A stretch of DNA of 64,000 nucleotides. It comes from Actinomycetota bacterium. GTDB lineage: Bacteria; Actinomycetota; Nitriliruptoria; Nitriliruptorales; JAHWKO01. The notes under the pieces are model-generated. The model did no database searches and had not been told where the DNA came from. It saw only the letters and a list, made by a program, of their open reading frames with translations. The stretch spans positions 62,001 through 126,000 of the forward strand of contig JAHWKW010000002.1 in NCBI GenBank assembly GCA_019347675.1. Direction: 5' to 3'. Below, in pieces: positions 1 to 64,000 of the stretch (position 1 is its first letter; every line of letters starts with the position of its first letter). The position numbers and the translations under genes are program-made.

Positions 1-794
<794 letters not shown>

Positions 795-798
<4 letters not shown>

Positions 799-1604
799 CG
801 GTACTCCGTCGCGGTGGTGGGCGATGCGCCGGCCGAGACGAACAGCGCGACCGCGGCGCGGGGGTCGGGCGCGGTGATCAGCGACTCGCCGACCAGCACC
901 GCGTCGGCACCGGCCAGCGCGATCGCCCGCACGTCCTCGGGTCCGCTCAGGGCCGACTCGGCCACGGTGACGACCGAGTCGGGCAGGGCCGGGCGGACCC
1001 GCCCGAAGATCGTCTGGTCGACCTCGAAGGTGTTGAGATCACGGGCGTTGATCCCGACGATCGCGGCGCCCGCCTCGTAGGCGAGGGCAGCTTCCTGTTC
1101 GTTGTGGACCTCGACGAGCGCGTCGAGCTGCGCCTCGCGGCACGACTGGAGCAGTCGCTGGGTGTCGTGGGGACCGAGGGCGGCGACGACCAGCAGCACC
1201 GCGGAGGCTCCCGCCGCTCGGGCCTCCCACACCTGGTACGGCGCCACGACGAAGTCCTTGCGCAGGGTGGGGATCTCCAGCCGGGCGACCGCCGCCAGGT
1301 CGTCGAGGCTGCCCAGGAACCGGTCGGGCTCGGTCAGGACGCTGACCGCCGCGGCGCCGCCGTCACGGTACGCCTCTGCCTGGGCGACCGCGTCGAGCTC
1401 GGGCGCGAGGGGCCCGCGCGACGGCGACGCTCGTTTGATCTCGGCGATGACCGCCACGCCCGGCCCGCGCAACGCCACGTCCAGCGAGGGCCCGGGTGCG
1501 ACCTGCAGCGCCCGTTCGCGGAGGGCGTCGAGCGGCTCGGCGTCCCGCGCGGCGTCGAGCCGGGCGTGGGCGCCGGCGACCAACTCATCGAGGTAACTGC
1601 TCAC
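795..1604 (-). CDS. trpC: Indole-3-glycerol phosphate synthase
   Basis: Closes the indole ring from carboxyphenylaminodeoxyribulose phosphate in the tryptophan pathway. The 269 residues match the usual length of a stand-alone TrpC. Seen: [13 protein letters not shown] at about residues 52-64 with the conserved lysine, TLRKDFVV in the middle with the catalytic lysine, and [12 protein letters not shown] near residue 190. It starts with GTG at 1604, overlapping the stop of the upstream M28 peptidase gene, and its own stop overlaps the trpB start. No trpF gene lies between or beside these genes; see the hisA entry for a possible replacement. Confidence 0.95.
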
Positions 1605-2665
1605 ACGACGTCCCGGATGGGCGGGACCAGGGTCGGCGCCATGGTAGTGACTGGCCGCGGCGCGGTACCGGCTACGGCCCTGTCGCGCGGGGCGGGCGTG
1701 GCCGGTGCCAGGCCGTTGGCGTCCTGGGGGCCCAGGCTCCGCAGGAACGACAGCGTGAGGTCACCTGCCCGACGCAGATCGGTCGGGCGCAGATGCTCGG
1801 GGGTGTCGCGGGGCGAGTGGTAGACCTCGTCGAGGAACGTCCACAGAAGCGCCGCGGGGACGCGGCGGCGGGCGAACGGGCCGTGGTCGCTGATGTCTCC
1901 GCGCGTCTGGACCTCGTACCCGGTGAGACCGGTCTCGGCGGCCACGTGCTGCAGCCGCTGGGCGAGGGTGGCCGGGCCGACGTCGGACCAGCAGATACAG
2001 GTCACGTCGCCGTTGCCGACCATGTCCACGCTGAGTGCGGCGACCACCCGATCGGCGTGGCCCGCGGCGTAGCGGTCGGACCCGAGGTGGTGCTGGCGAG
2101 GCTCGGACGGCTGGTACTCCTCGGCGCCGAACGCGACCAACACCACCGGGACGCCCGTTTCCTCGTCGGCCAGCTCCCGAGCCACGGCCAGCAGCACCCC
2201 GACCCCGCTGGCGTTGTCGTTGGCGCCCGGAGACCCCGCCACGGTGTCGTGGTGGCCGCCGACGACCACGTGTGCTCCGCCGCGCGGGTCGAGGTCGCGC
2301 CACGCCACCACGTTGGCCGTCACGCCGCCCTGCGGGAGCGGGAACGGTTCCTCGACCACGCTCCAGCCAGCGCCCCCCAACCGGTCGGCGATCAGTTGGC
2401 GGGCCTGGCTGTCGGCGGGGCTGCCAGCGGGGCGCGGACCGAGCGCGGTCAGCGCATGCGCGGCTCGCATCGCAGCGTCCGCATCGAACGCCCCGCGGGT
2501 CGGTGAGGGTGCGTTTGGGCTCGGGGAGGGCGACGTCTGCGCGGCGGTGGGCGCACCCGCGTCAGAGGCCGTCGCGGTCGGCGACGTGGCCGGCTGGGCG
2601 CCGCCCGCGCACGCCACCGCCGCGAGCAGGAGCCCCGAGGCCAAGACGTGGACGGGGCGGGACAC
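1601..2665 (-). CDS. M28-family metallopeptidase, predicted lipoprotein
   Basis: Predicted zinc aminopeptidase of family M28, anchored outside the membrane. The first 20 residues form a signal peptide ending in a lipobox-like AAVAC, followed by a long Ala/Thr/Pro/Ser linker. The catalytic domain carries the family metal ligands: GGHHDTVAGSPGANDNASG (His and Asp), AFGAEEY (Glu-Glu), VDMVGNGDV (Asp) and a late histidine in DEVYHSPRDTPEH. Substrate is unknown. The stop overlaps the trpC start, so it seems to head the trpC-trpB transcript although it has no known part in tryptophan synthesis. The fold call is firm, the role is not. Confidence 0.88.
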   Translation of the reverse strand: MSRPVHVLASGLLLAAVACAGGAQPATSPTATASDAGAPTAAQTSPSPSPNAPSPTRGAFDADAAMRAAHALTALGPRPAGSPADSQARQLIADRLGGAGWSVVEEPFPLPQGGVTANVVAWRDLDPRGGAHVVVGGHHDTVAGSPGANDNASGVGVLLAVARELADEETGVPVVLVAFGAEEYQPSEPRQHHLGSDRYAAGHADRVVAALSVDMVGNGDVTCICWSDVGPATLAQRLQHVAAETGLTGYEVQTRGDISDHGPFARRRVPAALLWTFLDEVYHSPRDTPEHLRPTDLRRAGDLTLSFLRSLGPQDANGLAPATPAPRDRAVAGTAPRPVTTMAPTLVPPIRDVV

Positions 2666-2684
2666 CGCCGGATGGTACGAGAAG

Positions 2685-2703
2685 CGGGGCGCCGGACGCC
2701 CCG
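2685..2703. terminator. GC hairpin between the DsrE-like and M28 genes
   Basis: Perfect 7-bp inverted repeat CGGGGCG / CGCCCCG with a CCGGA loop in the 50-bp gap after the DsrE-like gene (minus strand). There is no strong U tract, only GCTTCTC on the minus strand, which is common for terminator-like hairpins in GC-rich actinobacteria. It could end the upstream transcript or only attenuate it. Confidence 0.4.
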
Positions 2704-2715
2704 GAGCGGGCTGGT

Positions 2716-3069
2716 TCAGAACGTGAGGATCTGGTAGCCCGCCACCACGAGCGAGCGGAAGCTCGGGTGACGTTTGTATTCATCCAGCAGCGTGACACCG
2801 GCCTCCCGGACGTCCTCTGTCGCGTCGAAGCTGTCCGCGCAGTAGCTGCACGCGCCCGCGATCGCTCCTCGAACCGACTCGTACAGTCGATGGGCGACGT
2901 GGTCGGGGTCGGAGAGCTTGCCGGGCCAGCGGGTTGCGGCACCGTCGAAGATCAGCGTCGCGTCGTCACCCGCCTCCGTGAACTCCCTGACCACCATCAT
3001 GGCGTTGACCATGCGGGCCAGGTCGTCGTGCGACTCGGTGCCGGCGAACACCACGGTGGCGACCTTCAC
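2716..3069 (-). CDS. DsrE/DsrF-like small protein
   Basis: A 117-residue protein with the DsrE-like fold signature: a hydrophobic first strand (MKVATVVFAGTESHDDLARM), an ATLIFDGAA strand in the middle and a C-terminal VVAGYQILTF. A CSYC pair in the middle (GACSYCADSF) could be redox- or sulfur-active, as in sulfur-relay DsrE proteins, but I cannot assign a partner. It lies alone upstream of the M28-trpC-trpB run and divergent from the FMN reductase at 3156; a GC hairpin follows it. Confidence 0.75.
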   Translation of the reverse strand: MKVATVVFAGTESHDDLARMVNAMMVVREFTEAGDDATLIFDGAATRWPGKLSDPDHVAHRLYESVRGAIAGACSYCADSFDATEDVREAGVTLLDEYKRHPSFRSLVVAGYQILTF

Positions 3070-3155
3070 ATCGACCCCTCTTTGTTGCGGACTCCGAGCG
3101 TGCCAGCATACGGTCGGGCCGAGGTCATGATCGACCCCCCAGCGCAGGATCCACC

Positions 3156-3704
3156 ATGTCTGACATCTCGATCCTCGGATTCGCCGGGAGTTTGCGGGAG
3201 GGCTCCTACAACCGGGCGCTGCTCGACACGGCGGCGGGACGGGCGCCAGAGGGCATGCGCATCGAGATCTTCGATCTCGCGTCGATCCCGCTGTACAACC
3301 GTGACGTCGAGGTGCAGGGCGACCCCGAGCCGGTGGCCGAGTTCAAGCGACGCATCGACGCGTCGGATGGCGTGCTCATCGCCACGCCCGAGTACCAGCA
3401 CGGCATCCCGGGGGTCTTGAAGAACGCGCTCGACTGGGCGTCACGCCCGCCGGGACAGTCGGTCATGGAGGGCAAGCCGGTGGCGATGATGGGGGCGAGC
3501 CCGAGCCCGGTCGGGACCGCACGGGCGCACCTGCAGCTGCGGCGCACGCTGCTGTACCTCGAGGCGGACATCGTCAGCACCCCGGAGGTGCTCGTCTCGT
3601 CGGCGTCGGAGAAGTTCGAGGACGGCCGTCTCGTCGACGAGGACAGCCTGGGGTTCCTCGACCAGCTCCTCGAGACGTTCGCCGACCACATCCGCCAGCG
3701 TTGA
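3156..3704 (+). CDS. NAD(P)H-dependent FMN reductase
   Basis: Flavodoxin-like reductase of the NADPH-dependent FMN reductase family (ChrR/azoreductase-like), cytoplasmic, reducing flavin or quinone-type acceptors. The 182 residues are the usual length. Seen: GFAGSLREGSYNRALLD at the N terminus (phosphate loop for FMN) and TPEYQHGIPGVLKNALDW around residue 75-92, the family signature. The in vivo substrate is unknown. It is transcribed divergently from the DsrE-like gene and converges on trpE with 20 bp between stops. Confidence 0.92.
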   Translation: MSDISILGFAGSLREGSYNRALLDTAAGRAPEGMRIEIFDLASIPLYNRDVEVQGDPEPVAEFKRRIDASDGVLIATPEYQHGIPGVLKNALDWASRPPGQSVMEGKPVAMMGASPSPVGTARAHLQLRRTLLYLEADIVSTPEVLVSSASEKFEDGRLVDEDSLGFLDQLLETFADHIRQR

Positions 3705-3723
3705 CGTTGGCGGACCGCGGTGG

Positions 3724-5201
<1,478 letters not shown>

Positions 5202-5205
<4 letters not shown>

Positions 5206-5549
5206 TTGCCGTCGACCGCCCCCTCGGCCAGGTCACGGTGGAAGCAGGTTCGTTCGCCGGTGTGGCAGGCCGGGCCGCTCCCGGCGTCGACCAGGACCAG
5301 AAGGGTGTCCCCGTCGCAGTCGGCCAGGATCTGCTGCACCTTCTGGATGTTCCCGGAGGTCGCGCCCTTGTGCCACAGCTCCTGCCTGGACCGTGACCAG
5401 AACACCGTCTCGCCGCGCTCGAGGGTGAGGGCGAGGGACTCGTCGCTCATCCACGCCACCATCAGCACCTCGCCGGTGTCGTGTTGCTGCACCACCGCGG
5501 GGATCAACCCGCGGTCGTCGAACCTCAGGTCGGTGATCGACAACGGCAT
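5202..5549 (-). CDS. hisI: Phosphoribosyl-AMP cyclohydrolase
   Basis: Opens the adenine ring of phosphoribosyl-AMP, third step of histidine synthesis. The 115-residue length fits the single-domain enzyme, without the HisE domain fused. Seen: [12 protein letters not shown], the signature [18 protein letters not shown] and the cysteine-containing CDGDTLLV / [12 protein letters not shown] which bind zinc and magnesium in the family. It is transcribed with trpE (four-base overlap) rather than with the main his operon at 26-31.5 kb; hisG and hisE are not in this window. Confidence 0.95.
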
Positions 5550-5638
5550 CCGGTCTCCGGGCTGGCGCGGTCACGCAGCGTACTTGACCGCCTATCTTCG
5601 TTCCCACGACCGCTGACCCACTCTCCCTGCGCTTCTTT

Positions 5639-5878
5639 TTAAGCGCCCATCGGCTCGATCCGCCCGTGGGCCCGACGGCGCGGTGTGGACGCGAGCCGGG
5701 CGTGCGACTCGGCGACCAGCGCGGCGCGGATCGAGGCCGTGGCCGCGTCGGTCCGTCGGCGGGCGAGAACGGCATCACGGATTGAGGCGTGACCGCGATC
5801 GGCGCCAGCAGGGATGCGGCCGAGCGTGGCCGATGGGTTGGAAATGACCGGATGGGTTCGGCGGGTCGCGTTCGCCAT
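5639..5878 (-). CDS. Small hypothetical open frame coupled to the DUF6457 gene
   Basis: A 79-codon frame starting at an ATG that overlaps the stop of the upstream DUF6457 gene as TGATG, an arrangement typical of translational coupling. The product is Arg/Ala-rich (for example ASIRDAVLARRRTDAATASI) and I recognise no domain. It ends in TAA inside a short GCGCTT/AAGCGC inverted repeat. It may be a real small protein or chance; the overlap is the only positive sign. The remaining bases up to hisI at 5549 hold nothing I can identify. Confidence 0.3.
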   Translation of the reverse strand: MANATRRTHPVISNPSATLGRIPAGADRGHASIRDAVLARRRTDAATASIRAALVAESHARLASTPRRRAHGRIEPMGA

Positions 5879-6147
5879 CACGGGGACGCCGGGCCGCGTC
5901 GGGCGTTGGTGTCTTCGCCTCCGAGGAGAGCCTGGGCAGCGACCACGGCGTCCCGCAGCGCCTCTTCGCGTGCACCGTCGGCTCGGCTGCCCGCCAGTAC
6001 CCCCGCGAGGAAGGTGGATAGGGGTGCGAAGCGTCGCTCCGATGCGTGGGCGACCTCGCGGGCGAGCGCGAGCAGTGTCCGCTGCTCCTCTTCGGTGAGC
6101 GGCGCGACGCCGAGCGTGTGGGCGTAGCTGTCCAGCCAGTCGTGCAT
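5878..6147 (-). CDS. DUF6457-like small protein
   Basis: An 89-residue protein beginning MHDWLDSYAHTLGVAPLTEE. From memory this resembles DUF6457, a short helical domain found next to or fused with MobA and FdhD in actinobacteria; the match is by eye. I chose the ATG at 6147 because the family starts at this W-L-D-S motif, and the longer upstream frame reads into the mobA remnant promoter side. It is divergent from the mobA remnant and fdhD, with under 50 bp between, fitting a molybdenum-cofactor context. Function unknown. Confidence 0.7.
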   Translation of the reverse strand: MHDWLDSYAHTLGVAPLTEEEQRTLLALAREVAHASERRFAPLSTFLAGVLAGSRADGAREEALRDAVVAAQALLGGEDTNARRGPASP

Positions 6148-6193
6148 CGCGGCCCCGTCTCGTCGCTGAGGCGTAGGGTAGGAGTGCAACGAT

Positions 6194-6387
6194 GTGCAGA
6201 TGCCTGCGGTGAGCGGCCTGGTCCTCGCCGGGGGGACGAGCCGTCGTATGGGCCGGGACAAGGCGATGGTGTGCGTGGACGGCGAACCGTTCGCGGATCC
6301 GGCGGTGCTGGCTTGGATGCGGCGGCAGTGGCGAGGCGGGGCGGTTCTCCGGATGGCACGACGGCGGCCGAGGACCTGGCGCGATGA
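6194..6387 (+). pseudogene. mobA: Collapsed mobA: N-terminal and C-terminal ends only
   Basis: MobA attaches GMP to molybdopterin to make the guanine-dinucleotide form of the cofactor. Here the GTG frame at 6194 gives LVLAGGTSRRMGRDKAMVCV, the nucleotide-binding start of MobA, then VDGEPFADP, after which homology stops. In another frame the last codons read DGTTAAEDLAR and the stop forms ATGA with the fdhD start, as the end of an intact upstream gene would. Total length is about 190 bp against about 570 bp for the family, so the middle has been deleted and the frame shifted. The N-terminal part is clear, the C-terminal part is inference. Confidence 0.6.
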
Positions 6388-7265
6388 GCGACCTGCCGCG
6401 ACCGGGTCCCCGCGTCCGCGTGGTTGTGGCCCGCCACGAGGCTGGTCGCCGCCAGGAGCGGGCGGACGTCGTCGCCACCGAGGAACCGCTGGAGATCCGG
6501 CTCACCTCCCGCACGGGGGCGGTGCAGCGGCTCGCAGTGACGATGCGGACACCGGGCGCGGATTTCGAGCTCGCCGTTGGGTTCCTCGTCGGGGAGGGCG
6601 TCATCGCCGGAGGAGACGCCGTCGCGTCGGTCCGGTACTGCGTCGACCGTGGTCTCGACGAGGACCAGCGCTTCAACGTCGTGACGGTCAACCTCGACCG
6701 TCCGGAGCTGCCCGACCTCCGCGGTCTCGAACGGCACTTCACCACGACGAGCGCCTGCGGCGTCTGTGGTCGTAGCTGCCTCGAGTCGCTGGAGACACGC
6801 GGCACGAGTATGGCGGCGCCCGGCCCGGTGATACCTTCCGAGACGCTGACGTCCCTGCCTGGACGGCTGCGTGCGGCGCAGCCCGTCTTCGACCGGACGG
6901 GAGGACTGCACGCGGCGGCGTTGTTCACCGCCGCCGGTGAGCTCGTTGCGGTCCGTGAGGACGTGGGCCGGCACAACGCCATGGACAAGCTCGTCGGCTG
7001 GGCGGCGTTCCAAAAGCGCCTACCGCTTGAAGGTCACCTCGTGCTCGTCTCCGGGCGGGCGAGCTACGAGCTCGTGCAGAAAGCCGCGACGGCGGGCGTA
7101 CCGGTGCTGGCAGCGATCTCCGCTCCGAGCAGCCTCGCCATCGAGATCGCCGAGAGGTTCGGTCTCACCCTCGTTGGCTTCCTCCGCGACGATCGCTTCA
7201 ACGTCTACTCGGGCGAGGATCGCATCGGCCCGGCGCAGTCGCTGTCACGTCGGGCCGCCACCTGA
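6384..7265 (+). CDS. fdhD: Formate dehydrogenase sulfurtransferase FdhD
   Basis: FdhD carries sulfur from a cysteine desulfurase to the molybdenum cofactor of formate dehydrogenase and is needed for its activity. The 293 residues fit. Seen: ATEEPLEIRLTSR near the N terminus, TPGADFELAVGFLVGEGVI, the active CxxC in TTSACGVCGRSC, and the C-terminal DVGRHNAMDKLVG and LVSGRASYELVQKAA blocks. It starts inside the stop of the mobA remnant (ATGA). It runs toward the fdhA-moaC operon and its last 61 bases overlap the end of moaC on the other strand. Confidence 0.96.
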   Translation: MSDLPRPGPRVRVVVARHEAGRRQERADVVATEEPLEIRLTSRTGAVQRLAVTMRTPGADFELAVGFLVGEGVIAGGDAVASVRYCVDRGLDEDQRFNVVTVNLDRPELPDLRGLERHFTTTSACGVCGRSCLESLETRGTSMAAPGPVIPSETLTSLPGRLRAAQPVFDRTGGLHAAALFTAAGELVAVREDVGRHNAMDKLVGWAAFQKRLPLEGHLVLVSGRASYELVQKAATAGVPVLAAISAPSSLAIEIAERFGLTLVGFLRDDRFNVYSGEDRIGPAQSLSRRAAT

Positions 7266-7777
7266 CGGGCCGGCTCGCCGACGGCCGATCGGTCGTGGGT
7301 GTGATCCTCGTGCCAGTCGCCGCTCGCACCGCCGGTCTTGTCGACCAGACGGAGGTCGGTGATGCGCACGCCGCTTTCGACGGACTTCACCATGTCGTAG
7401 ACGGTGAGCGCCGCAACCGCGGCGGCGGTGAGCGCCTCCATCTCCACCCCTGTGCGGTCGGTGGCGTGAGCGTCGGCGACGATGTCGACGGTGCCAGCGT
7501 CGGGTTCCACGTCCACGTCGATGTGAACATGGGTGAGGGAGACGGCGTGACAGAGGGGGATGAGGTCGGACGTGCGCTTGGCCGCCTGGATCCCGGCGAT
7601 GCGGGCGATGGCAACGACGTCGCCCTTCGGTAGGCGCCCGTCGGCGATGAGACGGACGGTCGCCGGCGAGCACGCGACGCGGCACGCCGCTCGGGCGGTG
7701 CGGTGGGTGATGTCCTTGGCGCCGACGTCGACCATGCGCGCCTGGCCGGCGTCGTCCAGGTGCGACGGTCGGGTCAT
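7205..7777 (-). CDS. moaC: Cyclic pyranopterin monophosphate synthase
   Basis: With MoaA it converts GTP to cyclic pyranopterin monophosphate, the first step of molybdenum-cofactor synthesis. The start MTRPSHLDD at 7777 overlaps the moeA stop as TGATG. Seen: MVDVGAKDITHRTARA at the N terminus, KRTSDLIPLCHAVSLTHV and GVEMEALTAAAVAALTVYDM with KSVESGVRITDLRLVDKTGG, all family hallmarks. After residue about 156 it has an extra basic tail of about 30 residues that lies antisense to the end of fdhD; the tail is not part of the normal family and may be dispensable. Confidence 0.95.
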   Translation of the reverse strand: MTRPSHLDDAGQARMVDVGAKDITHRTARAACRVACSPATVRLIADGRLPKGDVVAIARIAGIQAAKRTSDLIPLCHAVSLTHVHIDVDVEPDAGTVDIVADAHATDRTGVEMEALTAAAVAALTVYDMVKSVESGVRITDLRLVDKTGGASGDWHEDHTHDRSAVGEPARQVAARRDSDCAGPMRSSPE

Positions 7778-9039
7778 CACTGGTCCGACAGCAGGTGCAC
7801 GCGGACGGCTTCCCCCTCGGCGATCCTCGGACGGTCCGCGGGTACCTCCGCCAGAGCGTCCGCGTCGGCCAGAGCTCTCAGCATGTGCGAACCCTGGCCG
7901 CCACACGGCTCGGCTTCCAGGCCGGATGAGGTCTCCCGCAGGCGGACACGCAAGAAGGTGCGTCGCCGCGCGGAGCCGCGCAGATCGCGGGCCGCGGTGG
8001 CCCACAGAGACGGGCGGGCCAGCTGCCTCCTGCCGTGCAGGGTCCGTAGGATCGGGACCGCGAACATCTCGAAGGAGACGAACGCCGACACGGGATTGCC
8101 GGGCAGGCCGAGGACGGTGGTGGTGCCGATGCGCGCGTGCACCTGGGGCTTGCCGGGTTTCATGGCGAGCTTCGCCGTGCGTGTCTGCCCCAGCGAGGCG
8201 AGCGCCTCCGGCAGGTGGTCGTAGCGCCCGGCGCTCACGCCACCGGTGACGAGCACGAGGTCGGCGCTGGCCGCAGCCTCGGACAGCGCGTCGCGGAGGA
8301 CCGCGGGGTCGTCGGCGATCGGGCCCCGGGCGTGAGCGTGTGCGTCCTCCCCCGTCGCGCAGGCGACGAGCATCGGACCGTTCGAGTCGTACAGCTGCCC
8401 CGGCCCGAGGGCCCGTCCGGTTGGCACGACCTCATCGCCGGTTGACAGCACGACCACCCGCGCGCGGCGGTGGCAGTCCACGGTCACCGCACCGACCGCC
8501 GCGAGCAGCGCGAGGATCCGTGCGTTGACGCGCGTACCCGCGACGACGACGACCTGGCCCGCGCGGACGTCCTCGCCGATCCCGCGGACGTGCTCGCCCG
8601 TCCGTGGTGCCCGGTGGATGAACACGGTGCCGTCCCGCTCGGTGGTCACCTCCACGGGGATCACCGTGTCGGCGCCACCAGGCACGGGTGCGCCAGTCAT
8701 GATGCGCAGGGCCGTGCCCGCCCGGAGCTCGGGGAGGTGGGGTGAGCCGGCGGCGATCTCACCGGCGACGTCGAGCGCGACGGGATGCTCCCCGGAGGCG
8801 GTGTCGACGTCGGCTGCACGGACCGCGTAGCCGTCCATCGCCGCGTTCGGGAAGCCGGGCAGGTCCACACCGGCTGCGACGTCGCGGGCGAGGGTGCGGC
8901 CGATCGCGTCGTGGACGGGGACGGGTTCGACCGGCAACGGCGCGACCCCCGTCAGGACGTGGTCGCGGTAGGCCTCGAGCGGTTCCGGCTCGCCGACCTC
9001 GGTCACCGTCGTGCGCGCCAAGCCTCGGAAGGGGGACAC
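7777..9039 (-). CDS. moeA: Molybdopterin molybdenumtransferase
   Basis: Inserts molybdate into adenylylated molybdopterin to give the active cofactor. The 420 residues have the four-domain MoeA layout. Seen: GRTLARDVAAGVDLPGF and NAAMDGYAVRAADV at residues about 47-75, MTGAPVPGGADTVIPVE, STGDEVVPTGRALGPGQLYDSNG, TGGVSAGRYDHL, MKPGKPQVHARIGTTTVLGLPGNPVS. It sits 9 bp after moaA and overlaps moaC. MogA, which prepares its substrate, is in the same run. Confidence 0.96.
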   Translation of the reverse strand: MSPFRGLARTTVTEVGEPEPLEAYRDHVLTGVAPLPVEPVPVHDAIGRTLARDVAAGVDLPGFPNAAMDGYAVRAADVDTASGEHPVALDVAGEIAAGSPHLPELRAGTALRIMTGAPVPGGADTVIPVEVTTERDGTVFIHRAPRTGEHVRGIGEDVRAGQVVVVAGTRVNARILALLAAVGAVTVDCHRRARVVVLSTGDEVVPTGRALGPGQLYDSNGPMLVACATGEDAHAHARGPIADDPAVLRDALSEAAASADLVLVTGGVSAGRYDHLPEALASLGQTRTAKLAMKPGKPQVHARIGTTTVLGLPGNPVSAFVSFEMFAVPILRTLHGRRQLARPSLWATAARDLRGSARRRTFLRVRLRETSSGLEAEPCGGQGSHMLRALADADALAEVPADRPRIAEGEAVRVHLLSDQ

Positions 9040-9048
9040 TGCGTCTCC

Positions 9049-10056
9049 TCAGCCGCCGATGTAGGACATCTCGACCCGGCCGTCGCGGGCCTCCACGGGT
9101 GCGCGCAACTCCGAATACCGGTCGTCCCGGCGCGTCCAGATGCGCGCGATCGTCGCCGCGAGGCGCTCGTCGTCGGCTCCGGAGCGCAGGATGGCGCGCA
9201 GGTCGTGCCCACGCGAGGCGAACAGGCAGGTGAACAGCTCGCCGACGGGGGACAGTCGCACCCGCACGCAAGATCCGCAGAACGGTCGGCTCACCGAGGC
9301 GATGACGCCGAACTCACCGGCCCCGTCGAGGTAGCGGTAGCGGGTGGCGACCTCGCCAGGCACCGTTGGAGACACCGGTGCGGCGGGGAAGCGGGAGGTC
9401 ACCCGCTCGACGATCTCACTGGCCGGCACCACGTCGTCGACGGCCCAATGGTTGGTGGTGCCCACGTCCATGTACTCGATGAATCGGATCGTGAGTCCGT
9501 GGTCGCGTCCGAACCGTGCGAGGTCGACCAGGTGGCTGTCGTTCATCCCGCGACGGACCACGGTGTTGACCTTCACCGGGCGCAGCCCCGCCCGGTGGGC
9601 AGCGGCCAACCCGTCGAGGACCCGGGCGACGGGGAAGCGGCTGTCGCTCATCGCGGTGAAGGTGTCGGGGTCGAGCGCGTCGAGGCTGACGGTGACCCGT
9701 CGCAGGCCGGCGGCAACGAGCCCGTCGGCGTGGGCGGCCAGCAGGATGCCGTTCGTGGTGATCGCGACGTCCTCGATGCCCGCCACGTCGGCAAGCATCG
9801 CGACGAGCCGCGGCAGGTCCCGCCGCAGCAGGGGTTCGCCGCCGGTGAGACGGATCTTGCGCACGCCGAGCGTCGCGCAGATCGTCGCGATGCGGGTGAT
9901 CTCCTCGAAGGTCAGCAGCTGGGAGCGGTCGACGAAGGCGAAGTCCGCCCCGAACGCCTCGCGGGGCATGCAGTACGGGCAGCGGAGGTTGCACCGGTCG
10001 GTGACGGAGACGCGCAGGTCACGCAGCGGACGACCGAGCGCATCGTTCGTCGTCAT
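9049..10056 (-). CDS. moaA: GTP 3',8-cyclase (radical SAM)
   Basis: Radical-SAM enzyme that with MoaC makes cyclic pyranopterin monophosphate from GTP. Start chosen at MTTNDALGRPLRDL (10056) because the family begins here. Seen: SVTDRCNLRCPYCM with the CxxxCxxC cluster for the SAM iron-sulfur site, GGEPLLRRDLP, ITTNGILL, and the second cluster in PFCGSCVRVRLSPVGELFTCLF. It ends in a Gly-Gly pair (MSYIGG), which MoaA needs for activity. Located between the MOT1-type transporter and moeA. Confidence 0.96.
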   Translation of the reverse strand: MTTNDALGRPLRDLRVSVTDRCNLRCPYCMPREAFGADFAFVDRSQLLTFEEITRIATICATLGVRKIRLTGGEPLLRRDLPRLVAMLADVAGIEDVAITTNGILLAAHADGLVAAGLRRVTVSLDALDPDTFTAMSDSRFPVARVLDGLAAAHRAGLRPVKVNTVVRRGMNDSHLVDLARFGRDHGLTIRFIEYMDVGTTNHWAVDDVVPASEIVERVTSRFPAAPVSPTVPGEVATRYRYLDGAGEFGVIASVSRPFCGSCVRVRLSPVGELFTCLFASRGHDLRAILRSGADDERLAATIARIWTRRDDRYSELRAPVEARDGRVEMSYIGG

Positions 10057-10087
10057 CGGGGCCTCCTCCGCGCGGTCCACGGCGAGA

Positions 10088-11275
10088 CTACGCGCCGGTC
10101 CGGGCGGTCGGCAGCGCAGGTGCCGTCGGCGCCAGCACGCGCGGGGCGTGCGCGAGGACGAGCGCCACCGCGGTGGCGACGGCGAGGTTGCCGGTGGCCA
10201 GCCCGATGCCGCCAGCCACGAGGGCATGGGTCAAGTCGCGTCCCCGGAGGTCGGCGACGAGGAGCGCGTGGCGCAGGCCGGCGTAGGCGAGGAACCCACC
10301 GAGCGCCCAGACCGGCAGGGCCCCGAACAACGCGAGCACCTGTCGGGGGAGGGTGATGCCGACGACGAGGAGAGTTGCGCCTAGCACGACGTTCATACCG
10401 GCGTTGCGCGCACCGAGCCGCACGTGCGCCGTGAAGCCGCTCGAGCCGTGGCACATCGGCATCCCGCCGAGGAAGGCCGAGCCGACGTTCGCCAATCCGG
10501 CGGAGATCGCGACGCGCGACGGCGTCACCCGACCGGCGCGGTCGCCGAAGTGCTCGCGGGCGAGGTCACTCACCCCGACGACGGCGTTGCCGAACGTCAG
10601 CGGGAGCTGCGGCACGACGAGGAGCGCGAACGCCGCCGGGAGCGCCCCAAGGTCCGGCATCGCCGGCACCGGAATCGACGGCGAGATCACACCGAGCTGC
10701 GGTGCGGCGGCCGCCACCGAGACGACCGTGCCGACGGCGACGCCGGCGACCCCGGTCCCGTACCAACGGCGCCACGCGACCACCGCGACGACCGTCGTGG
10801 CGACGACGAGCAACCAGAGGCCCCGCGCGGGCGGCGGCGGCCTGGTGAACACCGGCGGCGGAGCCGCGACGAGCCGCAGCGCCGACAGCACCAGCAGGCC
10901 TCCCACCCCCAACTGCAGCGAGCGGATCACGGGCTTGGTGAACCACGCGGCAAGCCGTGGGGTCCACCCGGTCGCCGTCAGCAGCAGCAGGCAGACCCCG
11001 ACGAGCAGCCCGCCGGCGTGCACGAGATCGGCGGACAGGCCCTGACCAACGGCGATGGCGGTGAGCGCCTTCAGGGGCTGAACCGGCCACGGCAGCCGGA
11101 AGCGGAGTCCCGACAGGATCACAAGGAGCCCTGCTGCGACGAGCACCGGTCCGGGGCGCAGGCCGTTCACGACGATGAGGGCGGCGCTGAGCGGGACGAA
11201 CACCCCGAGATCGGCGACCGCGCCGGACAGGTCACCGACCGTGGGTCGCACGGACCTGCCGACGGTGGGCGTCAT
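10088..11275 (-). CDS. MOT1-type molybdate transporter
   Basis: Multi-pass membrane protein of about 395 residues with the GDLSGAVADLGVFVPL opening and a LPWPVQPLKALTAIAVGQGL segment that mark the MOT1 family, relatives of SulP sulfate carriers that take up molybdate. It has roughly ten hydrophobic segments. Sitting inside the cofactor operon (start overlapping the moaDE stop by four bases) supports molybdate as substrate; sulfate cannot be excluded. No modABC genes are in the window. Confidence 0.85.
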   Translation of the reverse strand: MTPTVGRSVRPTVGDLSGAVADLGVFVPLSAALIVVNGLRPGPVLVAAGLLVILSGLRFRLPWPVQPLKALTAIAVGQGLSADLVHAGGLLVGVCLLLLTATGWTPRLAAWFTKPVIRSLQLGVGGLLVLSALRLVAAPPPVFTRPPPPARGLWLLVVATTVVAVVAWRRWYGTGVAGVAVGTVVSVAAAAPQLGVISPSIPVPAMPDLGALPAAFALLVVPQLPLTFGNAVVGVSDLAREHFGDRAGRVTPSRVAISAGLANVGSAFLGGMPMCHGSSGFTAHVRLGARNAGMNVVLGATLLVVGITLPRQVLALFGALPVWALGGFLAYAGLRHALLVADLRGRDLTHALVAGGIGLATGNLAVATAVALVLAHAPRVLAPTAPALPTARTGA

Positions 11276-11961
11276 CGTTGCTCGTCGTCGACGCCGACCC
11301 ACCGTGCGCCGTCGGCGGCGACCTCACGCTTCCAGACGGGGACGCGGTCCTTCACCGCCTCGAGCGCGTACCGGCATGCCTGGAAGGCCTCCTGGCGGTG
11401 CGGAGCCGAGCAGGCGACCGCGACGGTGTGGGCACCCACCGGCAGGTCACCGACCGCGTGGACCATCGCCACGCCGCGCACGGCCGGCCACCGCTGGATG
11501 ACCTCCTCCGCGATGGTGCGCATCGTCGCCGTCGCCATCTCCCCGTACGAGCTGTACTCGAGGCGCTCCACCGCGGAGAACCACTCCGAGTGGTTACGGA
11601 CGGTCCCGAGGAACAGCACCGTGGCACCGGCCGCATCCGAAGACACGGCCGACAGCACCTCGTCGACGGGCAGGTCCGCGTCGCGGACGTCGACGAGCAC
11701 CCGCGGGTCATCGTCCGCACCACCGGCGACCGGTGGGAGGACCGCGATCTCGTCACCGTCGCTGATCGGGAGCCCGTCGGAGGCGATCTCGAGGTTGACC
11801 GCGACCTGCGACCGCTCCACGATCGCGGCCGCGTCCGGTAGCCGCCGGCTGAGCTTCGCGATGAGCTCGCCGACGGTGACGACGCCTTCGACGTCGATGT
11901 GGAGCTCGCGGGCGCCGGCGCGCTCCGCGAGAGCCCCGAACAGCCGCACCCGCAGTGTCAC
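11272..11961 (-). CDS. Molybdopterin synthase, MoaD-MoaE fusion
   Basis: Both subunits of molybdopterin synthase in one 229-residue chain. Residues 1-81 are the ubiquitin-like MoaD, ending LPPVAGG at 75-81; residues from about 87 on are MoaE, with LGTVRNHSEW, VHAVGDLPVGAHTV and CSAPHRQEAFQACRYALEAVKDRVPVWKRE holding the family active-site lysines. Free MoaD must end in Gly-Gly to be thiocarboxylated, so here the pair is internal. The M. tuberculosis homologue MoaX is known to be cleaved after this glycine, and I infer the same. Overlaps mogA upstream and the transporter downstream by four bases each. Confidence 0.93.
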   Translation of the reverse strand: MTLRVRLFGALAERAGARELHIDVEGVVTVGELIAKLSRRLPDAAAIVERSQVAVNLEIASDGLPISDGDEIAVLPPVAGGADDDPRVLVDVRDADLPVDEVLSAVSSDAAGATVLFLGTVRNHSEWFSAVERLEYSSYGEMATATMRTIAEEVIQRWPAVRGVAMVHAVGDLPVGAHTVAVACSAPHRQEAFQACRYALEAVKDRVPVWKREVAADGARWVGVDDEQR

Positions 11962-12467
11962 GTCGTGGTCTCCGCCCGGTGCGCGGTCTCCCCCGCCAGC
12001 AGCTGGAGAGCGTGCGGGACGGTGCCGAGGACCGCGGTGAGCGACTCGCGGGCCCCGCGCACGCTGCCGGGGAGGTTGACCACCAAGGTCGTACCGATGG
12101 TGCCGGCGCGTCCCCGGGACAGGTCCGCCAGCGGCGTGGAGACCCGGCCAGCGGCGCGCATCGCCTCGGCGAGTCCCGGCACCTCACGGTCGACGACGTC
12201 CCCGGTCGCCTCAGGGGTGACGTCCCTCGGTCCGAGGCCGGTGCCGCCCGTGGTCACCACGAGGCAGGCGAGGTCGGCCAGTTCGGTCAGGTCACGGACG
12301 ATGCTGGCCCGTTGGTCGGCGACCGTGCGGCGCGCGACCACCTCGAACCCGGCGTGCTCGAGCAGTTCCACGACGGTGTCACCGGAGCGGTCCTCCCGCG
12401 TCCCGGCCGCGACGCCGTCGCTCACCGTGAGCACCGCGGCCGTCCGTGTCGGGCTCACCGGGGCCAC
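11958..12467 (-). CDS. mogA: Molybdopterin adenylyltransferase (MogA/MoaB type)
   Basis: Adenylylates molybdopterin before MoeA inserts the metal. The 169-residue chain fits the MogA/MoaB family. Seen: AVLTVSDGVAAGTREDRSG near the N terminus, VVTTGGTGLGPRDVTPEAT at about residues 70-88 (the molybdopterin-binding GGTG and DVTPEA motif) and VVNLPGSVRGARESL near the end. MoaB and MogA cannot be told apart by eye; I use mogA for function. It overlaps moaDE and follows the NrfD-like gene by 10 bp. Confidence 0.92.
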   Translation of the reverse strand: MAPVSPTRTAAVLTVSDGVAAGTREDRSGDTVVELLEHAGFEVVARRTVADQRASIVRDLTELADLACLVVTTGGTGLGPRDVTPEATGDVVDREVPGLAEAMRAAGRVSTPLADLSRGRAGTIGTTLVVNLPGSVRGARESLTAVLGTVPHALQLLAGETAHRAETTT

Positions 12468-12477
12468 GTGACGCCCG

Positions 12478-13653
12478 TCAGCGTGTCGGCTCGGGCAGTG
12501 CGCGGCGGTTGCCGGCGCCGACGACCGCGGGACGGTCGGTGACCTGGGCGGCGCCGTGCCCGGCGCGCTGGTGGCGGAACGTCGCCCGCGGATCGCGGGC
12601 GGAGCGTGTCCCGGCGTGGAAGACGGCGAACCGCAGGCTCACCGTTCCCATCGTTCCCGCCACCCCCGCCACCGCACGGTTGAGGCGCGACGAGCCCGGC
12701 AGCAAGCGCAGCGCGAGGCTCGTCGCGGTCGCTGCCTTCGCCAGGCGCCACATCGCCCCTGATGCGCCGTCGTGGTACGGCTCCCCCACCTGCTCCCGAT
12801 CGGCCTGCTTCTCGACGAACTTCCCGAGCAGCAACTCACCGAGCGCGCCGACGATACCGAAGTTGCGGACGACACGGCTCTCCTCATCGTTGAGGTCCAT
12901 CAGATCCAAGGCGGATGCCGCGGCGAGCACCGCCGAGGCCATGAACAGCGGCGGGAGGCTGCGGCGCGCGCACTGCCAGGCGGGTACCGCGGTGTTCGCG
13001 ACGAGCACGCCCGTGTAGCCCGCGAGTGGCGGACCCAGCAGCCCCGCCCCGATGGTCGTGCCATCCTCGACGAGACCGAATATCCGCCGCGAACCGTGGC
13101 CGTCGAGCCGCGAGCGCAGCAACCGTGCGGCGACGGCCGCCGAGCCCAGCCCGGCGCTGGCAGCCAGCACCCACGATCCGACGCTCATCGGTGACGTCGG
13201 CCGGAAGACACGGAGCATGTTCAGGAAGCGCTTCGGGCGTCCGAGGTCCTCGATGAGCAGGCCCGTGCCGACCGTCGTCCCGAGTGCGGCCATCCACCGG
13301 CAGCGGTCCACCAGACCGACGAGCTCATCGTCGGAGCGTGCCACCGCGGCCAGCAGCGCCGCCGCGCCGGCCAGGCCCCCGACGTAGAAGTACGCCGGCA
13401 CCGACCAGATCCACACCGGCTCCTTCAGCACCGGTCGGTCGAAGTAGGTGACGTCACCGGTTGCGGCAGCCCGACCGTCGGCCGACGGCTTGCGATGCCA
13501 GACGTCGTAGGGCGACGGGCCGGCGAGCTCGTCACCGTGGGCACGGGTCCCGGGCTCGATCCGCATCCGAGAGCCGACACCTTCGAGTACGCCGACCTGC
13601 GGATCGATGTCCCGACGCTGGCCCGTCGTGCCGACCGGTCCGTCGCTGGTCAC
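12478..13653 (-). CDS. NrfD/PsrC-like membrane subunit of formate dehydrogenase
   Basis: Integral membrane protein of 391 residues, likely the quinone-reactive subunit that takes electrons from FdhB. After an about 80-residue hydrophilic lead the KEPVWIWSVPAYFYVGGLAGA segment begins, typical of NrfD/PsrC proteins, followed by about eight membrane helices, including LGRPKRFLNMLRVFRPTSPMS, another family mark. The start overlaps the fdhB stop (ATGA). It replaces the cytochrome b gamma subunit of E. coli FDH-N. Direction of electron flow is inferred. Confidence 0.88.
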   Translation of the reverse strand: MTSDGPVGTTGQRRDIDPQVGVLEGVGSRMRIEPGTRAHGDELAGPSPYDVWHRKPSADGRAAATGDVTYFDRPVLKEPVWIWSVPAYFYVGGLAGAAALLAAVARSDDELVGLVDRCRWMAALGTTVGTGLLIEDLGRPKRFLNMLRVFRPTSPMSVGSWVLAASAGLGSAAVAARLLRSRLDGHGSRRIFGLVEDGTTIGAGLLGPPLAGYTGVLVANTAVPAWQCARRSLPPLFMASAVLAAASALDLMDLNDEESRVVRNFGIVGALGELLLGKFVEKQADREQVGEPYHDGASGAMWRLAKAATATSLALRLLPGSSRLNRAVAGVAGTMGTVSLRFAVFHAGTRSARDPRATFRHQRAGHGAAQVTDRPAVVGAGNRRALPEPTR

Positions 13654-14441
13654 GACGACCTCCTCGCCGCGAGCACCGCACCGACCGCCGCGGCGAGCAT
13701 GCCGACCGTCCCCGCAGCGACCCCCGCCCAGGACTGGAGCTGCTTCTTCGTGGGCACCACCGGATCCGGTGGGAGGTTGTACACCTCGGGCTCGTCCACG
13801 AGCAGGAAGAAGGCGTTCAGCCCCTCCGTGCCCGGCTGGTTCGCCACGTCGACCCCGTACAGGTACGCCTCGGTCACCCCCCGCCCGTGGAGCGTCTCGA
13901 CGCGTTCTGCAGCGATGACCCGTAGCTCATCGATGTCGCCGTAGATGATCGAGTCGGTGGGACACGCCTTGGAACATGCGGGTTCCATGCCGTCCTGGAG
14001 CCGGTCGTAGCAGAGCGTGCACTTCCAGGCGCGGCCGTCGTCGGGACGACGGTCGACGACCCCGAAGGGGCAGGCCGGGATGCAGTACCCGCAGCCGTTG
14101 CAGACGTCGGGCTGGATGAACACCGAGTCGAACTCCGTGCGCACGATCGCGCCGGTGGGACAGACCTCCAGGCAGCCCGCCCGCTCGCAGTGCTTGCAAA
14201 CGTCCGACATGAGCAGCCACGAGAAGTCGCCGAACCCGGTGGACTGCCCGGACAGCGGCACCGGCCGTTCGACGAACGCGACGTGACGCCAAGTGGTCGC
14301 ACCCAGGTCGAGCGTGTTGTCGTAGCTCATCCCTGTGAAGAAGAAGCCGTCGTCGGGGAGTTGGTTCCACTGCTTGCAGGCGACCTCGCACGCCTTGCAG
14401 CCGATGCAGACGGTGGTGTCGGTGAAGAATCCCGTCGCCAT
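13650..14441 (-). CDS. fdhB: Formate dehydrogenase iron-sulfur subunit
   Basis: Electron-transfer subunit with four [4Fe-4S] clusters between FdhA and the membrane. Seen: CIGCKACEVACKQWNQ at the N terminus, CKHCERAGCLEVCPTGAI, CNGCGYCIPACPFGV and CTLCYDRLQDG with CSKACPTDSI, four cysteine quartets in the order of the DMSO-reductase/FdnH family. Residues about 230-260 form one C-terminal membrane helix (AGVAAGTVGMLAAAVGAVLAA), placing it on the membrane. It lies 42 bp after fdhA and overlaps the NrfD-like gene by four bases. Confidence 0.95.
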   Translation of the reverse strand: MATGFFTDTTVCIGCKACEVACKQWNQLPDDGFFFTGMSYDNTLDLGATTWRHVAFVERPVPLSGQSTGFGDFSWLLMSDVCKHCERAGCLEVCPTGAIVRTEFDSVFIQPDVCNGCGYCIPACPFGVVDRRPDDGRAWKCTLCYDRLQDGMEPACSKACPTDSIIYGDIDELRVIAAERVETLHGRGVTEAYLYGVDVANQPGTEGLNAFFLLVDEPEVYNLPPDPVVPTKKQLQSWAGVAAGTVGMLAAAVGAVLAARRSS

Positions 14442-14482
14442 GTCACCCGTCCTTCACGTCGGGGCAGCGGTCGGGACCCATG

Positions 14483-17400
14483 TCAGAAGTCCTCGAACTG
14501 CTGGCTCTGCCCGCTGCGCAGCCCATGGCGGGTCTCGGGCTTGGTGCCGCGCACCGCGTCGGCGTCGCGGCCCTCGCCGGGGTCGGCCCTGGGTCCGCCG
14601 AGGGGACCGGAGGTCGGGGCACGCCGCTTCCTGCTGCGGCGTCCCGGACGGATGTCGCAGGTGAGGGCCTTCGACTCCTGGATGGAGACGTTCGGGTCGG
14701 CGACGAAGCCGATGAGCTCGTTGACGACGTCGCCGGTGACCAGCCCGTGCGTCCCCCAGTGGTAGGGCAGTCCGACCTGGTGTACGACACGGTCTCGGCC
14801 TTTGCCCAACCGCAAGGGCCGGACGCGGTCGGTGACCAGCACGCGGCACTCGATCTCACCGCGTGCCGTGCGGATGGCGGCCCACCCGCCGTTCTCCAAC
14901 CGTCGTTCCAGGGCCAGCTCCGGTGAGACCTCGCAGAACAGCTCCGGCATGAGCTCGCTCAGCCACGCCACCCAGCGGCTCATCGCCCCGGCGGTGTGGT
15001 GCTCGGTGAGCCGGTACGTGGTCAGCACGAACGGGAAGTCGGGGTCGTCGACGTGGCGGTGGTAGGGGTTGTCGCGCCGGTTCCACTCGAGGCGAGCGGG
15101 GTTGGCCTTCTGCGCGTACAGCGGGTTGTCGAAGACGGACTCCTGGGGCTCGTAGTGCGTCGGCAGCGGGCCGTCCAGCAGCCCGGTCGGCACGTAGAGC
15201 CAGCCCTTGCCGTCGCTCTGCATGATGAACGGATCGTTGCCGGCGACCGCGTCCGTGCCGAGCGCCTCCGGGTCGGGGCGGAAGGAGGGCTTGCAGGTGG
15301 CCGGGAAGTCCGGCACGTCCTCGCCGACCCAGCGGCCATCGTGCTCTCCCCACCACACGTAGCGCTTGCGCTCCGACCACGGTCGGCCGTCGACGTCGGC
15401 CGACGCGCGGTTGTAGAGGATGCGGCGGTTGTCGGGCCAGGCCCAGGCCCACTCCGGGGCGACCCAGCTCTGCTCCGAGGCGGGCTTGCGCCGGGCGGTC
15501 TGGTTCACACCGCCGGCGAAGCAGCCCGAGTAGATCCAACAGCCGCAAGCCGTGGACCCGTCAGCCTCCAACGCATCGAAGTCGGGCACCATCTCGCCCG
15601 ACTCGACGACGTAGCCGTTGATCTCTTGGAGCACCGCCTCGGCGTCCGGCTCCGCGTCGTCATGCTCGGTCGGGTACTGCCAGGCCAGGTCGCGGATCGG
15701 GGCGTCCTCGGGGCGCTCCGAGGAGGCGTAGCGCTCCTTCAGCCGCCGGCCGAGGTGGTAGGCGAACCACAGCTCGCTGCGGCAGTCGCCGGGCGGACGG
15801 ATCGCCTGCTCCTTCCACTGCAGCAACCGCTGAGTGTTGGTGAACGTCCCCTGCTTCTCGGTGTGGGCGGCGCACGGGAAGAAGAACACCTCGGTGTCGA
15901 TGTCCTCCGGACGGACCTCCCCCCGGTCGATCTCGGGGGCGACCTTCCAGAACTCCGCCGTCTCCGTCGGCGCGAAGTCCCGCACCACGAGCCACTTCAG
16001 CTCGCGCAGACCCTTGCGGTGCAGCGCCCCGTGCATCGAACCGACCACCGGGTTCTCCCCGACGACGAGGTAGCCCTCGACATCCCCGTCGGCCATCGCG
16101 GCCACCGTGGCCATGTGCGAGTGGTCCCCGCCCATCCGTGGCAGGTGGTCGAAGCACCAGTCGTTCTCCGGCGTCGCCGCGTCGCCGAACCAGGCCTTCA
16201 GCAGCGAGACCGTGTAGCAGTCGAACTTCGCCCACCAGCCCATGCCCGACTGGTTGTGGCCGATGTAGTCATCGAGGGTGCGGTCGTAGGCCGCCTTCGG
16301 CATCGGCAGGTAGCCGGGCAGGATGTTGTACAATGTCGGGATATCCGTCGATCCCTGGATCGACGCGTGGCCCCGCAGCGCGAGGATCCCTCCTCCGGGA
16401 CGTCCGATGTTGCCCAGCAGAAGCTGGAGGATCGAGGCGGTGCGGATGTACTGCACCCCCTTCGAGTGCTGCGTCCATCCCACCGCGTAGCAGAACGCGC
16501 TCGTGCGCTCCCGTCCGGAGTTGTCGCACAGGGCCTCCGCGACCTCCACGAACTGGTCGTCGTCGATGCCGCAGATCTCGGCGACGACCTCCGGGGTGTA
16601 GCGGGCGAAGTGCCGTTTCACGATCTGGAAGACGCAGCGGGGATGTGCGAGGGTCTCGTCGCGTTCCGCCTCGTGGACCCGTTGACCACGCTGGGTCTCC
16701 GGTTCGCCGGCGAAGAGCTCACGCTCCCCCGCGGCCGGTTCGACGCTGATGTCCCCCGCGTACATCCAGGAACTTGGGTCGTACTGACCGCTCCTGGGAT
16801 CCCAGCCGCTGAACAGGCCGTTGAGGTCCTCGGTGTCACGGAACTCATCGGAGACAACCACCGGAGCGTTCGTGTACTCCACCACGTAGTCGCGGAAGAA
16901 CCGTTCGTTGTCGATGACGTACCGAACCAGCCCACCGAGGAAGGCGATGTCGGTCCCGGCACGGATGGGAACGTGCAGGTCGCAGACCGCGCTGGTCCGC
17001 GTGAACCGTGGGTCGACGTGGATGATCGTCGCACCGCGTCGCTTGGCCTCCATCACCCACTGGAACCCGACCGGATGGCACTCGGCCATGTTCGAACCCT
17101 GGATGACGATGCAGTCGCTGTTCTGCAGATCCTGCTGGAAGGTCGTCGCACCGCCCCGACCGAAGGAGGTCCCCAGACCGGGGACCGTGGACGAGTGTCA
17201 TATCCGCGCCTGATTCTCGATCTGCAACGCACCGAGCGCGGTGTAGAGCTTCTTCAGCAGGTAGTTCTCTTCGTTGTCCAGCGTCGCCCCACCGATGTGG
17301 GCGAAACCGAGCGTGCGGCGCAGGGGCGTGCCGTCGGCGTCCTCCCACCGCAGCGTTCGGTCACGGGTGTCCCTGATACGGTCGGCGACCATGTCCATGG

Positions 17401-17770
17401 CGGTGTCGAGGTCGATCTCCTCCCACTCGGTCGCGCCGGGGCGCCGGTACAGCACGGTGTGCACGCGGTGGGCACCCGTGACCAACTGGAAGGTCGCCGC
17501 CCCCTTCGGGCAGAGCTTGCCGAGCGAGATGGGCGAGTCGGGGTCGCCCTCGATGTCGGTGATCCGACCGCCCTGGACGTAGACGACCTGACCGCAACCG
17601 ACCCCGCAGTACGGGCAGATGGTGCGTCTCACCTCATCGGCGTTGCGGGTCCGAGCCACCGTCTGGCGGCCGGACATCGCCGTGGCGCCCAGCCCCAACA
17701 GATCCCGCTGGCGGACCTGGCGCAGCACCGGCCAAGCCAGAACCGTGTCCCGCCAACCCGAAGCGCCCAT
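14483..17770 (-). CDS. fdhA: Formate dehydrogenase alpha subunit with in-frame UGA (selenocysteine)
   Basis: Oxidises formate to CO2 at a molybdenum centre. The gene reads through one in-frame TGA at 17200-17198 (codon 191): upstream ends ALQIENQARI, downstream continues HSSTVPGLG, then NMAECHPVGFQWVMEAKRR. This is exactly where the family has selenocysteine or cysteine, so I read 1095 residues with Sec191. The N-terminal cluster is CPYCGVGC with a fourth cysteine in LGKLCPKG (residues 52-87). I see no twin-arginine signal, and the N terminus (SGWRDTVLAWPVLRQVRQRD) fits actinobacterial homologues as I recall them, so the site probably faces the cytoplasm. A SECIS-like hairpin follows the UGA. 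It heads the nine-gene operon. Confidence 0.93.
17168..17200 (-). promoter_or_regulatory. fdhA: Bacterial SECIS-like hairpin after the fdhA UGA
   Basis: The mRNA reads UGA, eleven bases, then GGUCCCCGGUCUGGGGACC, a perfect 7-bp stem with loop GGUCU. Counting U of UGA as 1, the loop G23 and U24 and the stem U17 fall on the same numbers as in the E. coli fdhF element, where these bases contact SelB; E. coli also has GGUCU there. In E. coli U17 is bulged, here it can pair. The codons of the loop encode Gly-Leu as in E. coli FdhF. Recalled from knowledge, not searched. Confidence 0.85.
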
Positions 17771-18184
17771 GTGAACCTACGCGGCCTCCCCTGCAGGCGA
17801 CCGTAAGCACATCTGGCACCGCCAAGCAAGAGTGCGGTTTCCGTCCGTTACGAGCGGGCGACCCGGTTCGTGCGCTCGGACGCAGATCCCATCACAGTCA
17901 AGGGTGCGGTCTCCGACACCCGCAGCGCATGGACCTCGACTTCGACGACGCCGACCACTGCGGGTGCGGTCCACGGGTCCCGCGCGACGTCCCGCACCGC
18001 CCCGACCACGGAGAATCGGTTCAAAGGTCCTCGTCCGCGTCGGCGAGCGCCTCGAGCCGAACAACGCCGCCCGCCGGACACTGCCCACACAACGAGGTTG
18101 TTGGTCGCGGCCAGCGAGCGAGTCGGGACGCGATCCCGTTGTCTCCTGCGCTGCAGGGAGCGCCCCAGACGCAGAACACCGCCG
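17771..18184. other. Gene-poor stretch upstream of fdhA
   Basis: About 410 bp between the end of the sulfite-oxidase-like gene and the fdhA start. I find no recognisable protein, no tRNA for selenocysteine and no clear -35/-10 pair; short frames on both strands are Arg/Pro/Ser-rich and not convincing. It must hold the fdhA promoter, since the genes on either side run the same way and this is the only gap of size upstream of the operon. Confidence 0.5.
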
Positions 18185-19279
18185 TCAACAAGTGGTGATG
18201 TTGACGCGATGCCAGGAGTTGTTGACGTAACCCTTGAAGTTCCATACTGACGTCGGATGTTCCGGCTGGGTCTTGCCAGCCGCGTCCATGGCACGGACCG
18301 AGATCTCTTGGTTACCCGGGGACAGGTCGCGGTCGCCACCCCACAGCGTCCAACCCCACGTACCCGACCGGTGGAGCCGCGACGCCTCGCTCCAGGTGCG
18401 GCCACCGTCGCTGGTCAACTCCACCCGCTCGACCCGCCGCCCTCCGCCTGCCACGGCATAGCCTTCGCACCGCATCGGGCCGGCTGGCGCGCGATCGCCG
18501 TCGGCGGGGCGGCAGATCACCGAGTTGATCGCCAGCTCGCCCAACACCGTGCCGTGCTCCCAACGCACGGTGGCGCCCGTGACTTCGGGAGGAAACAGGC
18601 GGTAGGCGCGTTGCTGGAAGTGGTTGGTCGACGGCTCCGCGCACGCCTCGACCCCGGCGAGCCATTTGACGCTGCGGGCTCCGATGTATCCGGGGACCAC
18701 GAGGCGCAGGGGGAAACCGTGCACCGGCGGAAGCGGTTCGCCGTTCATGCGATCGACGACGAGAACCTCGTCTCGCAGGGCCTTTTCAAGGGGGATCGAA
18801 CCCCCGAAGTGTTCGACCCGCCCATGTGCGTGGCGAACGAAGTCCAGTCCGGTGAGGGCCACGTGTCTCACATCGGCGGACAGCTCGGCGGCCGCGAGCA
18901 GGTCACGCAGGCGCCAACCCGACCAGCGCACGTTGGCGATGGCGTCGGGTCCCCAGGGGATCTCCAGCGGGATGTCCGCGAGCTGCATCAGCTCCCGCCG
19001 CCGGTTGCCGGCGCAGGAGAGCGCCGCGACCAGCTCCACCCGTTCGAAACGATCGGCGAGGATATCCAGAGACAGCTCCAGCGGCCGCCGTACCAATCCG
19101 CGCACCTGCAGGCGGTGTCTGTCAGCGTCGACGTGTGGGACCGCAGCGTGGTTGCGTACGTACACCATCGGGGTCGGGGTGATGAGATGGTCCGCGAGCC
19201 GGCCCAGTGGTGCGCCGACGTTGAGGGGGGTCTGCTGGTAGGCGGTAAGGTCCGGGGCCTTGCCGGCCGGCAAGCGCAT
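18185..19279 (-). CDS. Sulfite-oxidase-family molybdoenzyme
   Basis: A 364-residue oxidoreductase with the sulfite-oxidase molybdopterin fold (residues about 35-235) and a C-terminal Mo-co dimerisation domain (about 240-360). Seen: AALSCAGNRR with the molybdenum-ligating cysteine at 89, GGSIPLEKAL, MNGEPLPPVHGFPLR and VVPGYIGARSVKWL, all hallmarks, then VERVELTSDGGRTWSEA in the dimer domain. There is no export signal, so it should act in the cytoplasm, unlike typical SorA or YedY. ATG at 19279 is preceded by GGGAGAG. Needs molybdopterin from the neighbouring operon; substrate unproven. Confidence 0.9.
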   Translation of the reverse strand: MRLPAGKAPDLTAYQQTPLNVGAPLGRLADHLITPTPMVYVRNHAAVPHVDADRHRLQVRGLVRRPLELSLDILADRFERVELVAALSCAGNRRRELMQLADIPLEIPWGPDAIANVRWSGWRLRDLLAAAELSADVRHVALTGLDFVRHAHGRVEHFGGSIPLEKALRDEVLVVDRMNGEPLPPVHGFPLRLVVPGYIGARSVKWLAGVEACAEPSTNHFQQRAYRLFPPEVTGATVRWEHGTVLGELAINSVICRPADGDRAPAGPMRCEGYAVAGGGRRVERVELTSDGGRTWSEASRLHRSGTWGWTLWGGDRDLSPGNQEISVRAMDAAGKTQPEHPTSVWNFKGYVNNSWHRVNITTC

Positions 19280-20111
19280 CTTCGAATCTCTCCCGTCGCC
19301 CGCTCACCATCCGCCAAGGTGAACCAACACCGTCTTCTCTACGGACTTGCCGGCCGGTGTCGAAAGCTCGGTCGAGCGGCGGCCGGGCGATCCATTCCAC
19401 AACTGCCATGCCCGCCGCCACGCCGACCGACTCCGTTGGCTACCGCGGCGAGGACCGCAGACGGCCTCTGCTCGTTCTTCGCGCCGAAATCTACTGCGTC
19501 TCACCGCATACGGCTGCGACGCCTGGCCTGATCGTCTGCCGTTGGACCCACCGTGGGCCCTCTCATCGGCATCGGCGTGTCGATCGCCGGACTTCGTTCA
19601 TCTTCTGCCGGACGCGACGACCCCAGAACCGTCGAACGCCGGCGCGGTCGGCGCCTGCTCGACGCGGACGGCGACCGCACGGCGGACGTCGGAGTGCTGG
19701 TAGCGAAGGTGAGCTCCCGGCCCGCCTCATTGCAGCGTGTCGATGGCGGCGTCCTGGCGGTGGCCCTCCTCGGCCTCCTGGGAGTTCGAGAAGTCGGCTG
19801 ACCGACCGGCTCGACAGCGGCGGGCGGGGCTTCCCCCGAGCTTCGACCGGGCGTGGTCGAACGCCGGCGTGTTGATCGACGACGGGAGCACCAGGGTCAC
19901 CTCGATCTCGTGCTCCAGCTCGAGTCGCAGCGCAGCCGGAGCAGCGCTTCCGTCGGACCGTCCGAGTGGCGGGAGAACCGCGATCGCGACTGGTCGTCCG
20001 ATCGGTGGACCGCCCCGGCACGTCGAGTACGAGGCGACCACACCGGGCGAGGGGGTGAGCTGCGGATGGTGCAGCGCGCACTGCAGCCAGCCGAGGGTTA
20101 TACTTGCTGGT
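19280..20111. other. Gene-poor stretch with a short-chain dehydrogenase fragment
   Basis: About 830 bp without an intact gene. The only recognisable coding trace is the fragment at 19832-19936. Other open frames on both strands are low-complexity and lack motifs. This looks like decaying sequence between the molybdoenzyme gene and the VapBC pair. Confidence 0.5.
19832..19936 (-). pseudogene. Fragment of a short-chain dehydrogenase (SDR)
   Basis: On the minus strand about 35 codons read AALRLELEHEIEVTLVLPSS followed by INTPAFDHARSKLG. This resembles the segment after the active-site Tyr-Lys of SDR enzymes (typically L-R-x-E-L, then V-T-L-x-x-P-x-x-x-x-T-P). The flanks in the same frame do not continue the fold, and neither the Rossmann GxxxGxG nor YxxxK is found nearby. 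I take it as a remnant; the identification is by eye. Confidence 0.45.
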
Positions 20112-20342
20112 ATGACTCGTAAGGTTGGGCCCAAGGGTCAGGTCGTGATCCCTAAGGACCTGCGTGAGCAGCTCGGGATCGCCCCCGGCGACGAGGTCAC
20201 CTTCTGGCGGGAAGGGGACCACGTTGCGGTGCGTCCCGCACGCTCCCAACGGCCCCTGCACGGCCGCTACGCCGGCCGACGGCTGGTCGAGATCCTCGAA
20301 GCCGAACGGGACGCCGACCGACGCCGAGAAACCCGCCGGTGA
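20112..20342 (+). CDS. AbrB/VapB-type antitoxin
   Basis: A 76-residue DNA-binding antitoxin. The N-terminal MTRKVGPKGQVVIPKDLREQ and LGIAPGDEVTFWREGDHVAV form the swapped-hairpin AbrB/MazE fold; the remaining tail, rich in Arg and Glu, would wrap the toxin. The start at the ATG is supported by the family motif. Its stop overlaps the GTG of the PIN toxin (GTGA), the usual layout of an autoregulated vapBC pair. Confidence 0.9.
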   Translation: MTRKVGPKGQVVIPKDLREQLGIAPGDEVTFWREGDHVAVRPARSQRPLHGRYAGRRLVEILEAERDADRRRETRR

Positions 20343-20722
20343 GCGACGCGCTCGACGCCTGGGCGATACTCGAACTGCTCGAAGGCAGCGAGCCAGCCGC
20401 CTCCCGCATCTCAGACGTGCTCGAGGAACGGCCGGCCATGAGCTGGATCAACCTCGGCGAAGTGTTCTACGTCGTCAAGCGGGACCAAGGCGAGGAAGAA
20501 GCCCTCGAGACGTTACGGGATCTACGTCCCAAGCTGGACCTGGACCTGCCCTCCGAACACCGTGTGCTGGAAGCGGCTGGGCTCAAAGCCGACCACCCCA
20601 TTTCCTACGCAGACGCCTTCGCAGCCGCCACCGCCGTTGCGCACGGCGCCACCCTCCTCACCGGAGATCCTGAGCTACTCGTCGATGGCGCGCCGTGGCA
20701 GTGGGAAGATCTGCGGATCTGA
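20339..20722 (+). CDS. PIN-domain ribonuclease toxin (VapC)
   Basis: A 127-residue PIN-domain protein. Seen: the first acidic residue in SDALDAWAIL, a second in INLGEVFYVV, and the DAFAAATAVAHGATLLTGDPELL end with the third and fourth aspartates, as in magnesium-dependent VapC RNases. It starts with GTG inside the antitoxin stop. VapC toxins cut tRNA or rRNA; the target here is unknown. Confidence 0.9.
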   Translation: MSDALDAWAILELLEGSEPAASRISDVLEERPAMSWINLGEVFYVVKRDQGEEEALETLRDLRPKLDLDLPSEHRVLEAAGLKADHPISYADAFAAATAVAHGATLLTGDPELLVDGAPWQWEDLRI

Positions 20723-21422
20723 ACCGCCGATCTCCTTTGGCAGTCGGAGTTGCAGCGTCGGGATAATCGTTGGATCCTACCGCCCCGCTCGTTGCCGCCG
20801 CCTTCGGCTTTCTCAGCTGCCCGGTTCCAGTGCTCTCCAGGTGACGATCCCCGTCTCCGTCCGCGTTCAATGTCTGCCGGCCAGAGCGTCGAGTTCGACG
20901 GGTGGATCGTGGACCAGATCGTCGCCAGCGAGCTCGTAAGCGGAGTGCAGGCACCGAGAGTTGCAGGCGTCACCGAGCCGGCCGTGCCGACGGGCTTTGA
21001 CGGCAGCTCGATGACACGCGTCGGGCGCAGGTTGACGCGTCTTGGGCCAGGCTGTCCCGGGGGCAGCCGCTAGACCCCGAACCCACCAACCTCGTGCGCG
21101 CGGTGCAGGTGCCGATCGTGCCGCTGGTGGACGTCGACGCGATCACACTCGTGCTGCTCGCGCTGGAGGTGTGGGAGCACACCCGGCCCGATGAGCCGTC
21201 GGTGCGACACCTGACGAAGCGTGATGCTCGCCGTTCGTGACGACGTCGGTACCACCTATGGCGGGACCGCCGCTACTCACCGCGTCACGAACGACGGCAC
21301 AAACCGCCGCGCCCCGCCCTGGGCTCCAACTGTTCCGGCACAGTCCCGTACGGGTTCCTGCATACGTGGCTCGGTCGAGTCGTAGGCGATCGCTCTCTCC
21401 GACCAAGCCGGCGAGGCGAGAA
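20723..21422. other. Gene-poor stretch downstream of vapBC
   Basis: About 700 bp without a recognised gene. From 21001 to 21240 the plus strand holds an open stretch of about 80 codons ending in TGA at 21238, with a coherent hydrophobic part (VPIVPLVDVDAITLVLLALE) but no ATG start; a second frame at 20870-21073 starts MSAGQSVEFDGWIVDQIVAS. They may be two halves of one decayed gene that I cannot name. Confidence 0.4.
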
Positions 21423-22817
21423 CTATTCCGTCCCCGGTCGCAACGGATCTGCCTCCGACCCCTCGTCACGGCTGCCGAGACTCGACAGCAGGCTCCGGAG
21501 GTCGATGCCGGTCAGGTCGGAACCGATCTGGATGCCCTGCTCGACGTTGCTCGACACCGTCCTCGCGAGCTGTGACGCGCCGTCGGTCGAGATGACGGTC
21601 AGACGGTCGACCGAGCTCAACGGCTCGCTCGCGGCGCGGACCAGCTCGGGCAGGACGGCGGCGATGAGGTCGAGCGTCGCGGCGTCGCCGTAGAGCTTGA
21701 ACGCGTCGGCGTTCTTGCGACGTGCATCGGCCTCCGCCTCACCCTTCGCGAGGATGGCCTCGGCTTCGGCACGCCCCTCCAGCTCGACCGCCTCCGCCAT
21801 CCGGGCACGCCGGGCCTTCTCGGCCTCCGCGTCGAAGATCGCCGCGTTCTTCCGCGCCTCGGCCTCCTGCTCGATGCGGTAACGCTCGGCGTCGGCGGGC
21901 TTCCTGACCTCGGCGTCGAGCTGGCGGTCTCGCAGTGCGGCCTCGCGCTCGGCCACCAGCTCCTGCTCCTGGATGACCTCACGGTTCCGTGCCGCCTCCC
22001 GCAGCGGACCGGCGGCCGCGGCCTGTGCCTGGGCCTCGTCCGTCTCCGCCTTGATCTCGGCCTTCTTCAGCTCGAGCTGGCGAGCCTGGATCGCGACCGC
22101 CTCCTCGGCCCGCAGCCGCTCCTCCTCGGCGGCCTGGTTGGCCCGCGCCTCGGCGATCTTGGCGGACTGCTCGACACGGGCTGCCTCCGGGCGACCGAGG
22201 TCCGTCAGGTACTCGCCCTCGGCTTGGATGTCCTGCAGCTGGAATGTGTCGAGCGTCAGCCCCTGGTTCGTGAGCGACGTCTCGGCCTCCTCGGCGACGG
22301 CGGACGCGAACGTCGCGCGGTCCTTGATGATCTCTTCGATCGTCAGGCGACCGACGATGGCGCGGAGGCTGCCGGCCAGGACCTCGGTCGTGAACGTGTC
22401 CACCTCCCTCTGCTGGGTCAGGAAGCGCTGCGCCGCGGCCCGGATCGCGTCCTCGTTGCCGCCGACCTTCACGACGGCGACCCCGTCCAGGTCGCACTTG
22501 ATGCCCTGGCTCGAGACCGCCCCACGGATGCTCACCGAGATGCGCCGGCTGGAGAGGTCCATGACGTGCAGACGCTGCACGAACGGGAGGACGAACACGC
22601 TCGCGCCCATCACGACCTTCTGGCCGCTCATGTCGTGCGAGACCTCGCCGGTCTCGGGGTTCTTGACCGGCGAACCCTTCCGCCCGGTGATGATGTACGC
22701 CTCGTTGGGCCCGGCCACCTTGATGCGCGAGACGATCAGGTAAGCGACGAGGACGAGCAGGGTGACGGCGCCGATGATCCCGATCACCAGAGGCGAGGCG
22801 AAGATGAAGTCGAGCAT
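21423..22817 (-). CDS. Flotillin-like SPFH-domain membrane protein
   Basis: A 464-residue scaffold protein of the flotillin type. An N-terminal membrane segment (residues about 8-30) leads into an SPFH domain of about 35-180 (AYIITGRKG, SVSIRGAVSSQGIKCDLDGV), then a long alanine/glutamate coiled coil (about 200-390, many A-E-A-E repeats), and a C-terminal part. Flotillins organise membrane microdomains. The next gene downstream-upstream pair with NfeD (22830) matches the B. subtilis yuaF-yuaG layout. Confidence 0.9.
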   Translation of the reverse strand: MLDFIFASPLVIGIIGAVTLLVLVAYLIVSRIKVAGPNEAYIITGRKGSPVKNPETGEVSHDMSGQKVVMGASVFVLPFVQRLHVMDLSSRRISVSIRGAVSSQGIKCDLDGVAVVKVGGNEDAIRAAAQRFLTQQREVDTFTTEVLAGSLRAIVGRLTIEEIIKDRATFASAVAEEAETSLTNQGLTLDTFQLQDIQAEGEYLTDLGRPEAARVEQSAKIAEARANQAAEEERLRAEEAVAIQARQLELKKAEIKAETDEAQAQAAAAGPLREAARNREVIQEQELVAEREAALRDRQLDAEVRKPADAERYRIEQEAEARKNAAIFDAEAEKARRARMAEAVELEGRAEAEAILAKGEAEADARRKNADAFKLYGDAATLDLIAAVLPELVRAASEPLSSVDRLTVISTDGASQLARTVSSNVEQGIQIGSDLTGIDLRSLLSSLGSRDEGSEADPLRPGTE

Positions 22818-22829
22818 CGCGCCCTCCGG

Positions 22830-23381
22830 TCAAGCGTCGGTCGGGAGCGTGGCCCGCTCGACGAGCACGGCTGACGCGGAGAGGACGGCGACGACGCGCA
22901 CCTGCGTCCCCGCGGCCACCCGTGCGTCCGCCCGTGCGTTGTACTTGCGCTGCTCGCCGTGGTGGCGGAGCGTCACCTCACCGTAGCCCTCGTCGGGGAT
23001 GGTCGTGATCACGATGCCCTGGGAGCCCTCGAGCCCACGGGTCGAGACGGTCGCGTCAGTTGGCATGTTGACGAGCGTCCGCATCATGACGAGCGCCAAG
23101 CCACCGACGACCAGCCCACTCGCGAGGCCACCGAGCGCGCCGCCCCCCGCGCCGACGCCCGTCGCGTACATGATGAGGGCGGCGCCGAAGCCGAACGATG
23201 CCAGAAATGCACCGAGCACGGGTCCCGAGAAGATCCCCCCGCCGGCGTCGACATCGAAGCCACCGAGCAGGCCCTCGAACACCTCGCCGAGCACCAGGGA
23301 CAGCAGGAGCAGTGCGAGACCAACCGCGCCGATGACGAGGAACGCGGTCATCGCTTGCCCCCCGAGGACGAACTCCAGCAT
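22830..23381 (-). CDS. NfeD-like membrane protein
   Basis: A 183-residue protein with four to five membrane helices (FLVIGAVGLALLLLSLVLG, GALGGLASGLVVGGLALVMM) and a C-terminal OB-fold domain (GSQGIVITTIPDEGYGEVTL). It fits the YuaF/NfeD family, partners of flotillins. Start chosen at MLEFVLGGQ (23381) since the preceding frame is low complexity. It reads into the flotillin gene with a 12-bp gap, so both are probably one transcript. Confidence 0.82.
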   Translation of the reverse strand: MLEFVLGGQAMTAFLVIGAVGLALLLLSLVLGEVFEGLLGGFDVDAGGGIFSGPVLGAFLASFGFGAALIMYATGVGAGGGALGGLASGLVVGGLALVMMRTLVNMPTDATVSTRGLEGSQGIVITTIPDEGYGEVTLRHHGEQRKYNARADARVAAGTQVRVVAVLSASAVLVERATLPTDA

Positions 23382-23583
23382 GCCTCCAACCATAGTTGCG
23401 TGGCTGGCGTGGCGGAGCAGCGACGCCGTGGGGTCGAATCTTGGTCCCGAGGAAAAGGAGCCCTGGTCTTGGGACATCTGCTATGCCGCACGGGCACCCG
23501 GCGTTGCAGATGACGTTGGCGATGATCACGGAGTGCTCGCCGACGTGCCAGCTTTCGACTATCGCCAGGACGTCCAAAACCAC

Positions 23584-23652
23584 GGTCGGCGGATGCCGGT
23601 CGGCGGATGCCGGTCGTCGGATGCCGGTCGTCGGACGCCGGTCGTCGGACGC
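23584..23652. repeat. Tandem repeat, 14-bp unit, five copies
   Basis: Five head-to-tail copies of GGTCGGCGGATGCC or GGTCGTCGGATGCC or GGTCGTCGGACGCC, the last missing one base. The sequence drifts in one direction from copy 1 to 5, as expected of a small minisatellite. 14 bp is not a multiple of three, so a frame reading through changes phase in each unit. No spacers, hence not CRISPR. Confidence 0.9.
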
Positions 23653-23976
23653 TTCCATCGGCTGGGCTCGGAGGAAGGCTCGCATCGGGAAGCAAGAGAG
23701 CATCGGTCACGGACCTCGGCGAACCGGACAGGTGATGCGGGAGACGTCAGCGGATCCAAGATCCCAGTCCAGCAGGGCAGGCAGATCCGTGTCGAAGAAG
23801 GTGGCGGTATCGCGCTGCATCTGCGCTGAGCAACCGGGCAGGCGGTCCTCGGGACCTGGTGCCAGTCCGCCCCGATCACCAGGCCACCACGTGCGCGCAG
23901 TCGATCTGTCACTCGGTGAGTAGCGCCGCGCAGTCCGAGGCATCCCCTGCGATGGAACCCGGACCCCGGCCGGGCT

Positions 23977-24204
23977 GCTGTCCGCGTCCCCGATGCCGGG
24001 GCCGAGTTCCTCAATGGGGGCTACATGTGGGACGTCTCGCCAACGTCGTCCCGGATCGGACGCCAGGAACAGATCGACCGGCTGAGCTTGCGTGCTGCGT
24101 TTCCCGACATCCAGATCGCGGTCGAGGACGACGGATCGCCCAGGGGGACGGTCGTCGAACAGGTGGGAGTGCCCACACGCTTCGACGCACTGCGACAGCT
24201 CGGC
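23977..24204 (+). pseudogene. Possible SnoaL-like (NTF2-fold) fragment
   Basis: An in-frame stretch of about 76 codons reads EFLNGGYMWDVSP, then GRQEQIDRLS and LRAAFPDIQIAVEDDGS. The A-F-P-D-x-x-x-x-V-E-D run resembles ester cyclase/SnoaL proteins, where it forms the second strand pair. There is no good start codon before it other than the internal ATG and the second half of the fold is missing. This is a weak, by-eye assignment; it could also be chance. Confidence 0.25.
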
Positions 24205-24541
24205 GCCCCCATGACCCGTCCGAGATTCGACGGACGATGGTCGCAACCGTCAGGGCGCTTCACCGCAGCTCGTGCGGGGCGGCGGAACCGCCGGACCGAT
24301 CATGGCGTCCGACTCGAGCCGGGGTATCACCAGCTCCAAGGAGAGAATGCGCCAGTACCCGGAGTCTCCCCGGTCAACCCGCGCCCCGCGTCGTGCGTTC
24401 ATCACTCGACAGCGCGTTGTGAGGAAGGATCCATGCCACGCGCGATATCCCTGCGGGGCCGCGGAGGGGTTGCGGGTTCACACTGCCGGCAATCCCCTGC
24501 GGCACGCTCGCGCCGTTCCAACAGCGAGGAAGAGCCGAGCC

Positions 24542-25678
24542 ATGAAGCGACTGACCATTCACCGCCGAGCAGACGCTGCCCACTCCCCCACCTGCGGCCG
24601 GAAGGCACTGCTTTTGGCCGGTGCGGCCCTGTTGGTGAGTAGCGCCTGCGCGACGGACGACAGCGCGGCGCCCACCTCGGACACGGACACGCCAACGGCG
24701 CTGAGCGGCCCGTGCGTGGGGATCGGTCCCGCCCCTGAACTGGCGGAGGTCACCTGGCTAGCGGAGGGCAGGCTCATGGCCGCCACCGCGGGGGGACCGG
24801 CGCGGTGCCTCCTCGAGGTCGGCCAGGCCGAGACCTTGGAGTGGGCAGGCAGCGCCGACCGCGTCCTGCTGGGATCCACCCGGGCCGTGACCGCCGAGGG
24901 CGAGGTCTCCCTGGCCCTTCCCTCCGACGGCCGTGTGCGCTGGTCGGCGCCCACGGGCAAGTCGGTGCTCCACGTCGATGCCCAGGGGCGGCTGCGCAAG
25001 CAGGTACTGGGCGGAGCGGTCAGCGAGCTGGCTGCCATGGAACGCGCCGACGACGCCGTCTACCACCCCGCGGGGCTCACCATCGCCGCCTCAGGGGAGG
25101 GCGAGATCGCCGGGGGCGAGGTCGTCCGGGGCTTGTTCGTAGCCCGGAACACGGGTGAGGGGGCGCCCCAGCCGCTCGCCGAGGGCGAGACGGCCCGTCG
25201 CATCGACTCGCTCGCCTTCTCGTCCGACGGAGCCCTGGTGTTCGTGGCCGACCACGGCGGGCACAGCGACCTTCACCGCCTCGACCTCCAGCGGGGGACG
25301 ATGGCAACGGTGGCCACGGTGAGCGGGCAGGAGCACATCGGGCGGGTGGCGGTCTCTCCCTTCGAGACCGACGCCGTCGCCTTCGCACGCTGCGAGCCCG
25401 ATGGCACCACCCGGCCCACCTTCGCCGAGCGCGGAGGGAGCGCTCTGGCTCTGGAGGGGACGTCGGTGGCGCGCGCGGAACCCATCGGCTGGCTCCCCGA
25501 TGGCGGCCTGGTGCTCGTCGCCCGCCCCCGCTGCGACGACGGCCCCGGGAGCCTCTACGTGTTCCAGGGCGGCATGGCCCACCTTGTGGCCGAGGACGTG
25601 GAGACGGCGGCCGTGCGGGCGGTGCTCCCCGAGCCGCCGCCCTCCCCCGAGATCCTCCCCACCAGCCCCTTCGCCTGA
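24542..25678 (+). CDS. Predicted lipoprotein with beta-propeller-like repeats
   Basis: A 378-residue exported protein. The signal peptide ends in LLVSSAC (lipobox) after a hydrophobic stretch LLLAGAALLV. The body is a string of short beta-strand repeats such as VTWLAEGRLMAAT, RIDSLAFSSDGALVFVADHGG and GWLPDGGLVLVARPRC, resembling WD40/PD40 propellers. ATG at 24542 is chosen for the signal peptide and for GAGGAAG upstream. No specific family recognised; function unknown. Confidence 0.8.
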   Translation: MKRLTIHRRADAAHSPTCGRKALLLAGAALLVSSACATDDSAAPTSDTDTPTALSGPCVGIGPAPELAEVTWLAEGRLMAATAGGPARCLLEVGQAETLEWAGSADRVLLGSTRAVTAEGEVSLALPSDGRVRWSAPTGKSVLHVDAQGRLRKQVLGGAVSELAAMERADDAVYHPAGLTIAASGEGEIAGGEVVRGLFVARNTGEGAPQPLAEGETARRIDSLAFSSDGALVFVADHGGHSDLHRLDLQRGTMATVATVSGQEHIGRVAVSPFETDAVAFARCEPDGTTRPTFAERGGSALALEGTSVARAEPIGWLPDGGLVLVARPRCDDGPGSLYVFQGGMAHLVAEDVETAAVRAVLPEPPPSPEILPTSPFA

Positions 25679-25801
25679 TGAGCAACGCCTGCGGCCGGTC
25701 GGCCGCCACGTTTTCACCACACAGCAGCAGTTCGGCGGGAGGCGTCGGTCGCTCGTGAACGCCACCGTCGACGTAGGGTTGTCCCGGCGCGAGGAGCCTC
25801 G

Positions 25802-26281
25802 GTGGCCCACGAACAGCCCTACATCGCGGTCGTGGGCCCGGGCACGCCCGATGCCGCGTTGGAGGCGCTGGCCGAGGAGGTCGGCCGTCACGTGGCCATC
25901 GCCGGCGGGGTGCTGATCTGCGGCGGCTTGGACGGTGTGATGGCGGCGGCGAGCCGCGGCGCGGCCCAGGCCGGCGGCCTGGCGTTGGGGATCCTGCCCG
26001 GAAGCGACCGTCGCGCCGCCAACCGGTGGGTTCAGGTCGCCGTTGCCACCGGTGTCGGTGAGCTGCGCAACGCCCTGCTGGTCCGCGCAGCCGACGTCGT
26101 GGTGGCGATCGGGGGAGCGTTCGGGACGCTCTCGGAGATCGCGTTCGCGCTGAAGACCGGCGTCCCGGTGGTGGGGCTGCGTACCTGGGACCTGGCCGCC
26201 GCCGGCGCGCGGCACTCCATCGAAGTCGCCTCCGATGCCCCCGACGCGGTCCGGCGGGCGCTGCATCACGCCAGCGGATGA
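25802..26281 (+). CDS. TIGR00725-type SLOG-fold protein
   Basis: A 159-residue Rossmann-like protein related to the LOG/lysine-decarboxylase-like family. Seen: IAVVGPG at the start, [20 protein letters not shown] and the phosphate-binding [17 protein letters not shown] enzymes cleave cytokinin nucleotides; the role of TIGR00725 proteins is unknown. GTG at 25802 is the start. It converges on hisF with 40 bp between, holding a GC hairpin. Confidence 0.85.
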
Positions 26282-26294
26282 CCCCACACGTCGC

Positions 26295-26310
26295 GCCGCC
26301 AGCTGGCGGC
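26295..26310. terminator. Bidirectional terminator-like palindrome
   Basis: GCCGCCAGCTGGCGGC, a perfect 16-bp palindrome that would fold as a 6-bp GC stem with an AGCT loop in either direction. It lies between the convergent ends of the TIGR00725 gene (26281) and hisF (26322). There is no U tract, as often in GC-rich actinobacteria. Confidence 0.45.
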
Positions 26311-26321
26311 CAACCGGTCGG

Positions 26322-27128
26322 TCACGCGGTGGGCTGTCCGGCCGGTGAGACATGGCGGACCGGCAGGCCGGCGGCGGCGAGTTCCGTCTTGACGTCGGCG
26401 ATGCGCACCTGCCCGAAATGGAAGATGGACGCGGCCAGCACGGCAGCAGCGCCGCCGTGGGCGACCGCATCGACCATGTGGTGGGCGCCGCCCGCCCCAC
26501 CGCTGGCGATCACCGGGACGTTGACGGCACCGGTGACCGCCTCCAGCAGGGCAACGTCGAACCCGTCCTTGGTCCCGTCGCGGTCCATGGACGTCAGCAG
26601 GATCTCTCCGGCGCCCCGCGCCTCGCACGCTCGGGCCCACTGCACCACATCGATCCCGGTGGGGGTCCGACCCCCGTGGACGTGAACCTCCCACGCGGAG
26701 GCCTGCCCCGGTCGACGGCGGGCGTCGATCGCGGCGACCACGCACTGGCTGCCGAAGGCGTCGGCGGCTTCGGCGAGGACCTCGGGGCGCTGCACCGCGG
26801 CGGTGTTGAGCGACACCTTGTCCGCGCCGGCTCGCAGCATGCGCCGGACGTCGTCGACGCTCCGGATCCCGCCCCCGACCGTGAGGGGGATGAAGACCTG
26901 CTCGGCGGTGCGGGCGACGACGCCGACCATGGTGGCGCGTCCCTCCGACGACGCCGTGATGTCGAGGAAGACGAGCTCGTCCGCGCCTTCCGCGTCGTAG
27001 GTCCGGGCCAGTTCAACCGGGTCTCCGGCGTCGCGGAGCTCGACGAACCGGATCCCCTTGACCACACGGCCCCCGGTGACGTCCAGGCACGGGACGACCC
27101 GGACCGCCAAGCCTCCCGCGTCGGTCAT
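26322..27128 (-). CDS. hisF: Imidazole glycerol phosphate synthase subunit HisF
   Basis: Cyclase subunit that with HisH turns PRFAR and ammonia into IGP and AICAR. The 268-residue TIM barrel shows [16 protein letters not shown] (catalytic Asp), [51 protein letters not shown] (second catalytic Asp) and VIASGGAG. Overlaps hisA by four bases; last gene of the his operon. Confidence 0.96.
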
Positions 27129-27856
27129 CCGACGTTGCCCACCGCTGCGAGCGCCTCGCCGAGACCGAACCGCCCCGCGTAGAGCGCCTTCCCGACGATC
27201 GCGGCGTCCACACGCGCATGGCAGGCGGCGAGCGCCTGCAGGTCGGCGATCGTGGCCACACCACCGGAGGCCGTGACCCGTGCATCGGTGGCGTCGGCCA
27301 CCGCGCGCAGCGTGTCGAGGTTGGGACCTTCGAGGGTGCCGTCACGGCCGACGTCGGTGTAGACGAACCGCGCGACGCCCATGCTGGTGAAGCGGTCGAG
27401 GGCCTCGAACAGGTCGCCGGCCGCTTGCGTCCATCCGCGTGCCTGCAACGTGCGGCCACGCGCGTCGAGGCCGACCGCGATCGCGCCGCCGTGGCGGTGA
27501 ACGCACTCGGCGACGAACTCCGGGCTGGTCAGCGCCATGGTCCCGATCACGATGCGTTGAGCGCCGTAGCCGAGCGAGGCCGCCACGTCGTCCAGCTCAC
27601 GGATCCCACCCGAGGCTTGTACGGCCAGGCCCGTCGCGTCGACGATGTCGGCGATCAGGTGACGGTTGCGGGGCTCGCCGGTGAACGCCGCGTCGAGGTC
27701 GACCACGTGCAGCCACCGGGCGCCGGCGTCGGCCCAACGACGTGCCGCGGCCACGGGGTCGGTGTCGTACACGGTCTCCGCGTCGGTCCTGCCCTGCGTG
27801 AGCCGGACCGCCTTCCCCTCGCGGATGTCCACCGCCGGGTAGATCGTGAAGCCCAC
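27125..27856 (-). CDS. hisA: ProFAR isomerase HisA, possibly bifunctional PriA
   Basis: TIM-barrel isomerase of histidine synthesis, 243 residues. Seen: [17 protein letters not shown] (catalytic Asp), [11 protein letters not shown] and [14 protein letters not shown] (second catalytic Asp). Many actinobacteria lack trpF and use this enzyme (PriA) for the tryptophan step too. A R-G-W-T motif around residue 138 agrees with the loop of PriA that holds its switching Arg and Trp. No trpF lies in the window, though it may be elsewhere. It is 6 bp after hisH. Confidence 0.93.
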
Positions 27857-27862
27857 CGCTGG

Positions 27863-28498
27863 TTACGCCACCGCAACCGGCAGACCCGCCACCCAGTTGG
27901 TCAGGAGGCGGATGCCGACGTCCGACGACTTCTCCGGGTGGAACTGGGTACCGACCACCGGACCGGCGCGGACGATGCACGGGAACGGCTCGGGGTAGCG
28001 GCAGGTCGCGACGACATGTGCGGGATCGGACGCCACCGCGTAATAGGAGTGCACGAAGTAGGCGCGCTTACCGGCGACGCCTGCCAGCAGCGGGTCGTCG
28101 TCGTGTCCGGAGGCGGGGACGATCACGTCCCACCCCATGTGCGGGATCCGGACCGTGTCGGGGAAGCGCACCACCCGGCCGGGCAGGATCCCCAACCCCG
28201 GGCAGTCGCCTTCCTCGCTGTGCTCGTACAGCAGCTGCATCCCCACGCAGATGCCCAGCAGCGGTCGGCCGTCCCTGACCCACCGGCGGACGAGGTCGGC
28301 CAGCCCGCCGCGCTTCAGGTTCGCCAGGCAGGTCCCGAAGTGCCCGACGCCGGGAACCACCAGCGCGTCGGCCCGTTCCGCCACCAGCGGATCCGCGGTG
28401 ACGGTCACCTCGGCACCGGCGCGCTCCAGACCACGCTGGGCGGAACGGAGATTGCCCGCCTCGTAGTCGAGGACCGCCACGTGTGGTTGCGCGGTCAC
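27863..28498 (-). CDS. hisH: Imidazole glycerol phosphate synthase subunit HisH
   Basis: Glutamine amidotransferase that supplies ammonia to HisF. GTG at 28498 overlaps the hisB stop (GTGA) and gives 211 residues, the family length, starting VTAQPHVAVLDYEAGNLRS. Seen: the nucleophile in LLGICVGMQLLYE, the PGVGHFGTC oxyanion strand, and the His-Glu pair in VGTQFHPEKSSDVG. Upstream in-frame residues belong to hisB in another frame. Confidence 0.95.
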   Translation of the reverse strand: MTAQPHVAVLDYEAGNLRSAQRGLERAGAEVTVTADPLVAERADALVVPGVGHFGTCLANLKRGGLADLVRRWVRDGRPLLGICVGMQLLYEHSEEGDCPGLGILPGRVVRFPDTVRIPHMGWDVIVPASGHDDDPLLAGVAGKRAYFVHSYYAVASDPAHVVATCRYPEPFPCIVRAGPVVGTQFHPEKSSDVGIRLLTNWVAGLPVAVA

Positions 28499-29079
28499 GC
28501 CAGCACGCCCTTGGTCGAGGGGATGTGGCTCCCGGTCACGGCCACGGCCCGCCTCAACGCCACCGCCGCTGCTTTGAACACCGCCTCGTGCGCGTGGTGG
28601 CTGTTCCCCCCGCGGATCAGCTCGACGTGGAGGGTGATGCGGGCGTGCGCGACCAGCGACTCGAAGAAGTGACGGGTCAAAGTGGTCTCGTACGTCCCGA
28701 TCAGCTCCACCGGGGTCGCGACGTCGTACGCCAGGTAGGGGCGCCCCGACAGGTCGATCGCCACGCGCGCCAGGCACTCGTCGATCGGGACGGTGGCGTC
28801 ACCGAACCGCTCCACGCCGGCGCGGTCACCCCACGCCCGCATCAGCGCCTGACCGAGCGCGATGCCGGTGTCCTCGACCGTGTGGTGGGCGTCGACCTCG
28901 AGGTCCCCGTCGGCACGGACGCTGAGTTCCAACCGGGCGTGGCGGCCGAGCTGGTCGAGCATGTGGTCGAAGAACGCCACGCCGGTGGCGACGTCGGTGC
29001 GACCGTCGCCGTCGAGGTCGACGTCGACCACGACCGCGGTCTCGCGGGTGTCGCGCTCGACGTGGGCGTGGCGGGCCAT
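28495..29079 (-). CDS. hisB: Imidazoleglycerol-phosphate dehydratase
   Basis: Removes water from IGP in histidine synthesis. I start at the ATG at 29079 (MARHAHVERDTRETAVVVDV, 194 residues) because CGGAAG lies just upstream and the family begins here; a TTG ten codons earlier is less likely. Manganese-binding motifs: FFDHMLDQLGRHARLEL, DAHHTVEDTGIALG, and GGNSHHAHEAVFKAAA. The gap to hisC is 57 bp, with no sign of a separate gene. Confidence 0.95.
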   Translation of the reverse strand: MARHAHVERDTRETAVVVDVDLDGDGRTDVATGVAFFDHMLDQLGRHARLELSVRADGDLEVDAHHTVEDTGIALGQALMRAWGDRAGVERFGDATVPIDECLARVAIDLSGRPYLAYDVATPVELIGTYETTLTRHFFESLVAHARITLHVELIRGGNSHHAHEAVFKAAAVALRRAVAVTGSHIPSTKGVLA

Positions 29080-29136
29080 GTTCTTCCGGTTGATGGTCGG
29101 GGGTGCCAACCGTACCGGCCACGCGGGCGTCCAGCC

Positions 29137-30210
29137 TCAGCCGCCGGCGTCGGCACCGAGCGCCGCGCGCAGAGCCTCGAGGAAACGGTCGTTCTCCTGG
29201 ACCGTCCCGACAGATACCCGCAGGCACCCTTCCAGCCGGGGCCTGGTCGAGAAGTCACGCACCAGGACGCCCCGGTCGAGGAGCCGCTGGAACAGGTCGG
29301 CGACGTCGCTGCGGAACAGCAAGAAGTTCGCCGACGACCGGAACACCGTCACATCGGGCAGCGCCTCGAGCGCCGCGGCCACCCGAGCACGTTCGGCGGT
29401 CACACGCGGGATGTGGGTCAGCATGGCCGGGCCGAGATCCAACGCCGCCAGGGCCGCGACCTGCTTGACCGTGTCGAGGTGGTAAGGCAACCGGACCCTG
29501 CGGAGGTCGTTGACCACCCAGTCATGGGCGAGCAGGTAGCCCAGACGGAGTCCCGCCAGGCGGTACGCCTTCGAGAACGTCCGGGTCACGACCATCCTGG
29601 GCAACCCATCCAGCAGCTCCCGCGCGGAGGCGGCACCGAACTCGACGTAGGCTTCATCGACGATCACCAGCGCGTCGCCGGCGTCGTGCAACGCCCGGAC
29701 GGCGTCCAGCGACACGGGCAGACCGGTGGGGTTGTTGGGATGGGCGACCGTCACCAGGTCGGGGCGGTGCCTGCGCACAGCGGCGCCAGCCAGATCCGCG
29801 TCCAGTCTGAAGTCGTCGGGGAGGTCCTCCTCGACCACGTCGGTGACCGCGACACGTGCGATCAGTGGGTGGGCGGAGTAGCCGGGGCGGAACAGCAGCA
29901 ACCGGCGACCCGGCCCGCCGTACGCCAGGAACAGCTGAAGCAGGACCTCGTTGGAACCGTTGGCCACCCACACGCGGCTGGCGTCCAGCCGCTCCAGATC
30001 AGCCAGCCGTGTCCGCAGCTCCCGCACACACCGGTCGGGGTAGCGGTGCAGCCCGAGACCACCCAGCCGCGCCCGGACGGCGTCCTCGAACTCCGGCGGT
30101 GGTGGTTCGGCGGTCTCGTTGGTGTTGAGCCTGACCGGGACGTCGAGCTGCGGCGCCCCGTACGGCTCGACACCGACCAGGTCGTCGCGGACGGGGACCC
30201 GGTCGATCAC
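29137..30210 (-). CDS. hisC: Histidinol-phosphate aminotransferase
   Basis: PLP enzyme that transaminates imidazole acetol phosphate. The 357 residues fit. Seen: RLNTNETAEPPPPEF, YPDRCVRELRTRLADLE, NGSNEVLLQLFLAYGGPG (PLP phosphate site), HPNNPTGLPV, VDEAYVEF, and the lysine in RTFSKAYRLAGLRLGY. Overlaps hisD by four bases. Confidence 0.96.
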   Translation of the reverse strand: MIDRVPVRDDLVGVEPYGAPQLDVPVRLNTNETAEPPPPEFEDAVRARLGGLGLHRYPDRCVRELRTRLADLERLDASRVWVANGSNEVLLQLFLAYGGPGRRLLLFRPGYSAHPLIARVAVTDVVEEDLPDDFRLDADLAGAAVRRHRPDLVTVAHPNNPTGLPVSLDAVRALHDAGDALVIVDEAYVEFGAASARELLDGLPRMVVTRTFSKAYRLAGLRLGYLLAHDWVVNDLRRVRLPYHLDTVKQVAALAALDLGPAMLTHIPRVTAERARVAAALEALPDVTVFRSSANFLLFRSDVADLFQRLLDRGVLVRDFSTRPRLEGCLRVSVGTVQENDRFLEALRAALGADAGG

Positions 30211-31523
30211 GGCATCCTCGCCGACCCGTTCCCGTCCACACGCAGGTCGACCGCGCGGGCGTGGGCAGGGAGGTCCTCCGCCGCCGACAGGGCGCGGACG
30301 GTCGGTGCCAGATCCCTCAGGGACGACTCGTCGTAGTGCACCCAGTTGACCGCCACCAGGAAGTCGCTGGTGGTCAGCCCGCCCCGGAACCGGGCGGTCC
30401 GCGCGGTCGGGAGCGTGTGGTTTGGTCCCGCGGCGTAGTCACCCAACGACACGGGGGTCGAAGCCCCGACGAAGATGGCGCCCGCGAACCGGACGCGTTC
30501 GGCGACCGAGACGGGATCGGCGGTCTGAACCTCCAGGTGCTCCGGCGCGAACGCATCGACCACCTCGACCGCATGGTCGAGGTCGTCGACGATCACCGCC
30601 GCGCCCTGCCCGGCGAGCGCGGTCTCGACCCGCTGGCGGTGCCGGGTGGTCGCGACCTCACGGCGCAGCGCGTCGGCCACCGCTTCGACCAGCGCCGGAT
30701 CGGGCGTGACCAGCAGGCAGCTCGCCAGCTCGTCGTGCTCGGCCTGGGCCACGAGATCCGCCGCGACAAGGCGCGGATCGGCGGAGGCGTCGGCGATGAT
30801 GGCGACCTCGGTCGGGCCGGCGAACCCCTCGGCGCCGCAGCGGCCCTCCGCCTGCACCAGCTGCTTGGCGAGCGCGACGTAGAGGTTGCCCGGCCCGACG
30901 ATCTTGTCGCACCGCGGCACGGTGCCGGTCCCGTACGCCATCGCCGCGACCGCCTGCGCCCCGCCCACCCCGAAAACCGCGTCGATGCCGAGCATCGCCG
31001 CAGCCGCCAGGATCGTGCGGTCGGGGAGGCCGTCGCTCCCGGTCGGTGGCGTGCACAGCACGATCTCGTCCACCCCGGCGACCTGCGCGGGGACGACCGA
31101 CATCAGCACACTGGACGGGTACGCCGCCTGTCCCCCAGGCACGTACACCCCCACCCGATGCAGGGGACGGAACCGCTGACCGAGTCGCGCCCCGCCCCGT
31201 TCCGCGGTCCAGTCGGCGGGCCTGGCCTGCTGGTGGAACCAGCGGATCTGCGCTGCGGCCTGCTCCAAGGCGGCGCGCACGTCGCCGGTCAGCTCCTGCA
31301 GCGAACGTCGCAACGTCTCCGGGTCGACGGCCAGCTGCTCGGGCCGGACGTGATCGAACCGCTCGGTCAGGTCCCGGACGGCGTCGTCGCCGCGGGTTCG
31401 GACCTCGGTGAGGATCTCCCCGACGGCGGCGCGGGCGGACGCCAGGTCGACCGCCCCCCGCGGGAGACGGTCGGTGGGGTCGCGGCGGTCGCCGCGCAGA
31501 TCCAGGACGGTGAGGACGGCCAT
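30207..31523 (-). CDS. hisD: Histidinol dehydrogenase
   Basis: Oxidises histidinol to histidine in two NAD-dependent steps. I start at the ATG at 31523 (MAVLTVLDLRGDRRD), giving 438 residues, the family length; the frame upstream is low complexity. Seen: VGVYVPGGQAAYPSSVLM, TEVAIIADASADP (NAD contact), AEHDELA, FAPEHLEV with the catalytic Glu-His, and GDYAAGPNHTLPT. First gene of the his operon; no promoter clearly visible upstream. Confidence 0.96.
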   Translation of the reverse strand: MAVLTVLDLRGDRRDPTDRLPRGAVDLASARAAVGEILTEVRTRGDDAVRDLTERFDHVRPEQLAVDPETLRRSLQELTGDVRAALEQAAAQIRWFHQQARPADWTAERGGARLGQRFRPLHRVGVYVPGGQAAYPSSVLMSVVPAQVAGVDEIVLCTPPTGSDGLPDRTILAAAAMLGIDAVFGVGGAQAVAAMAYGTGTVPRCDKIVGPGNLYVALAKQLVQAEGRCGAEGFAGPTEVAIIADASADPRLVAADLVAQAEHDELASCLLVTPDPALVEAVADALRREVATTRHRQRVETALAGQGAAVIVDDLDHAVEVVDAFAPEHLEVQTADPVSVAERVRFAGAIFVGASTPVSLGDYAAGPNHTLPTARTARFRGGLTTSDFLVAVNWVHYDESSLRDLAPTVRALSAAEDLPAHARAVDLRVDGNGSARMP

Positions 31524-31681
31524 GTGCTCGAACACCGGGCGGGGCCGGAGCCTACAACGCCGGTGCCGGGCGGTCGCGACGGTGGCGCCGAGCGGCCGGC
31601 TGCCGCTGGCGACCACCGGTTCGGAGGTGATGTCTGGCAGCAGTGACGGGCGGACTCCAGGACGGGTGGTCCAGCCCGCGG

Positions 31682-31698
31682 GTTCACCTCCTTTCTAC
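31682..31698 (+). promoter_or_regulatory. 16S rRNA 3'-end-like (anti-Shine-Dalgarno) sequence
   Basis: GGTTCACCTCCTTTCTA differs at one base from GGATCACCTCCTTTCTA, the 3' end of Bacillus-type and many actinobacterial 16S rRNAs. It lies 80 bp before the hemerythrin-like GTG start and in the 254-bp gap from divergent hisD. Its CCUCC can pair with the GGAGG of that gene's ribosome site (31766-31770), so it could hide it. On the minus strand it reads as a perfect ribosome site but no suitable start codon follows. Function unknown. Confidence 0.5.
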
Positions 31699-31777
31699 CG
31701 GGCCGGTCGGTGCCCCGGTCACAGCGCGTCGACAACGGTGGCAGCACGTTCGCCGACACCTCTGGGGAGGGGAAACC

Positions 31778-32338
31778 GTGGATGCGTTGGAGCTGCTGAA
31801 AAGCCAGCACAACGAGGTCGAGAGGCTGTTCTCCGACTACGAGCAACTCGGGCCCGGACAGGCCGAGCGCAAGAAGCAGATCGCGCGCCAGGTGATCACC
31901 GATCTGTCGGTCCACGCCGGGATCGAGGAGGTGGCGTTCTACCCGACCGTCCGTGAGGCCCTCCCCGACACCGAACAGGACATCCAGGAGGACCTCGAGG
32001 AGCATGAACGCGTCAAGAAGACCCTGTCGAACATCCAGGGGATGGAACCCACGGACCCGCAGTTCGACTCGGAGTTCCTGCAGGTCATCAGCGATGTCCG
32101 CCACCACGTCAACGAGGAGGAGAACCAGCTGTTCCCGCGGGTGCGGCAGGGCATGTCCGACCAGGAGCTGCGCGACCTGGGCGAGGCGATGCAGGAGCTG
32201 AAGAGTCGGGTGCCGACCAACCCCCACCCGCACGCACCACAGGAGCCGCCAGCGAACGTGCTGCTGGGGCCGGTCGCGGGGATGCTCGACCGGGTCCGGG
32301 ACGCGGTCCGGCAACGCATCGACAAGAAGACCGTCTGA
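31778..32338 (+). CDS. Hemerythrin-like HHE-domain protein
   Basis: A 186-residue four-helix protein with the iron-binding histidines of the HHE family in LLKSQHNEVERLF, SVHAGIEEVAFYPTV, DLEEHERVKKTL and VRHHVNEEENQLFP. Such proteins bind a di-iron centre and act in oxygen or nitric-oxide handling; the role here is not known. The start is the GTG at 31778 after a strong GGGGAGGGG ribosome site, rather than an upstream frame. See the anti-SD-like site 80 bp before it. Confidence 0.9.
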   Translation: MDALELLKSQHNEVERLFSDYEQLGPGQAERKKQIARQVITDLSVHAGIEEVAFYPTVREALPDTEQDIQEDLEEHERVKKTLSNIQGMEPTDPQFDSEFLQVISDVRHHVNEEENQLFPRVRQGMSDQELRDLGEAMQELKSRVPTNPHPHAPQEPPANVLLGPVAGMLDRVRDAVRQRIDKKTV

Positions 32339-32363
32339 GCCACGCCGGCGGCCACCCCGGCGC

Positions 32364-33214
32364 GTGATCAACAGCGGCGTCTCCACAGCCTTCGAGCTGG
32401 GCGAGCACCGCTACGACCTGTCCCGCCGGGCACTGGTGGTCGCGATCCTCAACCGCACGGTCGATTCCTTCTACGACGGCGGCGCCTACCTCCGCCGTGA
32501 TGCCTTCCTGCGGCAGGCCGAACGGCTGGTGTCCGACGGAGCGGACGTCGTGGAGGTCGGCGCCCGCGCCGCCGGTGTGGGGACGCGCGACGTCACGGCC
32601 GCCGCCGAGACCGACCTGGTGGCGTCGAGCGTGGCGGCGCTGCGCGACCGCTTCGACGTCCCGATCGCGGTGGACACCTGGCGAGCCTGCGTCGCCGAAG
32701 CTGCCTTCGCGGAAGGTGCCCTCCTCGGCAACGACATCAGCGGGTTCTCCGACGACGGCTACCTGCCTGCGGCGGCCTCGGCCGGCGCGTCGGTCGTCGC
32801 GACCCACATCCGGCTGGCACCGCAGGTCCCCGACCCCGATCCCGTCTACGACGACGTGGTGACGGACGTCGCGGCGGCGTTGCGGCGGCTGGCAGGAGAG
32901 ACGACGGCCGCCGGGCTCCCCGCCTCCCGTGTCGTGGTCGATCCCGGACTCGACCTCGGCAAGACCTGGCAGCAGTCGGTTCGGCTGCTGGCCAACATGC
33001 AGGTCTTCGCGGCGCTGGGCCACCCGCTGCTGCTGGCGGCCTCGAACAAGATCTTCCTGGGGCGACTGCTGGGTCTGGGCGCTGACGAACGGCACGGCGC
33101 GTCGCGGCCTGCATCGCGGGTCTGGAACGGGGCGCGCGCCTCCTACGGGTCCACGATGCGCGAGGGGGGCGCCACGCCGCCGACCTCGTGGCGGCGCTGT
33201 GGGCCGATGACTGA
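32364..33214 (+). pseudogene. FolP2-like dihydropteroate-synthase homologue with a frameshift
   Basis: TIM-barrel protein of the dihydropteroate synthase family, 283 residues when the frame is repaired. It starts GTG and shows LVVAILNRTVDSFYDGGAYL, a DISGFSDDGYL strand, RVVVDPGLDLGKTW and AASNKIFLGRLLG. The GESTRPG loop of true synthases is replaced by VGARAAGVGTRDV, which resembles mycobacterial FolP2, known to lack synthase activity. After DERHGA (about 33101) the frame shifts by minus one and continues VAACIAGLERGARLLRVHDA to a stop at 33212, as in the family. One base (a G) seems missing. Sequencing error or a real mutation cannot be decided. Confidence 0.75.
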
Positions 33215-33235
33215 CCGACCCGTGACCCAAAGCCG

Positions 33236-36200
33236 TCAAGCGATCGGCGTGGGGTCGGAGACGACCTCGGGACCGAACCGTGATTTGAGCTCGCCGAACA
33301 GGCCCGGCCGGCGGGTGACCCGGAAGTCGGCACCGAGCTTGAAGACCATCCGCTGCTCGCCGCCGCGGAGCTCGAGGTGGACGGGGACGTGGCCACGGTG
33401 GCGGCTCAGGATGTCCTTCAGCTGGGTGACGGTCGGGGCGGTGCACTGGCGGACATCGAGGCAGACAGTCACCGGCGTACCGAGGGCATCGGACAGGTCC
33501 GGCTCGAGCGCATCCAACGCGATCAGCTTGAGGTTCTCGTCGCGGTGGTCCACGCGGGCCCGCACCACGACGACGCGGTCCTCCTCGAGCAGTTCGTGCA
33601 CCTGCTGGTACACGGTCGGGAAGAAGATCGTCTCGACCGACCCCGACAGGTCCTCGAGGGTCGCCAGGACGTAGGTCTGACCCTTCCTGGTGAAACGCTT
33701 CGCGATGCCCATCAGCACGCCACCGACGGTCACCGTGTCCGGCGCCCGGCCGTCGTCGGCGAGGCGGTCGCGGAGCTCGCCGATCCGGTGGTCGGCGAGC
33801 TCGTCGAGGACCCGGCCCACGCCGAACAGCGGATGATCCGAGACGTACAGCCCGAGCATCTCCCGCTCCTGGGCGAGCAGGGTGGGCTTGCGGTACTCGT
33901 CGTCTCCGATCGGCACCGCGTCATCGAACTGCACCGCCGCCGGGTCGTCCCCGTTGCCGCCGAACAAACTGACCTGACCAGCGGCTTCGGCGCGCTGCTT
34001 CGAGAGCTCCACATCGAAGATGCACTCGAACGGCGGGGCATCACCGCCCCGCGGCGATTCCAGGAGCCCCTTGCGGGTGTGTCCGAGGCTGGCGAACGCA
34101 CCGGCCTCGATCAGCGACTGCACGACCCGCTTGGTCAACGCGGTGAGGTCGATCTTCCGGCAGAAGTCGCGGTAGTCGTCGAAACGTCCGCGGTCATGGC
34201 GGGCGCGGAGTATCGCCTCGACCACCGCTTCGCCGACGTTGCGGACCGCTGACAGCCCGAAGCGGATCTCGTCGCCCCGCGGGGTGAAGTCGACGTCGGA
34301 TTCGTTCACGTCGGGCGGGAGCACCGTGATGCCCATCACCCGGCACTCGTTGAGGTACTGCGGCAGTCGGTCCTTGTTGTTCTTCACCGACGTCAGCAGC
34401 GCCGCCATGTACTCCACCGGGTAGTGGGCCTTCAGCCAGGCGGTCTGGTAGGTGATCACCCCGTACCCCACCGAGTGGCTCTTGTTGAAGCCGTACCCGG
34501 CGAACTTCTCGATGAGGGCGAACAGCTCCTCGGCGAAGCCGCGGTCGTAGCCGTTGGCGACCGCCCCGCCGACGAACCGCTCCTGCTCGGCGGCCATCAT
34601 CTCGGGGATCTTCTTGCCCATGGCTTTGCGCAGCAGATCGGCCTGGCCCATGCTGTAGCCGGCGATGTCCACGGCCATCCGCAGCACCTGTTCCTGGAAG
34701 ACGATGATCCCGTAGGTCTCGCCCAGGATCGGTTCGAGATCGGGATGGTCGTAGGTGACGGGACGTCGGCCGTGCTTGCGTTCGGCGTACTCGACGTGCA
34801 TGCCCTCGCCCAGCGGTCCCGGCCGGTACAGGGCGTTGAGCGCGACCACGTCCTCGAACGAGTCCGGCTCCATCAACCGGACCAGGGCCTGCATGCCGGG
34901 CGACTCCAGCTGGAAGACACCCAGCGTGGATCCCTCGCGCAGCAACGCGAAGGTGCGCTCGTCGTCGAGGGGGACGCATCCGACGTCGACCTCCCCGCCA
35001 CGGTTGTCACGGATGTGACGTTCGGCGTCGGTCATCACGGTCAGGTTGCGCAGCCCGAGGAAGTCCATCTTGAGCAGCCCGATGGCCTCGACCCCGTGCA
35101 TCTCGTACTGGGTGACGAACTCGCCGTCGTCGGTGCGCAACAGCGGGACGGTCTCCATCAACGGCTCGGCGCCGATCACCACCGCGGCGGCATGGATCCC
35201 GTGCTGGCGACGCAGCCCCTCCAGCCCGCGGGCGGTGTCGAACACCCGGCGGGCGTCGGGCTCGTTGTCGTAGGCCTCACGCAGCTCGGCGGACTTGTCG
35301 AACGCCTGCTCCAGGGTGGCTTCACGGCCCTGCACCGCAGGCGGCATCGCCTTGCACAGACGGTCACCGAGGGCGTAGGGGTAACCAAGGACCCGCGCGG
35401 CGTCGCGCATGGCCGACTTCGCCTTGATGGTGGCGAACGTCACGATCTGCGCGACGTGGTCGGCGCCGTACCGCTCGGCGGCGTAGCGGATCATCTCGCC
35501 CCGGCGGCGCTCGTCGAAGTCGATGTCGATGTCGGGCATGGAGAGACGCTCGGGGTTCAGGAACCGCTCGAAGATCAGCCCGTGCTGCAACGGATCGATC
35601 GCGGTGATGCCGGTGCAGTACGCGACCGCTGAGCCGCCGGCCGAGCCGCGCGCCGGCCCGACCCGGATCTGCTGCGCCCGGGCGTGCTCGCACAGGTCCG
35701 CCACGATCAGGAAGTAGGCGGGGAAGCCCATCTGCTCGATGAGCGCCAGCTCGTGCTCCAGGCGATCGCGGACGGTGTCCGGCATCGGGTCGCCGTAGCG
35801 CTGGGCCGCACCGGCGAACACCTTCTGGCGGAGGTGAGCGGCCTCGCTCAAGCCGTCCGGGCACGGGAACCGCGGCAGGAGATCACGGCCGAACGGGATC
35901 TCGGCCGTGCACATCTCGGCGATGTCGAGGGTGGCGTCGCAGGCGTCGAGGTGATCGCGGAACAGCTCACGCATCTCGCGCGCCGACTTCACGTAGAAGT
36001 CGCGCCCCTTGAACTGCAACCGGTCCTCGTCGCTGACCTGCGCCCCGGTCTGCACGCACAGCAGGACGTCGTGGACCTCCCAGTCCTCCTGCCGGGTGTA
36101 GTGCGAGTCGTTGGTGGCCACCGTCCGCAGGCCCAGCTGCGCGGCCAGCGCGAACAGCTCCGGGAGGACCGTCTGCTGCTCGGGGATCTGGTGATCCATC

Positions 36201-36865
36201 ACCTCGACGAAGAAGCGATCCCGACCGAAGATCTCCGAGAACTCGCCGAGCGACCGCCGCGCCCCCGCCCGGTCACCGCGGAGCAGCGCCTGGTTCACCT
36301 CCGACGCCAGGCAGCCGGACAGCGCCACGATCCCGTCGCTGTGCTCGGCCAGCAGCTCCTTGTCGACCCGGGGCTTGTACCAGTACCCCTCCAGGTACGC
36401 CCGGGACGACAGCTTGACGAGGTTGCGGTACCCGGCCTGGTCCGCGGCCAGGACGGTCAGGTGGAAGTACGGCTCGTCACCCCTGCGCCGGTCGCCCTTG
36501 TCGTACCGCGAGCCCGGGGCCTGGTACAGCTCGGCGCCGATGATCGGCTTGACCCCCACCCGCGCCGCCGCGCGGCTGACGTCGACGGCGCCGAACAGCA
36601 CACCATGGTCCGTAACCGCCACCGCCGGCTGCTCATCGGCGGCGACCGTACGCACCAGGTCGTCGACGCGACTGGCTCCATCCAGCATCGAGTACTCCGT
36701 GTGGACGTGGAGGTGGACGAACCCGTCGCGCAGGCGGGTGGTCGTCGGCGGTGGGCTCCAGGGAGTCGGTGCTGGCACTGCGGGTTCCCCTGCGGTCTCG
36801 TCCTGTGGACCCCGACGGCTGGGGAAGAATGACCGTCGTGTAAGTACCTCGCCAGAGGCTAACAC
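33236..36865 (-). CDS. dnaE: DNA polymerase III alpha subunit
   Basis: Main replicative polymerase, about 1209 residues. PHP domain at the N terminus (FVHLHVHTEYSMLDGAS, AVTDHGVLFG), polymerase core with PDIDIDFDERRR and GSAGGSAVAYC, GRPGPLGEGMH-like region LYRPGPLGEGMHVEY, helix-hairpin-helix DNA site, and an OB fold toward the end (VTVGGVLMGIAKRFTRKGQTYVLA). Start is uncertain: GTG at 36865, or GTG at 36778 preceded by AGGGG, which removes 29 extra residues. Convergent with the folP2-like gene. Confidence 0.96.
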   Translation of the reverse strand: MLASGEVLTRRSFFPSRRGPQDETAGEPAVPAPTPWSPPPTTTRLRDGFVHLHVHTEYSMLDGASRVDDLVRTVAADEQPAVAVTDHGVLFGAVDVSRAAARVGVKPIIGAELYQAPGSRYDKGDRRRGDEPYFHLTVLAADQAGYRNLVKLSSRAYLEGYWYKPRVDKELLAEHSDGIVALSGCLASEVNQALLRGDRAGARRSLGEFSEIFGRDRFFVEVMDHQIPEQQTVLPELFALAAQLGLRTVATNDSHYTRQEDWEVHDVLLCVQTGAQVSDEDRLQFKGRDFYVKSAREMRELFRDHLDACDATLDIAEMCTAEIPFGRDLLPRFPCPDGLSEAAHLRQKVFAGAAQRYGDPMPDTVRDRLEHELALIEQMGFPAYFLIVADLCEHARAQQIRVGPARGSAGGSAVAYCTGITAIDPLQHGLIFERFLNPERLSMPDIDIDFDERRRGEMIRYAAERYGADHVAQIVTFATIKAKSAMRDAARVLGYPYALGDRLCKAMPPAVQGREATLEQAFDKSAELREAYDNEPDARRVFDTARGLEGLRRQHGIHAAAVVIGAEPLMETVPLLRTDDGEFVTQYEMHGVEAIGLLKMDFLGLRNLTVMTDAERHIRDNRGGEVDVGCVPLDDERTFALLREGSTLGVFQLESPGMQALVRLMEPDSFEDVVALNALYRPGPLGEGMHVEYAERKHGRRPVTYDHPDLEPILGETYGIIVFQEQVLRMAVDIAGYSMGQADLLRKAMGKKIPEMMAAEQERFVGGAVANGYDRGFAEELFALIEKFAGYGFNKSHSVGYGVITYQTAWLKAHYPVEYMAALLTSVKNNKDRLPQYLNECRVMGITVLPPDVNESDVDFTPRGDEIRFGLSAVRNVGEAVVEAILRARHDRGRFDDYRDFCRKIDLTALTKRVVQSLIEAGAFASLGHTRKGLLESPRGGDAPPFECIFDVELSKQRAEAAGQVSLFGGNGDDPAAVQFDDAVPIGDDEYRKPTLLAQEREMLGLYVSDHPLFGVGRVLDELADHRIGELRDRLADDGRAPDTVTVGGVLMGIAKRFTRKGQTYVLATLEDLSGSVETIFFPTVYQQVHELLEEDRVVVVRARVDHRDENLKLIALDALEPDLSDALGTPVTVCLDVRQCTAPTVTQLKDILSRHRGHVPVHLELRGGEQRMVFKLGADFRVTRRPGLFGELKSRFGPEVVSDPTPIA

Positions 36866-36889
36866 GCCAGCGCCCCCAGGAGGCTGCGG

Positions 36890-37954
36890 TCAGGCCGGCG
36901 CACCGTAGGTCGTCTGGGTGCGGTCCTCGGGCAGGATCCCGTAGAACCGCGCCGTCGCCGCGTCCGCTTCGGCAGGGGCGACGTCGACCAGGCGCACGTC
37001 GGGGCTGTCGACCAGCTCCCGGAGAGCCGTGACCGGACCGCGCACGACCACCGCGAACACGACCCCACCGTCGCTCGCGATGACCTCGAGCGCGGCCTTC
37101 AGCCGCTGCAGGTCCTGCTCGTAGAAGCCTTCGAACGTCGGGTCCTCGACCGTCTGGGACGCCACGAGGCTCGCCAGCTGCTTCTGGTCCTCGGCGAGGC
37201 TGCGACGGTGTGCGGCCACCGCGGCGTCGATCGCCGCGACCGGTCGGCGGCCGAGCTCCACCCTGAACGGCTCCTCCCCTTCGGCGGGAACACGCAGCAG
37301 CGCAACCGCCGCGGTGACGTCGGCAGGGAGCCGCTCGGCGACCTCCGCCGCCGTGAGGTACCGGCCGAACGACACCACCGCGAGGCGTTCCTCGCCGTCC
37401 GCCGCGTCGGCCAGCGCCCGCTGGCGCTCGTCCACGTGCGCCGCCACCAGGACCCCGACCGCCGGCCCCACCGCCACCGCAGCCGCCGGGTCGCTGTCGA
37501 CGTCGGATCCCCACGAGGGCGCCATCGCCCCGCGGGCGGGACCGTCCGCACGCAGATCCGGGTAGCGCTGCAGGTGCACGTAGGAGCCGACGAAGGCGAT
37601 CACCGCCGCGGCGAGAGCCAGCCCCTGGCGGTGGCGCTCGAGCATCCCGACCGTCCGGTCGCTGATCAGCCATCCGCCAACGCGGCGGCCCGCACCCGCC
37701 AACACCCACAGCGGCGCCGCCAGGATCAGGACCACGAACCGCCCGATGCGGCGCACCAGAGACAGGCGCAACGGCCACGTCACCACGCGCGCCACCGCAC
37801 GTCCGCTGCGGCGCGCGGCGCGCACCGGCCACGCGGCCCCCATCCTGTGCGCCGTGGCATGGGCACGACGCTGCAGGACCGGGACGACGCGGTCATCGAG
37901 CCGCTGCAGCAACGTGCGGTCCCGGGGGTGGCGTGATCGGAGCATGGGGGCCAT
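36890..37954 (-). CDS. Uncharacterised membrane protein
   Basis: A protein of about 354 residues with a basic N-terminal tail, two membrane segments (VVLILAAPLWVLAGAG at about residue 70 and LALAAAVIAFVGSYVHLQRY at about 115), then a soluble part of about 210 residues, probably outside the cell, with strands such as VGVLVAAHVDERQ and GGVVFAVVVRGPVTALREL. ATG at 37954 is one option, ATG at 37945 another. I recognise no family. It follows rluD by four bases and precedes dnaE. Confidence 0.75.
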   Translation of the reverse strand: MAPMLRSRHPRDRTLLQRLDDRVVPVLQRRAHATAHRMGAAWPVRAARRSGRAVARVVTWPLRLSLVRRIGRFVVLILAAPLWVLAGAGRRVGGWLISDRTVGMLERHRQGLALAAAVIAFVGSYVHLQRYPDLRADGPARGAMAPSWGSDVDSDPAAAVAVGPAVGVLVAAHVDERQRALADAADGEERLAVVSFGRYLTAAEVAERLPADVTAAVALLRVPAEGEEPFRVELGRRPVAAIDAAVAAHRRSLAEDQKQLASLVASQTVEDPTFEGFYEQDLQRLKAALEVIASDGGVVFAVVVRGPVTALRELVDSPDVRLVDVAPAEADAATARFYGILPEDRTQTTYGAPA

Positions 37955-37958
37955 CAGC

Positions 37959-38897
37959 CTAGCTCGCAGGCGCCGCGACGCCCGCCAGGTCGAGCGCGCC
38001 CGCCAGGTCGTCGGGGAGGGGCTCGTCGACCGCAACGCGCTCACCGGTGACCGGATGATCCAACCGCAACGCGACCGCGTGCAGGAACGGGCGGGTGAGC
38101 CCGAGCGCCGCGGCGACGTCGCGTCCGCCGCCGTAGGTGCGGTCCCCCGCCACCGGGTGGCCGGCGAACGCCAAGTGGACCCGGATCTGGTGGGTGCGTC
38201 CCGTCTCGAGTCGGCAGGCCAGGAGCATGACGGGGCGGTCGCCGGCGTGCCCCACGCCGGAGACCTCCCAGTGGGTGACCGCTGGGCTGCCGGCCGCCGT
38301 CACCGTGAAGCGCTTCCGGTCGCGGGGGTCGCGGCCGATCGGCGCGTCGACCCGGCCGCTGCCGGCGGTCTCGATCCCTTCCACCAGCGCGAGGTACCGC
38401 CGGTCGACCTCGCGGCGCTTCAACGCGTCAACGAGACCCTGGTAGGCGGCGTCGGTCTTCGCCACCACGAGGAGCCCGGACGTGTCGCGATCGAGGCGGT
38501 GGACGATCCCAGGCCGGACCTCGCCTCCCGCCCGCGCCAGCGGGTAGCCGGCCGCGGCCAGCGCCTGCACCAGGGTCCCGGCGGTCCGGCCAGTCCCCGG
38601 ATGCACCACCAACCCGACGGGCTTGGCGACCACCATCAAGTGCTCGTCCTCCCAGCGGACCGGCGGTGGCGGGACCCCGGCGGCGCCCCGCGGCGGGTCC
38701 GGGGGCGCGGCGACCTGGACCGTCTCGTCGCCCGCCAGGCGCAGCGACTTGGCGGCGATGTTCCCGTCGACGGTGACCTCGCCGCGCTGGATGCGGGCGG
38801 CTGCCCGGCTCCGCGGTTCACCCATCCAACCGGCCAGGGCGACGTCCAGACGGAGCCCCGCGTCCTCAGGGGCCGCGCGGAAGCGGCGGGAGGTCAC
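37959..38897 (-). CDS. rluD: RluD-family pseudouridine synthase
   Basis: Modifies uridines of 23S rRNA. An S4 domain (residues about 17-75, RLDVALAGWMG, AAARIQRGEVTVDG) is followed by the catalytic domain with VVAKPVGLVVHPG, the signature RPGIVHRLDRDTSGLLVVAKT holding the catalytic aspartate, and LETGRTHQIRVHLAFAGHP. GTG at 38897, 16 bp after lspA, gives 312 residues and has GAGG upstream. It may also be RluA/C; the large-subunit target is inferred from the family. Confidence 0.93.
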   Translation of the reverse strand: MTSRRFRAAPEDAGLRLDVALAGWMGEPRSRAAARIQRGEVTVDGNIAAKSLRLAGDETVQVAAPPDPPRGAAGVPPPPVRWEDEHLMVVAKPVGLVVHPGTGRTAGTLVQALAAAGYPLARAGGEVRPGIVHRLDRDTSGLLVVAKTDAAYQGLVDALKRREVDRRYLALVEGIETAGSGRVDAPIGRDPRDRKRFTVTAAGSPAVTHWEVSGVGHAGDRPVMLLACRLETGRTHQIRVHLAFAGHPVAGDRTYGGGRDVAAALGLTRPFLHAVALRLDHPVTGERVAVDEPLPDDLAGALDLAGVAAPAS

Positions 38898-38913
38898 GCA
38901 GCCTCGCGGCGGG

Positions 38914-39480
38914 TCACGGCGCCCCCTGGCGCTCCTCGCGACCCTCGCGGACAGCCGCGAAGAGCAGCAGGAGGAAGCCCACCGTGATCGCCACGTCCGC
39001 GAGGTTGAACGTCGGCCAGACGGTCGAGGCGATGAAGTCGACGACCTCGCCCCGCCCGACGCCACCCGGCTCGACCCGCACCAGACGGTCGGTGAGGTTG
39101 CCGAACGCCCCCGCCAGGAGCAGGCCCCACGCGATCGGCTCGAGTGCGTCGCGTGCCCGCGGCAGGTTCCGCGCCACCAGCACAACCACCAGGAGCGTGA
39201 CGATCGGGAACGCCCACCATGGGATCGGGGCGGAGAAGGCCGCACCAGCGTTGAAGGTCAGCCGCAGAAACAGCGGCCCCGGCAGGTCGATCACGCGTCC
39301 GCCCACCAACGCCTCGACGGCGAGCGCTTTGGTGGCCTGGTCGAGGATCCATCCGATCGCGGCCACGAGGAGGCCGACCTGGATGGGACCCGGCGCGGCC
39401 CTCGGCCGACGACGACGACCCTCGTCGGTGGCCTCGCGCGGCGCGCTCGTCGCCGCTCCCGGGGTTGCGATCTCCGCCAC
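38914..39480 (-). CDS. lspA: Lipoprotein signal peptidase
   Basis: Aspartyl protease that removes the signal peptide from lipoproteins, with four membrane helices. From GTG at 39480 it has 188 residues. Seen: LDQATKALAVE, LTFNAGAAFS, and the two catalytic aspartates in GAFGNLTDRLVRV and PTFNLADVAI. It serves lipoproteins such as those at 1601 and 24542. It sits between the TraR/DksA gene and rluD. Confidence 0.95.
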   Translation of the reverse strand: MAEIATPGAATSAPREATDEGRRRRPRAAPGPIQVGLLVAAIGWILDQATKALAVEALVGGRVIDLPGPLFLRLTFNAGAAFSAPIPWWAFPIVTLLVVVLVARNLPRARDALEPIAWGLLLAGAFGNLTDRLVRVEPGGVGRGEVVDFIASTVWPTFNLADVAITVGFLLLLFAAVREGREERQGAP

Positions 39481-39491
39481 GTGAGGTCGGA

Positions 39492-39869
39492 TCAGAAGAT
39501 GCGCTCGTCGAGCTGTTTGTCGGCCAGACACAGCGTGGCGTACGGCAACGCCTCGAGGCGGGCCGGCTCGATCGGCTTCCCACAGCGTTCGCAGAGACCG
39601 TACGTGCCGGCACCCATGCGTCGCAGCGCGTCGTCGATCTGGACCAGGATCCGTCGGGCGTTCAACGCGAGCGACTGGGCGCGCTCCCGCTCCGACGTGG
39701 CCGTCCCGGTGTCGGCGTCGTCGTCGCTCACGCCGCCGTCGCGCCACATCCCAACCACAGCGGTCGCGTCGAGTTCGTTCGCCTGCGCCAACAGCTGTTC
39801 GCGTTCGGCCTCCAGCTCGCGACGGAGCCTGGCCAACGTCGTCTTGTTCAGGCGCTTGGTCGTTGCCAC
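39492..39869 (-). CDS. TraR/DksA-family zinc-finger protein
   Basis: A 125-residue coiled-coil and zinc-ribbon protein. The coiled coil TLARLRRELEAEREQLL is followed by a C-terminal finger GLCERCGKPIEPARLEALPY with ATLC. The expected fourth cysteine is replaced (CLAD instead of CxxC), so the site may be three-cysteine. DksA proteins act on RNA polymerase with ppGpp. I use GTG at 39869; the frame upstream is Arg-rich. The lspA start is 12 bp downstream. Confidence 0.85.
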   Translation of the reverse strand: MATTKRLNKTTLARLRRELEAEREQLLAQANELDATAVVGMWRDGGVSDDDADTGTATSERERAQSLALNARRILVQIDDALRRMGAGTYGLCERCGKPIEPARLEALPYATLCLADKQLDERIF

Positions 39870-39939
39870 CGTGCCCCTGGCCGTATCAACCCCGCGGGAC
39901 GTTCCCGGGCGCGGGGACGCTACCAGACGCGTGGCGGTC

Positions 39940-40137
39940 TCACAGCATGCGCGTCTTTGACAGCTGCGGGACCACGATCGTCGTGCCATCCGCACCGCGA
40001 CGCAGCGCGCGGCGGACGGCGTCCAGGGTGTCCTCCACCCCGGCGACGTACGCCAGCGGGTCCTCGAACAGACGCGCCTGCGTCATCAGCTCGTCGCGGA
40101 TCTGGGCCAGCTCGACTTCATCGACAGTGGATCGCAC
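39940..40137 (-). CDS. Small conserved-looking hypothetical protein
   Basis: A 65-residue protein, acidic and amphipathic (VDEVELAQIRDELMTQARLF, DPLAYVAGVEDTLDAVRRAL), with no recognised domain. The GTG at 40137 has GGGAG about eight bases upstream. Good codon composition and the ribosome site support a real gene; function unknown. It is upstream of the TraR/DksA gene by 70 bp. Confidence 0.55.
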   Translation of the reverse strand: MRSTVDEVELAQIRDELMTQARLFEDPLAYVAGVEDTLDAVRRALRRGADGTTIVVPQLSKTRML

Positions 40138-40224
40138 GGCTCACGCTCCCCGTTGGGCTGCACCGCTCGTCCGGTGGCGCCCCAGCGTCAAGCGGCGGCG
40201 GCTGTGCCCTCGACCGTACCGGAG

Positions 40225-40277
40225 CGTTCGCTGAGTCGAACGGAGTCATCGGGTCGTTCGGACGGTGGCGAACCGGG
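40225..40277 (+). promoter_or_regulatory. ileS: Candidate T-box-like leader of ileS (weak)
   Basis: Two alternative hairpins: CGTTCG (40225-40230) can pair with CGAACG (40237-40242), and that CGAACG with a second CGTTCG (40255-40260), whose loop GAGTCATCGGGT holds ATC, an isoleucine codon, at 40248-40250. GACGGTGGCGAACCGGG follows, loosely like the T-box GGTGGnACCGCGG but with extra bases. Actinobacterial ileS genes are known to carry ultrashort T-boxes with the specifier in the loop. A TACGAT near 40357 could instead be a downstream promoter, which would exclude this. Confidence 0.25.
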
Positions 40278-40405
40278 TTTCACCGACCGGGACCCCGCGT
40301 CGCGCCCAACCGGACGCTGCTCGACGACCAAACTCGGGCCTTGCGCTGTCGGCGGTTACGATGACAGTTCCCGACCGTTCCCGACCGTCGCGACGTGAGA
40401 CCTGC

Positions 40406-43600
<3,195 letters not shown>

Positions 43601-43628
43601 CGCCACGGCGCTGACCGTCCGCGCCGCC

Positions 43629-44264
43629 GTGGGCCGGCTCGAGCGCGCCGGCGCGGGGCTCGGCGGTGCGCTCGCGGTGCTGCTGGTGATCGGCCTGGTC
43701 CGCCAGCGGCGCGAGCAGGACCGGATCCGGACCGGCCTCGACCCACCGGTGTTCGCCGCGACCCGCACCGTGCCGCCTGCCGGCGAAGGACCTCTGTCGC
43801 GCCGTCTGGCGTCGTGGGTGCCGCCGCCCCCGCGGACCGCTGTCGGGCGCTTGGCCGCGGCGGTGTGGGCCGCACCGGCCACGCTGGTGGGCGTCGCGGC
43901 CGGCGCGACGACGAAGGGCGACTGGAGACGCGACCGGGCGCTGCGCTGCTGGGTCGTGGCCGGCGGGGACCGGGGCGCTGCCCGCCTCCAGGGATGGCTG
44001 GGATCCGACGGCAACGCGATCGGGCAGGTGGTGATCAGCGCGGTCGCGGCACCGTCACCGGCCCTGCTCGCCCACGAGGCCGTGCACGTGCGGCAGGTCG
44101 AGCGGCTCGGTGTTCTGATCGTGCCGCTGTACACGTGGTTCTGGGCGCGTCGCGGGTACCGCGACCATCCTCTGGAGCGTGCGGCCCGGCTGGGGGCTGC
44201 TCGCTCGTTGCGCCGTCACGTGGGCGACCGGGAGCCTGCCGTGACGGCCGCGGAGGCCACCTGA
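43629..44264 (+). CDS. Membrane protein with HExxH motif
   Basis: About 211 residues, with a membrane segment GGALAVLLVIGLV near the start, then a basic part and the motif LLAHEAVHVRQVERLG. The HExxH (H-E-A-V-H) of zinc metalloproteases is followed by hydrophobic IVPLYTWFWARRGYRDHPLE, a layout I recall in uncharacterised actinobacterial proteins. Start is uncertain: GTG at 43629, or upstream CTG/GTG overlapping the end of ileS. Proteolytic function is a guess. Confidence 0.65.
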   Translation: MGRLERAGAGLGGALAVLLVIGLVRQRREQDRIRTGLDPPVFAATRTVPPAGEGPLSRRLASWVPPPPRTAVGRLAAAVWAAPATLVGVAAGATTKGDWRRDRALRCWVVAGGDRGAARLQGWLGSDGNAIGQVVISAVAAPSPALLAHEAVHVRQVERLGVLIVPLYTWFWARRGYRDHPLERAARLGAARSLRRHVGDREPAVTAAEAT

Positions 44265-44294
44265 GCGGACGCGACGGATCACGTCACGATCAGA

Positions 44295-45128
44295 TCAGGA
44301 CAGCTGCTGGTGGATCTCGCGAGCGGTCGTCTCGCCGACGCCTCGGACCTGCACCAGATCGTCGACGCGGGCGTCGCGGATCGCCTCGAGCGACCCGAAG
44401 CGATCGAGGAGCGCCCGCGCCTTGGCGGGACCCAACCCGCGCACCGCGTTCAGCTCACGCATCGCCGCGGGGCCGGTCGTCCCGCCGGCGGCCTTCTTCG
44501 CGGCCTTCTTCGTTCGCGCACGTGCGGCTTTCTTCGCGGCCTTCTTGGCTGGCGCGCGTGCGGACTTCTTGCGCCGGGCGGGAGCAGCGGTCTTCTTGGC
44601 CGCTGCACCCCTGGTCGCTGCCTTCTTTGCGGCAGCCTTCCTGGCGGGTCTCCGCGGCGGCGGCTGCGGGCGCACGTCCTCGGGCGGCGCGGTCGATTCG
44701 GTGGCCGACGCTGCCCAGGGGCTGACCGGCTGGTCGGCGCCGGTGGCGCCGGTGGGCGTCTCGGCCGCAGGCTCCGGCGGGCGCTCCCTGGCGGCCGCTT
44801 CCGGCCCCGGCCACCGTCGTTCACCGGGGCGCGCTCCGGAGATTCCCGGCGCTTCGCTGATCCCGGCCGATGCCGGCCCGCGTTGCTGCCACCCGCCGCC
44901 CTCCACCTGAGGTGACGCGCCCGGCCCGTAGCCCTGTTCCTGTTGTGGCGCGCCAGCCCGACCGACGCGGCGCTGCAGCACCCCGATCCCGAGGAAGATG
45001 ATCGCAAGGACACAGGACGCGATCGACGCCCACACGAGCGCGAGGACGTTCTGGATGATCCCGATCGCCAGCGTGACCGCCGCCACGATGACGAGCAGGA
45101 AACTGATAACGATCACCGGATGCACCAC
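44295..45128 (-). CDS. Membrane protein with Lys/Ala-rich linker and HhH DNA-binding end
   Basis: A 277-residue protein. Two membrane helices at the N terminus (residues about 5-50, VISFLLVIVAAVTLAIG), a Pro/Gly/Glu-rich stretch to about 155, then a histone-H1-like part with repeated A-A-K-K-A-A (about 158-218), and a helix-hairpin-helix pair LNAVRGLGPAKARALLDRFG / DLVQVRGVGETTAREIHQQL, as at the end of UvrC/XPF. I read it as a membrane-anchored DNA-binding protein; nothing shows nuclease activity. It lies beyond divIVA in the division cluster. Confidence 0.7.
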   Translation of the reverse strand: MVHPVIVISFLLVIVAAVTLAIGIIQNVLALVWASIASCVLAIIFLGIGVLQRRVGRAGAPQQEQGYGPGASPQVEGGGWQQRGPASAGISEAPGISGARPGERRWPGPEAAARERPPEPAAETPTGATGADQPVSPWAASATESTAPPEDVRPQPPPRRPARKAAAKKAATRGAAAKKTAAPARRKKSARAPAKKAAKKAARARTKKAAKKAAGGTTGPAAMRELNAVRGLGPAKARALLDRFGSLEAIRDARVDDLVQVRGVGETTAREIHQQLS

Positions 45129-45242
45129 CCCTTGTGGACTTCAGGCGTGGGCGGGTCAGAGCCGCACAACGCCGCCGCACTGTACCGACGATCACCTACC
45201 AGGCGAAACGCGTCCGCGATGCGTGCGGTCTCGCCGGCGGCC

Positions 45243-45800
45243 TCACTCGGGGACGGCGACACCTTGCCGACCTTGGGCTGTGTCGTCTACGGTCCCCGAC
45301 TGTCTGACCGCCGGCGGGGCGACGGGAGCCATCTCTTTCACCGCACGCAGGTGACGTTCGGCGACGATCCGAAGACCCGATCGGTACTCCTCCTCAAGAG
45401 TGCGCAACGTCTCCATGCGGTGCTCGAGCGCGTCGACGTCCCGCCGGAGCTCGACCTGGGTCCTTCGGGCCTCATCGGTGGCGCGGGCCACGATCCGCTC
45501 CGCTTCGCGATGCGCTTCGGACACGATCTCGGCGGCGCGCTCGCGGGCTTCTTCGAGCGTCTGTTCGGCGGCACGCTGTGCCGTGACGAGCGTGCGCTTC
45601 AACGTGACCTCGGTCTCCTGCATCTCGTCGACGCGGGCCGCGACACGCTCGGCTTCGCGCCGGGCCTCCTGCAGCTGCAACTCCAGCCGCTCGAGCTGAT
45701 CAGCGACCCGATCGAGCAGCTCGTCGACCTGCTGCACGGAGTAGCCGCGCACGGCCTGCTTCAGCGGGTAGTTGACGATGTCGTTGGGCGTCAGGGGCAC
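45243..45800 (-). CDS. divIVA: DivIVA/Wag31 polar growth protein
   Basis: A 185-residue coiled-coil protein that marks cell poles and division sites. The N-terminal LTPNDIVNYPLKQAVRGYSV is the conserved membrane-binding motif; the rest is coiled coil (about 30-145) rich in Glu/Arg heptads, ending in a short disordered tail. In actinobacteria it directs polar wall growth. It follows yggT by about 60 bp. Confidence 0.93.
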   Translation of the reverse strand: MPLTPNDIVNYPLKQAVRGYSVQQVDELLDRVADQLERLELQLQEARREAERVAARVDEMQETEVTLKRTLVTAQRAAEQTLEEARERAAEIVSEAHREAERIVARATDEARRTQVELRRDVDALEHRMETLRTLEEEYRSGLRIVAERHLRAVKEMAPVAPPAVRQSGTVDDTAQGRQGVAVPE

Positions 45801-45860
45801 GTTCGGTTCCTTGCCGGGACGGTGACATGGTGGCGGATGAGCGGCCCGGATCGGTGGAGG

Positions 45861-46127
45861 TCACACCGGGCAGCGCAGCGCCCCGCGGATCACGAAGATC
45901 ACCACGAACAGCACGAGAACGGACATGTCGAGGCCGATCCCACCGAACTGCAGGGGCGGCAGCACCCGCCTGAGCGGCTCCAGCATGGGGTTCACGATCC
46001 GCGCCACCCACCGCACCAACGGCCGGATCGGTTCCGGTGGACTCGGGATCCAGGAGAACACCACGTACACCAGAAGCAGGATCACCACAGCGAGCAGCAG
46101 CAGACAGATCAGCTCTACAACGACCAC
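45861..46127 (-). CDS. yggT: YggT-family membrane protein
   Basis: An 88-residue protein with two membrane helices (LICLLLLAVVILLLVYVVFS and SVLVLFVVIFVIRGAL) separated by the conserved R-x-V-N-P-M-L-E-P-L-R-R loop (RIVNPMLEPLRRVLPP). Usual neighbour of sepF and divIVA; its part in division is not defined. Confidence 0.92.
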   Translation of the reverse strand: MVVVELICLLLLAVVILLLVYVVFSWIPSPPEPIRPLVRWVARIVNPMLEPLRRVLPPLQFGGIGLDMSVLVLFVVIFVIRGALRCPV

Positions 46128-46145
46128 GGCGAACCTCGGTCCGGG

Positions 46146-46673
46146 TCAGGCGTTGGCAGACGGGGCGCCGTCGACGTGGTAGCCGAGGTCGCTCAAGCGT
46201 CGACGTTCCTCGAGCGGCACATCCACCCCCTGGGGCAAGAGGAGAAACGCCCGTTGGCCGGCGGGGACGATCCGCCCGCGCAGAGCGAAGATCACGCCGC
46301 TCACGAAGTCCAGCAGCCGCCTGCCGGTGCGGGTATCGACGTCGCCGACGTCGAGCAGGACCGCCTGCCCGCCGCGGTAGCCCTCCCCGACCTGCTCGGC
46401 GGCGTCATCGAACGAGGTCGCCCGCACGATCGCGACGCGGGCGTAGCCGCCATCGAGGGGACGGACGTGGCTCGAGCGATCCTCGCTGCGCAGCGGTCGG
46501 ACGTTCGCGTCAGGCCCCACCGCACGAGGCCAGGCCCGACGATGGTCGTCCTGAGCCGGGGCCGCGGAGAAGTCGGGCTCCGTGTTGCGCGGGGTCCCTG
46601 GGCCGTACTCGTCGTCCTCGGGCTCCTCGACCAGCCCGAGGTAGATGAGCGTCTTCCGCCACATGCTGCTCAT
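46146..46673 (-). CDS. sepF: Cell division protein SepF
   Basis: Membrane anchor of FtsZ in bacteria that lack FtsA. The 175 residues begin with an amphipathic helix (MSSMWRKTLIYLGLVEEPED), then a linker, then the SepF domain from about 80: VAIVRATSFDDAAEQVGEGY, AVLLDVGDVDTRTGRRLLDF and VSGVIFALRGRIVPAG. Overlaps yggS by four bases. Binds the C-terminal peptide of FtsZ in homologues. Confidence 0.95.
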   Translation of the reverse strand: MSSMWRKTLIYLGLVEEPEDDEYGPGTPRNTEPDFSAAPAQDDHRRAWPRAVGPDANVRPLRSEDRSSHVRPLDGGYARVAIVRATSFDDAAEQVGEGYRGGQAVLLDVGDVDTRTGRRLLDFVSGVIFALRGRIVPAGQRAFLLLPQGVDVPLEERRRLSDLGYHVDGAPSANA

Positions 46674-47440
46674 CGTGCCTCCTCGACTGTCCGCGTACCG
46701 TAGGCCTGGTCACGGCGCGGACCGAACAGGACCGTACCGAGCCGCACGATCGTCGCTCCCTCCTCGACCGCCGTCTCGAAGTCGGCGCTCATGCCCATCG
46801 ACAGGTGCGCGAGCTCGGGCCAGCGGGCACGGGCCCGGTCACGCAAGCGCCGCAGCCGCGCGAAGTGCGGCCGGGACACCTCGGCCTGGTCAACGCCTCG
46901 CGGCGCGAGTGGCGGGATGGTCATCAGGCCCTCCACGGCCAGGTTGGGCAGATCACGCACCTCGGCGACCAGTGCGAGCGCGTCCTCGGCGGGGCACCCA
47001 GCCTTCGCCGGGTCCTCCCCCACGTTGACCTGAACCAGGACACGTTGAACGACGCCTGCATCGTGTGCTCTCGTCGACAGCGCCGAGGCCAGCGACCGCC
47101 GGTCGAGGGAGTGCACCAGCGTGGCGCGAGCGATCACGCCCTTGGCCTTGTTCGACTGCAGACGGCCGACCATGTGCCAACGGGCGCCGCGCACCTGGGC
47201 TGCCTTGTCGAGCATCTCCTGCACCCGGCTCTCGCCGAGGTCGATCAACCCGGCGTCCACCGCCGCCTGCGCCAACGGAGCCGGGTGGCCCTTGGTGACC
47301 GCCACGACCGTCACCGACGACGGCACCCGCCCCACCCGGCGACAGGCGTCGGCGATGCGTCCTCGCACCGCCGCGACCCGATGCGGGATCGCTGCGCCCG
47401 GCTCGGCCTGGCGCGACACCACGTCGCGTTCGGCGCTCAT
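46670..47440 (-). CDS. yggS: YggS-family PLP homeostasis protein
   Basis: PLP-binding protein without known reaction, common in actinobacterial division clusters. The 256 residues form an alanine-racemase-like barrel: AVTKGHPAPL with the PLP lysine, LGESRVQEMLDKA, WHMVGRLQSNKAK, LSMGMSADFETAVEEGATIVRLGTVLFGPR. Overlaps pgeF and sepF. Confidence 0.94.
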   Translation of the reverse strand: MSAERDVVSRQAEPGAAIPHRVAAVRGRIADACRRVGRVPSSVTVVAVTKGHPAPLAQAAVDAGLIDLGESRVQEMLDKAAQVRGARWHMVGRLQSNKAKGVIARATLVHSLDRRSLASALSTRAHDAGVVQRVLVQVNVGEDPAKAGCPAEDALALVAEVRDLPNLAVEGLMTIPPLAPRGVDQAEVSRPHFARLRRLRDRARARWPELAHLSMGMSADFETAVEEGATIVRLGTVLFGPRRDQAYGTRTVEEAR

Positions 47441-48234
47441 GCGGCTTCCGAGTGGCGGACGACGATTCCGGCCTGGCGGCCCGCGCGGTGGTCGGCGCGG
47501 TAGCTGAACCAGCGTGCTGACGGATCACAGCGCGTGCATCCGAGCCAGTCCTCGACGATCTCCACCCCCCAACGGCGCAGGATCGCAGCGACCGCACCGG
47601 GCAGGTGCAGGGACGGCGTCCCCCAGGCGGTCGTGGCGTCCGCGGCCGGTTCGCGGTCGGTGACGTCGCGCTGCAGCGCCAACGGCACCTCGTAGCAGCA
47701 GCCGCCGATCGCCGGCCCGATCGCGGCGCGGAGCGTCTGTGGCGACGCACCGAGGCGGTCGAGAGCCTCCAGGGACGCCTCCACCACGCTGGCGACGACA
47801 CCACGGCGGCCGGCGTGGACGGCGGCCACCGGACCCGCGGAGGATCCCAGCAGCAACGGGACACAGTCGGCGACCTGCACCGTCAGGGCCCGATCCGGCT
47901 CGGCGGTGACGAGCGCATCGACGCCGCGCAGCTCCGCGCCTGACACCGTGTCGGCGTCGACCACGCCGACCTCAGCGCCGTGGAGCTGCTGCATGAAGTG
48001 CAGGGCGTCGACCGACACGCCGATCAGGTCGGCCACGGCGGCGCGGACGCGTGCCAGCCGCCGCGGCTGGTGCGGACGTCGATGCGCGATGCTGCCCGTG
48101 GCCCGACCGGTGAACCACGCGGCCGTCCCCGCCGCGAGCCACACCGGTCCCGACACGCCCTCGGGGCGGTCGACGTCGCCGGTGGCCGGCTCAGCGCGCG
48201 TGGCGGCGGGGCCGGCGTCGGCGTTCACCGTCAC
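47437..48234 (-). CDS. pgeF: Peptidoglycan editing factor PgeF (YfiH/laccase-domain)
   Basis: Copper/zinc-domain protein that prevents serine from entering peptidoglycan stems in homologues. The 265 residues show [26 protein letters not shown] and [15 protein letters not shown], the three conserved His/Cys motifs. The N-terminal 25 residues are low-complexity. Start overlaps the ftsZ stop by four bases. Confidence 0.92.
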
Positions 48235-49394
48235 CGCAGGAAGCTCGGGATGTCGAGGTCCTCGTCCTCGTCAGCGTCGATCACCACCGACGGCCGCGGG
48301 GCGGGGCGTGGCCGCGTCGACGGGCGGAACACCTCGTCGTCGAACTCATCCTCGTCGTCGTCCTCGATCAGCGGGGACGGGGCGGGCGCAGTGTCGCGCC
48401 GCAGCTGCTGAGCGACGAAGGCGCCCTCCTGCTCGACCGGCTCGTCCCAGGTGTCGAACCCGGCGGCGATCACCGTGACCTTCACCTCGTCACCGAGGCT
48501 GTCGTCGATCACGGCCCCGAAGATGATGTTGGCATCCGGGTGAGCGGCCTTGGTGATCACGTCCGCGGCCTCGTTGACCTCGAACAGGCCCAGGTCGCTT
48601 CCGCCGGCCAACATCAGCAGCACGCCACGCGCACCGTCGATCGACGCCTCGAGCAGCGGCGACGAGATCGCCAGGTTGGCCGCCTCGAGCGCGCGCTGGT
48701 CGCCTCGTGCCGTCCCGATGCCCATGAGGGCCGAGCCGGCGTCCTTCATGACGGTGCGGACGTCGGCGAAGTCGAGGTTGATCAGCCCCGGGGTGGTGAT
48801 CAGGTCGGTGATGCCTTGAACGCCTTGGAGCAGCACCTCGTCGGCGAGGCGGAACGCCTGCACGACCGACGTCTCCCCGTCGGAGATCTGCAGCAGCCGG
48901 TCGTTGGGGATGACGATGAGCGTGTCGACCTTGTCCCGCAGGTTCTTGATGCCGTCCTCGGCCTGGAGGTTGCGTTTCCGACCTTCGAACGCGAACGGAC
49001 GGGTGACGACGCCGATGGTCAGCGCGCCGAGTTCCTTGGCGACCTCTGCGACCACCGGCGCGCCACCGGTCCCGGTGCCACCGCCCTCGCCGGCGGTGAC
49101 GAACACCATGTCGGCGCCTTTGAGGACCTCGTTGACCTCGTCGCGGTGATCATCGGCCGCCTGGCGGCCGATCACCGGGTCGGACCCGGCACCCAGGCCG
49201 CGGGTGATGTCGCGGCCGATGTCGAGCTTGACGTCCGCGTCGGACATCAGCAGTGCCTGCGCATCGGTGTTGATGGCGATGAACTCCACGCCCCGCAACC
49301 CGGCGTCGATCATCCGGTTCACCGCGTTCACACCTCCGCCGCCGATCCCAACCACTTTGATCACGGCGAGGTAGTTCTGCGGGTTCGCCGCCAT
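48231..49394 (-). CDS. ftsZ: Cell division GTPase FtsZ
   Basis: Forms the cytokinetic ring. The 387 residues carry [18 protein letters not shown], the tubulin signature [12 protein letters not shown] at about residue 105, [11 protein letters not shown] (T7 loop), an acidic linker of about 60 residues, and a C-terminal [11 protein letters not shown] peptide, the docking site for SepF. There is no ftsA in the cluster. The gap before it holds its own putative promoter; see 49613-49645. Confidence 0.97.
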
Positions 49395-49569
49395 GCTGGC
49401 CTCCTGGTCTGGTCTCGTCGAGGACCCACCGGCCCTCGTTCTTGGCGAGGCTCACCGCCCCGCGCCACTGTCTGGTGGGTTGGCAGCCGCTGTCGGCGGC
49501 CACCGGATGAGTCCGAGCGCTGGCCTGTCTCCCCCTCTGCCCCGGGACGGGCCCGTTCTCCCTCCCAGA

Positions 49570-49608
49570 GACCTCCCACGAGGGACCTCCCCCGAGGGAC
49601 CTCCCCGG
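49570..49608. repeat. Tandem repeat, 14-bp unit, in the ftsZ leader
   Basis: GACCTCCCACGAGG, GACCTCCCCCGAGG and a shortened GACCTCCCCGG directly in a row. The minus strand (ftsZ leader) reads GGGGAGGTC repeatedly, which looks like extra ribosome-binding sequences in the leader. Phase is 14, so not coding. Confidence 0.75.
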
Positions 49609-49612
49609 ACCC

Positions 49613-49645
49613 TAAAGGTCAACTGGACCTTTATCGTTATGTCAA
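49613..49645 (-). promoter_or_regulatory. ftsZ: Putative ftsZ promoter and operator palindrome
   Basis: On the minus strand TTGACA (49645-49640), a full -35 consensus, is followed by TAACGA and a perfect inverted repeat TAAAGGTC-CAGTT-GACCTTTA (49633-49613). No good -10 box lies 16-18 bp from TTGACA (the second half would be TTGACC...), so the palindrome may be an operator over the -10 region or an RNA hairpin near the 5' end of the transcript. Position, about 220-250 bp before ftsZ, fits the ftsZ promoter of other actinobacteria. Confidence 0.5.
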
Positions 49646-49726
49646 CCTCTAGGTTCGGTGGACGGTAGACCCGTGGGGTGCTGCGGTCAAGCCGGCCGTC
49701 GGCTCGCACCCCACGTGGTGGACGAG

Positions 49727-50527
49727 TCAGGTGGGGTCTTGCGCCGCTTCCAGGACCACCGGGTTGCCCGGCGCGCGGACGTCGATGCTGGCGATCACGG
49801 TCCCCGACCACTCGTCGAGAAGCGCCCCGACGACCCGCGCCTTCTCGTCGATGCGCTCGGCCCGACCGAAGCGGACGCGCACCCCGTTGGTCAGAACCAG
49901 CGTCAGGTCGTCGACCTCTGTGGCGTCGTAGCGCTCGACCTGGCTGCGCAGTGGCCCGGGCAGCTGGCGGTGGACGCGCAGCGCGCTGGCCGCCCCCGGC
50001 ACGGCATCGACGGTGTCGCCGGGCGCGGGCGGCTGGAGGGCCGTGGTGACCACCACCGGCGGTCCGTCCGCCCGACCGGCGTCCGCCGTGCCGTCGGGGA
50101 GACGTCGGTGCTCGAGGACGACACCGTCGTGGTCGATCACGGCGGCGGCGCCGGCGGTGTGCACCACGAGCCGCGGCCGTCGTTCCTCGACGGTGATCCG
50201 GACGCTCAGGGGGTCCACACGGCGCACCGTGGCGCGATGCACGCGGGGGAGGGCCTCGACCCGTGAGCGGGCGTCGCCGAGCCGAAGGCGCAGGGTGGAG
50301 CTCCCAAGCGGTAGGGCCGCGGCGTCGCGGACGGCGGCGGGATCGACGTGGGAGGTCCCCACCACCTCCACGCGCTGTAGGGCGACGAGCGGGCTGCGCT
50401 CCAGCCAGGCCAGCAGGCCGCCGACCGTGACCAGCACGACGATCCAGAGCGTCCGTCGCCGCCGGCGCAGCATGTGCTCGCGTCGGACCTCCGCACGTCG
50501 CTCGGCGATGCGTGTGTCCACCACCAT
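49727..50527 (-). CDS. ftsQ: Cell division protein FtsQ
   Basis: Bitopic membrane protein of the divisome that couples FtsL/FtsB. The 266 residues have a basic tail, one membrane helix (LWIVVLVTVGGLLAWL), a POTRA domain from about 50 (SPLVALQRVEVVGTSHVDP, LPRVHRATVRRVDPLSVRITVEER) and an outer domain. Follows murC by five bases and precedes the ftsZ gap; a stand-alone murB between murC and ftsQ, often found in other phyla, is absent. Confidence 0.94.
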   Translation of the reverse strand: MVVDTRIAERRAEVRREHMLRRRRRTLWIVVLVTVGGLLAWLERSPLVALQRVEVVGTSHVDPAAVRDAAALPLGSSTLRLRLGDARSRVEALPRVHRATVRRVDPLSVRITVEERRPRLVVHTAGAAAVIDHDGVVLEHRRLPDGTADAGRADGPPVVVTTALQPPAPGDTVDAVPGAASALRVHRQLPGPLRSQVERYDATEVDDLTLVLTNGVRVRFGRAERIDEKARVVGALLDEWSGTVIASIDVRAPGNPVVLEAAQDPT

Positions 50528-50533
50528 CCTCGG

Positions 50534-51928
50534 TCAGGTCTCGCCGTCGCGAAGCAGCGCGAGGAGCGCCGCCCCGACCTCGGTGACGTCTCCCGCGCCG
50601 GTTACGACCACGAGGTCGCCGGGAGACACGAGCGTCGCCAGGCGGGGCGCCACGCCGCCCAGGTGCGGCTCCCAGACCACGTTGGCGCCCGCCTCCCTGG
50701 CCGCCTCGGCGACGATCTCCCCGGACACGCCGGGCACGGGTTCTTCCTCCGCGCCGTACACGTCGGTGACCACGACCAGGTCCGCGCCTGCGGCGGCCCG
50801 GCCGAGCTCACCGCCCAGCCGGGCGGTGCGTGAGAACCGGTGCGGCTGCACCACCAGGATCACCCGCTCGGCGGCGACCGACCGCGCCGCGGCGAGCGTG
50901 GCGCGCAGCTCCGTGGGGTGGTGGGCGTAGTCGTCGACCACCTCGACCCCGTCGACGGTGCCCAAGCGCTGGAAGCGCCGCAGCGGACCCGTGAACGACG
51001 CCAGCCCGGCCGTGGCCTCAGCCATGTCGACATCCAGCAGCCAGCAGGCCGTCAGGGCAGCGGTCGCGTTGAGCAGGTTGTGGACTCCGGGAGTCTGCAG
51101 CGTGACGGTGGCGAGGTCGATCCCGTGGTGACGCAGTCGCCCGGACTGCACCGCGTCGCCAGCGTCGTCGTCGGTGACGAGGCGAACGTCCGCGCGGGGA
51201 TCCTCCCCGTAGGTGACGACCTCTCCCCCGGCCTGCACCAGACGGGCTGCGCCAGGGTCGTCGAGACAGATCACCGCCGGCGCGTCCGCGGGGCGCCGCG
51301 CCAGGAACTCGCCGAAGGCCCGTTCGGTATCGGCCAGGTCGTCGAACGCGTCCGGGTGGTCGAGCTCCACGTTGGTGACCACGGCCACGTCCGGGGTGTA
51401 CACCAGGAACGAGCGGTCCGACTCGTCAGCCTCTGCGACGAACAGGTCACCCGACCCGGCGTGCGCGTTGGACCCGGTCTCGTTCAGGGCACCCCCGATC
51501 GCGAAGCTCGGGTCGCGCCCCGCCGCCTGCAGAGCGACCACGACCATCGAGGTGGTGGTCGTCTTGCCGTGTGTCCCGGTGACGCAGATGGTGCGGCTGC
51601 CGGCCATCAGGGACGCCAGCATCTGAGAGCGGTGCAGCACCCGGATGCCGCGGTCACCCGCCGCGACGAGCTCGACGTTGTCGGGGCTGATCGCCGAGGA
51701 GGTCACCACGACCTCGGCGCCGGACACCGCCGCAGCAGCGTGTCCGACGCGGATCTGCGCGCCCATGGCCCGCAGTGCCTCCAGCGCCCGGCTCTCTTGC
51801 CGGTCGGAGCCCGACACCTGGTGGCCGCGCTGGATCAGCATCCTGGCGATGCCGCTCATGCCGGCCCCACCCACCCCCACCAGGTGCACCCTGCGGGGCC
51901 GGGACAGGTCGACCGGAGGGCTGCTCAT
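50534..51928 (-). CDS. murC: UDP-N-acetylmuramate-L-alanine ligase
   Basis: Adds the first amino acid to UDP-MurNAc. The 464 residues show the NAD-like HLVGVGGAGMSGIARML start, the ATP loop TGTHGKTTTTSMVV, VAEADESDRSFL, LELDHPDAFD-type VELDHPDAF and the C-terminal VVDDYAHHPTELRATLAA. Overlaps murG by four bases. Confidence 0.96.
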   Translation of the reverse strand: MSSPPVDLSRPRRVHLVGVGGAGMSGIARMLIQRGHQVSGSDRQESRALEALRAMGAQIRVGHAAAAVSGAEVVVTSSAISPDNVELVAAGDRGIRVLHRSQMLASLMAGSRTICVTGTHGKTTTTSMVVVALQAAGRDPSFAIGGALNETGSNAHAGSGDLFVAEADESDRSFLVYTPDVAVVTNVELDHPDAFDDLADTERAFGEFLARRPADAPAVICLDDPGAARLVQAGGEVVTYGEDPRADVRLVTDDDAGDAVQSGRLRHHGIDLATVTLQTPGVHNLLNATAALTACWLLDVDMAEATAGLASFTGPLRRFQRLGTVDGVEVVDDYAHHPTELRATLAAARSVAAERVILVVQPHRFSRTARLGGELGRAAAGADLVVVTDVYGAEEEPVPGVSGEIVAEAAREAGANVVWEPHLGGVAPRLATLVSPGDLVVVTGAGDVTEVGAALLALLRDGET

Positions 51929-53136
51929 CGGCTGCGTTGCGACGGCTCGGCCGGCGGCTCGGCCGCCACCGGATGGCCTGCGGCGGCCGCTGGCGGAGCC
52001 TTGACCGACATCACCGCCAGGACCTGGCGCGCGACGTTGTCGGCCGCGTCCGGGCGGCCGAACATCCGGGCGGCGCCGGCCACCTCGCTGCCCAGCTCCG
52101 GATCCTCCAGCAGCGGCTCGACCGCCCGTGCCAGACGGTCGCCGTTGAGGTCACCATCGAGGATCATCCGCGCGGCTCCTGCACGGACCAGGGCTTCGGC
52201 GTTGTGGCGCTGGTGGTCACCGGTCGCGTGCGGGTACGGCACCAGCAGTGACGGCTTGCCAAGCACGGTCAGCTCCGCGATGGAGGTCGCGCCAGCGCGG
52301 CACACCACCACGTCGGCGAGGGCGTACGCCAGGCCCATCTCGTCGACGAAATCGACACAGTGCACCAGCGGACCCGACCAGCGCGTGCGGGCATCCGCCC
52401 ACGCGGTGGCGGCTTCGGCGTGCAACGCACGCCCCGCCACGTGCAGGATCTGGAGCCGGTCGGGGTTCCGCCACCGCCCGAAGCTGGCGGTGGCCGCGTC
52501 GTTGATCGACCGTGCACCCTGGCTCCCACCGAACACGAGCACGGTGCGGCGGCCGCCGTCCAGCTCGAACCGCTCCAGCGCCTGTGCGCGGGCGGTGTCC
52601 TCGTCGAGCTCGAGCATCTCGTTCCGGACCGGGTTCCCGGTGACCGCGACGCGCTCGGGGTGGGAGAACCGGTCGCCGGAGCTGGGGAAGCTCACGGCGA
52701 TGCGGTCCGCCCACCGAGCGGCGACCCGGTTGGCGAGCCCGGGAACGCTGTTCTGCTCGTGCACGATCAGCGGCAGCTGCAGTCGGTGTGCGGCGCGGGC
52801 CACCGGGAAGCTGACGTACCCGCCGAAGGTGACCACCGCGACCGCTTCCTCATGTTCGAGGAGCTCGCCGCAACGGCGGACCGCTGCCCGGATCGCGCCG
52901 GGCAGCTTGAGGATCTTGAACGACGGGCGCCGCGGCACGGGGAGCACGTCGATGTGGTGCAGGCGGTACCCGGCCTGGGGCACCAGGCGGCCCTCCAGCC
53001 GCTGTTGCGTGCCGATGAACACCGGCTCGATCGACGGGTCGAGCCGGGTCAACGCCCGTGCCACGGCGATCGACGGGAACACGTGCCCGGCCGTCCCCCC
53101 GCCGGCGAACGCCACCGACCGTGTCGATCCGTTCAC
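51925..53136 (-). CDS. murG: UDP-GlcNAc:lipid I transferase MurG
   Basis: Membrane-associated glycosyltransferase that makes lipid II. GTG at 53136 overlaps the ftsW stop and gives 403 residues, starting NGSTRSVAFAGGGTAGHVFP. Seen: the glycine-rich loop GGGTAGHVFPSIAVARAL, HEQNSVPGLANRVAA, VFGGSQGARSINDA, CRAGATSIAELTVLGKPSLL and PYPHATGDHQRHNAEAL. The tail after the enzyme (about 25 residues) is Ala/Pro-rich and non-family. Confidence 0.96.
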   Translation of the reverse strand: MNGSTRSVAFAGGGTAGHVFPSIAVARALTRLDPSIEPVFIGTQQRLEGRLVPQAGYRLHHIDVLPVPRRPSFKILKLPGAIRAAVRRCGELLEHEEAVAVVTFGGYVSFPVARAAHRLQLPLIVHEQNSVPGLANRVAARWADRIAVSFPSSGDRFSHPERVAVTGNPVRNEMLELDEDTARAQALERFELDGGRRTVLVFGGSQGARSINDAATASFGRWRNPDRLQILHVAGRALHAEAATAWADARTRWSGPLVHCVDFVDEMGLAYALADVVVCRAGATSIAELTVLGKPSLLVPYPHATGDHQRHNAEALVRAGAARMILDGDLNGDRLARAVEPLLEDPELGSEVAGAARMFGRPDAADNVARQVLAVMSVKAPPAAAAGHPVAAEPPAEPSQRSR

Positions 53137-54332
53137 CGGCGATCCTCCTCGCCGGCTGCACGGGCGACCGCCACGAGGATGCCCAAGCCGAGGAGCGTGG
53201 ACAGCAGGCTGGAACCTCCGACCGACACCAAAGGCAGGGTCACACCGGTGATCGGCAGCAACCCGGTGACCGCCCCGACGTTCAGCAGGGCCTGGCCCAC
53301 GATCCAGCCGCTGATCGCGAAGGCGACCAGTTGCCCGAACCGGTCGGAGGCACGGCGCGCCACGCGCAGGCCGACCACGACCACCGCAGCGAACAGGGCC
53401 AGCACGGTGGCCGCCCCCACGACGCCGAGCTCCTCGCCGATGATCGCGAAGATGAAGTCGGTCTCCGGGTTGGGGATGAAGTTCCACTTCCCCCGGCTCG
53501 AACCCAGGCCGACCCCCAGCCACCCGCCCGACCCCAGCGCGTACAGCGACTGCAGCAGCTGGTAGCCGCTGCCCAGCGGGTCGGCTGTGGGGTCCCACCA
53601 CCCGACCAGCCGCGCGAAGCGATAGGGCTCCACCACGGCGGCGGCGGCGGTGAGCGTGACGCCGGCGGCACCGATCGCCGCCAGGGCGCGCGCGGGGACG
53701 CCGTCGGCCCACAGCACCAGCCCGACGACCATCCCGATCAGCACGGTCGTGCCCAGGTCGGGCTGCGCCAGGATCAGGATCGCTTCGATCGCCAGGAGCG
53801 GCAGCGCCGGGACGAGCAGGTGCGACAGGCGGTCGGTGGAGATACCCCGTTCGCGTTTGCGGGTGTGGACGTCGGCCAGCCACAGCACGGTCGCGAGCTT
53901 GGCCAGCTCCGAGGGCTGCACCACGACCGGGCCGAGTGCGAGCCAGCGCGTTGATCCGGCCTCACTGAGTCCCACACCGGGGATCAGGACCGCTGCGAGC
54001 CCCAGCGTGCTGGCCGCCACCATCAGCCACGCCAGCGGCCGCCAGACGCGGTGATCGGTTCCGGCGACCACCACGAAGATCGGGACGCCGACCGCGGTCC
54101 ACAGCAGCTGACGGCGGAAGGTCCCGAACGGGTCGCCGTCCTCGGCCCCGTCCACGAACGAAGCCGAGAAGCTCATCGTCAGGCCGACCACGACCAGGGC
54201 GGTGACCAGCACGGCGGCGACGGTCGCATCGGTCGTCCACGGCCCGCACCGCGGTCGGCGAAGACGGCCGGTCCGCCGGCCGGCGGATGACGGCTGGGCC
54301 GGACGGGGCGGCGCGTGGCTGGAGACGGTCAC
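53133..54332 (-). CDS. ftsW: Lipid II polymerase FtsW
   Basis: SEDS-family glycosyltransferase of septal wall synthesis, about ten membrane helices. GTG at 54332 overlaps the murD stop and gives 399 residues. Seen: SEAGSTRWLALGPVVVQPSE, ILILAQPDLGTTVLIG, VGLGSSRGKWNFIPNPETDF, FAIIGEELGVVG and TLPLVSVGGSSLLSTLLGLG, all SEDS marks including the essential aspartate in QPDLGT. The N-terminal 40 residues are Ala/Pro/Arg-rich, in the cytoplasm. Confidence 0.95.
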   Translation of the reverse strand: MTVSSHAPPRPAQPSSAGRRTGRLRRPRCGPWTTDATVAAVLVTALVVVGLTMSFSASFVDGAEDGDPFGTFRRQLLWTAVGVPIFVVVAGTDHRVWRPLAWLMVAASTLGLAAVLIPGVGLSEAGSTRWLALGPVVVQPSELAKLATVLWLADVHTRKRERGISTDRLSHLLVPALPLLAIEAILILAQPDLGTTVLIGMVVGLVLWADGVPARALAAIGAAGVTLTAAAAVVEPYRFARLVGWWDPTADPLGSGYQLLQSLYALGSGGWLGVGLGSSRGKWNFIPNPETDFIFAIIGEELGVVGAATVLALFAAVVVVGLRVARRASDRFGQLVAFAISGWIVGQALLNVGAVTGLLPITGVTLPLVSVGGSSLLSTLLGLGILVAVARAAGEEDRR

Positions 54333-55714
54333 CGCCGCGCCGCCGTCCCTGCTGTCACCGTCCGCGCTGCGCGGGCGAAGCGGTCGCCGCGTTCGGCGTA
54401 GTCGCGGAACTGGTCGAACGAGGCGCAGGCGGGCGCCAACAGGACCGTGTCGCCGGGCCGGGTGAGGTCGGCGGCGACCGCGACAGCCTCCTCGATGGAC
54501 CTGGCGCGTGTGACCGCGACGTCGGCTTGGGCCGCGATGTCGGCCAGTTCGGGCGCCGCCTCCCCGATCAGGACGGCGTGGCGGACGCAACCGAGCTCGT
54601 CGGCCAGCACGGCGAGATCGACCCCTTTGCGCCGCCCACCCGCGATCCACACCACCGACCGTCCGTGGTCGGTGGTCGCGGCTTTCAGCGCCGCTGCGGC
54701 CGCGTGCGGGTTGGTCGCCTTGGAGTCGTTGACCCAGCGCACGCCGCCGTGGTCGGCGACGAGCTCCAGGCGGTGGCGCCCCGGACGGTACGCGCGGGCG
54801 GCGTCAGCCACCGGCTCGGGCGACGCACCCCCCAGCAACGCCGCGCACGCCGCCGCGGCCACGTTGGCCAGGTGATGCGGCGCCGCGGACCCCAGCTCCC
54901 CGGTGTCCATGACCACCCCGCTGCGGTGGGGCAGCTGGGTCACCAACCGTCCACCATCGACCCCGACGCCGAGCTCGGGCACCGTGGTGTGGCTGAACCA
55001 CGCCACGCGCGCCGGGGCGTGCCTCCGGACCAGTGCCGCGGACGGCTCGTCGTCGAGGTTGCCCACCGCCCAGTCGCCCTCCTGCTGCGCCTGCCACAGC
55101 CGCGCCTTGGCGGCACCGTAGGCCGCGACGTCGCCGTGCCAGTCGAGGTGATCCGGCGCCAGGTTGAGCAGGACCCCCACTGCGGGACGGAGCGTCTCGG
55201 CGAAGCGCAGCTGGAACGACGACAGCTCGGCGACCAGCACAGCGTTCGAGGCGGCCTCACGCACGGCCGTGGTGAAGGGGTGGCCGATGTTGCCGCACGC
55301 GACCGCGTCCTGGTCGCCGGCCTGCAGCATCGCCGTGGTCAGCTCCGTGACGGTGGTCTTGCCGTTGGTCCCCGTCACGGCGATCAGCGAGCGCGGTGAC
55401 AGCCGCCAGCCCAGCTCGGGTTCCGACCACACCGGCACGCCGAGTTCGGCGGCGCGGCGCAGCACCGGCGCGTGCTCGGGGACGCCCGGTGAGGCGACGA
55501 CCACGTCGACGCCGTCGACCTGGTCCTCGCCGCTGACGCCGAGGATCACGGTCGCCCCGACCGCACGGAGATCGTCGGCGTGCTCGCTGTGCGGTTCCCG
55601 GTCGGTGGCGACCACGGCCGCGCCCACCTCCAGGAGGGCGTGCACCGCCGGGACGCCCGAGCGGCCGAGCCCGACGACCAGCGCGCAGCCCACACCGAGG
55701 TCAGCCACCGGCAC
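54329..55714 (-). CDS. murD: UDP-MurNAc-L-Ala-D-Glu ligase
   Basis: Adds D-glutamate in peptidoglycan synthesis. The 461 residues have the NAD-like VVGLGRSGVPAVHALLEVGA start, ATP loop VTGTNGKTTVTELT, LNLAPDHLDWHGD, WVNDSKATNPHAAAAAL, and LLAPACASFDQFRDYAERGD. Overlaps ftsW by four and mraY by 14 bases. Confidence 0.96.
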   Translation of the reverse strand: MPVADLGVGCALVVGLGRSGVPAVHALLEVGAAVVATDREPHSEHADDLRAVGATVILGVSGEDQVDGVDVVVASPGVPEHAPVLRRAAELGVPVWSEPELGWRLSPRSLIAVTGTNGKTTVTELTTAMLQAGDQDAVACGNIGHPFTTAVREAASNAVLVAELSSFQLRFAETLRPAVGVLLNLAPDHLDWHGDVAAYGAAKARLWQAQQEGDWAVGNLDDEPSAALVRRHAPARVAWFSHTTVPELGVGVDGGRLVTQLPHRSGVVMDTGELGSAAPHHLANVAAAACAALLGGASPEPVADAARAYRPGRHRLELVADHGGVRWVNDSKATNPHAAAAALKAATTDHGRSVVWIAGGRRKGVDLAVLADELGCVRHAVLIGEAAPELADIAAQADVAVTRARSIEEAVAVAADLTRPGDTVLLAPACASFDQFRDYAERGDRFARAARTVTAGTAARR

Positions 55715-56735
55715 CGCCCCGTGCGAGGAACTCCGCGTAGAAGATGCCCAAGCCCACGGCCACCCCGATGCCCGCGATGATCCAGAAGCGGACGATCACG
55801 GTGGTCTCCTGCCACCCTTGCATCTCGAAGTGGTGATGCAGCGGGGCCATGCGCAACACCCGACGACCGAACCCGCGGTAGGCGATGATCTGAGCGATCA
55901 CACTGACGGTCTCGATCACGAAGATCCCCCCGAGGGTCACCAGAAGCAGCTGGGTGCTGGTCGCGAGCGCCAGCGCGGCCAGGAGCCCGCCGAGCGCGAG
56001 CGACCCCGTGTCGCCCATGAACACCTTGGCGGGGGGCGCGTTCCACCACAGGAACCCCGCGCATGCCGCCATGCCCGCCGCCGCGACGACCGCCAGGTCG
56101 ATGGCGTCGTTGGGCTGGACGTCGTACGCCAGCGGATGGCGGAACTGCCAGAAGGCCATCAGCGCGTAGGCGGCCAGGACCTGCACGCTGGCTCCGGCGG
56201 CCAGCCCGTCTAGCCCGTCGGTGAGGTTCACGGCGTTCGACGTCCCCGACATCATCACGAACACCCAGGCGAAGAACAGCGCGGCCGGCAAGGGCTCGCC
56301 GAAGTCGCTGACGAACGACAACTTCTGCGAGACGCCGCCGAAGTTGGGTCCGACGTAGGCGAACGTCATCGCGACGAGCGCCTGTCCCACGAACTTCGCG
56401 GTCTTGGACAGGCCGAGGTTGCGGTTCAGCCGGATCTTGATGAAGTCGTCCAGGAAACCGACGGCGCCCATCCCGACGAACGTGCCCAGGACCAGCAGGC
56501 CGGTCGGGGTGACGCGCACGCCCGTCACCCGGGCAGCGAGGTACCCGATCAGCGCCGCCAGCACGATCGCGGCACCGCCCATGGTGGGCGTGCCGGCCTT
56601 GGCGGCGTGCAGGTGCTCGGCGTCCTCCCGGATCAGCTGGCCGAAACCCTGACCGCGGAAGTACCGGATCACCGCGGGAGTGATCACGATCGACGCGACG
56701 AACGACACCGCCGCCGCGAACAGGACGGCCCTCAA
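55701..56735 (-). CDS. mraY: Phospho-MurNAc-pentapeptide translocase
   Basis: Makes lipid I from UDP-MurNAc-pentapeptide and undecaprenyl phosphate; about ten membrane helices in 344 residues. Seen: KAGTPTMGGAAIVLAALIG (family signature), VGFLDDFIKIRLNRNLGLS with the catalytic aspartates, NAVNLTDGLDGLAAG and FMGDTGSLALGG, PLHHHFEMQGWQET. Confidence 0.96.
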   Translation of the reverse strand: MRAVLFAAAVSFVASIVITPAVIRYFRGQGFGQLIREDAEHLHAAKAGTPTMGGAAIVLAALIGYLAARVTGVRVTPTGLLVLGTFVGMGAVGFLDDFIKIRLNRNLGLSKTAKFVGQALVAMTFAYVGPNFGGVSQKLSFVSDFGEPLPAALFFAWVFVMMSGTSNAVNLTDGLDGLAAGASVQVLAAYALMAFWQFRHPLAYDVQPNDAIDLAVVAAAGMAACAGFLWWNAPPAKVFMGDTGSLALGGLLAALALATSTQLLLVTLGGIFVIETVSVIAQIIAYRGFGRRVLRMAPLHHHFEMQGWQETTVIVRFWIIAGIGVAVGLGIFYAEFLARGGAGG

Positions 56736-58126
56736 GGAGCGGCCCCGGAGCGGTTCAGCAAGGCATCGGCGACGGCCTCGAGGCCACCGACGCGGCTGGC
56801 CTTGACCAGGACGACGTCGCCGGCACGCACCCGTGGATGGACCACGTCGACGGCGCCGTCCGCGTCATCGACCTGCCACAGGTGATCCCCAGCGAAGCCT
56901 GCTTCGCGGGCGCCCGCCGCGATCGCGGCGGCGTCGCCTCTGCCGACCACCACCAGGCGGTCGAGCCCGGCAGCGGCGCACTCCCGGCCGAGGGCCCGAT
57001 GGTCGTCGTGGGAGGTCTCGCCCATCTCGGCCATCAGGCCAAGCACCGCCCAGCTGCGGCCGGCGACGGTGCCCTGGATCCGCAGCAGCGCATCCAGTGC
57101 CGCGCGCATCGACGCCGGGTTGGCGTTGTAGGCGTCGTTGAGGACCACCACCCCGCCGGCCTCGCTCACCTCGCTCCGCCAGGACGAGACCGGCGCGGCT
57201 CGCAGCGCCGCCGCAGCAGCTTCGATGTCGACGCCGGCGATCCCCGCGGCGGCCAGCGCCGCCAGGGAGTTGCTGACGTGGTGCTCACCTGCGAGCGGAA
57301 CGCTGACGTGCGCCTCGCCCCATGGCGTGCGTGCCAGGAACCGCGGGCGGGCGAGGCGGTCCAGGTCGACGTCGTCGGCGACCACGTCGGCGTCGGTGCG
57401 ACCGTAGGTCAGCACCTGCGCGTCGGTGCGTGCGGCCATGGCGAGGACACGTGCGTCGTCGGCGTTGAGGATCGCGGTGCCGGCGGGACTCAGGGCCTCG
57501 ACCAGCTCACCCTTGGCGCGGGCGACGGTGTCGACGTCACCGAACATCTCCAGGTGCGCGGCGTTGACCGCGGTCACGATGGCGACGTCTGGCTGCACCA
57601 CCGCCATCAGTGCGGCGATGTGGCCGACGCCCCGCGAGCCCACCTCGACCACCAGCACCTCGGTGTCGGCGCGTGCCGCCAGGCAGGTCAGCGGGACCCC
57701 GATCTCGTTGTTGTACGACCCGGGCGCCGCGACCGTCCGCCGGCCAGCGCCGAGCGCCGCGGCGGCCAGGTCCTTGGTGGTGGTCTTGCCGACCGATCCG
57801 GTGATCGCAACCACCTGGGGAGCGACGCGCTCGCGGACCACGCGGGCCAGGTCGCGCAGCGCCCGCCGTGTGTCGTCGACGAGGACGGCCGGAGCGGCCG
57901 TGGACGTGGGCCGCTCGGCGACGTAGGCCACCGCGCCGGCGTCGATGGCCTCGGCGATGTGGTCATGGCCGTCGTGGCGTTCGCCGCGCAGCGCCACGAA
58001 CAGCGCGCGGTCGGGGACGTCCCGCGAGTCGGTGGTGACCTCGTGCACCGTCCGATCGCCGCTGGAGAGGTCCGCGAGCCGCCCACCGGTTGCGGTTGCG
58101 ACGTCGGCCAGGCGCAGGGTGATCAC
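56732..58126 (-). CDS. murF: UDP-MurNAc-tripeptide-D-Ala-D-Ala ligase
   Basis: Adds the D-Ala-D-Ala dipeptide to complete the stem. GTG at 58126 overlaps the murE stop and gives 464 residues, starting ITLRLADVATATGGRL. Seen: TDSRDVPDRALFVALRGERHDGH, ATP loop ITGSVGKTTTKDLA, SYNNEIGVPLT, NAAHLEMFGD, NDAYNANPASMRAAL and VLVKASRVGGLEAV at the end. Confidence 0.96.
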   Translation of the reverse strand: MITLRLADVATATGGRLADLSSGDRTVHEVTTDSRDVPDRALFVALRGERHDGHDHIAEAIDAGAVAYVAERPTSTAAPAVLVDDTRRALRDLARVVRERVAPQVVAITGSVGKTTTKDLAAAALGAGRRTVAAPGSYNNEIGVPLTCLAARADTEVLVVEVGSRGVGHIAALMAVVQPDVAIVTAVNAAHLEMFGDVDTVARAKGELVEALSPAGTAILNADDARVLAMAARTDAQVLTYGRTDADVVADDVDLDRLARPRFLARTPWGEAHVSVPLAGEHHVSNSLAALAAAGIAGVDIEAAAAALRAAPVSSWRSEVSEAGGVVVLNDAYNANPASMRAALDALLRIQGTVAGRSWAVLGLMAEMGETSHDDHRALGRECAAAGLDRLVVVGRGDAAAIAAGAREAGFAGDHLWQVDDADGAVDVVHPRVRAGDVVLVKASRVGGLEAVADALLNRSGAAP

Positions 58127-59640
58127 GCTGCGCCTCCGCGCTGGCGTCGCCATCCGCGGGCGGCGAGGACCTCGGTGGCGACCTGGCGGTCGTCGAACGG
58201 GACGGTGCGGTCGGCGAACTCCTGGTCGGTCTCGTGACCCTTCCCGGCGATCAGCACGACGTCGCCGGGCTCGCTCCCGGCGATGGCGGCTGCGATCGCG
58301 GCGCGGCGGTCGGGCTCGACCACCACGTCGGCGCTTGGTACCCGCCGGGCGCCAGCCTCCACCTGGGCCAGGATCGCGATGGGGTCCTCGGAGCGGGGGT
58401 TGTCCGAGGTCAGCACGGCCCGGCCGCCTTCCGCGGCGATGCGGCCCATGACGGGGCGTTTGCCGACGTCGCGGTCGCCACCGCACCCGACCACGACGTG
58501 GACGCGGCTTCCGGGCTCGATCAGCTTGTCGACCTCGGCGACCGCTCGTGACAGGGCGTCGGGCGTGTGCGCGTAGTCCACCAACACTGCGAACGGCTGG
58601 CCGCGGTCGACCGGTTCCAGCCGCCCCGGGATCCCCGGGCAGTCAGCGATCCCAGCAGCGGCGGCGTCGGGCTCGACACCGACGCGGGTGGCCGCCAGGT
58701 ACGCGGCAGCGGCGTTGGCGCTGTTGTACGCGCCGATCAGCCGCGTCGTGAGCGTCATGGCGGGACCGCCGGGGAGCGCCCCGGCGTGGTCGGCCACGAG
58801 CCGGCAGGTGACGCCCTCGATGCTGGAGTCGACGTCCACGATGCGCACGTCCGCATCGGGCGACTGCCCGTAGGTGACGACGGGGATGGTGGCGATGTCG
58901 GCGAGCCGCCGGCCCCACTGGTCGTCGACGCACACGATGGCGACCTCGGCCAGCTCCGGCGTGAACAGCCGTGCCTTCGCCGCGAAGTAGTCCTCGAGGG
59001 TCCCATGGAAGTCGAGGTGCTCCTGGCTGAGGTTGGTGAACACCGCCGCCGCGAACCGGGTCCCGTCCACACGGTGCTGGGCGAGCCCGTGGGAGGACAC
59101 CTCCATGGCCACCGCGTCGACCCCGCGGGCGTCCATCGTGGCCAGCAGACGCTGCACGTCGGTGGCCTCCGGTGTAGTGCGCACGCCCGGTTGGGGCTGG
59201 CCGTGGATCCGTGTCTCGATCGTGCCCACCACGCCGGTTCCGAGCGCCCCGGCGCCGAACGCCGATTCAAGCAGGTACGTGGTGGTCGTCTTGCCGTTGG
59301 TGCCGGTGACGCCCACGACGCTGAGACGATCGCTGGGGTGATCGTGGATGCGCGCCGCGACGGGTCCGAGCGCCCGTCGGACCGACGGGACCCGCACCTG
59401 GGGGACGTCGACCTCGACGAAGCGTTCGACGAGCAGGGCCGGCGCGCCGGCGTCGACGGCGTCGATGCAGAATTTGTGACCGTCGACGGTCGCGCCCGGG
59501 ACGGCGCAGTACAGCCAGCCGGGCCGCACCTGACGGCTGTCGTGCGTCGCGTCGGTCATCACCGCGTCGCCGCGCCGCTCGATCGGTCCGCTCCGTCCGG
59601 ACGCAGCGGCGTCTGCGACCTCGGGGAGGGTGATCGTCAC
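58123..59640 (-). CDS. murE: UDP-MurNAc-L-Ala-D-Glu:meso-diaminopimelate ligase
   Basis: Adds the third stem residue. Start is uncertain: GTG at 59640 (505 residues, GAGG upstream), or ATG at 59754, which overlaps ftsI by 29 bp. Seen: ATP loop VGVTGTNGKTTTTYLLESAF, MEVSSHGLAQHRVDGT, FTNLSQEHLDFHGTLEDYF, and TSDNPRSEDPIAI, whose DNPR motif selects meso-diaminopimelate, so the wall should contain mDAP. Confidence 0.95.
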   Translation of the reverse strand: MTITLPEVADAAASGRSGPIERRGDAVMTDATHDSRQVRPGWLYCAVPGATVDGHKFCIDAVDAGAPALLVERFVEVDVPQVRVPSVRRALGPVAARIHDHPSDRLSVVGVTGTNGKTTTTYLLESAFGAGALGTGVVGTIETRIHGQPQPGVRTTPEATDVQRLLATMDARGVDAVAMEVSSHGLAQHRVDGTRFAAAVFTNLSQEHLDFHGTLEDYFAAKARLFTPELAEVAIVCVDDQWGRRLADIATIPVVTYGQSPDADVRIVDVDSSIEGVTCRLVADHAGALPGGPAMTLTTRLIGAYNSANAAAAYLAATRVGVEPDAAAAGIADCPGIPGRLEPVDRGQPFAVLVDYAHTPDALSRAVAEVDKLIEPGSRVHVVVGCGGDRDVGKRPVMGRIAAEGGRAVLTSDNPRSEDPIAILAQVEAGARRVPSADVVVEPDRRAAIAAAIAGSEPGDVVLIAGKGHETDQEFADRTVPFDDRQVATEVLAARGWRRQRGGAA

Positions 59641-59725
59641 GGAGCCGGCCTCGGGCACGCGCAGGGTCGGTGGCGCCAAGCGAGGATAGCCACGGCGGCT
59701 GGTGGCTCCGGGGAGCCGTCGGTGG

Positions 59726-61636
59726 TCATGGCGAGGGGGTGTCGGCAGGCGCATCCGTCACGCCCCGGAAGGTCGCCGCAGGGGTCGGGGTCGCAGCGGC
59801 GGTGTCTGGGGCCGGCGGCGGGGCGGCGCGGGCGTCCGCTGCAGCTGGGTCGGTCGGTGGGATCCGGCGGTGGGCCAGGGCGAAGCGCATCACCTCCGCG
59901 AAGGTGGGGGCGGCGACCACCCCGCCGTAGATCGGCCGCGGCTCGTCGACCATGACGGCGACGACCATCCGCGGGTGTTCCACGGGCGCGAAACCGACGA
60001 ACGAGGCGATGTACTCGCCGCTGTACCCCCGCGCCCCGGTCAGCGGCTTGCGTGCCGTGCCGGTCTTGCCGGCGACGTCGTAGCCGGGGACGGCCGCCCG
60101 CTCACCCGTGCCCTGGTCGCCGCTGACGACGTCTTCGAGCATGGCCCGCACGTGGCGGGCGGTGTCGACGCTGATGACGCGGTGACGGGCGGGCTGCGGG
60201 GCGGAGTCGAGTCGTCCGTCCGCGCCGACCACGCCGCGCAGCAGCCGCGGCTGGGTCGCGACACCGTCGTCGGCGAGCGTGGCGTAGAGGTGTGCGGCCT
60301 GCAGCAGGGTCACGGCCACGCCCTGACCGATCGCGATGGTGGGCAGGCTGGTCGCAGACCACTGCTCGCGTGGCAGGAGCGCGCCGTCGACCTCACCGGG
60401 GAAACCGATCCCCAGAGGCTGCCCGTACCCGAAAGCTTCCAGGTAGCGACTGAGCCGGTCGGGGCCGAGCTGGTCGGCGACCAGGATCGTGCCGATGTTC
60501 GACGACCGTTCCACGATCTGCCGCAGCGTCAGGTTCTCGGTCGGATGGCGATGGGCGTCGCTGAAGACCTTCCGCCCCCACGGCAGGCGGTCGGGGACGG
60601 CGAGGACCGTGTCGGGCCCGACGATGCCCTCCTCGACCGCCGCGGCGGCGGTCACCGCCTTCTGCACCGACCCCGGTTCGAACATGTCCGTGACAGCGCG
60701 GTTGCGGCGCGTCCCTTCGTCGGAGCCCTGCAGCCGGTTGGGGTCGAAGCCGGGAGCGCTGGCCATCGCCAGGACCTCCCCGCTACCCACCTCGAGGACC
60801 ACGACGCTGGCTCCGACGGCGTCGAAGCGTTCGACCGCCGCCGCGGCGGCCCGTTCGGCGACGTGCTGGATCTCCCGGTCGAGCGTCACGACCAGGTCGG
60901 TCCCGGCCTGGGAGGGGCGGAGCTCGCGGGTCCCGGATGCGATGGTCAGACCTCCCGGGGCGCGCTCCAGCGCGAGCCGGCCCGGCTCGCCTGCCAACAG
61001 CTGGTCGTACTGCAGCTCCAGACCCGACAGGCCGTCCCCGTCGATGCCGGTGAACCCCACGACCTGCCCGGCGAGCGGACCGGCGGGGTAGACCCGCGTC
61101 GGCTCGGTCAGCACCCCGATCCCCGGCAGCTGCAGCTCGGCGATGCGCTGGCCCAGCGCGTGATCGACCTGCCGAGCCAGGTAGCGGAAGTGTCCCTCGG
61201 CGCGGAGATGGGCCTCGACCGCGTCGGGCGTCGTCCCCAGCAGCGGAGCCACGGTCGCGGCGACCTCGGCGGCGTCGGCGGCGGGCGGGACGACCAAGCC
61301 GTCGTCGCGGATGCGTTCCCGGAACGCGCGCGGGTCGGCGTAGACGGTGGCGGCATCGACCGATGTGGCGAGCACGTCGCCTTCACGGTCGTAGATCCGT
61401 CCGCGCCTCGGCGGGAGCTCCACCGTCCGCAGGCGCTGCTGCTCACCCAGCGCGGCGTAGTGGGCGGCGTGGACGATCTGGACCGTCACCAGCCGGTACC
61501 CGACGGCGACGAACGCCAGCAGATACACCAGCAGCGCGGCGGTGGCGCGACGGGCGAACGGGTCGCGGCGCCGGCGGCCGCGGCCGGGGCGGCCTGTCGG
61601 TGTCGCGCCGCGACCCGCGGCCCCCCCGGCCAGCAC
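59726..61636 (-). CDS. ftsI: Penicillin-binding protein 2/3 type transpeptidase FtsI
   Basis: Septal cross-linking enzyme, 636 residues. A basic tail and one membrane helix (ATAALLVYLLAFVAVGYRLV), a dimerisation domain with RRGRIYDREGDVLATS, and the transpeptidase with FEPGSVQKAVTA (SxxK), ERSSNIGTI (SxN) and AGKTGTARK (KTG). A Pro/Ala/Thr tail follows. Overlap with murE depends on the murE start; ftsL is 6 bp upstream. Confidence 0.95.
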   Translation of the reverse strand: MLAGGAAGRGATPTGRPGRGRRRRDPFARRATAALLVYLLAFVAVGYRLVTVQIVHAAHYAALGEQQRLRTVELPPRRGRIYDREGDVLATSVDAATVYADPRAFRERIRDDGLVVPPAADAAEVAATVAPLLGTTPDAVEAHLRAEGHFRYLARQVDHALGQRIAELQLPGIGVLTEPTRVYPAGPLAGQVVGFTGIDGDGLSGLELQYDQLLAGEPGRLALERAPGGLTIASGTRELRPSQAGTDLVVTLDREIQHVAERAAAAAVERFDAVGASVVVLEVGSGEVLAMASAPGFDPNRLQGSDEGTRRNRAVTDMFEPGSVQKAVTAAAAVEEGIVGPDTVLAVPDRLPWGRKVFSDAHRHPTENLTLRQIVERSSNIGTILVADQLGPDRLSRYLEAFGYGQPLGIGFPGEVDGALLPREQWSATSLPTIAIGQGVAVTLLQAAHLYATLADDGVATQPRLLRGVVGADGRLDSAPQPARHRVISVDTARHVRAMLEDVVSGDQGTGERAAVPGYDVAGKTGTARKPLTGARGYSGEYIASFVGFAPVEHPRMVVAVMVDEPRPIYGGVVAAPTFAEVMRFALAHRRIPPTDPAAADARAAPPPAPDTAAATPTPAATFRGVTDAPADTPSP

Positions 61637-61642
61637 CGTCGG

Positions 61643-62077
61643 CTACCGCTGCACCGACAGAACGGGCTTCATCCGGTCGGTCTGGCCGCCGGTGGCCGCT
61701 TCGGTGACGACGGTCCCGTCTTGGGGCAGGCGCCGCTCCACGACCAGGAACCGCGCCCCGTCGGCGGGGACCATGCCGAGCTCATCCAACGCGACCTGCT
61801 CGATGCGCGCGGGGTCCTCCAACGCCGCCACCTCCGCGACCAACTCGGCGTAGCGGCGCTCGGCCTCGGCGACGTCCGCCTCCAACTGCGCGGCGCGCAC
61901 CGCGTCGGCGGCGGCGAGCGCGTTGACGGTCAGCGTGGCGAACACGGCGGCGCCGCTGATCGTGACCAGCACCAGCGCGAACAGCAGCGTCCGCCGCCGC
62001 CGCGGTGCGGTGACCACGCGGAGACGCGGGGTCGGGGCGCGGCCGGGAACACGACGGGACTGGGGGACTGCACTCAT
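61643..62077 (-). CDS. ftsL: Cell division protein FtsL-like
   Basis: A 144-residue bitopic protein: Arg/Pro-rich cytoplasmic part, one membrane helix (LLFALVLVTISGAAVFATLTV), then a short coiled coil (AAQLEADVAEAERRYAELVA) and a PARIEQVALDELGM motif as in FtsL/FtsB. Identified mainly by place between rsmH and ftsI. Overlaps rsmH by four bases. Confidence 0.85.
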   Translation of the reverse strand: MSAVPQSRRVPGRAPTPRLRVVTAPRRRRTLLFALVLVTISGAAVFATLTVNALAAADAVRAAQLEADVAEAERRYAELVAEVAALEDPARIEQVALDELGMVPADGARFLVVERRLPQDGTVVTEAATGGQTDRMKPVLSVQR

Positions 62078-63051
62078 GCGGGGACCTCGAGACGGCGCGC
62101 GGCGCGCAGTCGCGCAGCGCGGGCGCGTGGGTTGGCGGCGACCTCGGCGTCTCGTGGCCGCTCAGGACGTCGGGTGAGGACCTCCACCAGCGGCTGGCGG
62201 CCGCAGCCGCAGACCGGTAGGCGCGGCGGGCAGATGCAGCCGCGGGCGGCGTCAGCGAAGGTCCGCTTGACGATGCGGTCCTCAAGCGAGTGGTACGCGA
62301 GGACGACGCACACCCCGCCGGCCATCAGACGCTCGAGGGCCTGCGGCAGGGATGCCTCCAATGCCTCGAGCTCGGCGTTGACCGCGATGCGCAGGGCCTG
62401 GAACGTCCGCGTCGCCGGGTGGGGACCGGTGCGACGCGCAGCTGCGGGGATCGCGTCGCGGACGACCTCGGCCAGCTCGCGGGTGGTCGACAACGGCCGG
62501 TTCGCGACGATCGCGGCGGCGATCCGCGAGGCGAAGCGTTCCTCGCCGTACCGGGAGATGACCCGGCCCAGCTCCTGCTGGTCGGCCTCGTTGACGATGT
62601 CGGCGGCGCTCCGCCCGCTGGTCGGGTCCATGCGCATGTCGAGCGGACCCTCGTGGCGATAGCTGAACCCGCGGTCGGGGCGGTCGACCTGCATCGACGA
62701 GATGCCCAGGTCGTACAGGACGCCCGCTGGTCGCTGGATCCCCAGCTCGTCGAGGACATCGGCGAGCGCGTCGAAGCGCGCCTGGATCAGCTCGGTCGGG
62801 GCGTCGATGTCGGACAGCCGCTGACGCGCCAGCGCCAGGGCGTCAGCGTCACGGTCGATGCCCACCAGCGACGTGGACAGCCCGCGTGCGGTGCGCGTTC
62901 GCGTGATCGCGGCGGCGTGGCCGGCTGCGCCGAGCGTGCAGTCGATGATGGGCCCCGGCGGGGCATCGGCGAGGAGCCCAACGACCCGGTCGACCATGAC
63001 CGGGACGTGCGGGGCGCCGGACGCGGCCGTCACGCGACAGGACGCGATCAC
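62074..63051 (-). CDS. rsmH: 16S rRNA (cytosine1402-N4)-methyltransferase
   Basis: SAM-dependent enzyme modifying C1402 in 16S rRNA. The 325 residues show HVPVMVDRVVGLL, IIDCTLGAAGHAAAI (SAM loop), VGIDRDADAL, YDLGISSMQVDRPDRGFSY and VLAYHSLEDRIVKRTF near the end. Overlaps mraZ by four bases. Confidence 0.96.
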   Translation of the reverse strand: MIASCRVTAASGAPHVPVMVDRVVGLLADAPPGPIIDCTLGAAGHAAAITRTRTARGLSTSLVGIDRDADALALARQRLSDIDAPTELIQARFDALADVLDELGIQRPAGVLYDLGISSMQVDRPDRGFSYRHEGPLDMRMDPTSGRSAADIVNEADQQELGRVISRYGEERFASRIAAAIVANRPLSTTRELAEVVRDAIPAAARRTGPHPATRTFQALRIAVNAELEALEASLPQALERLMAGGVCVVLAYHSLEDRIVKRTFADAARGCICPPRLPVCGCGRQPLVEVLTRRPERPRDAEVAANPRARAARLRAARRLEVPA

Positions 63052-63482
63052 GGCGTGGCCTGCAGGGGCAACAGGCGGTCGAGCTCGGCGAAGGCCCTCT
63101 CCGCGTCGCTGCGGTACGTCTCCCAGGTCCCACGGTCCCAGACCTCGACCTTCTCGTCGGCCCCCACGATCGTCAGGTCACGGTCGAGGTCGGCGTACTC
63201 CCGCAGCCGGCCAGGGACGGTCACACGGCCCTGCCCGTCGGGGCTGTCCTGGTGTGCGCCGGCGAGGAACACGCGCAGGTACGCACGCGCGCGCTGATCG
63301 TCGCGTGGGAGTGCGCGCAACTCCTCCACACGCCGCTCGAAGCTGGCGGCGGGGTAGATGTCGATGCAGCGGTCCTGCCCGGGCACGAAGACCAACCCCC
63401 CGGCGAGCCGATCGCGGAAGCGGGCCGGCAGGATGACGCGACCCTTGGCGTCCAGCGTGTGCTGGTGTTCGCCGAGGAACAC
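63048..63482 (-). CDS. mraZ: Transcriptional regulator MraZ
   Basis: Ring-forming AbrB-type DNA-binding protein that controls the division cluster, 144 residues with two copies of the fold: GEHQHTLDAKGRVILPARFR and SPDGQGRVTVPGRLREYADL. Starts with GTG at 63482 with GGAGG eight bases upstream. It heads the cluster; the boxes at 63552-63576 are its probable binding site. Confidence 0.95.
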   Translation of the reverse strand: MFLGEHQHTLDAKGRVILPARFRDRLAGGLVFVPGQDRCIDIYPAASFERRVEELRALPRDDQRARAYLRVFLAGAHQDSPDGQGRVTVPGRLREYADLDRDLTIVGADEKVEVWDRGTWETYRSDAERAFAELDRLLPLQATP

Positions 63483-63551
63483 GTGGTTGCCTCCGCTTCA
63501 ACTGACTGCCGGCTCGGGGACCATCACACGGCCGGCCGCGATGCCGACAGG

Positions 63552-63576
63552 CCCCAGGTCCCTCCACTTCGCACCA
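63552..63576 (-). promoter_or_regulatory. mraZ: Three MraZ-type boxes
   Basis: On the minus strand TGGTG (63576-63572), TGGAG (63566-63562) and TGGGG (63556-63552) with 5-bp spacers and 10-bp period, matching the TGGGN triple repeat bound by MraZ in E. coli. The first box overlaps the -10 of the promoter at 63576-63605, so binding should repress transcription. About 70 bp before the mraZ start. Confidence 0.75.
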
Positions 63577-63605
63577 CCATACGCCCCTGCGCTGTGTGGC
63601 GTCAA
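63576..63605 (-). promoter_or_regulatory. mraZ: Predicted promoter of the division cluster
   Basis: Minus strand TTGACG (63605-63600), an 18-bp spacer and TATGGT (63581-63576), a good sigma70/SigA-type match in this GC-rich background. It overlaps the first MraZ box, which fits autoregulated transcription of mraZ and the cell-wall genes. Confidence 0.6.
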
Positions 63606-63790
63606 CGGACCCCGTGCGTTCTCCCCCGCGACGGCGCGTCCTGGGACGATCTCGCGCTCGGATGTGTCGCTGCAGTCCCGTCGGGTCACACGTCGACTCG
63701 GTTGGGTCTTCGCGGCGACAACGACCTCCTGTGCCACAACAGCAACGACCGTCAGATCCTCGCGGGGCGTTGGTGGAGGGAAGTGGAGGG

Positions 63791-64000
63791 CTACCGGACG
63801 GAGAGGGCGGCGTCCCACCGCGCCCCGAGGTACGGCTGGAGGTAGGGTCGCCAGTCGTGGCCCAGGCGCCCAGCGCGGACCACGAGCCAGAACACCGGCG
63901 GCGGAGCCTTCGGTGCGACGGCGAGCTCCAGGCCGGCCTCGGCCGGCGTGCGGTCCTGCTTGGTGGCGTTGCAGCGGCGGCACGCGGCCACCACGTTCTC
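63791..64000 (-). CDS. HNH endonuclease, C-terminal end only
   Basis: The last 69 codons of a gene cut by the right window edge. NVVAACRRCNATKQDRTPAE is the second half of an HNH zinc finger (C-x2-C, N-x3-K) as in small actinobacterial HNH endonucleases, followed by a short tail ending YLGARWDAALSVR. The first half with the metal-binding histidines is outside the window. It runs toward the mraZ promoter region; the gap is about 308 bp. Confidence 0.75.
   Translation of the reverse strand, partial: ENVVAACRRCNATKQDRTPAEAGLELAVAPKAPPPVFWLVVRAGRLGHDWRPYLQPYLGARWDAALSVR

Follow-up and report, generated by a model that had tools for sequence, protein, structure and literature searches.

A predicted selenocysteine-containing formate dehydrogenase and its SECIS hairpin in an actinobacterial genome

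The DNA analysed here, an actinobacterial stretch of 64,000 nucleotides (hereafter the window), carries a gene, fdhA, which almost certainly encodes a genuine selenocysteine (Sec) formate dehydrogenase, with an in-frame UGA predicted to be recoded via a downstream SECIS hairpin and SelB. This reading is supported by the membership of the protein in a known family, the presence of Sec machinery in the genome, a hairpin that covaries among relatives and Cys orthologues that lack this hairpin. Sec-containing formate dehydrogenases (FDHs) with such signals are already known from many actinobacteria, and the window gene is ordinary in kind. Thus, Actinomycetospora chiangmaiensis has three Sec-FDHs and its removal of formate is selenium-dependent (PMC7176365), with SECIS elements having been predicted by the authors in the Sec-FDHs of strain DSM 45062 (PMC7176365). 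Likewise, Corynebacterium aurimucosum possesses an fdnG gene with an internal UGA, along with selABD and selC genes (PMC2830990). The present analysis resolves how this gene, which automatic ORF calling splits, should be annotated and points to an organism that decodes Sec. The alignment of the family also provides a compact natural data set, comprising Sec-UGA, Sec-UAG and Cys orthologues and a paired U17, on what SelB needs of a SECIS element outside E. coli.

The fdhA gene, its product and its neighbourhood

On the minus strand the TGA lies inside one coding sequence (Table 1), which shows no further internal stop when this codon is translated as Sec. The start at ATG 17770 is plausible, with a comparison of N-termini placing the starts of the relatives at a similar position, and the true stop is the TGA at 14485-14483. 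Without read-through, ORF calling yields two minus-strand ORFs, 17770-17198 and 17089-14483, just as the original prediction had anticipated for automatic annotation. Its further claim that these two open frames constitute one FdhA is borne out by the single frame of 1,095 residues, which scores 1836.6 bits with NF041513 (NCBIfam formate_DH_Act, actinobacterial formate dehydrogenase), for which the cut-off is 1400. The match extends over almost the full model, and sequence divergence is the sole difference from that family. The protein is a full-length FDH alpha subunit with Fe4S4, molybdopterin and molybdopterin-dinucleotide domains and the Fe4S4 motif. It aligns with solved structures bearing the name selenocysteine-containing formate dehydrogenase (best E 3e-219), and its identity to the nearest relatives found is about 70-74%, the nearest named one coming from a Nitriliruptoraceae MAG (L054); this points to Nitriliruptorales or a group close to it as the probable origin of the window. 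The UGA occupies the active-site position where known enzymes have Sec or Cys, as had been proposed: IENQARI-U-HSSTVPGLG of the window aligns with IEHQARI-X-HSPTVPALA at the Sec site of 6sdr. Relatives also encode second, more distant FDH alpha subunits (L046, L047 and L048), which are 44% identical and have an in-frame TGA; a search of these three for the site motif used gave no match.

Table 1. Features of the fdhA locus, in window coordinates
Feature	Position	Strand	Basis
fdhA, Sec-containing formate dehydrogenase alpha subunit (predicted)	14483..17770	-	1095 aa, Sec191; read-through translation, NF041513, relatives' N-termini, solved Sec-FDHs
In-frame UGA, predicted Sec codon	17198..17200	-	codon common to 100/106 loci; aligns with Sec site of 6sdr
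SECIS hairpin (predicted) GGUCCCC-GGUCU-GGGGACC, nucleotides 15-33 from UGA	17168..17186	-	folds, covariation, synonymous test, Rfam SECIS_3
fdhB, 4Fe-4S beta subunit	13650..14441	-	Fer4_11; FDH-beta model, under that model's cut-off
fdhC-like NrfD membrane subunit	12478..13653	-	PF03916, 57.6 bits
MoaD-MoaE fusion (molybdopterin synthase)	11272..11961	-	PF02597 + PF02391
Molybdate transporter, MFS_MOT1 family	10088..11302	-	PF16983, 118.7 bits
moaA	9049..10227	-	TIGR02666, 378.5 bits, over cut-off
moeA	7777..9039	-	PF03453, PF00994, PF03454
moaC	7205..8005	-	TIGR00581, 186 bits, over cut-off

The genes from fdhB through moaC all lie downstream of fdhA on the same strand, the listed moaC ORF being probably extended at its start. 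This context suits a molybdenum formate dehydrogenase that would pass electrons to a membrane subunit; we infer the direction (formate oxidation) and the acceptor (a quinone), as we do Sec insertion itself. Upstream of fdhA there is a molybdoenzyme of the sulfite oxidase family (18185-19279, minus strand; PF00174 and PF03404), for which the best NCBIfam model is SorA, with a score below its cut-off.

The hairpin downstream of the UGA

The fold check proposed along with the original prediction recovers a hairpin with a 7-bp stem (Table 1): the RNA of 17187-17168 has a predicted energy of -13.9 kcal/mol, with one in 200 dinucleotide shuffles being equally stable. The stability of a 49-nt stretch around the hairpin is unexceptional (z -0.74), which is not significant for GC-rich DNA, and the window is 72% GC. 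Fold energy alone is therefore weak evidence, and we used comparative evidence. On resampling synonymous codons of the window gene, 7 bp together with G23-U24 (counting the U of the UGA as 1) arose in 1.6% of the draws, and 0.8% of them folded with equal or greater stability. The Rfam model SECIS_3 (RF01989) scores the hairpin at 31.3 bits (E 1.2e-5 in a 161-base search), which falls short of the gathering score of 63 for this E. coli-type element, and a scan of the whole window with Rfam at gathering thresholds gave zero matches.

We drew sites from 106 loci, including the window gene (L024), of which 66 are distinct over the first 36 bases; these sequences are related, and the shuffle and conservation counts given below do not represent independent events. 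G16, U17, G23, U24 and U26 are invariant in all 66. The only pairs conserved among the relatives are those from 16-32 to 21-27, which define a core of 16-21/27-32 with the loop R22 G23 U24 Y25 U26. Two of them, 18-30 and 21-27, each formed by third codon bases, covary: the former is C-G, U-A, G-C or U-G in 65 of the 66 sites (shuffle mean 46, maximum 55 in 10,000), and the latter C-G or G-C in every one (shuffle maximum 64). The 7-bp stem was rejected as a conserved unit, with the outer pair 15-33 (G15-C33 here) being paired in 37/66, within the range of the shuffles. Hence, the perfect 7-bp stem with a GGUCU loop that had been described does fold so in the window gene, but its outermost pair is not shared across the family. 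When each gene was resampled synonymously according to its own codon usage, the six-pair stem with G23-U24 was predicted in 1.0 of 65 genes, as against 64 of 65 observed. Moreover, the third codon base U24 is always T, a base seen at only about 9% of the comparable Gly and Ser codons of the same genes. The family-wide hairpin signal is far beyond chance.

A natural control is offered by Cys orthologues (L137-L140), found in four genomes that belong to a single genus of this phylum, in which a Cys codon (TGY) takes the place of the Sec codon. In these, nucleotide 24 is either G or C and the stem has lost several of its pairs, indicating that the hairpin and U24 track the Sec codon and not the protein family.

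Pairing of U17 and its possible implications for SelB

The positions of U17, G23 and U24 had been likened to those in E. coli fdhF; this register is confirmed and holds for fdnG as well, with the upper stem being similarly placed in the fdhF and fdnG/fdoG elements. The loop RGUCU is also common to the window-type hairpin and E. coli fdnG. The stem in the window is much more stable than the E. coli SECIS elements (-13.9 versus -4.2 to -4.5 kcal/mol). Further, unlike in fdnG/fdoG, which have C31 and a bulged U17, A31 here pairs with U17 in the predicted fold to give a continuous stem, in keeping with the original prediction. According to a review (PMC8659212), the U17 bulge is required in the E. 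coli SECIS; hence, what holds for E. coli does not apply here in every detail.

U17 is paired in all 66 distinct relatives, with A31 in 64 and G31 in two, and the Rfam SECIS_3 model is forced to treat A31 as an insertion. Additionally, both selD hairpins of this genome share a GGU loop and have no U at the equivalent place. These features raise the possibility, which we hold only tentatively, that actinobacterial and myxobacterial SECIS elements are a distinct subclass that SelB reads without a flipped U17, a refinement compatible with the recoding of fdhA via its hairpin. However, both bases are fixed by codons, with U17 in second position of a Val codon and A31 in first position of a Thr or Ile codon, and both persist in the Cys orthologues; the pair is thus no evidence of selection at the RNA level and may be a by-product of coding, and SelB could still flip U17 out. 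Moreover, the general bacterial SECIS model (Zhang and Gladyshev 2005), in the form in which PMC13188914 gives it, comprises a loop of 3-9 nt with G in the first two places and the pattern N1-G-[G/U]-N-N2, and a stem of 4-16 bp located 16-37 nt from the UGA with an energy below -7.5 kcal/mol; the model as given there includes no requirement for a U17 bulge. The hairpin, which lies 18 nt from the UGA, agrees with this formulation on every count; its shape, though lacking the bulge, is therefore one of the variants that the known range takes in, and hardly a new class. The earlier suggestion that SelB of this organism may read a slightly different shape draws on the paired U17, and with codons fixing the bases and the published model, as cited, needing no bulge, it stands as no more than a possibility.

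Sec machinery, alternative readings of the UGA and selD

The genome (3.49 Mb in 76 contigs, 96.7% complete) encodes adjacent selA (499 bits) and selB (251 bits) genes on contig 16, a tRNA-Sec with the anticodon UCA on contig 10 (77.2 bits) and two selD genes on contigs 43 and 37, all over their respective cut-offs. The encoded SelB can be aligned almost from end to end with E. coli SelB (5lzb), and a further match, of its C-terminal winged-helix region, is to SelB 4zu9. The Sec-decoding trait is thus complete, and the absence of selB or tRNA-Sec, which would have spoken against the original prediction, does not occur. Across the class, selA is present in 20 of the 23 genomes carrying this FDH, the three without it being 59, 71 and 78% complete. 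The combination of an actinobacterial Sec FdhA with FdhB, FdhC, SelA and SelB is like that of A. chiangmaiensis DSM 45062 (PMC7176365), a different organism, in which selA-selB lie within the FDH1 cluster, unlike here, where they are on another contig.

The assignment of residue 191 as Sec is itself a prediction, and the UGA might instead be decoded as a near-cognate codon by a tRNA for Trp, Cys or Arg, with the hairpin being incidental. We consider this highly improbable because the genome has selA, selB, tRNA-Sec and selD, and because the hairpin covaries and is absent from the Cys orthologues. Even less credible is a sequencing error or nonsense mutation leaving a pseudogene or two proteins, as the splitting of the gene by automatic ORF calling might suggest, since the protein is conserved both before and after the codon, which is UGA (100 loci) or UAG (six) at the identical place in 106 loci from several phyla. 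The six loci with UAG at the fdhA site (L080, L086, L103, L118, L125 and L131) come from Geodermatophilus, Blastococcus and Modestobacter and have the same hairpin; UAG as a Sec codon in Geodermatophilaceae has already been reported (PMC5330540).

Under the Sec reading, FdhA would be a formate dehydrogenase of the molybdenum (or tungsten) bis-MGD type, in which Sec191 is the active-site residue. With the ribosome at the UGA (17200-17198), SelB carrying Sec-tRNA(UCA) would bind the downstream hairpin via its apical loop (G23, U24) and deliver Sec in place of release by RF2. The full-length FdhA would pair with the Fe-S subunit FdhB and the NrfD-like membrane subunit, and the products of the neighbouring genes would synthesize the molybdenum cofactor and take up molybdate.

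The two selD genes, L018 (contig 43) and L019 (contig 37), are 59% identical, and in each an in-frame UGA marks the Sec position and a hairpin with a GGU loop follows it. In tetranucleotide make-up contigs 43 and 37 correlate with the window at r 0.977 and 0.995, respectively, as against 0.978-0.982 for relatives of the same class, and contig 43 may be contamination. An Rfam scan of the selD contigs at gathering thresholds gave zero matches. Across the class, selD genes with UGA form a stem of 6-8 pairs that closes a GGUNN loop at +36 to +40; the Cys forms all lack the GGU loop, and in most of them the stem is disrupted. The stem does survive in two Cys forms, with 7 pairs in L141 and 5 in L145, and here the loop is CGUCC; for selD the loop is therefore a better marker than the stem. 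The selD hairpin is 14 nt further from the UGA than that of fdhA, with the G-U at +37/38 versus +23/24 (L018, L019, L142, L148-L150 and other UGA selD loci), and a single SelB apparently works with both spacings within the one genome. It is conceivable, though we would lean against it at present, that actinobacterial and myxobacterial SelB recognizes a G-U apical loop on a continuous stem, with the bulged U being dispensable and the same SelB handling two spacings in a single genome, +23/24 in fdhA and +37/38 in both selD genes.

Follow-up and report, generated by a model that had tools for sequence, protein, structure and literature searches.

Locus and Protein Architecture

The window is the whole stretch of 64,000 nucleotides that was analysed. 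In it, the minus-strand run ftsZ-pgeF-yggS-sepF-yggT-divIVA is closed by a gene encoding a single chain of 273-277 aa. The chain begins with a two-helix membrane hairpin and continues through a Pro/Gly-rich linker and a Lys/Ala-rich stretch to a UvrC/XPF-type double helix-hairpin-helix, (HhH)2. The preliminary description had proposed this combination in one protein at the end of the divisome cluster beside divIVA. The combination was confirmed by the translation, the Pfam HHH_5 match and the AlphaFold model, and the gene is indeed the last of the run. The features are as follows.

44295..45116 (-): the gene with its corrected likely start (GTG at 45116, 273 aa), from the ORF list and translation
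45051..45116 (-): membrane helix 1, residues 5-26 of the 277-aa frame, which opens the family-defining hairpin (A1/A3 alignments; AlphaFold helix)
44976..45044 (-): membrane helix 2, residues 29-51, followed by QRRVGR; cytoplasmic end predicted by the positive-inside rule (AlphaFold)
44658..44972 (-): Pro/Gly/Ala-rich, nearly neutral linker, residues 53-157, predicted to be disordered (composition; pLDDT <50 in most blocks)
44481..44657 (-): Lys/Ala-rich stretch resembling histone H1 in composition, with 15 K, 9 R, and 24 A among its 59 residues (158-216)
44301..44453 (-): double helix-hairpin-helix of UvrC/XPF type, with hairpins GLG (in 226-244) and GVG (in 256-276) (Pfam HHH_5, PDB profile search, AlphaFold, Foldseek)
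45243..45800 (-): divIVA, directly upstream, with a 126 bp gap to the corrected start (Pfam DivIVA, 1e-24)
45861..46127 (-): yggT, conserved neighbour (Pfam YGGT, 2.1e-14)
46146..46673 (-): sepF, conserved neighbour (Pfam SepF, 1.3e-15)
48231..49394 (-): ftsZ, upstream end of the examined run (NCBIfam ftsZ, 418 bits, cut-off 295)

The names pgeF and yggS were given from sequence and position, with no model match behind them. No terminator-like site was found on the minus strand between divIVA and the window gene. Past the gene lie a convergent gene of 237 aa (motif HEAVHVRQ) and then ileS, which is also convergent to the run. No com genes were present among the neighbours examined. The 237-aa protein (43551-44264, +) carries the motifs HEAVHVRQVERLG and RGYRDHPLERAAR, has no Pfam match, and is possibly metallopeptidase-like. 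Its gene is kept between ileS and divIVA in relatives of the same order, with or without the hairpin gene.

The ORF described before (44295-45128, minus strand) is present and has 277 codons counted from the first GTG (45128), which lies upstream in frame; its start was revised. Nearly all close relatives begin with M-I-x-x-S, which makes the GTG at 45116 the likelier start. A Shine-Dalgarno-like run, AAGGGG, sits 11 nt before this codon, and translation probably begins there.

The part that had been called acidic and proline-rich is residues 53-157. Of its 105 residues, 19 are P, 16 G, and 18 A, so that the proline-rich reading stands, whereas 12 D+E against 10 R make it nearly neutral. In the Lys/Ala-rich stretch that follows, lysine accounts for 25% of residues; the proteins of seven neighbouring genes have 1.3% (binomial P about 2e-15). 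The enrichment lies far over the background of the neighbours, and the stretch is therefore no by-product of the 72% GC content. The window protein has no match to Pfam HC2, the histone H1-like family (cut-off 40 bits), and judged by its sequence the stretch is like histone H1 in composition only. The Lys/Ala stretches of two homologues exceed this cut-off, i.e., L021 with 52.6 bits and L080 with 44.8 bits, and the L021 linker is a near-perfect ATAKK repeat.

The C-terminal domain matched Pfam HHH_5 with 47.9 bits (cut-off 27; 1.9e-12), and both HhH motifs were over the Pfam cut-off. A profile search of the PDB matched it to UvrC (1kft, 4.7e-12). In the AlphaFold model, residues 221-270 of the 273-aa form have pLDDT of 94-97, compared with about 57-82 for the N-terminal helices, and Foldseek matched the model to XPF, ERCC1, UvrC, and DisA. 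Sequence and predicted fold agree with the (HhH)2 of UvrC, XPF, and DisA, and the domain is real. Unlike in those proteins, it is here part of a membrane protein that has no enzymatic domain. The best profile matches include the DNA-binding UvrC, topoisomerase V, DNA ligase, and XPF, and the tail may bind DNA. The net charge of the domain is near-neutral (+1), and its relatives by profile and fold also include protein- or RNA-contacting cases, i.e., ERCC1, FAAP24, and L32e.

The same HhH module was found at two other loci of the own genome, G000. On contig C1 (L004, 1495-2223, -), it forms the C-terminus of a 242-aa protein that has no membrane helices, an N-terminus near MFDFFKRILGGG, and a disordered middle. 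On contig C8 (L002, 1489-3339, -), it forms the C-terminus of a long coiled-coil protein of 616 aa.

A divIVA-Linked Hairpin Family

The full-length window protein found no match as a genome query, and the search patterns fell mostly in the low-complexity linker. Relatives were therefore sought through divIVA, and then with a hairpin profile. In the first synteny set, DivIVA was detected in 13 of 21 genomes. Besides the window, hairpin and HhH homologues stood behind divIVA in G020, G010, G005, and G001, and a hairpin only in G003 and G012. The other six divIVA genomes have the HEAxHxRQ gene and divIVA in succession, with no hairpin gene between them. Alignment within this set was limited to the hairpin (31-56% identity to the window) and the HhH domain (about 50%). 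The linkers range from 52 to 253 residues; some are Lys/Ala-rich and others slightly acidic.

Profile A1 was built from the seven synteny homologues and enlarged to 23 sequences as A3. The search covered 66 genomes of the window's class and 246 genomes drawn evenly from the phylum. The family was found in 28 of the class genomes at E <1e-6, and the profile had matches in 47 of the phylum genomes at 0.001. A total of 58 members spread over the phylum was retained. Left out were false matches in G198 and G127, secondary matches in G022, G042, and G057, and a contig-edge fragment in G248. The window protein, itself in the seed, scored 1.4e-23. It has the M-I-x-x-S hairpin and a gene directly 3' of divIVA, as other members of the divIVA-linked family do. 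The hairpin of the family has no model in Pfam or NCBIfam. A candidate match of the window protein to DUF2530 in Pfam was dropped, as its E of 0.026 was below the cut-off.

The neighbourhood is conserved. On the same strand, 55 of the 58 members follow divIVA directly, at distances between -4 and 248 bp from it (median 56), three of them with a 4 bp overlap. The three exceptions are one member at a contig edge, one in L096 with a coiled coil in place of divIVA, and one without a recognised DivIVA. Since the members beyond the seven seed genomes, 51 of 58, were found by the profile without use of divIVA, the linkage is an independent result. The family also reaches mycobacteria-like genomes, where the DivIVA was identified as Wag31 (382 bits, cut-off 260). 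The L096 locus (1919-3486, genome G099) has sepF-yggT, the short coiled-coil-like ORF that replaces divIVA, and after it a tandem pair of two-helix proteins whose tails are Lys/Ala or Lys/Pro.

Topology and Exchangeable Tails

Nearly all members have 2-6 K/R in the 18 residues following helix 2; with a single exception, the inter-helix loop is neutral or acidic. By the positive-inside rule, the tail is therefore predicted to be cytoplasmic.

The hairpin is the conserved part of the family, and the tail is the least conserved. The (HhH)2 tails were found in 12 members, all from the window's class. Six of them have the Lys/Ala linker and six do not, so that neither module is peculiar to the window protein. 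The architecture of the window recurs in other genera and families and is thus not a product of chance. In the six HhH members without a basic linker, the second hairpin lacks its second glycine (GLT, GMT, GIS, GVS, GID). An intact second G-h-G hairpin is present in five of the six members with a Lys/Ala linker, compared with none of the six without it (Fisher P 0.015, kinship ignored), an association on which no conclusion is based here.

Tails with only the Lys/Ala stretch were found outside the class in G113, G124, and G199. The Lys/Ala member of G022 spans an assembly gap, and the absence of HhH there is therefore no evidence. Another kind of tail, also from outside the class, has a Lys/Ala or other linker and a C-terminal Cys/His domain, FHxxxCxYA...GYxxCxxCKP. 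This domain is under the Pfam Ada_Zn_binding threshold. The top structural match of the domain is the N-Ada/DNA complex (1u8b, E 0.025), and by sequence it comes closest to N-Ada (E 0.34), so that the Ada identity is a lead and not a fact. The domain was seen in L067, L068, L070, L071, L078, L086, L095, and L099. Members of family f44 (L079, L083, L092; 370-394 aa) have mixed-charge tails with RRGRPPxPKP or similar AT-hook-like ends, a reading made by eye and pattern only (RRGRP ends in L079 and L092). In family f4 (L045, L049, L050, L052), the tails are 27-39% proline and end in PPPPPPPA. Four members from Wag31 genomes have 114-140 aa, including an acidic tail of about 60-85 residues. At least a dozen members have a very short tail or no tail, and one tail-less member shares its genus with two HhH-bearing species. 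By sequence comparison, the tails are lineage-specific and the anchor is conserved. The phylum-wide divIVA-linked hairpin family and the exchange of its tails are what is new here.

Comparison with Known Systems

The preliminary description did not recognise the organisation from any described system. A precedent is Rv3852, the 'H-NS' of M. tuberculosis, a membrane-anchored protein with KAAK/PAAK repeats that binds DNA and the DivIVA homologue Wag31; Wag31 is mislocalised when Rv3852 is absent (PMC8233713). Rv3852 and the window protein both have Lys/Ala repeats of DNA-binding type and a membrane anchor in one chain. Both are tied to DivIVA/Wag31, functionally in Rv3852 and by gene linkage in the window. 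Rv3852 has one C-terminal helix, no HhH, and is found in some mycobacteria only, whereas the window protein has an N-terminal two-helix hairpin and (HhH)2, and its gene, unlike that of Rv3852, directly follows divIVA. The window protein did not match the Rv3852 family model (NF050153), and its homologue L080 reached 21.6 bits (cut-off 100). On the best reading, the window protein would work like Rv3852, by analogy, and would not be its homologue.

The mycobacterial wag31 gene is Rv2145c (PMC3989709). A small membrane protein of the Rv2144c type, in the same position in Wag31-bearing genomes, belongs to the same hairpin family by profile. Unlike the window protein, these members have an acidic tail without Lys/Ala or HhH. 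They are likely the orthologues of Rv2144c, by position beside wag31 and not by alignment. In the EXIT study, Rv2144c is among the exported fusions (PMC5405230). The listing is explicable if the fusion point lies within the hairpin, but it could also speak against a cytoplasmic tail in that protein.

GlpR is a membrane protein whose basic, disordered cytoplasmic region IDR2 (pI 10.9) binds the N-terminal domain of Wag31; a DNA role is not reported for it (PMC10522489). The window protein, with its membrane helices and its charged tail that is predicted to be disordered and cytoplasmic, is similar to GlpR/SepX. GlpR/SepX differs in its three helices, two disordered regions, and a gene near glp/moeA. 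The window protein had no match to the SepX/GlpR model (NF050099, cut-off 150), and none of the A3 hairpins matched it at 0.05. In the own genome (L119, G000:C10), a moeA/glp-like gene is followed by a GlpR/SepX-like gene, the best match of the genome. This arrangement suggests that the window lineage, like Corynebacterium, has the Glp-GlpR pair. Because the genome has its own GlpR-like gene, next to a moeA/glp-like gene at another locus, the window protein was ruled out as GlpR/SepX.

ComEA also has a membrane segment, a linker, and HhH. It has a single helix, an exported HhH, and another neighbourhood, compared with two helices in the window protein. The window protein scored 28.2 bits against the comE model (TIGR01259, cut-off 152), mainly from its HhH part. 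In Bacillus, RacA links the chromosome to the pole and DivIVA, and Noc links the chromosome to the membrane. Neither is known to have an integral membrane hairpin or HhH. The likeness of RacA and Noc to the window protein, drawn by description, lies in the proposed role only.

Proposed Function

The preferred explanation, which we hold tentatively and with slightly less than even confidence, is that the encoded protein serves as a DivIVA-linked nucleoid tether anchored in the membrane. The hairpin, with both ends predicted in the cytoplasm, would fix the protein in the membrane. Made together with DivIVA, it would be expected at or near the DivIVA-rich membrane of the poles and the closing septum, by analogy with Rv3852 and GlpR. 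The flexible linker would present the cationic Lys/Ala arm and the (HhH)2 domain, and these would grip DNA without sequence preference and so keep chromosomal DNA at the membrane. In an alternative direction, the nucleoid would steer DivIVA, as reported for Rv3852. The DivIVA side of this explanation comes from gene linkage, and a gene neighbourhood is no proof of physical contact. The analysis itself establishes the architecture, the family, the gene linkage, the fold predicted for the tail, and the topology signal, and DNA binding, DivIVA contact, location, and physiological role are put forward as predictions, partly by analogy. The idea of a DNA tether at the membrane, already raised in the preliminary description, is thus retained on the predicted cytoplasmic tail and the conserved neighbourhood, although the tail is not conserved. 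In favour of the tether, the same hairpin carries other modules of DNA-binding type outside the class (Lys/Ala, Ada-like Cys/His, AT-hook-like). Against it, many members have tails that do not look DNA-binding, i.e., acidic, Pro-rich, very short, or none, so that the original function of the family may reside in the hairpin, with no part for DNA.

Because of these members, the main rival explanation is a regulator of DivIVA or the divisome, of the GlpR type. The hairpin would contact DivIVA or membrane division proteins, variable and oppositely charged disordered tails would recruit proteins, and the DNA-like tails would be lineage-specific and incidental. Conservation in the hairpin and not in the tail, with tails from acidic to basic to none, is consistent with such a regulator, as is GlpR itself, which has a similar plan and binds Wag31 (PMC10522489). 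A mycobacteria-like member matched the SepX/GlpR model weakly over the hairpin, with 20.6 bits, but this is far below the cut-off of 150, and the own genome has its glp-glpR-like pair at another locus. Nor would a regulator account for the repeated resemblance to DNA-binding modules among tails of unrelated structure. We consider it doubtful, but a serious possibility.

Binding of the tail to RNA or ribosomes, which would tether translation near the divisome, is improbable. Lys/Ala tails and HhH domains do occur in ribosomal proteins, and archaeal L32e is among the profile matches, but the closest sequence and fold matches are mostly DNA-binding proteins (UvrC, XPF, DisA, LigA). A membrane-based scaffold for DNA repair, whose UvrC-type HhH would act near the septum on damaged or trapped DNA, would fit the close relationship of the domain to UvrC and DisA. 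It is quite improbable, as the protein has no nuclease or repair domain, its neighbours are division genes, and HhH is missing from some members. The resemblance in plan to ComEA and the comE score would suggest an exported DNA receptor for natural transformation. This is highly improbable, and the receptor was rejected on profile and predicted topology: the score is far from the cut-off, the positive residues after the second of two helices would place the HhH inside, and the linkage is to divIVA and not, among the neighbours examined, to com genes.

A wider proposal concerns the unnamed family as a whole. It would couple DivIVA to the chromosome across the phylum, with a common hairpin fitted independently with exchangeable DNA-binding tails, i.e., (HhH)2 with or without an H1-like arm, an H1-like arm alone, an Ada-like zinc domain, or AT-hooks, as a nucleoid tether of the pole or septum. 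In this general form, it is rather unlikely.

DivIVA is the organiser of polar growth in actinobacteria. The means by which the chromosome stays at the pole and off the septum are only partly known. Contacts of ParB/ParA with DivIVA were described in Corynebacterium and mycobacteria (PMC3989709). A membrane protein encoded beside divIVA and carrying tails of DNA-binding type is a direct candidate for a link between pole and chromosome. Unrelated DNA-binding-like modules that replace one another on a single anchor would also, if true, give an instructive example of convergent evolution.
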